Of a DNA stretch of 47,542 bases, positions 1-47,542 are shown piece by piece. Under the pieces are notes generated by a model. The model had not been told where the DNA came from, did not search any database, and was given only the letters and a program-made list of their open reading frames with translations. Origin of the DNA: Priapulus caudatus (lineage: Eukaryota; Priapulida; Priapulimorpha; Priapulimorphida; Priapulidae); the NCBI RefSeq assembly GCF_000485595.1, contig NW_014578012.1, positions 68,843 through 116,384 of the forward strand, given 5' to 3'. The first letter of the stretch is position 1. Every line of letters begins with the position of its first letter. The position numbers were made by a program, and so were the translations under genes.

Positions 1-44
<44 letters not shown>

Positions 45-80
45 GTACGTGTGTGTGAGAAAGAGAGAGAGAGCGAGAGA
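1..80. repeat. (AG)n microsatellite at window edge
   Basis: The window opens in a pure AG dinucleotide run of about 42 bp. A short GT-rich interruption and a second impure GA run to about position 80 follow. The true left boundary lies outside the window. Confidence 0.95.
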
Positions 81-259
81 GGACGGATTAAAGGATAGAC
101 GCCAGCAGTGCATATATTGATTATTATTGTATATTTACGGCAATCAGCAGAGCGTCCCGTTGCGCAATCATGCGTGTACGCAAGTCGCACGATCACCGAG
201 TGAGTGGATATCCGGATACGTAGCCTGGAGGCTAGGCGACCGGTTCCGGACGCGTAGCC

Positions 260-356
260 ACCGCGAATATAGCTCTAGTACTATAGCCCGCGTACAGTTG
301 CCACTGCCAGCGGCAACTGTACGCGGGCTATAGTACTAGAGAGCTACCGCGAATAT
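260..356. mobile_element. Small fold-back element with flanking direct repeats
   Basis: A perfect 29-bp inverted repeat (274-302 and 312-340) with a 9-nt loop. The direct repeat accgcgaatat (260-270 and 346-356) flanks it and looks like a target duplication. The outer motif agctctagtactatagc recurs at 15774-15790, so this is probably one copy of a dispersed MITE-like family. The adjacent segment at about 232-262 (gaccggttccggacgcgtag and neighbours) recurs nearly identically at 32663-32693. Confidence 0.6.
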
Positions 357-369
357 GTCATAATGATAA

Positions 370-422
370 TATCAGGAGTAAGATAATATAGAACTAGATT
401 CTATATTATCTTACTCCTGATA
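370..422. repeat. Perfect 24-bp hairpin
   Basis: Arms 370-393 and 399-422 are exact reverse complements around a 5-nt loop (ctaga). It lies only 14 bp beyond the previous fold-back unit. No coding signal is seen around either hairpin. Confidence 0.7.
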
Positions 423-971
423 ATATGAATGATACTATTGCTAATTAAATCTAATTAGTAAATTACTAATACAGGGCAAGAAAGTAAGATTTTTTTGCAC
501 CAGCCGAAAGGGCTGGTAACTAACAGCAGCTTTTTTTTACCAGCCTTCACCATAATTTACGATTTTGCTAGGTAGAATTTGCAAATACACAACTTACACA
601 AATACACAACTTACGCGGATTAGATAGGCCTAGACGGAGTCCATACATTTTCTGGCATGATTCTTGGTTGTGGCCAAGGTTGTGGGAGCAGCCGCAGCGA
701 CGTGTTAGGTTCGTCTAGAAAATAGACACAAGTACATGAATATGATCAACCTCTCCCCACAATAAATTTATGGAATTTAATCGTATAAAATAAGACAGAG
801 TTTAAAGTGTTAGCTTTTACATACGTTTATTTTTTTTTATTTAATTAATTTAATAGCGTTTTAGTTATGTTATCTTAACCTTGTACTAAGGAGAATGTGC
901 AATATTGCACAATTTGTTAGTGTGCGTTTGGCGCGCGTGATGCGGGTGAATGGTAGGCAAACTTGAGCAAG
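423..971. other. Gene-free upstream region of eIF3j
   Basis: AT-rich sequence without a convincing ORF. It contains a short ccagcc/ggctgg inverted motif near 500-545. It should include the eIF3j core promoter and 5' UTR just before 972; no TATA box is obvious. CpG-containing words (ggcgcgcgtgatgcggg) cluster at about 927-945. Confidence 0.5.
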
Positions 972-3900
972 ATGTCTGAGGCGGAGTGGGGTCGGTACAA
1001 CGCATGTTTAACATATTTAATGCAATAACTCAAAAGTGATATGCGTTGTGAAGTGTTTCAATCTTGTTATCGTCACGTACTCTTATGTGCATTAATATGA
1101 TCGATATTACTTTGTGTCATATAGAAGTTTCCTGCTAAAATCTTGCATTGTAATTCTGTCTGTTAGTGTTAGTGTTAACTTTCCCCGTCGGACTGTCTTA
1201 CCGGTATTTCGTAATCACAGGCACTTGGAGCGTTTCAATAAAATATAATGCTAGTTAAATACGAAATCTATATACTACCAAAGTCTTAATGTTTCTATAC
1301 TCTCTTTCACTTATTATTGCCGACAATTTCCTGCAAATGCCCTTAATGCCGTCCAAATGCTCATCTCCAACAAACGCTGGCTGCTCTGCACACTGACAGT
1401 GACACTCACTGAGTCCCTGACACGTAAATATATATATATAGCAGGTAGGAAAGCGTGCTGCCAAAATTCGCTCGATGCTCGCTTGATTTCACACGAATAC
1501 AACACAAATATTAAACCATTCTACTCCATCTTTGTTTCTATTTAAAGAACAGTGTTCACTTGTTATAAAAACATACTGTCTGTGTTCGTAACCGAGCTGT
1601 GTCACGTGAAATCACACAAAGCCCTGACGAAATTCTGGCGTTCCCTCCCGTTGCGCAGTTTATGTAAATGACTGTCAGAATCGGGGAAACACCCACCGGC
1701 GCTCTTCGTGACCTCATTTTTGCACTGCATTATTCCAACGCTCCACTGGCGGCTTTGACGAGGCTCGTACGGGAGTTGGAAAGCAGCGTGGTAGTTTCCC
1801 AAAATGCAGTGCGCCGCCTATAGCCTTGTACTTGCAGCCATTTACATAAACCGCAACGGGAGCGAACGCGAGAATTTCGTCAGGCTTTGTGTGATTTCGC
1901 ATGACACGGCTCGGTTACAAACACAGACAGTATGTTTTTATAACAAGTGAACACTGTTCTTCAAATAGAAACAAAAATGGAGTAGAATGGTTTAATATTT
2001 GTGTTGTATTTGTGGGAAATCAAGCGAGCGTCGAGCGAATTTTGGCAGCACGCTTTCCTACCTGCTATATATTTATGTGTCAGTGTGCAGCGGCAGCCAG
2101 CGTTTGTTGGAGATGAGCATTTGCAGGAAATTGTCGGCAATAATAGGTGAAAGAGAGTATAGAAACATTAAGACTTTGGTAGTAAATAGATTTCGTATTT
2201 GTTTAGCATTATATTTTATTGAAACCCTCCAAGTGCCTGTGTTCGTAATGACAATGTCTAATCACTTACTGTTACTGTTAGTATGTTATACGCATAACTA
2301 ACTAGTGCCCACCTAGTATAATCCAGAATTCGTATATATGCTAAATTTATAAAGTGAAGACTGATAAGGTGTGCGCATGTGGTAGATATAACTGGCAGAC
2401 AAAAAATTGGAAGGGTGACACTAAACAACATTGACAGTGTCAACACCGTGACCATGTAACTACTACTACTAGTACTACTAGGCATGTTTACTAGGAGTTG
2501 GTCAATCTGCTTTTTCTTTTACTTAGAACTCCTGTCCATACGCTGTCATCATCGTACGTCATTCACTTTATAAACCCTAATAATCACAACCCTTAGCCTT
2601 ACATATATGTCTAAAGCTGGGTTTACACTACCGACTTCATGCAGTCCAATTGGCGAATTGTACCAGTTTTGCTGTTGTACAAACAACAATCGTCAGTGTG
2701 TAAACGTAAAGGTTGTGCGACCAACTTGCTGGGAGGTGGGTGTTGGGAGATTAGTTATCTTATGAGTTATCTTATGATCGGTCAATATTTGCCGGTTAAG
2801 ATATTGAGACCGTATAAGGTTGGGCGAACTGTTCATGTTCCTGTTTCGTGTACAAGTATATGTCTGTAATAATCACTGGCGTGCATGTGCGAGATGGTAG
2901 TCAGTAGGAAAACGGTACTGGTACAGGCACGGTCTGGTTTGCCACTCCCTCGTAAGCCGTCCCTTAAAAGCATTCAGTGTGGTGCTACAGACTGTCTCAG
3001 TCTTGAGCGTGTTCCAATTGTCCAGTACTCTAGTTGCGAAGAAGTTGTGTCGCTGGCCTGGGGTGTGGTGAGCTTGAAATTTATAGGGGTGACCTCGAGT
3101 TTGGTGGCAAGTGCTGGCTGGAACATTGTTTTGTGGCATATTGGGCATGGGTTGTTCATCTTGGCCTTGAATATCATGTGCACAATTTTGAACAACTCGG
3201 GGCATGTATTGTTCTATTTTCCCAACTCGGTATTGCTGAATTATAAGCCATGTGGGCCACTCATAGAACAGCAATCAGGAGGTGTGTTCCTCCACCTAGG
3301 GGGAGAGCACGTTTTTGCTATCAGCGCCACTCTGGCGGCATGGAATACATGCAAAAATGCGTATCCGCATTGCCCTGCGCGCACACTACGGGTCAAATGT
3401 TGAAACGTTTGCCACCTCGCGGTCGATAACGTAAGAGCTTTGAACATAATATAATTGATAATATACAGAGGTTGGTAGAAAGAAGAACAATGCCAAATTG
3501 CCTGCATAAAGTCTATTAGTAGATAGTGTAAACCCAGCTTAGGAAGCCCGACCTAAATAAATGAAGTAAAGGAAGTTAACGAAATGTAATGTAAATTAAT
3601 ATAGTAGGATTGACCTGCTCTAGTACACATTCCAGCAAGGCTGCCTCTTGCCACAGAATTGCATAGCAGGAGGCCCATGACTTTATGGCCAAATGGCTTC
3701 TTTATAGACTATCATTATTCATATTCTCAATCCACCCAATAAAAGTTAATCCTGACTTTGGTAGTGTACAACATGTAACATCTTTTACATCATTTTGCGG
3801 ATGAGCTTGGGCCTTCACTGCACAATATGTTCTGCCAATCCTATGATCTAGGTCCTCGAGCCTTCCGATTGGAAAAAGGCTCTCATTACCCCAGTTTATA

Positions 3901-6900
3901 AAGGTGGTAGATCTTCCCTTGCTTCAAATTTTAGCCAATGTCTTTGCTTTCTCTTTGCGCTAAGGCATTTGAGCATATAGTCTATTCCTATGTTATTAGC
4001 CATTTCGATAGGCATGATATTCTATCCGATCATCAACATGGTTTTCGACATGGGTTTTCTACTGTTACTGAGTTAATCAATGTTCTTCATGATTAAACAT
4101 TAAGTCTTAACAAGTCTCAACAGGTTGATGCAGTATTTCTAGATTTCAGCAAGGCCTTTTATAGGGTTCCTCATGGTCTTTTAATTATCAAACTTGATCA
4201 CTTGGGTTTGGATATTACTAGGTCATACTGGATTTCTGACTTTTTGAAGGATAGATCACGAATTGTCTGTGTCAATGGCAGCATGTCAGATTTGCTGGCT
4301 GAAACTTGACTTCTACTTCTATTCACCTCTTTTCTGGCGACGCAGTTCTATACCACACTATCTCCAATACGGGTGATCAGTTAGCCCTCCAGAGTGTCCT
4401 TACTTGTGCTGAGAAGTGGGCAACAACGTGGAGTATGTCTTTCAATACTGAAAAATCTAAAATTTCTCATATTACATATTTCCTAAATCACCCTTGACTT
4501 TTACTTACTCATTGTACCATAAATATCTATCTCTTACCCCTACTTACAAATATTTGGGTGTCATTATTAGTAGCGATCTTCGCTGGAATTCCCAGATTGA
4601 TTATATTTGTAAGAAAGCGGCTCGTTCCTTTGGTATGTTACACTGTAACCTTGGCTTTGCCGATTTTATAACTCTGTCCCTGGCGATCAACTTTGTCTCT
4701 CTGTCTTCGATATAGTCCCTCGGACTTTGGAGACTAATACTTATGAAGTTACGAGGTAACAGTAACAAACGTGCGTACGTGTGAACTCACTAAAAGCAGT
4801 CACAGTTTTAATGGCTAGTGCTACTACAACTAATTGTAGTACTAAGCAGAATGGCTTTGGAAATTTAGTTCTGTACTCATATTTATTATTACCACAGTGT
4901 CTTACACCGGTTAGCATGCATGTATATGTGTGACTACCAGTGTTGTAGTCGAGTCCGCACTCCCCGAGTCCGAGTCCGAGTCCGCACCCCCCGAGTCCGA
5001 GTCCGAGTCCGCACCCCCCGAGTCCGACTCCAGTTTTTATTAAAAAAAGGGGCACAGACCGACAAGGCCACTCACTTTTATGTATGTGTTTCACTGTTTG
5101 TTCAAAAATGGGGGGGGGTCTCCTGCCCCCTGGATCTGTCACTTGTTTGCATGAAATAGAAAGTACAGTAAAACTTGCATAAGTCGACACTTCTATTGTA
5201 TGTAGATTAGTGGCAATCATCCAACTTGGCTTATGAGATTGATCTGGGAAAAAATCGCAACAGTGCATCGTAGACATTCGAAAGTGAATAGTCAGCCGAA
5301 AACACAGAGACACGAGTCATACGAAACGTGTCAAAGTAACGGATCCATTTGTGTTTTACGAGAATGACACGGCTTGTTGAACCAAATGAGAGAGTGCTAG
5401 TACCTTCGAAGTGGTAGAAGAAGAGAAAGAAGTGGTAGAAAAAGCGCAAAGGGACAAAGTGACAGCAGATTCAAACCAAAGGGACAAGAATCTTAATCGA
5501 GCCATTGAAAACGTTACAAGATATTGGGCCGTGTATCTAGAAAACCTAGGAGTTTTAGTTTTAAATTCTTGTAAACTGCGTGTTACAATATGTACAGTTG
5601 TGTACTATGTATGTAGTGGCCTCGAGCCGGCCTCGACTCGAGTCGGAGGGCTCGAGTCCGAGTCCGAGTCCAAGTCATTGCACTCCGAGACCAAGGAAAA
5701 CGGCCTCGAGACCTACAACACTGGTGACTACGTTCAAACAACGACTGATGGTTACGACTAAATTAAAGTGATTTGTTAATGTTTCAGAAGCGGATGACTA
5801 TGAGCCTACGTTCTCTGTTCCGGCAGTAACGAACAAATGGGAAGGCGAGGACGAAGATGATGACGTCAAAGTAAGACTTGACTCATTAGTGCCTTGTGAG
5901 CTGTACTAGTATAAAATATGCACCTTATAACTATGGGCAGACTGCCATATACGACACTTGAGGGTAGCACAAGTAATTTACGGCATGTTACACGTAGGTA
6001 AATGAAAAGTATATGCTTGTAGATAGAAGTGTCATTGCTTGTATATACATCAGGTGGCCATCATGTACATTTTACGTTTTTTATTCTCTAACGTCTCATT
6101 TTCATCCAGGATGCATGGGATGTGGAGGAAGAGGATGAACAGAAAAATGGAGAGCCAGAGTCAGGTAAGCTTTCATGATCATCAAATAATTGTTCTAGCA
6201 TTATTAGCTCACATTGACATCGTCAAGCTGAGCTATTGCCATGGGTCGTCGTCCGTCGTACGTCCGTCCGTCAACGATAACTCAGGAACCGTTTGGCCCA
6301 CATGTTTGAAGTTGGGTATAGTTGTTACTGCTATGCTCCCATATTAATGTCCTATTTTGAGCACGCCAGTCGACGTACTTTCGAGCCCGGCCAAATTTTG
6401 CAAAAATGTGAATTGCCATTAGTCAGTCAGCCGTGCCAACGGATTTTGCTCATTTTTGATGTGATATGAATAAGGCTAGCCATTATGCAAATTAGGTAGG
6501 GTTTGCGCCAATTATATTAGCCATATTTATAGACACAAAACAGGTCTGTTGGTTCACACTCGCTCTGCGTTCGTTTTAACAAGATTCATTGACAAATCCT
6601 TTAATGCAAAAATTGGTCATTTCTCTCCACCCTGCGCATTAAAAACGTCTATATTAGAGTTAAAGATTTACAAAACATGTCGGGAACGCAAGCATAACCT
6701 ATTTATTTCAACGCCATCGCTACCAACGGCGTATAAGCCCATCTACGCTCACAAATTGTGATTCATTTTGGTTTATAAATTATTATTGCGATATACAGAT
6801 GGCAATCGTTTCTATAATGTACGTCGATGGTTGCTCAATTAAAACTGACTTCTTCTTACTCACTCATTTGTGTCCTTTTTTGTGGTGAGCTACAGTGTCA

Positions 6901-9243
6901 TTGACACTTTCATTAAACATTCAGCATTCATACATTTCATACGTGAAGTCACATTGTGGCAAACCTATTAAAAGTCAACAGTGTCAAAATTCCACCAGTG
7001 AAACATGCCGGTCTATCGGAGATTGTGTGCATTTAAAGTGTTAGTGGCAAACATTTGCTACTAAGCTGCAATTGCTAGCTTTATTACGAATGGGAAAGTA
7101 TTTCTACGATAGAAATAAGTTCTGGTCCATGATGCACTGTGACCATTTTCTTATCATTTATTTTTTGCGACAGATGCAACAGTAAAAGCAGTTCAAGTGA
7201 AAAAGAAGATTTCCTTAAAAGAGAAAATAGCTCAAAAGGAGGCACAGAAGCAAAAAGAGCTAGCAGAAAAGGCAAAGGTGACAATTAAAAGCCCATTATT
7301 ATAGCTATTTTACTAGTTAGACAATGTTAACAATTGCTGTCAAATCGTACTGCAGTCAACTTAACTGTGCCCCAGTAATCTATTTTGTTACATTCCCAAG
7401 AGTTTGACCGAGGATGTAACTACTTATAGGCGGCTGCAGGCCTTACACCTGAAGAGGCACTGGAGGAGAAGCTTGGGTTACAAAAGTTGCAAGAGGATGC
7501 CGACTTTCAAATTAGCAAAGACCTTATAGGTGACACATTTAGCCAAGGACCAATCTAACCTGTATAAAAAAGGTTGCTCAAGGCCAATGCCAAAAGTGGC
7601 TTTTGTATACATGTGTCTGTCTGTTCAGTAGAAGTGCCAGCTAACACAGATTTTATTGCATATCTGTCGCAGTGGCTCATTCCTGGCTTGTTTCACTCAA
7701 CGATGTTCTGGCAACTGTTTCCACAGCGTTCATACTTCATATCCCTATGTAAAATTTGAAATGTATAATGTTGCTTAACTTGTTGCGTGTCACATTGGTC
7801 AATAATGCCAGGCCAATGTGTAAAATTTTCGGCCTCCCTCCTCTATACGCTTAGCCAATATCTGTTTTTGTTTCCAAAATGATTCGTAAACATTGGTTCA
7901 GTATCCGGACTTCCATTGTCGATCACACTTTGAGTCGGATTGTGATTATGCCTCGATTCTTCTGCAGGTGTGACGCCTGAACCTAATGAATCCGGAAGTT
8001 TAGACGGTTGTCATCCTGTATCCAGGGAAGAGTTCGACGAATTCGAAAAGTCTTTAAAAGACAAGATCCTAGAATTTGAGGTGAGATACAACAAACGAGC
8101 AGTTCGTGTTGAACTTGCGTATTAGCGCGCTGGCAGACGATAAAACATCGCCACTTTTTGTCCATTGATACTCAACTAGTTATTTTTTCTTGTTCCATTT
8201 TTAGAGGAAAGTATTCTCACCAAGTCAGATATGGTTAGACTAGTACCGTGATCTATATCTGAGAATTTATTAAAGCAATTATTTTTAAATCATTGCTCAA
8301 AAATGCACAATCTGGAAAAAACATGTCTCATCTCACAGTTGCTGTTACTCAAGCGATAACGGTAAGTATCGCGTAAGTGGGGAAAACACGAGACTGGTTG
8401 AAAATTTGTTTTGAAATACTGGCTTTAAAATCAGTGAAGGCAAAAGTGCCTAAACTTAGGAATGTGTATGTGCATGCATACATACAAACTTGTATAGTTT
8501 GTGTTTTCTTTGTACAAGGGACGTAACCTCTGTGAATTTATCGTTCTCACTATAAAAGTCTTCTTTTTTCAGAGGTCGGAGCACTATATTTATTTTATAG
8601 AGAATCTATTTCGCGACGTCTCGGCCGGATGTAAGTAAATGCGCTGTTGAACGTTTAATTAAGCACGTTGATATGAATTTTAACTAATAGAAACACATTT
8701 GAAGCAAGGTGTAAATAAAGATCCTCATCTATCTTCCGTAGAAGTTTGTTTCGGGCTTAAACTGCATTGTGTTCATCATTTTTTTGGGCATTAATTCTTA
8801 TTATTTACTTATATGAATTAATAGCATTAAACGTTTAGTAGCTGTTTTTGCTTATGTGTATTACCTCATCTTTCCACCCTGTTGCATAACTTGAGCATGT
8901 TCTCTTATTTCCTAGTGGAAGCGGATGATCTAAAGAGACTTAGCTCTACACTTAGTGTAATGGCAAACGAAAAGATAAAAACTGCCAAGGTAAGTTCTGT
9001 CACTGTTACGAATAATTTTTGAAGTAAAGAAGAGGAAAACTGTTGCAATGGGTGGCTAATGGCAAGGTATTTTTTTATTGACTCCACTGGCTGTTTGGTG
9101 TATGTACGTGCGTTTTTCTCTATTTGCAGCCAGCGAAATCTAAGAAGAAAAAAGGTGCAAAGTTGCACAATATGGCCACCGACGCAGTGAAGGATTACAG
9201 CGAAGAAGCTCAATATGACATGACGTATGACGACTTCATGTAA
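972..9243 (+). CDS. EIF3J: Eukaryotic translation initiation factor 3 subunit J
   Basis: Nine coding exons: 972-990, 5788-5870, 6110-6164, 7174-7277, 7430-7529, 7968-8080, 8573-8630, 8916-8989 and 9130-9243. All have GT-AG borders and matching phases, giving 239 aa (human eIF3j is 258). eIF3j is the loosely bound eIF3 subunit that sits in the 40S decoding centre and helps mRNA and scanning-factor recruitment. Family signatures are the acidic N-terminus with WEGEDEDDDVKDAWD (aa 24-38), the Lys/Glu-rich helical middle (KEKIAQKEAQKQKEL), the LTPEEALEEKLGLQKLQE segment, and the acidic-aromatic C-terminus ending YDDFM. The start is a six-codon exon (MSEAEW) with A at -3. Its phase-1 donor joins exactly to EADDYEP in exon 2, restoring the usual family N-terminus. 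No close AATAAA follows the stop; the nearest I see is 10659-10664. Exon 1 is the least certain part because it is so short. Confidence 0.93.
1216..2241. mobile_element. Fold-back hAT-like MITE with 8-bp TSD
   Basis: A 1,026-bp palindromic element in eIF3j intron 1. Its ends are CACAGGCACTTGGAG and the reverse complement. It is flanked by perfect 8-bp duplications ttcgtaat (1208-1215 and 2242-2249). The left arm (about 1216-1672) and right arm (about 1839-2241) are imperfect reverse complements of over 400 bp around a spacer of roughly 170 bp. An 8-bp duplication is typical of hAT-type (also P or Merlin) transposases. There is no transposase ORF, so it is non-autonomous. Related copies or fragments lie at 29486-29527, 31085-31170, 31404-31797 and 32690-32911. 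Confidence 0.85.
2614..3540. mobile_element. MITE-like element with 17-bp TIRs and embedded LINE tail
   Basis: Perfect 17-bp terminal inverted repeats aagctgggtttacacta (2614-2630) and their complement (3524-3540). No clean target-site duplication was found. The subterminal sequence after the left TIR (aattgtacca-ttttgc, then gtgtaaacgtaaa) recurs at about 17858-17990, showing a repeat family. The interior carries a minus-strand LINE fragment, listed separately. Confidence 0.7.
2900..3110 (-). pseudogene. LINE ORF2 C-terminal fragment
   Basis: Within the minus-strand ORF 3274-2873, the stretch TRGHPYKF...FFATRVLDNWNTL...TLNAFKGRLTREW matches the C-terminal tail common to CR1/L2/Jockey-type reverse-transcriptase ORFs (pattern RGH-x-FF-x-RV-x-WN-x-L-x-FK-x-LD-x-W). 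No RT motifs accompany it, so it is a 5'-truncated remnant captured within the surrounding repeat. Confidence 0.6.
3845..4740 (+). pseudogene. Decayed CR1/Jockey-type LINE reverse transcriptase
   Basis: Conceptual translation shows non-LTR retrotransposon RT blocks spread over several frames: WKKALITPVYKGGRSS (from about 3871), AKAFEHIVYSYVISHFDRHD, LSDHQHGFRHGFST, AVFLDFSKAF (RT motif A, about 4132-4161) and VPHGLL. After an internal deletion follow GDAVLYHTISNTGDQ, WATTWSMSFNTEKSK and YKYLGVIISSDLRW. The catalytic FADD box is changed to FSGD at about 4327-4338. Stop codons break the frame, for example near 4094 and 4307. It is an inactive copy inside eIF3j intron 1. A related 3' segment recurs at about 13450-13510. 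Confidence 0.85.
4938..5723. mobile_element. Non-autonomous hAT transposon with intact TSD
   Basis: An 11-bp perfect TIR CAGTGTTGTAG (4938-4948; complement 5713-5723) is flanked by an exact 8-bp duplication gtgactac (4930-4937 and 5724-5731), the hAT hallmark. Subterminal (cgagtc)n hexamer runs at about 4949-5033 and 5630-5690 lie in opposite orientation, as expected for transposase-binding repeats. I recognise no transposase domain in the 786-bp interior. It inserted just upstream of eIF3j exon 2, and the clean duplication suggests a fairly young event. Confidence 0.88.
6240..6500. repeat. (CGTC)-rich intronic repeat in eIF3j intron 3
   Basis: An imperfect cgtc/cgtccgtc run at about 6246-6272 is followed by unique-looking sequence. 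It resembles a short interspersed repeat, but no termini could be defined. The rest of intron 3 (6165-7173) shows no other feature I can support. Confidence 0.35.
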
Positions 9244-11338
9244 TCGGCTATGATTCAACACGATGGAGATGCCCTGAAAAATTTTTGCATGCAAAGACCC
9301 ATTGTAGTCGTGATGTGCGCACAGTAGTGGAGCACTATTGGAAGATACAAAACACACCCGACAATTGCCGTATGTATATGCGTCGATCGATTAATTTGCC
9401 GATACGCCAAAACTTGTTCTGTGCGCAGTCCACTTTGTAGGCTATGTTTGCATTCGGCCCTGATATTGACAGTGTAAAGTTCTGCCACTGCCGGCCGATC
9501 TAAAACTGGAACGAGTACGATCAGTTGTCAGTGTCTATATCCGAGTGTGCGGAGGAAGGTCGTGAAAAATGCAATCTGCAGCCATTGTCTCTTAATCTGA
9601 ACGATGGTTGTCGGCGTTATCTAATTGCCTGCACAACGGTAACTCGTTGGGATCTTCATTTAAGATTGCAATCTCCCGCACCAACTTTTAGTCGGGCGAG
9701 TCAAGGCTCTGTGTTGGCAGTGAGCGTTATGAGGCCGTCGTGTGGCTAGCTAAGTCCTGAAGCACCTCCGATTGCAGTGAAGCAAGTAATCTGAATGCGT
9801 GTTGGGATTGTATTGTATTGCGAGTTTATTGCATTGTGAATGTAAGTGCGACTAAGTTCGCGAATGCGATTAATTTCTGGAGCTAATTTATTTTTGAGAC
9901 AACGACAGTGAGATGCGATGGAGAGAAATAATGGTTTTAATGGCAGTGCACAGGGCAGCGTTGTGCTGTAATGCGCACAGGGGCATAGGCACAATGTGAT
10001 TATGTGATACTGACCATTCTGCAGTCAAAATTCAGCAGGGCACGTAGCAAATTTTTTTACGGTGGTTATGCCAGTGTGGCAAGCGCCAGTGTGCAAGCTT
10101 GATTGGAGCTAGCAAAAAAAACGAAGACCTTTTATATTACCTTTTTCTGCATTTTTCCCTACTTGATGTGGCTTCAAAAATTTTAGAGCCAACAGTTATT
10201 TTATTGCTACATGCGTATCAGAACATGAAAGGAAACCACCTATCTAACTCTCTAGATCGGTCCATTAAAGGGTTAATCCTGTAGTTTTCTGCTTCAACAT
10301 AGTGGACATTGAGACTAGCAACTGAACTTGACTTGCAAATGCATTTGACGACTGCATGGTGTAATGCTCCTTTGGATGGCTAACGCTCCATTAGGAGTGT
10401 TCCCAACTTTGATATCATTAATGATTAATGATTGATAATCCTAACCCTAACCCTAACCTAAATGACATTAAACCACAAACTAATATATGACCATGACCAT
10501 ATATATATATATTATTAGGACTATTAATGACATTAAAGTTGGGAACACTTCTAATGGAGTATCACCCCTCTATTGGTGCATTCCATGAACGTTCGTGGGC
10601 GTAAACCTGAAGAATGGTGGTCACGGTGCTTAGGTATGCTGTGTCCTTGGCCTTATGAAATAAATAGCAATTTACGTATTATGAGGAATATATTAGGAAT
10701 TAGATTCAATTGCAACCAGTTTTTTTCAGTTATGAGAAAAATGTTGCACATTGCAAGTTTGCAACATGTTAACAACATTCATTATAACAAACATGGGTTC
10801 ATTGGAAACTGTTTCCAGTAGTTTGTGTGGCTGTTATAGGGGATGTTACTCTACATACTAAGATAGATACAATAATTATGTACGTGTTTCCGGTGGACGA
10901 ATTAAGCACGCTTTTGTAAAAGGATATGTTCGAACTATGTATATGGTTTTCTGATATTATTGCTCGACAACATTGAAAGTGTGCATTCAGCTGATGTTTG
11001 CTATACACTGATATGCAAAGGTTTATCTGCACATGTTGAGCTACACACTATTTATATCATGCAAACAACTGGTTTTGTAATGATGGTTTCGAAAAATTAA
11101 ATTGACAAACCATACAAGTTATCATCTTGTTTTCGTGTTTTTCTTATTTTAGAATGATATATGCTTATAAAATAAGCATTTTTGTGTTATTTTCCTTGTA
11201 ATTTCTATATGTTACATGGACGCATATCTTAAATACAGTTTTCACGTATGCACACACAGCAAGTGCACACAGATGAACACACGTACTATTAAATTTAAAT
11301 TATCCGATTATTAATTATTATTATTATTATAATTATTA
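9244..11338. other. Convergent intergenic region
   Basis: Between the eIF3j stop and the 3' end of the minus-strand gene at 11389. It holds the eIF3j 3' UTR of unknown length, the palindromic element at 10386-10559 and AT-rich sequence. ORFs here are short and show no domain or conservation signature. Confidence 0.5.
10386..10559. mobile_element. Palindromic MITE with telomere-like centre
   Basis: Inverted termini ctccattaggagtgttccca and its near-complement ending at 10559 extend about 40 bp with few mismatches. A weaker outward extension reaches about 10363 and 10582. The centre contains ctaaccctaaccctaacct, about three CCCTAA units, next to an (AT)n stretch. No clean target duplication is visible. 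Confidence 0.65.
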
Positions 11339-11344
11339 TTTATT
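11339..11344 (-). promoter_or_regulatory. Poly(A) signal of the minus-strand gene at 11389-14350
   Basis: The plus strand reads tttatt, so the minus strand has AATAAA 45 nt downstream of the TGA at 11391-11389. The spacing suits a short 3' UTR. Confidence 0.6.
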
Positions 11345-11388
11345 ATATTTAATTGACGAGTGCGGGAAATATTCTTCAAGAAAGTGTT

Positions 11389-14350
11389 TCACTCCTCGTA
11401 AAACGTCCTGCAGAGTGCCGCGCTCCTAACGAGTTTGCAGCTTCTTCCGTCGTGGCCATCCTCGTCCAGAGACAAGCCAGGATGCAGGAACTGAGAAGTA
11501 TTCGACAGTTCATCCTTCCAGCCAGCATGGTTCAATGCTGCCATCCCGTCGTTAACCTCGTAACCCGCCTCCCTCCAACGACGGGGCAGCACGCAGGCAT
11601 TCACGTCGAAACGGGTGGATGCGTTCACGGCAGTTTCGGTGGCTCCGCCTAGTGTCGGCTCAGCTGGGAATAATGCCGAGACGTCGCACACACGTCGAGC
11701 GGTGAAGCCAACATCTTCCTGTCCAAGCTCGCCCACTTCTGAGACCAACGTGGACACGATGTCGTCGACGAAGCTCGTGGGTTGGTGGCGCCCTCTCTGT
11801 CCAGCTATGGTCGATAGCGCAGTGCCGGGCCTACCTACGCAGGCCAATTCGCTTCTGTTTAGCTGAGCATCTCTGCTGCTATATTGGCTTGCCGAACCGA
11901 GTTTAACACCGGCATCGTGAAATGGCAGTTGTGTTGCGGATCGCTGCCGTGCGAGGGCGCCACATTGTGCCTTTGTAGGGTAAACATAATCGTCACGAAA
12001 TGGCTGTCGTGCTGCCAACTGTTGCCGCGTGAGGGTGCCACGAGGTGCATCAGGAGCGTAATCGCACATTGTAGCGAACGACTGCATGTCGCGTGCACCG
12101 ATAGAGTTTGCTCCACCATGCCCTAGATCCTGCAGTCGTCTGCTGATATGTTCGGTCGGCCAGGGCGGTGTTATCTCCTCAACGAATTGCTTCTGCCGAT
12201 GGCATAACACAGAGCATAAAATTTCATTGGATTTCGAGGAAATACACCAAACATTTTCTACTTTCGAATATTATATGCTATATTCTATAAAAGTTCAGTT
12301 TTTAAAAATAGTTAAAAGGGGGCCTAAACCCCAACTCATTAATCATCTTTAATTAAGTCTGCTTCAGAACAAATTTGACTCCTTTTCCCCCTATATTTCT
12401 CTGTCTCTCTCTCTCTCTCTCTCTCACTCTCTCACTCCCTCTCCAAAACATTTATCCCAGCAAGAGTCTGACATCATAACACAAGCTGCAAGCGCTGTTC
12501 TATGTTAAAAAAACTCACTGTTGCATCAGTGAGAAAGGAGGTGCATCCCGATTCACGGGTTTCCCCCTGCTCGTGAAGGATGTCTGGATGAATCATCGAC
12601 CCCTTGTCATTCCACAGTTCCCAATCTTGTCCGCTTGGGCCTCCCCGGTCACTATAAGGTAAACCATAGCTCGCACTGGCAGACGACTCTGATGTCAACT
12701 GACACGTCTCGTCACGGGACTCTTTCTTGAGGACGTAGGAGAGGTCGCTGTGGCCGTGTCTCGCCCTATAACAGTTAAATATAGTCTCCTGATGTCAGCA
12801 AGTGATGTCGAATGAAAGAGGAAGATACCAAGAAAATACAGATAGCAAAAGGGCGAGAGAGAGAGAGAGAGAGAGAGAGATCGATGGATGGATGGGATAA
12901 AAGAGAGATTTGGCAGGAGAGATAGAGAGAGAGAGGGGGAGGAAGAGAGAGAGAGAATAGAGGGGGTAACTTGATCTCTGAAGTTATTGCTAAAGATATG
13001 GGTTTTTCACTTATTTAAGTGTATCCATACATTTAGAAGATGTGTGCGACACATTTGAATTCATGACACCTGATTGATTCTATGGCTAAAATTAACAATC
13101 GTGAAAATACCAGTTGAATTGCGATCGTTTCTTCCGTAGCTCCATCAGGTGATCGTCAAACACTAGTTTTCTGCTCTGGGTTCGCTTGCCCGATTTATTC
13201 TTTCCTCTGCGCAGGGAAAATGGGCGTGGCAACTCTGCCCTTGCTAGTGTGTAATTTTGTCTCGGAATGTCCAGTTGCCATTCAGTTTGGTTATCTATCT
13301 CTCTTGTTATAGGGGCTTGCGCCCTTGCCACAGATGCACCTGTGACCTGAAATTTACATTTTCATTCCAATTCTTTTTATTCTTCTGTTAATTGTTAAAT
13401 TAAAACTTTAATTTTTAAACTTTTGCTCCTGCGATCTGCAGTATTTATCTGTCTATTTTATCAACTCTGTCTCTCTCCGTCTTCGGTATAGTTCCTTGGA
13501 CTTTCAATATTAAATCGTATGAGGTTAATTACCAGATTAGAATTTTGTAATAATGCATTATATAGTTTATTTTTTCCACCGAGACTGTATATGCACTTAA
13601 TTAAAACCCTGTACATTTCCACACTTTGCGCAGATAATTTAGGTACTCTGTATATAACATCTAAGTGTTCACACAATGGTATATTCATAAAAACAAGAGA
13701 ATCCAGAAACAATGGAATACGTTTACTCGCCATTCCAAAAGCTCCATATGCTTCTTCTTCATTGCTTGCTTCAGATCCAGTTTGACGTCTAGACGAACAG
13801 AAATTAAATTTGCCTATAATGACGATGAGTCTATACTATGATGAGTCTATTTTATCAAATAAAGTCATTGAAATGACACTGAACAGTATCGCCTATCGGG
13901 TGACCTCACATAGTGTAGATCCTATTCGATTAGAGTCATTTACCTGGTTTCATTGTTCCAAACTGTTAACTTGTCAATGTGTCTATATTTGCTTGATATG
14001 TGACATTCTCCTTTTGGCAAGTTAGAGTTTGCAGAAGAATTTTGGGACTTTTGCCTGGTCACACGCTTGGAACACCTGCAGTGGTGAGACAAGGTTACCA
14101 ATTAAATTATATGAAACCAACTAAGAGGCGCATGTACCAAATAAATACCTCACGAATTTTAGTGTTGAGGTGCCTTGGCTTTGCAATGGCAGCTATTAAT
14201 TCTGCTTAGCAGACAATCTTGGACCATGTACACATGATACACATGTAGTGATGTACACAATAGGCCTATATACACAATAATATATTGGACAAAATACACA
14301 TAAGGAACAGTAAAATAAAGTTACCTTCCGAAAGGAACCAGTGTATCCAT
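11389..14350 (-). CDS. Unrecognised seven-exon protein, about 509 aa
   Basis: Exons in transcription order: 14350-14325 (exon opens at 14395), 14075-13944, 13788-13727, 13647-13625, 13346-13111, 12765-12519 and 12192-11389. Each join keeps frame and total CDS length is a multiple of three. The start ATG at 14350 (MDTLVPFG) has A at -3 and G at +4; an upstream coding exon is possible because the frame stays open to 14395. Visible blocks are a basic N-terminus (CSKRVTRQKSQNSS), a Lys/Arg-rich middle (LRRGKNKSGKRTQSRK then FDDHLMELRKKRSQFNW), an acidic segment (DWELWNDKGSMIHPDILHEQ) and a long GC-rich last exon. That exon holds two related repeats (GTLTRQQLAARQPFRDD and GALARQRSATQLPFHDA). There is no signal peptide or membrane segment. 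The product is not recognised; the basic middle suggests a nuclear or centrosomal role, which is only inference. The 23-nt exon and the exact start are the weakest parts. Confidence 0.55.
12396..12440. repeat. (TC)n tract in intron
   Basis: A ctctctct run with a few interruptions inside the last intron of the minus-strand gene (12193-12518). A reciprocal (GA)n tract lies in the preceding intron at 12854-12880, with more GA-rich sequence to about 12957. Confidence 0.85.
13445..13520 (+). pseudogene. Short LINE remnant
   Basis: The segment atcaactctgtctctctccg and what follows (to cttggactttc) is closely similar to 4686-4730 at the 3' end of the decayed LINE. It is a small fragment in an intron of the minus-strand gene, with no coding value. 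Confidence 0.5.
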
Positions 14351-15016
14351 TCTGATGTAATATTTCTCCTCTAGAAACAGATTTGGTTGTTGAGTCTAAA
14401 AACGGAAAGGTGATACAGATTTATGTTACTTGACCACAATGAAAATATTCTAATGTGTGTGCCGAAGGCATGCATATGGGTCAGAATGGGTGGATGGTTA
14501 CTGGTATTAAATATAATACTAATTAAAGTAAGTGGTAGTGGTATTTTTAAATGAATTCTCTCAAACCATGGATCTGTTCGACTGCGCGACTGTTTACCAA
14601 GCACAAATGTTTGTCAAATCATGGTGTCCCTGTTCATTATTTTTTAAATCGCCGGTAAACATATGACCAAACTCTCGTGGAACACAGCTGAAGTAGATGG
14701 CTATCTAGCCACTCGGCAGAAAACAGTCCGAGTCAAAATAATGATTTTCAGCCCCTGAAATTCAATTCTTATAGTTATTAGTAATATTACTTATAGGATC
14801 CCATGGTGGTCTGCTATCTACTTTCAGGTATCATCGTAACTTCTAAATGTAACCACTAGGTGTCGCAAGAGTGTGGAGTAAACAAATGGCGACTGAAAAT
14901 TTTACTGATAGAGAAAACGTTGTTATTTTAGTGTTATTCTGATATCAGTACATTTAGGTTTGGATAAACCCGATTGATATTAAAGCGCGTGTTAGTCACA
15001 TTATCAAAATGATAAG
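14351..15016. promoter_or_regulatory. Putative divergent promoter between two unrecognised genes
   Basis: The 666 bp separates the start codons of the minus-strand gene (14350) and the plus-strand gene (15017). The minus-strand 5' exon continues to 14395. Head-to-head spacing under 1 kb suggests a shared promoter. No TATA box or CpG island is obvious. Confidence 0.4.
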
Positions 15017-18000
15017 ATGCCACGGAGAAGAAACATTTCTGACTTGACAGTACGCGGAAAAGCGTCACCAATTTGGTAAGCTTAGCCGTGGATTTACTTT
15101 CTTTACTTTACTAAAGAAGAATTTTTTTTAAGGCTAGTTTAGCCTTAGCCCGACCAGGCTGTGCGACGGATTGTCTATACAATGTACTATTGGGTATTCT
15201 AACCCTAGCAATACCGTTTCTTGGAGCTAGTTTAGCATTTGCTTTAGAGACTGTCTATAGTCTATAGTCTATAGTCTATAGAGTTTAGTTTAGGCTCCCC
15301 CGCTGGGCTGCGACTAGAGACAGCGCGTCTCCCATGGTACCGAATTCTCTCCCTAGAGGGCCTTATTATTATTATTTTTAATTAGGGATACGGTTAGGGT
15401 TAGGGTTAACTGATTTTATTAATTGTTAATTAATAATGCGCCATCTAGCGGATCACTATCTCTCCCCTGAAACCTACTATTTCGGACTTGGGAGACGCGC
15501 TGTCCCTAGTGGCATCCCCCCTGCTGAATTTAGAGTTAGACTAATATTATTGAGTAGGTAATAAAAACTAGTCCACCGATCTACGCATTCGCCTTAGACT
15601 TAAATGTGGCTGCTTTAACATGCGTCATATAACATTTGCAAACTGTGGAACATCAACATGGGAAGGAATTTCACATCTACACTAAAAATTTGTGTGGTTA
15701 TTAAATGCATCAATCAATTTGCATGTCCTAGTAATACTAATACTAATAGTATTAGCACCCAAGGTTGTACCTTAGCTCTAGTACTATAGCACTTCGTTCC
15801 GCCGCAGGGCTATAGAATATTCTATGTTGAATCCTGTCACTTTTTCTGCTCCCACGAAAAAGGCCTTACAAAGCGCAAAATGATCGGGCATTTTAACACT
15901 TATTTATGCTCATAGGGTCTATGTCCCCCAGGGTACTGCCGGAACGTACCCTGGGTACGGTCCGGTATACCGGAACGTACCCTGGTCACTATTTGATATG
16001 GTTAGGGTTAGGATTAGGGTTCGGGTTAGGCAGTAGGCGTAGGCGACTCCCTAGACTCGTTAGTGGAGTAGACAAGGTACGGTTCGGCATATTAGATAGT
16101 ACCAGGGTACGTTCCGGTATATACCGGACCGTACCCAGGGTACGTTCCGGCAGTACCCCGGGGGACATAGACCCTCTCGGCCTTATTTATATATATGGAC
16201 CTCTCACCTATCGTTTTGAACACTTTCCACAATTTTACACCATGTATTTATGCATTTATTCCTCAAAGTGCTAGCACTACTCAGTGCTCGACACAGCCGG
16301 TTGCCCGGTCGCCAATGGCGACCAAAACCTCTGCTGGGCGATTAAAAAATACCAAAAACAAAATATTACAGGCCCAAAATAAATCTTTGGGCGAGTACAA
16401 TTTTTGTTCGGCGTTAACACAGCGCAAAACAAGTGCTCAGATTTCGATTTATCGCAACACTCGGCGGACACGGCTTTCCTATATAAAGAAAGATAATGCT
16501 GATTTAAAACCTGTCGCCGTGTTACTGTTAGCGTGGTTTCATATGTGCCCATGCGTTTTTGCAAATGTGGCATGCAAACAGCGTTCGAAATTAGTGCCGA
16601 CCCGGAGGCCCGAGGCCACCAAGTTTTTGCTTCGGCCACCACCTCATATTACGCTGAAATACTACAGTTATCGCAACGGCAGTTTAGACAGACTTGTAAA
16701 TGGGAGCGCATTCTAATACGCTCCGTTCCTGAACGTAGACGGGGTATCCAAAACATCCTCCAATTATGATTCGCCACACGAACAAAACCTCGTGACAGTC
16801 TAAGAAATCGATTGCAGCATGTAGCGTAGCCCAGTGTTTTTATGACCGCATAACAATAAGTTCATATGTCGCAGGGGTTATCGTGGGGAGTGAGGGCACG
16901 ACCAGTGACACCTGACACGCACGTAATCAAAGCTGTTAATTGAATTCGGCACTTTTCTTTACGTAGAAAGTGGACTATTGTAATTCAGTTAGATATCTAG
17001 AAGCAATGTAAACTGTATATATACTTCAAGATTCTAGGCACTTGTAACTTTGCAGATGTGCGGCAGCATTGATCTATGCATGGGGGTACCCAGGACTGGG
17101 GAGGAGAAAAACGAAAGTAAAACTATCCCAGAAGCTCCCCGACATTCCTAGAGCTTGAAATATATTATTTGACCAACTCTATGTTACATACATGTATGCT
17201 GTTAGTGTTAATGCCAATGGTTATTTTTATATACCATGTTGTTACTCACTGCTAGTAAATAAGCAGACCACCAACTTTTGTGCAGGACCACCGACTTTCT
17301 GAAGTTGGTGGTCCTGCTGTCCACTAGATTTTCAGCCAAAATTGACGTGCTGGTACATTTAAAGGGATTATGTCTAGCATATAAGTACTCTCAGGCAGCC
17401 CAAGCAGGGTTTAGGACCCCACGTTTAGGGTCTCAGGCACTATTTATCTAGTATTTATAGATCATGTTGCGAGTACATGTAAATTCTATCGTGCCATGCA
17501 TACATGCAAAAACTATGGATTCTTGTGTGCATGCTAAAGTGAGGTTGAATATATCAACATGCTGTGAGCTGATCGTATGCATTAGAAAACGGAGCATGCA
17601 GACTCTGTCAGTAACCAGTGGGCAGGGTTCTGGACCAAACTGAGTGCCTCAGAGACCATAATGCCAAACATAATCCATATAACCCCTAACCTCGGTCGAT
17701 ATAATTCCACCAATCATATAGTACACACTGTTATAGCATGCAATGCTGTTTTACTTTATCTTTATTTCTCCTCCATGCAAAACTTCATGTAGCCATCTAA
17801 CTAGCAGGTTGTGCATCGTGTTAGGTTAATTTGTGCCATAAATGGGGTTCCACCCTTAAGCTGGGCTTATGCTGACAAATTGAAGAATTGTACCAATTTT
17901 GCAATTATACAACCGCAGTGTAAACGTAAAAGTCACGCGCGCAACTGGTTAATAGCAACTGGTTGGGTGATTAGAACCTGTTCTATTTTCGCTCAAGCGA

Positions 18001-20278
18001 AAAATGCAATGATTTCGAAATACTGGCTTTAACGGACTATATCTGTTTAGAATTTCCTCGCACTGCAGTGCCATTGATCTCAATTCATTGGCTATATCAC
18101 TTTTTCATTTAAATTTAACTTAGGGCAAAGACTGGACAGCCACCGTCTAACTCTAACAAAACCCTAGCGAGCAGCCAGCCACGCATTACAAGATCAGCAC
18201 AAACAACAAGAACACAGTACTCTCCAGTCAGAGAGACACCTAGACCTGCATCAGCTTCTGCTGTGATACTGTCACATTCGTCAGATCAGCAAGAGCACAA
18301 CTCGGATGCCGAATCTCAGGACAGTGGCTCTGAGAACCAAAATGCCTCTCTCGACCTGGCCTTAGATCTATCAAATCTAAATGCTAGTTTAAATAACTTT
18401 TACAAAAAGAATGTTAGTTTCGTAGATAACGGTGTGAAACAAGATTTGCCACAAAACAAGCTTCTTGATGGTGACAGTGAAAGTACTAGTAGCACAGAGG
18501 AGAGATTAAAACAGCTGATCGACAGTGACGATAGGGAAAATCAATTTAAGCCCTCATTGGACCTAGGCAGTAGTATTAGCATAGAAGAAAGCTTGTCTGA
18601 TCATTCTAGTTCTCCGATAACGAGCATGACTGGAAATGAGAACCCTTGGTTTCTAGATCCACCTCATTATTCCATTAGATCTGAAGATAACCAACGTAAT
18701 CATAATAATAAGTCCCACTCCATGTCAAGGTCAAGTAGTCCTGCAGTGTCAGAGTACACAGGTGAAATTAACTACAAATATCTTGTGCTCAAATACTTTC
18801 CTGTAACGCTTGGTGGGCTAGATCTTCCCAAATTGAATTATAGTGCAGACAATGAATCTGCCGAGCCTATAGTACCGCCTAGGAAATATGACTTGTCTCC
18901 AAGTGCTGTGGATAGAACATGGTCATATTCACCTCCTGCTGTTACATCTTCTGGCTATGGAACTGTGACAACAGACATGGCAGGTACACTGTTCTACCTT
19001 ATTATCATTATTCTTATTTTTGTTGTTGCTGTTGTTGATGTTGGTTTTGTTGATGTTACTATTATTTTAATATAGCAAGAGCTTTTGTTACTCTCAAGTT
19101 GAATTTTATTCTAATTGGACAGAGTGGAAGTACATATAATTAAAAGTTACACTTTTTATAACATAGCTGTAATATATATATGGTTTATAATATGAGTTAT
19201 AATATGTAAAATAGAGAGCCGTGATATCCCTCATTAATGATTGGACGTTTTTTAACAATTTAAAAACCTGACAATCAGTGATTGAAAGAGAAAACTAGAT
19301 TTGAATAAAAGTTGTAGCATTGTAATAAAATATAGTTTGCTTTGTTCAGTTAAGAAACTTGTTAAACCTAATTCCTTGCTAACACAGTAGAAACAGGCAG
19401 TTGTATGTTATCAAGAGCTTATAATAGAGATCTTCTATATCATCTCTATTATGAGCTCTTGATGCTATGTTCAATATTGTTCCCAAGCATTTTTATGAAT
19501 GTAATGGGAGATTTGTATTACATTTTTGCAGGGTTTTCTAGTTCGACACCATTCTCTGACAGACTAGGCGAGTTAAGAATGCAACAACTGAAATTGGAGG
19601 AAGCGCAAATGCTAAAGCTGAAAATGATAGAAGAACTGGAACGCATTCGAGGACCAAAACCCAGATGGTATTAAATTAAAATGTAAAGTAAACCAATTTT
19701 AAAGCAGGTCTCTAGACATTTTCTAGGACATTAGGTCGTAACTATTTGAGAACTCACTGCAATGTAAATGTTACATATCTGCCCATGTGCATGCATAACA
19801 CTTTGTCAATCTTATCTTCTCATTTTACCCAGAAACGTGTACTGAAGGAGGTGTTTTAGAAGTCCTATTATAAGGTACTGGTACTTGTTGTTGTCTTTGG
19901 TGAATATTGAAATCTATTAAAAATGTGAATTTAAGTTCCAGCCAACTAGTGTGAGCAGTTATGAAAACCAAAATTGTTTATGCGATAAATTGCATGCGTT
20001 AACCCAATGAGTTTTATCTGCCATGCATGTACCCAAGCAGGTGCAATTTACATCAAAATGACCAACTCGTACAGTGTGTTATATCACATAAACATAAATG
20101 ATTTCTGTATTTTCTTGGAGACAGGTATGAGCTTAGGGATAGCTCATTTCACAACGAGGCACACAGAAACAATGTACTGCTCTGGAACGAGAAGGACTGG
20201 GAGAGGCTTATAAACTATCGAATACGCCTATACGATGCAGTCAAATCACTCAACCAGATATCACCGAGAAGTTACTAA
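15017..20278 (+). CDS. Unrecognised four-exon protein, 402 aa
   Basis: Exons 15017-15075, 18124-18983, 19532-19667 and 20125-20278 have GT-AG borders with phases 2, 1 and 2 that all match. The protein starts MPRRRNISDLTVRGKASPIW (ATG with A at -3). A long, low-complexity Ser/Asp/Asn-rich middle (aa about 40-300) looks disordered and carries acidic-serine clusters. The only ordered part is the C-terminus, about aa 318-395: a predicted coiled coil (RMQQLKLEEAQMLKLK, then MIEELERIRGPKPRWYEL) followed by FHNEAHRNNVLLWNEKDW and INYRIRLYDAVKSL. This block is Trp/Arg-rich and looks conserved, but I cannot assign it to a family. A centrosomal, ciliary or cytoskeletal scaffold would fit the architecture; that is inference only. 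Intron 1 (3 kb) is full of MITEs. AATAAA lies at 20560-20565. Confidence 0.72.
15254..15281. repeat. (TCTATAG)4 tandem repeat
   Basis: Four consecutive 7-bp units in intron 1 of the plus-strand gene, directly left of the palindromic element at 15313. Confidence 0.9.
15313..15510. mobile_element. Palindromic MITE with telomere-like centre, second family
   Basis: Terminal inverted repeats actagagacagcgcgtctcc (15313 onward) and the near-complement at 15489-15510 match with very few differences. The spacer contains ggttagggttagggttaa near 15391. The TIRs are unrelated to those of the 10386 element. No target duplication was identified. Confidence 0.7.
15899..16190. mobile_element. Palindromic MULE-like MITE with 9-bp TSD and telomere-like centre
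   Basis: The element 15908-16181 is flanked by an exact 9-bp direct repeat cttatttat (15899-15907 and 16182-16190). Its arms (about 15908-15986 and 16100-16181) are long, near-perfect reverse complements built around agggtctatgtccccc (15914-15929) and gggggacatagaccct (16160-16175), each with nested ggtacgttccgg motifs. The spacer carries ggttagggttaggattaggg and further degenerate TTAGGG units. A 9-bp duplication is typical of Mutator-like transposases. Confidence 0.82.
17365..17676. mobile_element. MITE copy A (ggattatgt termini)
   Basis: Inverted termini begin ggattatgt(c/t)t(a/g)gcat and include a subterminal ctctcaggca-like motif on both sides. It lies in intron 1 of the 15017-20278 gene. 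The interior (gtacatgtaaattc, atgcaaaaacta and so on) is recognisably homologous to the copy at 21160-21412. Confidence 0.65.
17858..17990. mobile_element. Truncated copy of the 2614-3540 repeat family
   Basis: Starts aagctgggcttatgctgaca and shares gaattgtacca, ttttgc and agtgtaaacgtaaa with the left end of the 2614-3540 element. No matching right terminus was found. It lies about 130 bp upstream of exon 2 of the 15017-20278 gene. Confidence 0.55.
19410..19463. repeat. Intronic 22-bp hairpin
   Basis: Arms 19410-19431 and 19442-19463 are reverse complements with one mismatch around a 10-nt loop. It lies in intron 2 of the 15017-20278 gene, in sense orientation. The size resembles a short hairpin RNA, but the pairing stops at 22 bp. 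Confidence 0.6.
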
Positions 20279-23163
20279 TCGTATCTAACATCATTTAGAA
20301 AATCAACATAGTGACAGGAAAACATATAGCAACCACGAATAGTTATAGTTGATATGTTTATCAGATTATAAGAGATTCCAGTTACTATAGTATACTCAAT
20401 CTATTTATTGATATCTATCTATCTATCTATATACATATATATATATGGGGGCTGCAACGATATGCCTATGATGATGATGATGATCCCTCCATGGTATGAT
20501 ACATATAATGATATTTGGGCCACAATAGGATACAATCACAATATAGTACATCCTAAGGTAATAAAACTGTCTCAATATGCAATGCGTAATTAGATTAAAG
20601 CAAATACATAACTATAACCAATCACCTAGCTGAAACGGCAACTGCACATTCACGTTGTGTGCGTAACTTTTGGGAAACAGTATTCCATTTTGTTTAAATA
20701 GAATCAGAATTCACAATGCACAGGGATTAGACAGTGAATATGGCATTGTCAAATCAGCATGCTTCTTTTATCACACAAAAACATGTAAGGTGCGCCTGAC
20801 TGAGAGTTTGATAACCCAACAAAGGCATCAAGTGGGCATTTAACTTGAGTTAAGCTCAGATTTCTTTTTTCCGTATCATAACATATTGATACTCATGTGG
20901 AACTCTATCGTGAATCATATCATGGACATCGTATCACGATTAATTACATTGCGATTAATTGTTGCACCACTAATATATAGCTCGGGAGTGAATAAAAACT
21001 CTCCTGATATATGTATAATAGCAAAATATAGTATATGCGACTTGGCCGCTATTACACCCTTATTTGAAATTTATACACTGTAAGTTGGACGAGTTACAGG
21101 AAAATTAAATAAATTAACCTTACATGAGTTCCCTGTAACTATATAATAGGACATGAAACGGATTAAGTCTGGCACCAAGGTGCTCTCAGGCACTCTTAAT
21201 CTGGCATTGGGTGGTACTACGAGTATGAGTACGTGTAAATTCCAACGTACCATACGTGCAAAAACTATTGATCCATGTATGCATGATTAACGTGCTGCTA
21301 AATATTTATTATATCAGCATTAGAGGTGAGCTGACTTAAGCAAAAGCCTTGTTAATCACTGGTGTGTAGGGTTCTGGGCCAAAGACACCTGAGAGTACAT
21401 AAATGCCAGACTTGTAACGTTTAAACAAAAAATATCTTGCCACAAGTAAAACTGTTGTATAATTATTATTCTTTTCTTGTTGGGATGTGCTTTATGGCCA
21501 ATTCTAGTGTCTACTGTTTACCATGCATTAGATGTAACTTTCTGGAAGCAAGATGAGATGTGAGACAATGAGAGGCAGTGTAATATTAATTACTATGTTT
21601 ATGCTTGTTGAGCTGACTGTGTATTCTTGTATAAGTATAGAGATGTGCGGGTAGTGTGTATTTATACAGACACTATAATTATCTATCTATCTTGATTGCA
21701 TTTAATATTTAAGTTAAAATAATTATATAGTTATAAAATGCAGTGTTAAATGTGCTATGTACACGTTGATAGCATATGGTCTCACATTATTTATGATTAC
21801 ACTGCATTTTGCAAGAAGAAGTGTTATGTAGGGTATTGAGAACGTGTTAATTCCTTGTAGTGTACCTGCTACCAGTGCAAAAAATACACGGGGCTCGGGC
21901 GATTTAGCCCCCGAAATGCCAAAAAGAGCCCCGGAAATGCCAAAAAGAACCCCCAGAAATTTGCATAGAGTTCAAGGCAAACCAAATTTTAGAGTGCTAT
22001 TTTCATGCACGCGAGCTTGAAAAGTAGCCCCCGAAAAATAAATTCTATTTTTTCCCCTGCCTGCTACTGGTACATAGAAATTATTCAAGCACGACTAGTT
22101 ATAGCTAGCCATTACAAGGTAGGATAGCTACACGATTGTGAATAACTAACTCTCTGTTATTTCCACAGTTACACGTGTAGTGTCAGTATTCTTTTTTATT
22201 TAGTAGACATTGATTCAATATTACAAGCTATTTTTAGGTCAGTGTGATGTCTTACAATACATGGACCGTGGTGTATCCCATTTTTGTATAAAACAAGATA
22301 CTGACCGGACCAAAAGTCACTATGTAATTGTTTCATTATATTATGATGTTTCTGTTCTTACACGGGTATAAATATTTCACTTGTAGCTACATAATACTGA
22401 CTGCTCACTAAAACATTGTAGTAATATTAATTCCTTGCTATGACGTGAGATGATTTCGGTTTTAATGACTCTATTTACTTGAAAAACACAAATAAGACGG
22501 GTGAAGGTAAATCAGCCATGTTCAATCAAAAATATTTAAGCAGTGCTGGTTTTAAATTGAAGAAATCCACTTGTCTATTGCTTCTATTGGTCAGATTTCA
22601 TTAGTTATAAGCATGACTTTATCTTTATCAATCAGTATTTGTGAGGAATCTGACACTGCTCAACTTCTCAACACAAAAACCTGAATATTCGTAGTGTCTG
22701 CTTTAGATAGTTATAATCTGACATGTAAAACCGTCTCCAAGTTATTTTGAAAATTATACCATATATTACCATTTGAGGTCTGTGGTGAAATGATTACAAT
22801 AATGCTTTCAATGTGGTAGATTGGTATAATTGCCAAAGCCGTCATGTGTGAGTGAAGTACACACATGCATAATATAGACCATCATCTACCCATCTAACGT
22901 ATTAACAGCTAGTTATGACATATTTGTGGCCTCACGTATTGTTCCTCATTAAGGCTAGTTTACAGTCAGTGCTCAATTTACAAATAAGAGTGTGTGTATA
23001 TATAATGTGTATATATAATGTGTATATAAAGTGTGCATGTCTCCAGTAATTCTAGTATATTTTTGCATTTTATTTCTGAATTTGGTCCTAGAAAATTGAT
23101 GTGATTGAGACAATGAGACTATGAGCACACACAATTAATACTATTCTCACAATTCAGCAATAT
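20279..23163. other. Convergent intergenic region before RMI1
   Basis: Holds the 3' UTR and AATAAA (20560-20565) of the upstream gene, an (ATCT)n/(TA)n microsatellite at about 20413-20446, the MITE at 21160-21412 and two degenerate 21-22-bp repeats (cccgaaatgccaaaaaga type) at about 21900-21960. A tgtgtatatataa triple repeat lies at about 22992-23030. The rest is AT-rich with no supported gene. Confidence 0.55.
21160..21412. mobile_element. MITE copy B (gtctggca termini)
   Basis: Termini ggattaagtctggca on the left and tgccagac on the right, with subterminal ctctcaggca / acctgagag, match copy A at 17365-17676. The interiors are alignable throughout by eye but clearly diverged. Confidence 0.6.
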
Positions 23164-23169
23164 TTTATT
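23164..23169 (-). promoter_or_regulatory. Poly(A) signal of RMI1
   Basis: The plus strand reads tttatt, which is AATAAA on the RMI1 strand, about 280 nt downstream of its stop codon at 23453-23451. Confidence 0.55.
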
Positions 23170-23450
23170 ATGGTTACTAGTAGAACAAATTAAATAATCC
23201 CTCATGGGTTACGACACAAATTCTGCTAAAGTAACTGAACAATGCTTTTCCATCTTGTGCCATGTCCCGTCATATTCTATTAGGCACTTCACTATACAAT
23301 GCAAGAAAACTGATAGCTATTAGGCTTGGCGAAGGTCATTAGTGACATTTTTTCATGTTTTAGAAAGCTTACACCATTATCCAAGCCAACAGTTACAAAA
23401 ATACGACTGACAAATTATCTATCAATAACAAAACCTAGTAATGATCACGG

Positions 23451-26400
23451 TCACCTAGCTTTTGTCTGCCGTAGCTGATGCAGATCGTCCTGCGTAACGG
23501 GTCGGCATGAGGTTACAATCGGACGCTGTTGATTGGCTTCTACATTAACGCTGAAGACTCCATAGAGATTGTACAGGTGGCTCCGAAGACTACTGCCAGC
23601 CTAGAGCAGGTGGAAATTGCTCATCTAAGACATCTCTAAAAACTATATACAGTAAAAAAGAGACATAGACATACCGTATACAGTGAAATTGGAAACTGTG
23701 CAAACATTTGTCTTTAAGTGCTGGATCATGCAAAATCACAAAATTGAGGTAATACGCAAAAATATGAAAACGAAACTAAATGTAACCTACCTGTTGCATG
23801 TCAGTGGCATTTACCATCTTACTCTCGGCTGCAGTGAATCCCAATAGTGCTGACACGTAGTGGTCACACAGTTCTACCTCCAAGTAAGCCGTGCCGTCAC
23901 TAACTGTCGCCTGCATAGCCCAGGACTGGCCACCAGAATTAATCTCAGATGTAATGGCTGCAATGAACCCCTGTTAAAAGTAAAACACTGTTTGTACATA
24001 CGTGTTTGGACATAGCTGAAAAGCAGCCTGTGGAAATCAACATGAGTGATGTATAAAAATACATACTGCATAATCAACTTTTCTCTGACAAATACTAGTG
24101 TAGATTGTGATTACACACAGAGAATAATCCTTGGGTTTTACCCAGTTTCTAAAATGACACAAAATATCAGACTTAGCCATGTGGCTGCTTTACTGTCACA
24201 CCTTTATGCACTTTACCTTAAATTTTACACGTTTTCCTGTGATGTGGGGGAGCAATATTTTCACTTTGTCCAGGCTGCTAAATGGTAGACAATCTAGTGC
24301 ACCTGTCATGCAGCATATTGACAATTCATCAGTAATTACACAACTTACAATGTAATGATTGATTTAATTATGGTAAAATATTACTCTAGAATATTTGAAT
24401 TTATTAAATTATAACCCCCACCCTAAATTTAATCTTAGTCACATTTTTTAATAAGGGTAGTAAATCCTTGATATGTAACTTAATACCTGCGAATAGGGAG
24501 CAAAACATTTTATCCTTCTTAATCCCACTCCAATTAGTTCACTGGATGATAAAAATTTTAATTATAGATGTAAACTATGGATATTTACATAACATGTAAT
24601 ATGGAATATAATACTATATTATAGAAACTACAAGTTTTTACACCAGTAGGATTTCAATACCAATGGCCTTGCTTCTGTCTGCACCACACAGTTCAGGGTA
24701 AGGCACAGGATCCATGGTCTTGCACACCTCTAAATGTGTCGGTATCTCTTCAACATCATGCTCGGTCAAACATCGGCAGGACACTAGCACTGGCCGCTGA
24801 TGACTACTCTGCATCTGGATGTCCAGCACGCCATATAGGTTTGCTAATTTTACCTGGCAATCGGCAAGTGCCTACAATTACAAACATTACTAAATTCAGT
24901 CAGGATCATGCATAGGATGTTGCCCATACACCTAAGCAATGCTTTAGACGCACACCACCACGAAAATAGTTGATGACAATTAAACTAAACCACATTTGTG
25001 TCAAAGAAGCACTCACACTTCTGTCATGAAAGACAAACAGAATTTGACAGAAAATTGAGTATCAACCACATCTGTTAAAAAATACATTCAATTGCTCTAA
25101 ATACAATCTATGTTATTGAGTTGGCAGGAGAATGATACATTACACTGAGTATTCTATCCTTAATCGCCGGATCATGCTTGACTCGAGCCTTCATTTCGTT
25201 GCACTGGGAAGCACTGAATCCAATCAGCGATGTCAGCAGTTCATCTCCAAGGTCAACATTGAGAGAAGAGGTCCCATCACTGAGCCTGGCCGTGAGCTTC
25301 CACAACTTTCCCTTGTCATTCTCCAATTTTGACGTAAGGGTTGACACGAATCCCTGAAAATACAGTTCACTAACTAACACTAACAGCACTGACCTATGAC
25401 ATAATATTCCAAACTTTGTTAATTCACTAAATTTGTTACAGTAGATGTTATTTACTGCTGCTCATACACAACAACTTTTATTATTCCCCACAAAGATTAC
25501 CACACCATCTACGTGCATGATTCACCTACATTATAAATGAACATTTCTAAAACCCCATGAATACATTCTTTTCTGAATAATTTACCCGGATTACGGCCGA
25601 ACTCCATGTAGAATTGGCAAGCATGTTCTGTAGGCTGTCCACATGAGAAAACGATTGTTCAGGGTGCTCAACCTTAGCAAAACCTTGACGAAACGACAGA
25701 GTGTCTGGAGACACATTGCGTGTGTTTGGCAATCCAGGACAAAGCGTGGGCGGTACCTTTTTCTGCCCACTGCTGCAGTTTATACCAGACACTGCACCGA
25801 CTGCAGTAGATTTACACCGAGTCTCCTGAAGTGTATCTCCGTGATGGCCAATTCTTCCTATCTTCCTTGCCGGTGCAAAATCTTCAAAATCATCATCAAC
25901 ACGACAAAGCTCTTCATCTGTTATGTCGATGGCACTATCAGGCATTGAGCCATGTGTCGTTGCTTGATTTGTGTGAGGAGAACTGTCTCCCGCTGCACTT
26001 ATGTGACCTCCTAGTGCCGTACAAAACGCACTATTGATCGGTGAATGTCTCAACTGGGCAGAATCCGACTTTGTTGCCTGTGCGCCTTGGGCAACAGTTG
26101 ACACTCCATGCTTACATGAGTTTGGATTGGATTGCTGGCAATCCACACCTCCATTTTCGAGATTCTGTGGCCAACTAACACGACTGCCATCTCCACGCCC
26201 GCCTACACTCCCTGGTTGTGCAGATGGATGCCTTCCATCAGATGGATTCTCATGGGTGGCACAATGATCAGCAGGACTTGTAGTGTAACGTGCCTTGTCA
26301 GCTCCCTGCACATGTGCAGCACTATGATGACCATCATGGTCACGTGTTGAACTGAGACCACTAAGGTGTGTACCGCTGGAGTTGGAATGTGCTGCTTGAC

Positions 26401-28300
26401 CCTGAAAGTCTAGATGCTCCATCAGTAGCTCGTCATCTATATCATCATCCTCCATCTAAAATGTATATTTCAGCTTTAGTGAACCAACTCACCTCACCTC
26501 ACCTTCTCACTCTTCTCACCTGGATAACCAGCTTCCCTCTGTCACTTCTGCTAAATACCAACATTTTTACAAAAGTAATATTACCAAATAATTCGAATAT
26601 TAGCAACTCAACATTATCAGTGCAATTTATTAATATCAAATAGTAAATATAACTTACCAGAGTATCATATTTCTGTGGTTGCAAGAAGTTTGGTTCATTG
26701 GTATCCATCATTTCCAGTAAGTGATCATCATCGATGGGGCCACGCAGCTGAGGTGGCTACAACATTGAATAAACATGGCATCCCTTGTCAAATAACTTAA
26801 AATTATTATTAATTGTTAAATAGTCCTTGTTGGATATATGACACTCACTAACATGACATTTCTTCCTAGTGAATTTTTTTACATGGACTCAGCCAATTGC
26901 ATAAATACTTCAAGTGCAACGTGCATGTACCAGGCTTTCACTGCAGATAGATCCTGTCGTAGATCTGGCCACTGCAGTCTGTGCTCCCATACTTTCTTCT
27001 GCTGTCCCCAAAACAGCTATATCATCCTGTGATTGAACAATGGCTTCCACAGGAAATTCTTCCCCTCTACAACATGATACAAGAAACACTTGATCTAGTT
27101 TTGTCTACACGCAACTAACATTATTGCTCAAATGTACAACAAAAAATACTACGGATTCTGTCGCTAATTGATCAGCTGCATCATAGCCCAGGGCCATTGT
27201 ATCAAGCTTACTTGTTAAAATTATACTTACACAGCCTGAGAAAGTAGTGCAATGCGTGAATGTGTCTGGAGTAGAGCATCCACTTCCCCACCAAGCACTC
27301 TAATGTTCTCTGGTTTAAGTAACAATGTGCCTAGCTTCACCAGTAATGGTCCCTGGACCATAACCTGCAAAATTTATGTCTACGTACCATGAAAAATATT
27401 GTGGCGTAAACATTATATAGTAATTAATAATAACAATTTTAATTAATAAGAATGTCTTTATAGGATAACTCTAATGTGGGTTCTATTTAACATATAATTA
27501 ACACACCTTTGTTCCAGGTGGTAAATCTGGAGTTAGAGCAGAGATGGGTTTGTACTCCATTGCTTTTAGAAGCTGCACTCCATCTGTTATGTCCATCATT
27601 AGCATTCTGCCTGATTGTGGCTCCCACTGAAATCAAGGGGGAATCAACCTATCACTCGTAATATCAGATAACCAAACGGAATTACTGGTACATTATCACC
27701 TAGAAATTCTCAAAGGAAAAGTATTGATTTTATTGGTAAGTGTAAAAATGGTCAGTGCACTATACTTTTATATTCTCAGTCTATTAAAGTTTACACATAC
27801 AGTCAAATGTGTACTATGCTCTTTTGCAAATTTAGTGCGTGGTCTTTAACTAGTAGAGTAAGTAAAAGTACAAATTACACTTTATAAGTTCAAAGCATTG
27901 ACCTTTTACATCATGTGTAAGATGGGGAAGCTAGTAAACATATTACTCACATTTGTCTGTGTTGGTTTGGATTCATCTATAAGAGCATTTTCATTTGCCT
28001 TGCCGCACAGCTGCTGCAATTGACTATAGGCTGGTTTGCTAACATCCATAAAAGATTCAACCTGACAAATATGCAGACATGTGAAAATATTGCTTGTTGC
28101 ATGAAATTTCATTAAAACATGGCAAATGGTATGAATTGGGTTTATGAGAATCAGGTTTACTGGCTGTAGACCTTAGAGGTATAGTTGCATTCAATTCACT
28201 GCATATCAAAATTTTTATGTTGTACACACAAAACATATGACAGTCAGTAAAATTGTCCAATGCTGATAACCCCCCCCCCCCCTCACACCACCACCACCAT

Positions 28301-28360
<60 letters not shown>

Positions 28361-31300
28361 CTGCAGAGCATGAGATCCTGTAAGGGTATTTGTGTGCATT
28401 TGACACAAGCCACTTGGTAGAGACCCACACTTTAGATCTTTTAAGTCAGTTACTAACCACTGCTCCAGTACGAGTTGCCTGATGTTGTTCTCAGGAATGG
28501 CCTGGCCCTGTGTTTAATATACAGAGAGGAAGTTTTCCACAAGACAGTCAGACAGTTCTTCTGTTAGACAGACAGTCAGACAGTAAGATCAAATTTTTTT
28601 TTAATAAATCGTGTTATACTTTGTGAATTAGTAGCATTAAACAGCCACGGAAATACATGACAAAAATTAATTATGTGACATTTCACTGAACAGTTCCTCA
28701 GAGATTGGACATTTAGTTTCCGTAACGGTCATGACAGAAAACGGACAAGGGTTATCACTGTACTGCACACATCATGAAAACTCTGTGAGCTCTATGGCTA
28801 CATCTTTCCAGTTTTTGTCTAATTCACATCCATAACCTTCTCATAACATAATCATAACCTTCTTGAACACAACTGTAAATGTTTTTAGGCGACTATCGTT
28901 CTGAAAATGGTACGTAAATAACGGACATATATCACACTTTCTGTGTAACAGACATAACAGTTTGTCCACTTTGTTCCAAGCTATCACACTTTCTTCTGAA
29001 GGAATTATGCCTTCATGTATAGTAAGAAAACAGGAGTCTGATTCATATCACATGCAATTCAAGTGAATTTATTACATTATGAAGTACTTACTAACCTTAG
29101 ATATGGTACTATACTACAACATGATTGGCAAATATATATTCATAAAACAGCATGTCAAAGAAATATACCTAAAAAATTGTTTTCAGTGAGCCTCAGCATC
29201 GGTGTTGTGATGAAAGTCAGTATGACTTAAAATATGAAGATTTAGACTTCACAAAAACACTTTTTTCACTGTTTTTACTTGAGTGAGTGAACGTTTTTCA
29301 TGGAATTGCCCATATATTAAATCACCATATACACAGATATATGTTAATGGTATAATTTATACTATAAGTATAACTATATCAAAGATTTATAGTTCAAAGA
29401 TTTATGGCCGCTAGTCTAGAAGACATGACCCATTGTGTATTGTATTGTAGACATGAAGTATTGTGGGACATGTCTTCTAGTTCTAGGCACAGGCACTTGG
29501 AGCGTTTCAATAAAATATAATGCTAAACAAGAGCCGCAGAGCGTCTGCATGGGCTCATCTGAGGTCTGTTGCTACGGTTATAAATAGTGATGTCACGATC
29601 ATCGATTATACTCGATCATCGGTTGAACAGTGGCTCGAACCAAGCGCTTAGTGATGTCACGATCATCGATTATACTCGATCATCGGTTGAACAGTGGCTC
29701 AAACCAAGCGCTTGGTTATCAAAATCCATAATCGATTTCATCGAAAAAAAAAAAAAGATGACTTGATAAGAAAACTTGGAAAAGTGATGAGAATCAGAGA
29801 TATCATCGCTACTATACAAGTTATCCTTTATTAACATACATGTATTATACACATAGTAGTAAACAGTGCAAAACAAACAGTAAACAGGGCTAAACAAGCA
29901 CATACATGCACACACGTACATGCACGCGACGTTACGCACACGCAGGCATTCAACACCCGAGTAACGCGATTGTAACCCGATCATCGGTTAATTGGTCCAA
30001 CCGATGATAGTTTCGAATTAGCAAACGATTGGACAACCTGAGTTATAAACGGAAGCATTGAAATCGTGCGTAGTGACATCTATTGTTAGTGCTGAGATAT
30101 GCAGATACGCAGTTGGCGTAGGACATCATTTCAGCAACGTTCTGCATTCTGCGCAATCCTTTCCCTAATCCGATTGGTTGATAGCAAAATCGCGTGTTGA
30201 ACTCTGTTTTAATGGTGACCTAACCTAACTATTAAAAAAAATAAAATAATTACTATGTTGTAACAATTATTTGTTGTTATGTAATTGTTGTAAATAAATA
30301 ATGTAAATATTTACGTAATTGGGAAAATAGTTAAATGGATAAGATAGAAAACTAGCAGAACCAGGTAAATAATAAAAATGGCAGATGGGATTCGATCAAC
30401 AACTTTGGCGCGTGATTCTGTGCTGTAGGGCGTTCGCTATCCAGGCTTATTGGTTTCTAGATTATGGATGTGGCCATGGGAATATGACAACAATGTGACG
30501 TCTTGAGGCAGTTAGGAATCATGTTTACTTCTTTGGGGTCAAAAGGTTATAGACATTCACTTTCGTACGTCAGTGAAGCACAGTTATGGTCGCTTTCATA
30601 AAGTGATAAAAGGTAGGTCAGGCGCTGAAAGCAAAAAAAGTTTTTCAAGCTCTGTCCATTAGCATGTCCTCAGAAAATGTGCTGGATATCTTGACTTTTC
30701 CCCACTGGCCCTTTGGACTGTGACTAAATTTCGCACTGGTGATGAGTTTCTGCCCATAACACTATAACCGGAATATTAAGAGCATAGGCTGAGCGTTAAA
30801 TTGTACCCAATTGCTGTATTTCGGCTCCTAAAGCTTAAGTTAAGGGGGAAATATTCCCCCTCGTTTACATATTTGACTTTGAACTTTGCCAAATTTGTAA
30901 CTCTGAGTCTTTTCACGAGCCCCCGCGACGTCGCGCAAATATCGTTACGGCCGGTACGTCGAGCGTTAAGATTGTGCCACTGTTGACTGAGGATGGCAGG
31001 GACGCACGCACTGACGCTGCACGGACGATCATGCGATTCTACAGTTCAGTGGGTCTTCGACTAACGTCAGATGAGCTATAAAACGAAATTATTTATACCA
31101 AGTTTCTATAGGCTCTTTTCACTATTATTGCGAACATGTTCCTGCAATGCCGTCAACCTGCTCATCTGCAACAAACGCTGCTGCCGCCATTGGATGCGGT
31201 GGGGCCACTGAACTAAATATTACTATAAATATATAACATAAATATGAGAGCACTATATATTTGGCCATGGCAACGCGACGTTTCGGACGAGGAGCCGCTA

Positions 31301-31848
31301 GGGCTAGCGTCCGGACATCCTCTCACACAGTGATCTTGGCAACCGTACACGGCATGATTGGGGCAACGGGCAGCGCTCTGTGATTGCCGAGTGTGTGTGT
31401 GTGCAAGGCACTTGGAACGTCCTCAAGTAAAAAAATAAAAAAGGAAATAAACACGAAATGATATTTCTCCAAGTCTTAATGTTTCTCTACTTTAATTATC
31501 GCTATAATACAGTGTAAATGGGTCAGATGCTCATCTGCAAACACCAGTACGCCGGACGCTAAGGATGGGCTGCACGACTGAGACATAATATATTACGTTT
31601 ATGTGTCAGTGGCAGGCTAGCTCATGGGGCGCTCAGCGTGTGACAGTGGTGCTTGCATGAGGCATTTAGGACGGGCAAAATTTACAGGAATTGTCGGCAA
31701 TAATAAGGTGAAACAGAGTAGAGAAATTGGTAGTAAAATAGATTTCGTATTTTATTGTAGGCATTATATGTTTATTGAAACGCTGCCAGTGCCTGTGTGT
31801 GTGTGCGTGAGAGAAGGGAATCGTGTATGTGTGTGTGTGTGTGTATGC

Positions 31849-31890
<42 letters not shown>

Positions 31891-31911
31891 GAGGAGGGCG
31901 AGAGAGAGGGA

Positions 31912-31945
<34 letters not shown>

Positions 31946-31978
31946 AGCAGAGGCTGTGTGGTGCGCGTGCGGCGTGAG

Positions 31979-32011
<33 letters not shown>

Positions 32012-32180
32012 GAGAGAGAGAGAGATGAGAGAGAAAGTGAGAGAGAGGAGAGAGGAGAGAGAGAGAGGAGGAGGGGAGGGAGGGAGGGAGGGAGGGAGGG
32101 GGGAGGTGAGGGAGAGATGGATGGGAGGGAGGGAGGAGGAGGGGAGGGTAGAGAGATGAGAGGCGGAGAGAGTTTAGAGT

Positions 32181-32221
<41 letters not shown>

Positions 32222-33188
32222 GGAGAGAGAGAGAGAGAGAGAGAGAGCTAGACATGATGCGGCCATGATGACAAGGCGCACCGAGGATTGAGTCTTGTGT
32301 CTTCCAATCACAGCCTATGCCGCACCAGTCTTTGGGGACCCATTGGACCACCAAATCGCCGATCTCAGGAACTAGGGCATTCTGCTATGTTAGAACGGTT
32401 TCCTACGATAGAGTTTGCCACAAATACGAAAATAACGCACTGTTTAGCACATTGCACTACGTCCTTCTGCTGCATTTTCGCATCTTCGTAATCAGAATAA
32501 GCCCCGCCTTCTTCGTTGATGGACATGAATGGGGCATCACCGACGTGACCAGTTACTGTACCTACTGTCTCTCGCCAGCCTGTTTACTTTTCGTAAATAA
32601 TGAAATGCCCGGCCGATGCATTTCGCATCGAAGTGGAAAATTTTCAGCACCTGGAGGAGAGGTGACCGGTTCCGGACGCGTAGCCACTGCGATATATTTA
32701 TGTGTCAGTGTGCAGCGGCAGCCAGCGTTTGTTGCAGATGAGCATTTGAACGGCATTTGAAGGAAATTGTCGGCAATAATAGGTGAAAGAGAATAGGCCT
32801 AATGCCGCCTATAGAAACATTAACTTAAGACAGTTGAAAACTTTTGTCTTTGGTAGTAAATAGATTTCCTATTTATTTAGCATTATATTTTATTGAAACG
32901 CTCCAAGTGCATGTGCCATGATGTGGTTCTAACTTCTAAGTTCTACTCAGTACTCTAGCCACAAGTTCCCTTCTCGCTTAACACTACGTTGGGTCACACG
33001 TACCCTAACACAGCGTTGTAACAGTCGGAGAGCCTGGTCGGTTTACTCAGAGCCTAGGCCAGGGCCGATTTATGTACCTGGATCCGATGTTCGTCATGTA
33101 AGAAATCCACACAGGCGTCCAGCCATTCCGGAGGAACGCTGATGTGTTGAGCATTCAGCCATTGCCGTGTTCGATTGTTTACGTCCAT
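23451..33188 (-). CDS. RMI1: RecQ-mediated genome instability protein 1 with duplicated C-terminal OB module
   Basis: Twelve coding exons in order: 33188-33078, 28507-28361, 28061-27951, 27626-27507, 27364-27231, 27066-26931, 26756-26658, 26455-25586, 25353-25144, 24871-24644, 23970-23791 and 23600-23451. All phases match, giving 831 aa (human RMI1: 625). RMI1 is the OB-fold scaffold of the BLM-TOP3A-RMI dissolvasome. The N-terminal helical and OB1 region (aa 1-208) has VPPEWLDACVDFL, LVLEQWLVTDLKDL, SKPAYSQLQQL, LMMDITDGVQLLKAMEY, DLPPGTK and LLLKPENIRVLGGEVDALL. A disordered acidic linker follows (aa 209-576). Then come the RMI1 C-terminal OB module (aa 577-722; KLTARLSDGTSSLNVDLGDE, LLTSLIGFS) and a second homologous module (aa 723-831; ATVSDGTAYLEVELCDHYVS, ALLGFT). 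Exon 2 uses a GC donor. Intron 1 (4.6 kb) is repeat-laden. Confidence 0.92.
28270..28282. repeat. Poly(C) run
   Basis: Thirteen C residues on the plus strand (poly-G in the RMI1 transcript) in RMI1 intron 2, near the (CA)n tract. A cac/cca-rich stretch lies between the two. Confidence 0.9.
28302..28356. repeat. (CA)n microsatellite touching an RMI1 splice donor
   Basis: About 27 CA units; the RMI1 transcript reads (GU)n. The tract overlaps the donor hexamer of RMI1 exon 2, whose intron begins GCAAGT at 28360 and continues straight into GTGTGT. Confidence 0.95.
29404..29485. repeat. Short fold-back unit
   Basis: ctagtctagaagacatg on the left pairs with catgtcttctagttctagg on the right around a spacer of about 40 bp. 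It directly precedes the MITE terminus at 29486. It lies in RMI1 intron 1. Confidence 0.5.
29486..29527. mobile_element. Terminal fragment of the fold-back MITE family
   Basis: The sequence cacaggcacttggagcgttt and the next 20 bp match the left end of the 1216-2241 element almost exactly, then homology stops abruptly at aatgctaaac. It is a solo terminus in RMI1 intron 1. Confidence 0.75.
29587..29713. repeat. Two-copy 64-bp tandem duplication
   Basis: Units 29587-29650 and 29651-29713 differ at one or two positions. Each contains gatcatcgattatactcgat and the motif gatcatcggttgaac. Related catcggtt / aaccgatgat motifs recur at about 29975-30010, suggesting these belong to one larger degenerate element. 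Confidence 0.8.
31085..31170. mobile_element. Internal fragment of the fold-back MITE family
   Basis: ttcactattattgcgaacatgttcctgc...gctcatctgcaacaaacgc corresponds to about 1308-1380 of the 1216-2241 element, but diverged. It lies in RMI1 intron 1. Confidence 0.55.
31404..31797. mobile_element. Compact copy of the fold-back MITE
   Basis: Termini CAAGGCACTTGGAACG and, at the right, the complement of CACAGGCACTGGCAGCG match the 1216-2241 family. The internal blocks aagtcttaatgtttct and ggaattgtcggcaataata are shared. Flanking tgtgtgtg on both sides (31396-31403 and 31798-31805) fits an 8-bp duplication, but the right side lies in a GT-rich tract, so chance is possible. Confidence 0.7.
31848..32250. 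repeat. Long impure (GA)n microsatellite
   Basis: About 400 bp almost free of pyrimidines on the plus strand, with GA runs and ggga-type interruptions. It lies in RMI1 intron 1. Arg/Glu ORFs (plus) and Ser/Leu ORFs (minus) across it are composition artefacts. Confidence 0.95.
32690..32911. mobile_element. Right-end fragment of the fold-back MITE
   Basis: From gatatatttatgtgtcagtg to gaaacgctccaagtgcatgt it follows the right arm of the 1216-2241 element with a few insertions. The preceding 30 bp (ggtgaccggttccggacgcg and onward) match 232-262 near the left window edge. Confidence 0.75.
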
Positions 33189-33449
33189 CAATTATTTATA
33201 AATATTAATATAAATTACTTTTATAATGGGCACAACAGTATCGCATGTTTACTCACAACAAAACTTGGGAACGAATATTCGCGCGAAACAAAAGAGCACG
33301 CAATAAAGTAGGTGGCAGCACTACATTCGTGGCATTTTTTGAAGTTGGAATGTTTTGCTGTGATACCAATACATAACGTGATATATGACAATTTCTGCAT
33401 ATCTAAGAATGTAGACTTGTTATTTGAATGCAACTAAACGGTGCTGATT
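33189..33449. promoter_or_regulatory. Shared divergent promoter of RMI1 and the PDE10 gene
   Basis: Only 261 bp separate the two start codons, so both 5' UTRs and the core promoters must lie here unless further non-coding exons exist. A 10-bp palindrome ttcgcgcgaa (33278-33287, followed by a) resembles an E2F/DP site; that would suit S-phase expression of RMI1. No TATA box is obvious beyond AT-rich sequence near 33195-33225. Confidence 0.6.
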
Positions 33450-36400
33450 ATGTCCTGTCCTGAAAAGCAGGTGTCTGGCAGGCGGGTAGCACCTTTGCCA
33501 GGTGGCAGACCCGCTACACCACAGGCACAGACCCTAGCACAAGCTCAGGAACAAGAGCAACCCGATGAAATCGCAAATCAGTTTCATGAAAACCATTATA
33601 CTAGCGATCGACCTGGTTACATTTTCGCTGATGAGCGATTCTCGTCTAAAAGCGGCAGCAGACCACGTTCAGCAAATACCAATTATTATGGTAACACCCC
33701 CCCCCCAACAATAGCTGATTACAGATTAGCTCTGCATATTATACAATTATGTAATTATATGCTTTTTGCCTTGTTACTGGCGTTCCGGTTCAAGGATAGA
33801 GAACATGGGTCCCAATAAAACCAATGTAATTTGCGATCCCTCTTACTTGATGAAGCCTGTTCGCTGCGCTCTATCGTATGAGCATGATCATTGCTTTCTA
33901 CACGTGCCATCTGCAAAGGATCCAAAGAAGTTTAGCTTTTTTGCCTCTGTCATTCCGTATTGGTTACGAGGTTACAACTTACAAGTTACAGGGATGCTCA
34001 AGCTTTGGCGGAGCGAAGAGCTACATGAGTAGAGCTAGAATATACCTATGACTATCTATGAAGTGTAGTAGCGTAGACTATGATTACCTCTAACAAAACC
34101 ATGGGACTATAATAATATTAATAGTAAAGGTTTTTCTACAAAACATTTTGTCACACTGTGCAAATTAACACTGTTAGTGCATACATACAAACACACACAT
34201 ATACACATACAAACACACACGCGCGTGCATGTGTGCGCGCACGTACATGTATACTCATTGTTCAAAAAAATAATATATAAAAAATGGCTTGTGTCCTTAG
34301 TTTCTAAGTTGGTCAATTCCTATATTCTAATTTGTCATATTAATTCTTGTTATTTTCATTTTCAGGTATAACAATGAATGGGGCAAAAGAGTTTATTGCA
34401 GCTAACCCTTTCATAATGGATAATTATGTAGAAGAGAATGTAGGCATTGACACATTAGAGCTTTGGTTGAAACAAAAGAAGGCTGCATTGGATAGAAAAA
34501 GCTTCTTGGAGCTTGATGAATTGCAAAAACAAGATACTGCAACGTTAAATAGAGTAAGCAATTATTTTTCCTTTTTTGAAGTTGTGATTTGAATACATGT
34601 ATCGTACCATTTTGCATTTCCCAATTATTAGGCAAACTATTTACAGAACTTTATAGGCTTATCCATTTCTGATATATCCTAAAGTTGTATGTGCTATGTG
34701 AATTAATAGGCCTACTAATAATGCTGCAAAGATAAGCTATCAGACACTTACAGACCTTTCTGCTTGCGAATATAAATAATCTGAGTAAAAACTGATCAAG
34801 AAATGATGGAAAATTATACTTAGATCCAATGATACAAAGGCATTTATGTAAATGGGATTCATGTACAATTTAAGATCCTTTGTTTACTCTGATTGCAGGA
34901 TTGTGTTGTAATATTAAAACTAAATATGGATTAAAATTGTGTTATCGCAGTTTCAGTATGTAAATGTGCAAAAAATACAAGAAACCCTTTCACATGAAGT
35001 GTTTGATGTCCATGACTTCACCCCATTTCTATATGAAGTGGCTGGTAGCATAGCATCTGGTTTGTACTTTCAAATGTTTAATTTATGTTATATATTATTA
35101 AATATGCTTGACTGCCTAGTGGTAGTTAATCAGGTTTTCAGTTGTTACCGCAGAAACATAATTATTATGATGCATATCGCCATGTTTTCAAACATACACC
35201 TGCATGGAAAACTGAATCTGTATCACATTTGTCCTTGACAATGAATGGGAATTTTTATGCTACCATTGTCTTGATAAGCATGATCAGTCACGTACAAACA
35301 GTCACAAAGTATTTAAGATTAATTAAGATCAGCATTTACGATATAATTTTAGCTGTTGGGGCAGAAGACTTTTCCCTCTACACAATAGAAGCTGGCTCAA
35401 AAGAGATCACATTACATCAACCGGCATTCTTGGAAACTGACAGAGAAAGACTATGTTGGCCTGTTAGCGAGGGTACAACAGTTTCAGCTTATGTTGGTCT
35501 CACAAAAAAAACTCTGCTGATTGCTGATTTGCAAAACGTAAGTCGTGTATATGAGGACTACATTCATATCTCGCAAGCAGTGATAAACTGGTCATCAGTC
35601 TTGATGCTCGACAACTGTAAGGTCAAGAGTGGTGTGATGATTTGATTAGAAGTAGAACCCAGTAGTTACAATACAGGTTAAGAGTGGTCCATAACCACTT
35701 GAATCATAACCTAGACACTTATACTTACAGCACTGTTACACATGTATTTGTTTACTTTGTTCATTAATTTTAGTTTAAGATTATATAACCATGTTTTAAC
35801 TTTCATGCTGTGCTACTAGAACTTTTTTTTAAGTATTTGTTTAATATGTTATGTAATATATTATTAAATTTATTTAATTTAAGCTTGATTAAAGTCCTAC
35901 AGTATCATACCAAAAAATTGCTGATAATATAAACAATGATGGTAATGTCAGCAGAATGCTTTTGAATAATACTAATGGCTTTCCATATTACATACCGTTT
36001 AGGATGAAAGATTCCCACAAGGAGTTGGATTAGACAGTGTCAAAATAAACTCTGTGCTCTGTGTGCCATTTATCCAAGCAAATGGTGATTTATTAGGAAT
36101 AATTGAACTGGTTAGAACTCTTGGAAGTCCTGGTTTTACCATTGAGAATCAACAGGTACTAAATATATGCACTTATATATATATATATATATATATACAT
36201 GTACACAGGTACAACATTTGTATAATCAGGTACAAAAGATTGATGTTTATATGTTTTTACCTACGTTAATGATCATGTGGTTTTTCAGACTGCTACAACA
36301 ATTGTGTGCTGGACTGGCTTAGCTATCCAGAACATTCAGGCTTGTAAGGCCCTGTCAAAACAGCAGGAGTTGAACGACTTTCTTCTCGAAGCCAGTCAAA

Positions 36401-39400
36401 TTGTGCTTGATGACAAGGAGGTTTGTATGGCCACTTGTGAGAATGTGATATTAGCTAGATTATAATTTCATCTGTTAAATTATATAAAAATGTATAATCT
36501 TTAACGAAGCCAAAACTACTTCTTTTTGACTGAGACTAACTGGCATAGAATACTGAGCTCCTATTTCCCAGGCCAATGCAGGTTTACCATGTTAATGACA
36601 GTGTTTTGTAGCTCCCAGGCTCTGTTCCTTTATCAAACCTTCTTCCAGGGGTCAGACACGCTCATTAATCACATCATGAGCTACACGAAAAACCTGGTGC
36701 AGGCTGACCGCTGCTCGTTCTTCCTCATCGACCCCAGCACTGACCAGCTGTTCTGCAGCCTGTTTGATGAGGGCCAGGTCGATCAGCATGGAAGACCATT
36801 GTTTGTGAAGAAGAATGAACTCAGGTAGGTGATATAACGTCCTGTCTATGAAAAATCATCATGTCCGTTTGAATGTGGATCGAATTTTTAATTAGCTATG
36901 TTTCACATAATATTTTATACGTGTTTAAATGATACTATAATCGTATTTAAAATTTTATTTAGCTATATATTATTACTGTTCAAAATCTGTGAAAATTAGC
37001 TGCTGTTAATAACAAATAGGAGGTAAATATATTTAGTAGTCTCCCAATAATGGAATACTATTATTATAAACGTTTTTTTTGTGCTTGGAACATACCTACA
37101 ATGCATAAAAATAATTTTTACAATTTATTTATTCATAACAGTAAATTTGTAAAAGGTGATACATTTTTTCTGTTCTTTATTCACAAATGTATGTGCTATT
37201 GTAGGTTTAGTATGAACACAGGGATTGCAGGCTTCGTTGCTAGAACTGGCCAGCTGGTCAACTCCTCAAATCCATATGAAGATACTAGGTTTAATAGGTA
37301 ATTAAAGGGACAGTAGCCTCTAGGATTTTACTGCATACAACTGTACTTACTGTATAACAAATCGTCTATACCCACACGTATTTGTTACCAGATACCTAAT
37401 TTAATTGTTATAATTAATTATACATCAACGCTACGAAATTTGAACGGCGCCATGACACCCGCGACCGTGCTGCCACCCCGAAAAAGTTGCGTATTTGACA
37501 ATTTATTTTACACGTTACAGACCGAGGTCTAATCACAAAAGTGCAATTATATTTATACCTAAATGCTATTTAACCAAACGATATTCATTTTAGGGCAAAT
37601 TTATCCATATTATAACTGAAACTATATGTCGTTTATAAGATATTAAAATTTTTTGGCTTTAAAATGAATAAATACAAAACACCCTCGGTCTGTAGCCCTT
37701 GGCTGGAAAGTGGTTTTGCGCAACTTATCAGATCGTGCGCTTTGAGTGGCGCCACCGTCGTTGTAATCAAACTGTAGTCGTTAGTTTTAAAACATTAAAA
37801 AAAAATATTTCTAATGGTGATTGAACCATGAAACTTTTTATGTAGCGTAATTATAACCTACATTAACTGAAAAGAACTCTAGAACCTAGAGTAAACTCTC
37901 CCTTTAACCTTGATTTTATTAAATGACTAACGTTTGTTTAAATAAAATTACAGCAGTTTTATCATTCAAACTAATCAAGGAGGTATATTTGCATACAGTT
38001 TATCAGTTAAATACTTCATAAAAGAGTTAGAAAAACCCAAGCAGAAAAAGTCTTAATGACGTAAATAATGTAACCTCTGTTCTCTCATTTATGCAGTTAT
38101 TTTTTAATACATAAAATAACAGCTATAATCAAACACATTATTTCAGAGAGCTTGACCTGCTGACAGGATTTACGACCAACAGTATACTCTGCATGCCTAT
38201 ACTCTCCAACAACAAAGTTGTTGGCGTAGTGCAGATGCTGAACAAGCGAGGTGGAACAGCGTTTACTAACACTGATGAGTCAACTTTCAAGAGCTTTGCT
38301 GTCTACTGTTCTCTCGCTCTGCTCTACTCAAAAGTATGTGACACTAGACAGTAGATGGATCTCGAGAGAAATTACCCTCCCACACCAAAACCACAGATTG
38401 CAACAACAACTGATGACTTTAAAAAGCCTAATGAATCAATTGAAAAAGCTGCTTGAGATACTTATGTGAGCAGCAGATGTAGCAGATAGTATTGTCGCCT
38501 ACTGCAACAAAATACTCTGACCTTCTCGGGAAGAAATTACCTCTCTCTTTGAGTTTCCACAAACTTGACTCCAAGTTGAAAATCAGGGTTGAAGTTTAAT
38601 TATTAACAAGGCCAATATAAAACTGTGTGTGTATTGTTGATGTGTGGTAATTTTGTATATTATATATAATTGGAGATGTCACATGTTTGTTTTTCGTATT
38701 TCTATGTAAGCGTTAAGGTACAAAAGGAAAAGAATTCTATACCATAACCTACATAAAACATTCTATATTTGCTTTCTGATAGTACTTACTGACAGACTTT
38801 ATTTATGCTGTTAACTAGTGGTGTCTGGGTGTAAACGCATGTTGATTGTTCTCTAGCTGTCACAGACCATGTACGAAGCAAAAAACAGACTGGAAGTGCA
38901 AGAAGAGAAGATTCGTTATCACCTTCACCCCCCTGAAGAAAGCTATAAAAACCTGCTTGCTAGCCCACTGCCTAAAAAGAACCCAAAAGGCTTCTTCAGG
39001 TATTGAGTAAATGACAGGCAATGTAGTTGAAAGCAGAAACAGAGAGCAAAAACTATGGATGTAAATTTTTGTAGCATTGCATTCTATTTCCAGCTGCAAC
39101 TCTTAGTCGTATACCTGACATATGACTACCTTCTTATGCCTTGGGAGTGTGATCTATACATCTGGTGAATTGTGTTGGATGTTCACATGTCATATATCCA
39201 CCTATGCTATTTTAATACCATACGTTGTCACATGTCATGGCATTTCATATTGCGTGAATAATGGTTTCATATTGGTTGTATAACAGCACAAACTATTTTG
39301 AGAATTACCGAAATTTCATATAATTATATTAATTAGGTATTGCTTTTATTTTCAAGTTAGTTATATTGCAATGTGTTTAATTTGTCTGTAAGTATCTGTG

Positions 39401-40333
39401 TTCAATTTTGGATCGAACTGCTACTTATTAGATACATGGTACTTTCCTGGTTTAGTATGGGCTCTAGTATATATAGTGTTCTTATATTTTAGATACGAAT
39501 TCTACTGTATGCCACACATGGAGAAGTTGCCAAAGCTGTTCATCTCGATGGTGCACACTCTGTTTGGACCAGATTGGTAAAAAATACATCTACATATCCA
39601 TGTAAATACAAGTAAAATGAATATTAAATTAGTATTGCTGCAGCACTTGCCTCAAAACTTCGCTTATTCACTCATGAACATTAACCATTGTGATCATTCT
39701 GCAAGTATTTCGCATAATTCTTAGCCTCACCTCTTCCCTAGTTTTGACCTCTCCAAGCTGTGCCGTTTCATCCTGACTGTAAAACAGGGCTACCGTGATG
39801 TACCGTACCATAATTTCAAACATGCCTTCACTGTGACTCACTGTATGTTCCGTTTCCTGCACGAAAATCCTACGACATTTCCATTGATGGAGGTAATTAC
39901 CTGTGTAATCTTCAAAATGGGTTGATCTCCGTTAGATATACATGGCTTATACTGGTATCAATATTTAGGGACATAAATTATAAAAGGTGACAACTCAAGT
40001 TTCCAACTGCATGGTATATATAGATGGTTGTATGAGTTTAGCCAATAAATTGTATCACCATTCTAATATAATATGAAATCAACATGAAATCCAATGATTT
40101 ATGGCTGTTAGTAAATCACCCATAAGTAAAGATTAAAAAATAGGAGAATGTAGTGAGACAGCTTGTTTTTTTTTTAGAGGAAAGCACTGATATTTGCGTG
40201 CATATGCCATGACTTGGACCACCAAGGCTACAATAACATGTTCATGAAGACAATGAAGACACCACTGTCAGTTCTGTATGCAGAATCTATCATGGAGAGC
40301 CACCATTACCAGGAGACACTATTCATACTACAG
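33450..40333 (+). CDS. PDE10A: PDE10A-like cyclic nucleotide phosphodiesterase, 3' part missing
   Basis: Thirteen exons: 33450-33690, 34366-34553, 34951-35059, 35353-35537, 36003-36155, 36289-36420, 36649-36824, 37205-37297, 38147-38333, 38857-38999, 39493-39576, 39742-39892 and 40178-40333. They join in frame into 666 codons without a stop. PDE10 enzymes hydrolyse cAMP and cGMP. PDE10-type signatures are [15 protein letters not shown]...ELWLKQKK (N-terminal helix), GAF-A with [17 protein letters not shown] and [20 protein letters not shown], the linker [13 protein letters not shown], and GAF-B with [25 protein letters not shown] and [20 protein letters not shown]. In the catalytic start, YHNFKHAF (His587, His591) and CHDLDHQG (His625, Asp626) supply the acid and metal ligands. 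The second metal Asp and the invariant Gln would lie in exons I cannot find. Exon 1 is lineage-specific; an internal ATG at 34374 could be an alternative start. Confidence 0.88.
34165..34255. repeat. Alternating purine-pyrimidine tract
   Basis: A CA/TG-rich run with cgcgcgtgcatgtgtgcgcg in PDE10 intron 1. Its alternating composition could adopt Z-DNA. Confidence 0.7.
36173..36196. repeat. (TA)n microsatellite
   Basis: A short TA run in PDE10 intron 5, 18 bp downstream of the exon 5 donor. Confidence 0.9.
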
Positions 40334-40699
40334 GTGTGGATTTTCACATACACCCCTCTCTATCCGCGGCACCTCTCTCTCTGTCTCTCTCTCTGCGCGT
40401 TCTCTATCTCGTCGTCTCTCCCGGCCACCATCGGCCTGACGAAGATCTCATTCATCCGTGCTCGCCTCTCATTTTCCTCTCTCTCTCTCTCTCTCGCTCT
40501 TCGTCTTAACTGTCGCCTTTTGCCTCTTTCGCGTCTCTCTCTTCACGCGCGAAGACTACTCTCTCTCGTTGCTCATGCTCTGTGACCTCCCAAGGAGGAG
40601 TTGCCAACTCGCTTCTCCCGCGACACTGCTCGAGCTCTACAGTCAACCTCGCGTCTCGCCCGGCGGCGCTGCGTCTCACGTCCGCCCGGCGCCGAGCGA

Positions 40700-41300
40700 T
40701 TTGCGCGGCCGGCCCGCCGACTGAGTGCGCAGCAGTGCGGCAAATCTGTAAGCGCGGTACCCGGAGCGCAGCCAGCTTTCGGCGACCTAACCTGAAGTCG
40801 CATGGAGCCGGCGGGAAGCACGCGTGCGACACGATATATGCGGCCAGCGCTTCCTCAAGGAGCACTACGCTGCGACCACCTCGTCGTCAACACGGGCGCG
40901 CGGCCGCACCGCTGGCAGTGGTCGACGTGCGGAGATCCAGCGCGTTCTGCGGCGTGCGATCGAACCCCTGCGGAGCAGGCACGAGAAGATCCACGTAACG
41001 CGGCGCGCGTGAGTATCGGCTGTCGACGTGTGCCGCGAAGGCGTTTAGCTGCAGTCGCAGATCACTCCGCTCGGCGGCCACAAGGTGACCACTGCTAGCA
41101 ACGCCGTAAGCGGCAGCGCGGTGGCGGACGCGGATTCTCGCGCCCACTCAATCCCGGTACGGCCAACCTCAAAGTCGGCACATCTGAACGTGCACGGCGA
41201 AGACCGGCGACCCGTGTCGCGTGCTTACTGCGGCGCGCCGCAGTTTCACGACAAGAAGCAACATGCAGCCGCAACATGAAGGTCGCCTCAAAAGCCGGTG
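40700..41300 (+). pseudogene. C2H2 zinc-finger array broken by indels
   Basis: Across shifting frames the plus strand encodes finger motifs: DICGQRFLKEHY and, one base out of frame, DHLVVNTGARPHRW. Merged, these fit C-x2-C-x12-H-x3-H with a TGxRP linker, the last His being Asn. Next come STCG...LRSRHEKIH (H-x3-H) and then weaker fingers (CAAKAFSC; AYCGA...FTTRSNMQ). No single frame stays open through the array. Damage is mainly by one- or two-base indels, with few substitutions at key residues. It lies in a GC-rich block (about 40.37-42.17 kb) unlike the surrounding AT-rich DNA. It may be a pseudogene, or a real gene in poorly polished sequence. Confidence 0.5.
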
Positions 41301-42170
41301 CGGCCGGCGGCGGCATCGGCCGCAGGTGGCGTATGAGTACGCCGGACGGCCCGGCAGCCGGATTCGGCGGGGCAAGGGGTCGGGGTCGAGAGGGAGGGGA
41401 GAGGCGGCGGAAGCTCGGAGCGACGAACGACGAATAAGTAGGAGGAGGACGACTGACGGAGGAGGAGGAGGGACTCGGAAGGGAATAGACGGACTTGTCG
41501 ACAACTAACTTCGCTCGGCAACATGGTCTTGCGGCCCGATGGCAGCGCCGCTTACGACGCAAACCTTCGTAACGCGGGCGGCGGCTGCGGCCTGCAACCG
41601 TGTCTCCTCCGGTTACTCTCTTTTCTCTCCTCAACTACGCAGGGACTGGCCTCCTCCGTCGCCCTCCACACAACACCACTGCGACAGCGCGAGGAGCCGG
41701 CGTGAGAAAGCCTGGAACATTCTCCACTCGACCTTCGACTCGGCGGATCTCTCTGCGGCGGTGGCTGACCTCGGCCTCAGCCTACTATCCAGATGCACAC
41801 CGCCCACCCGCTGGCCAGACAAAGCAGGATTCCGTCGACAAAGCAGACTCATAACGTGCGGCGGCGATGAGGAGACTACCGAGCTCTCTCCTCGTCCGCA
41901 GGGGGATCGGGCCCTCTCCGCTCCGTGAATCTTCCCGCTCTTACTTCGCTGGCGGCAGCTCTGAAGCTAACGCCGACGTTCCCGCTTCGTCCCTCCTCCA
42001 TTCAAGAGATCTTTCCTGGCTGTCTCTCTCTCCGCAGACCCCGCTGCAAGCAAGCACTTGGGCCGCCTCTCCCCATGCGGCAGTGTGGCAGGATGGGGAA
42101 CCAAAAAGGGCGGCTTCGTCGCGAGAGATCGTTTTCTCATCGTCGACTAAGCAATCGCGACGATGAGCTT
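41301..42170. other. GC-rich block without a supportable gene
   Basis: It continues the GC-rich character of the zinc-finger region. Overlapping ORFs run on both strands, as expected from composition. A tctctctccgcag acceptor-like site lies at about 42026-42038. I cannot support any gene model here; exons of the same zinc-finger locus are possible. Confidence 0.4.
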
Positions 42171-43860
42171 GTTGTTGGAAGTAGGACGTACGAAAGTATA
42201 CATATGATCGTCAACGTCGGCCCAGCGTTAGGCAGTACTTTGAAGCTCGAGCCTTCGAGGCATTTTTTAAGTTGTAAGAAGAGATGTAATGCTGCTGCCC
42301 TCCCCATTAATTGTATATCATGGATTGTGAAAAAATCCTCTATAAGATGGATTAAAAAAAAATTCTTAAAGCTATATTTATGTGTTTATTAAGAATAGCA
42401 TGAATCTATTTATTAGTGCAGGGAAACGAAATGAAAGCTATTACGAATCAATCTAGCACAAACATTTGAATCGTTGTAAATTTTAGAAAAATGTTTGTGT
42501 TCAATACGACATTTTAGTCGTTGAAATTTTTCCATCGCAGTCTTGTACGATATTCGTACTTGTAAATCTTGTATATGTAACATATATACATATGCCGCTA
42601 TTTTGTGACTTATAGACGCATTTTATTATCTCTCGGTAAATGTCTAGAATGTAAAACGCATTGCATCTATATGCAGAAGGTCATGGGTGACAAGAAAGTT
42701 TGCAGTTTTAAATGGCTATCTTATTGTGCGTGTGTGTAAAATAGAAAACAAGGGGAAAAATCTGAGCAATACTGTTGCACTTAATATGTTCGACTTGAGC
42801 AAGGTATCTATGAGAAACGTTTTCACCGGCCTGTGTTTAGCCGAATTCTTTTGTTTTTCCAGCTTCAGTGCGTGTTCACTAACTAATGCTGATGGTGAAG
42901 AGAGCCTTCAGGTACAGAAAGACGCTGAGGGACCAAAACAGAAACAACTGAGGGTGGCAGTCCCGACCTTCATTATTGAGCATCAGACGGTGTTGTGGGC
43001 AGGGCTATCCATGGCAAGTCGAACTTTTTCTGGATTATTCCCTTCTGAATTTGGCGTGCAGTTAACCCCATTAAGAAGCGTTCTATCGGCTAGGAAAATA
43101 CGGTATATAATATATATATTGTTGTTGTATAGAGTTATTCTTATAGTATGTTATCACAGTAGTTATTCTAACCCACTTGTTATAGAATCCCCGATATACC
43201 TCAGCCACGCGTTGTGCTGTTATGGACACCTTTCGCCCTTTCAGATTTTTTTTTGATACTAGTAAGATTTAGTCGAGTCCTCGAATGAAAAAGGAATCGA
43301 GGCAGGGCCCCGTCTGTCCATAAATCAATTGTGTAATGGACTTCTCGTCTTTAATGAATCATTGTCTATAAATATCCTACATAGTCCTCTATAGTAATAC
43401 ATAGTCCTTAGTATCGATAGTGTCTATGATATCGTTATGACTATATATGAATTTAAAAATGTCTTTTTTATGATTTTAAAAATGTAAAATTTAATTTTGC
43501 CACCAACGCGTCACGTGGCCACGACGTAAGAACGTCACAAGTAAGTCGTGTTCTGACAGGGGCCCCGGTTTTAGAATGTGCCCGCGTTTTTGCATTGGTG
43601 TGAGAGGTAGTTTGTATAAATAAGATAATTTGTTGTCCAGGGACTGTGTAGGCTCTCCCTCGAACCTGTTTAGCCGTTGACATGCGGATTGTTAGCAGGA
43701 ACAGCGAATAGCTATCTAGAAGCACACGAAAAAATAAAACCCTCATGTGTACAAAACAGAGCGTGTACTTCTGTTGTTTGGTAACTGTCGATTGTGGACG
43801 CTCCTGAAAATACATTAATAACATATAAAGCTGTAAAAGCCGGTTTGTTGTATGTGAAAA
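42171..43860. other. AT-rich stretch without an identified gene
   Basis: The composition returns to AT-rich. A plus-strand ORF 42687-43256 (189 codons, first codon GTG) has a moderately coding-like central part (TNADGEESLQVQKDAEGPKQ; then VPTFIIEHQTVLWAGLSMAS) preceded by an acceptor-like ttttccag at about 42855-42862. I recognise no family. No PDE10 catalytic exon (expected LEGHNIF-type block) was found here. Confidence 0.4.
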
Positions 43861-43879
43861 GGTCCGGTTTAGAAAGTTG

Positions 43880-45150
43880 GTCGCAAGAAAGCAAGGGCGG
43901 GTGGCTAGGAGAGTGGAGACAAGAACGAGGAGGGACCCGCGGAGGAGGGAGGAGTAGGGTGGCGAGGTGGCAGACGAGACGAGAGAGGGCAGGAGTAGGG
44001 TGGCGAGAGGTGGAAGCACGGGAGGAGGCGTGGCGTGGAGAAGAGACGGGAGGGAGGGAGGAGTAGGTGGCGAGGAGACGAGACGCAAAGACGAGGAGGA
44101 GGAGAGTGGGCGAGAGGTGGAGACGAAGACGAAGAGAGGGGAGGATGAGGGTGGCGTGGGAGACAGAGAGAGGTGGCAGAGCGAGGTGTGAAGACGAGAA
44201 CCAAAGGAGGGCAGGAGTAGGGCATGGCAGTGAGATGAATGAGAGGAGGAAGCGAGGAGGTGCAGCGAGGAGACGAGAGGAGTGGAGGAGTAGGGTAGGC
44301 GTGGGAGACGAGAAAGCGAGAGTAGGGAAGGAGTAGGTGGCGTGGAGACGGACGAGAGGAGGGAGGAGTAGGGTGGCAAGGATTTGTGAGACGAAGAGCG
44401 CAGAGGAGGAGGGAGTAGATGGCGAGGAGACGAGAGGAGGAGGAGTAGAGGTGGCGCGAGGAGGAGACGAGACGAGAGGAGGGCAGGAGGAGGTGGAACG
44501 AGACGACAGAGGAAGGGAGGAGGAGAGTGGCGCGAGGTGAGAACGAGAACGAGAGGAAGGAGGAGGAGGGTGGCGCGGAGAGGAGACGAGAACAGAAGGA
44601 GGGAGAGGAGGGTGAGCGTGGAGGTGGAGACGGATGACGAGAGAAAGAGGTGGCGCGAAGGAGGAACGAGACGAGACCAGGATGGGAAAGGGGGAGAGGA
44701 GAGGGTGGCGTGGAGACGAGACAAGAGGAGGGAGAGTAAGGAGGTGGTGAAGGAGACGAAGACGAGAAGGAGGAGCGAGGATGTGGCGTGGAGACGGGAG
44801 GAGAAGTGGTGATGGAGACGAGAAGAGGGAGGAGTAGGGTGTGTGGAGACGAGACGGGAAGAGGGAGAGGAGGTGGCGATGGAGAAAGCGGGAGAGGAAG
44901 ATGGTGGTGAGGAGACGAGAAGACGGAGGAGTAAGGGTGGCGGTGGAGAACGAGACCGGGAGAGGGAGGAGTAGAGGTGGCGTGGAGAAGAGACGGGAGG
45001 AGAAAGGAGTAGGGGGCGTGGAGAAGAGAACCGGGAGGAGGGAAGGAGTAGGGTGGTGAGGAGACGAGACGAAGGAGGAGGAGGAGAGTGGCGAAGAGAG
45101 GTGAGAACCGAGACTAGAGGAGGGGCAGGAGGAGTCTCCATGCAGACGAA
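43880..45150. repeat. Irregular purine-rich minisatellite
   Basis: A degenerate tandem array whose units of roughly 35-50 bp are variants of gtggcg(t/a)ggagacgagac followed by gagaggagggaggagtag. Unit length is irregular, with many single-base insertions and deletions. Long ORFs on both strands here (Ser/Leu/Pro on minus, Arg/Glu/Gly on plus) are composition artefacts. Confidence 0.85.
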
Positions 45151-45224
45151 CAGACGAGAACCGGGAAGCGTGAGGTCAGACGGCAATGCCAGTGCCGCCT
45201 TGGTCGAGAAGATAGAAGAAGGGA

Positions 45225-46102
45225 GAGACGGAAAAGAGAGAGAGAGAGAGAGAGACGATGAGTGGGGGGGAAAGAGACGAAGAGAGTAGAGAGAGAGAGA
45301 TAGAGGGAGGAGACGGCAGATAGATGGAGGGGGAAGAAGGCGAGAGCAGAGTTAAGGGAAGGAAGTCAAGAGAGAGCGGGAGGGCACGGGCAGAGAGAGA
45401 GAGAAAGAGAGAGAGACGAGAGAGGAGAGAGAGAGAGAGGCAGAGCAGAGGAGGAGACGAAGCGACGAGATCGAGAGCGAGGACGGGAAAGAGAGGCGGG
45501 AAGACGCGCGAAAGAGGTAGGCGACAGGAGCGCGAGAGAGAGAGAGAAAGACAAGAGAGAAAGAAGCGAGGAGGCGCAGGGAGAAGAGCAGCAGAACGAG
45601 CAGAGAGAGAGAGAGAGAGAAGAGAGGGAGAGAGAGAGCAGAGAGAGAGAGAGAATAGAAGAGAAGACAAGAAGAGAGAGAGAGAGAGAGAGGAGAGAAA
45701 GAGTCAGAAAAAAGGCGTGCAGACGTGAAACGCGCACGCCACTAGAAGGAAGAGCGAGTGAGGTTCTTACAGAGAGCATGGTGGAGCAAACAATACAGAG
45801 AGAAGGGTGCAAATCAAATACAGAAGAACGGGAGGGCAAACATACAGAGAGAAAGGGAGAGTGAGCGATACAGAGAGAAAGGGAGCAGCAATACAGAAAG
45901 AGACAAGGGAGCACTAATCCAAGAGAGAAAGGAAGCGAACCAATAACAGAGAGAAAAGGAGCGAAGCAAGTGCAGAGAGAGACGAGATGAGAGAGAAGAG
46001 AGAGCAGAGAGACGAGAGGAGAGAGAGAGAGAGAGAGAGAGAGCGAGGAGAGAGAGAGACAGAGAGATGACGCGACGTCAGAGAGAGACGAGAGAGAGAG
46101 AG

Positions 46103-46142
<40 letters not shown>

Positions 46143-46143
46143 T
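45225..46143. repeat. Extended (GA)n-rich purine tract
   Basis: Nearly 0.9 kb of GA-dominated sequence with pure GA runs, for example at about 45235-45254, 46020-46043 and 46122-46142, continuous with the preceding minisatellite. Confidence 0.95.
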
Positions 46144-47542
46144 TGAGAAGGGGACGATGAACGAACGACGAGCCTAGCCACTGTATGACACGTGAGCGTA
46201 TATAAATAATAAAAAATTTCCCACTACTTAGATTAATGTCCAACGTTGTAAGCAGAATTAACTCCAGTCTGTGTGACCGATGTATGATCGAAATAAACCA
46301 GGTAGGCAAAATAAACGCCCTGTCGGGCGCCGAGCTAAGAATTCAATTAGCACGCATCTTCACATGGAATGGATACTGGCGGGACACGAGAAGAACGAAT
46401 ACACACCGCAAGGCATAATATCTTCCTTGGATGCCTTCGAATTAATGATAGTGCCGGCTACTAGATGGCGCCAACGAGTCCAATAGTTAGTCTGAAGCTG
46501 GGGCCTAAACCATTAAGTAGCCAACAGATGAAAGGGTGGTAATTACACAAGTAATTGCACAAAATTATAACTGTTGTTAAAACTAGCAAAACAATTCGCT
46601 ATGCACCCCGCCAGTGGTGATAGATAACCTGATAACCAAATATAGCAGGCAGTTCGATGAAAACTATTTCTGTTAAATAAGAAGACGAATGTTATGTGGC
46701 GCCGAATGATGAATCGTAATGAGCTGATTCAATCATCAAGATAGATACATAACAATGTTAGGTTTATATATCTACTCCTTGCTGTGAATGATTCATATTT
46801 GAAAATGGGAGGGGTAAATCCATCCCATGTGTGCTGATGCCCCCTTGCCAAGTGAATTTGTAAATTGCTTTGCGCAGGAAGAAGGCGGGCACAGGGACTG
46901 TTGAGGCCTTTATAGGCAAAGTTTGGCTGTCATGACGTACGACAGCTCTATCTAATGTATAGTCCAGGATAGTCCATCGGCTAAACGTAGATAAAGTTAG
47001 GCTGCTATGAGCGAAATAGAGAGCCCTATTTCTTGTTGCTGAATTAACAGAAATTAAGGCGAATCACGTCATCTACTCCCCTTCTCTTTCTCTGTTCAAT
47101 GCGCTTCTCTTCCCCTCTCTCTCTTCTCTCTCTCCAATCTCTCTCTTCTCTCTCTCTCCATCTCTCTCTCCATGCCTCTCTCTCTATATATATAATATAT
47201 ATATAATTATAGTAGTATAATATATATATATAATTATATATATATTACTATATAATATATATATTATATATATATAAAGCTCACGAATATATCCTTGTAG
47301 TATATACTCGTACTGGTAATATTGTATAAATGCACTTAGTAGCAATCCATAGAGAACAGCTCGCGATTCCAGCCTAGACATCTGCGGGTTTGGGCGAAGT
47401 CGACATCGTCGTTCCGCCTACTGTAGGATTTAACAGACCCCCCCGCAAGCAAATCCCGCCGAAAAATGTTGGCTCAGTTAAACGCGACGCCATCCTATAA
47501 TACATGTGCAATAATCTAGGTAATTTATATCGTACAATCCTA
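46144..47542. other. Gene-free right end
   Basis: AT-rich sequence with no supported gene and no recognisable PDE10 exon. It contains a (TC)n stretch at about 47105-47185 and an AT-only stretch at about 47185-47277. Confidence 0.5.
47185..47277. repeat. (TA)n-rich microsatellite
   Basis: Almost pure A/T, mostly tata/atat words with small interruptions, following a (TC)n run. Confidence 0.95.

Follow-up and report, generated by a model that had tools for sequence, protein, structure and literature searches.

A predicted RMI1 gene of Priapulus caudatus encodes two tandem C-terminal OB2 domains

Results

The RMI1 locus

The stretch of DNA analysed here (the window, 47,542 nucleotides) lies within one contig (C952) of the draft assembly (385 Mb, 2,952 contigs) of Priapulus caudatus, a priapulid. 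Its minus strand carries an RMI1 gene running from 33188 to 23451, for which our model has 13 exons (Table 1). The translated model matches exactly the RefSeq PREDICTED protein P0001 (LOC106814612 isoform X2, 854 aa). Pfam RMI1_N_C (PF08585, DUF1767-OB1) is found once in this protein, identifying its N-terminal part as that of RMI1. Given the gene model, the architecture is DUF1767-OB1-(long linker)-OB2-OB2', that is, an RMI1 predicted to end in two OB2 copies (copy 1 and copy 2) within one protein. Both copies would accordingly be contained in one transcript, as far as the gene model holds.

Table 1. Exons of the RMI1 gene and candidate polyadenylation signals (positions in the window)
Feature	Position	Strand	Basis
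Exon 1, first coding exon (MDVNNRTRQWLNAQHISVPPEWLDACVDFLHDEHRIQ)	33078..33188	-	start codon at 33188; exact translation match to P0001
Exons 2-7 (28507-28361, 28061-27951, 27626-27507, 27364-27231, 27066-26931, 26756-26658): rest of DUF1767 region, OB1, start of long linker	26658..28507	-	splice model; Pfam RMI1_N_C E 1.7e-32
Exon 8: long linker; 3' end codes leading helix of OB2 copy 1	25586..26455	-	splice model; helix 558-567 (structure model)
Exon 9: OB2 copy 1, part one (aa 577-646)	25144..25353	-	Pfam RMI1_C; PF16099 genome match
Exon 10: OB2 copy 1, part two; weak donor ATTG/gtattg, phase 1	24661..24871	-	splice model equal to RefSeq protein
Candidate early poly(A) signal AATAAA, in intron between copy 1 and exon 11	24400..24405	-	hexamer scan
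Exon 11 (86 nt, ALDCLPFSSLDKVKILLPHITGKRVKFK): leading helix of OB2 copy 2	24217..24302	-	splice model; helix 727-736 (structure model)
Exon 12: OB2 copy 2, part one (aa 746-805)	23791..23970	-	Pfam RMI1_C; PF16099 genome match
Exon 13: OB2 copy 2, part two, including TGA stop	23451..23600	-	splice model equal to RefSeq protein
Candidate full-gene poly(A) signal AATAAA, downstream of copy 2 stop	23164..23169	-	hexamer scan

The initial annotation of this DNA placed exons 9, 12 and 13 correctly. It extended exon 10 to 24644, where the model equal to the RefSeq protein ends it at 24661 in phase 1, and it described both modules as two-exon cassettes with phase-0 borders. This description does not hold for copy 2, because exon 11, with its phase-1 acceptor, had been overlooked; copy 2 thus comprises three exons and begins at a phase-1 border. 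Exon 11 opens with two bases finishing a codon and, when read from a phase-0 donor, reaches TAG at its third codon. A phase-1 donor is therefore required, and the phase-0 donor at 24644 cannot be joined to exon 11. A join from 24644 directly to exon 12 would be in frame, at the cost of omitting exon 11. Mutually exclusive splicing of the OB2 copies is not favoured either: exon 8 ends in phase 0 and cannot be spliced to exon 11 without a frameshift, and its splicing to exon 12, though in frame, loses the leading helix.

Elsewhere in the gene, intron 1 contains a 64-base unit repeated twice head-to-tail on the minus strand, at about 29586-29713 (starts 29713 and 29649). An exon of a cyclic-nucleotide phosphodiesterase gene lies at 40178-40447 on the plus strand, opposite to RMI1 (PDEase_I, E 7.6e-17); eight other open frames scanned alongside it gave no Pfam match. 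GC content is 0.590 in 40001-42000 and 0.575 in 44001-46000, as compared with 0.33-0.46 in other steps along the window. The segment 44001-46000 is strongly purine-skewed (GC skew 0.656, AT skew 0.696) and a 627-codon open stretch (43471-45351, minus strand) lies within the skewed region. This purine-skewed, high-GC region is possibly a repeat or an assembly oddity.

Two RMI1-type OB2 domains

Pfam RMI1_C (PF16099) matches two stretches of the fused protein, as the initial annotation had expected for this profile (whole protein 164.6 bits, E 1.6e-48). Scored separately, copy 1 reaches 97.1 bits (E 1.1e-27) and copy 2 76.1 bits (E 3.2e-21), both above the Pfam cut-off of 27 bits. Against the 385-Mb assembly, PF16099 gave two matches at E <= 0.001 (four candidates scored), and these are the two RMI1 copies. 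Each copy also matched human RMI1 OB2 in a phmmer search of PDB sequences (best E 2e-15 for copy 1, 1.3e-11 for copy 2), in which no RMI2 chain was found up to E 1 for either copy. PF16100, the RMI2 profile, had zero matches on copy 2 at E <= 10.

In a BLASTP comparison of the two copies, 36/113 residues are identical (32%); the alignment used for codon analysis comprises 109 residues, 38 of them identical. The inner intron falls at alignment column 70, in phase 0, in both copies. The Pfam matches, this common intron and the equality with the RefSeq protein bear out the proposal that the C-terminal OB fold of RMI1 has been duplicated in tandem within one gene. Since exon 11 supplies copy 2 with helix 727-736, the counterpart of copy 1 helix 558-567, it is the whole domain that was doubled and not the barrel alone.

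In the single-chain structure model (pTM 0.37), the long linker of exon 8 is mostly of low confidence, pLDDT is below 50 in the linker 699-722 and there is no sign of docking between OB2 and OB2'; copy 2 entered the modelling almost without aligned sequences (mean 0.05 of 33 rows). Structure comparison with copy 2 gave no RMI1 or RMI2 chain among the 50 matches listed, one per entry. Identity to the RPA70 trimerization OB (1l1o_F) is 15%, and a common fold of this kind shows no function.

Distribution among RMI1 homologues

A second protein search returned 113 proteins, which together with the first search made 119 homologues. An OB2 profile built from nine homologues, with Priapulus left out, matches 118 of them. 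One OB2 is present in 117, and the Priapulus protein alone has two, the second following the first; this arrangement is unique among the 119 proteins scanned. The profile gave no match in the Rhamnusium protein (P0119). A single OB2 is a usual feature of RMI1 rather than its definition, and the Priapulus protein departs from it. The named homologues are mostly vertebrates, and the ecdysozoans among them comprise two horseshoe crabs, two spiders, a woodlouse (two records), Rhamnusium and Priapulus, the last being the sole priapulid named. Among the titles and abstract openings covered by our literature search, no report of a doubled OB2 and no paper naming both 'Priapulus caudatus' and 'RMI1' was found.

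Age and conservation of the duplicate

Comparison of the two copies gave pS of 0.76, which means saturation, and pN of 0.44. With synonymous sites saturated, a recent duplication is ruled out, and pN below pS points to selection on the OB2 copies. Given the gene model, OB2' is an old tandem duplicate of the C-terminal exons that has been kept by purifying selection.

We defined 32 conserved OB2 positions from 22 single-copy rows, of which copy 1 keeps 19 and copy 2 keeps 17. When each single-copy row was left out in turn, 21 to 32 positions of 32 to 36 were kept, the lowest value being 21/33. Evidently, both copies are less conserved than is usual for this domain; the CQ pair is among the conserved positions lost from copy 2.

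A domain tree was built from 24 rows selected among the 119 proteins and the second copy. Its best version groups copy 1 with copy 2 as sisters, at a support (78/84) that is not strong. Long branches are those of copy 2, Antedon and two others (2.56 for copy 2 as compared with 1.15 for copy 1). Eight residues are common to both copies and otherwise occur in no more than one of the 14 rows compared. In a count of residues private to a pair, the two copies are outside the 10 best of 120 pairs, with about one such residue, near the mean of 1.2. The private-residue test thus speaks against closeness of the two copies, and with the sister placement only moderately supported, we consider it no more than likely that the duplication arose among priapulids.

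Search for RMI2

The initial annotation had named a genome search for RMI2 as a check. In a six-frame search of the Priapulus genome with PF16100, RMI2 was not detected (0 matches at E <= 1, 0 first-look candidates). As this search works exon by exon and was equally silent in 14 of 14 control genomes, zero matches do not show absence and a diverged RMI2 could be missed. The small control gene CENP-S was found in the Priapulus genome, with 11 matches at E <= 1 and 3 over the cut-off, two of the latter being neighbouring pieces on a single contig (C92). Detection of CENP-S with RMI2 undetected is suggestive of RMI2 loss, though not proof of it, and mildly favours a replacement of RMI2 in cis.

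Discussion

RMI2 is reported to be the partner of RMI1 OB2, stabilising RMI1 (PMC8318279), and its origin has been dated to animals (PMC3969565); the RMI1-RMI2 pair binds the FANCM MM2 peptide, as the title of PDB entry 4day states. Given an old and selected intragenic duplication, we propose, with a probability of roughly 0.4, that the second OB2 of Priapulus acts in cis as an RMI2-like partner of the first. In such a protein, OB1 would still anchor TOP3A and BLM, and the two C-terminal OB folds, connected flexibly by some 25 residues (model 699-722), would pair within one chain. Copy 1 would occupy the position of RMI1, copy 2 would replace the OB fold (OB3) that other animals supply through a separate RMI2, and a single polypeptide would thus make up the RMI core.

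As in the known RMI core (RMI1 OB2 plus RMI2 OB3; PDB 3mxn, 3nbh, 4day), there are two C-terminal OB folds that may be able to pair; unlike it, Priapulus has both in one chain, both are RMI1_C by sequence and copy 2 has no RMI2 match. Several observations run against a pairing in cis. Copy 2 is RMI1-like and matches neither PF16100 nor an RMI2 chain of the PDB, the donor joining the two copies is weak, the structure model gives no sign of docking, and both copies keep fewer conserved OB2 positions than any single-copy row.

That priapulids lost RMI2 and rebuilt a two-OB RMI core in cis, the duplicated OB2 being an RMI2 substitute in a one-chain core, is a broader claim which we put forward tentatively, as closer to one chance in three. 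There is a possible parallel in nematodes, where RMI2 and RMIF-2 are described as mutually exclusive (PMC8318279). Both cases concern an ecdysozoan with another OB fold in the RMI2 place, although this role is putative in Priapulus; RMIF-2 is a protein in its own right whose ancestry is uncertain, whereas the extra fold of Priapulus is a fused OB2 copy. According to the same source, a termite has RMI2. RMI2 is also stated to be absent from some lineages, invertebrates included (PMC5157948), and if Priapulus has indeed lost it, the loss may be unrelated to the extra OB2. In Arabidopsis, an RMI1 lacking OB2 reportedly restored fertility in 51/52 plants and gave MMS repair above that of the mutant in most lines (PMC3814364), which suggests that changes in OB2 may be tolerated.

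The second OB2 might instead provide another docking platform, RMI2 being present but missed and bound by each OB2, or copy 2 binding a FANCM-type peptide, RPA or DNA. The absence of RMI2 has been weakly tested, and the numbers of conserved positions retained are similar in copy 1 (19 of 32) and copy 2 (17 of 32), the positions themselves differing in part, as would be expected from divided labour. However, no RMI2 signal was found in the assembly, and copy 2 has the longer branch and has lost conserved positions including the CQ pair. We regard this explanation as unlikely, at about one chance in four.

Another explanation involves alternative 3' ends, with the weak donor of exon 10 serving as a switch between a spliced transcript containing both copies and an unspliced one encoding a single-OB2 RMI1. 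This donor (24661) scores -3.92, the lowest of 11 scored and rank 14 of 38 GTs, on general splice-site frequencies. Left unspliced, exon 10 runs into an in-frame stop six codons on (GIEILLV*, TAA at 24640-24638), and AATAAA follows at 24405. The weak donor and the intronic hexamer thus leave room for a shorter isoform ending at this TAA. However, the donor inside copy 1, which must be used, is about as weak (-3.33), and the protein evidence comprises one record, from a cluster of 4 members. AATAAA occurs 52 times on the minus strand of the window, which makes a chance origin of the intronic hexamer plausible. We therefore consider such a switch rather improbable, at about one chance in five.

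Copy 2 could also be a small gene of its own, the fused model being an error of prediction. An in-frame ATG at 24309 (minus strand) precedes exon 11 by seven bases and opens an intact 140-codon frame for copy 2 (MTGALDC...), and a gap of about 330 bases containing a poly(A) hexamer follows the copy 1 stop. Against this stand the RefSeq model, which is fused via a frame-matched phase-1 junction, and the outcome of a search with the standalone 140-aa sequence, in which none of 10 candidates reached E <= 0.001 and no protein of this size class came up. A separate gene thus has a small chance only. Finally, the draft state of the assembly and the faster evolution of copy 2 could hint at an assembly artefact or a dying duplicate, a notion that hardly deserves credence: two copies with 32% identity and saturation at synonymous sites are too diverged to be haplotypes or products of misassembly, the latter being a possibility that the initial annotation had considered, and selection is favoured by the open reading frames, the splice sites and a pN lower than pS.

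If the proposed pairing in cis is true, two OB2 domains in one chain would represent another route to a two-OB core. The two-OB2 protein of Priapulus would offer a ready test of whether the task of RMI2 is merely to supply a second OB fold. RMI2 has been lost or replaced in several ecdysozoans, and a doubled OB2 may bear on the question why.
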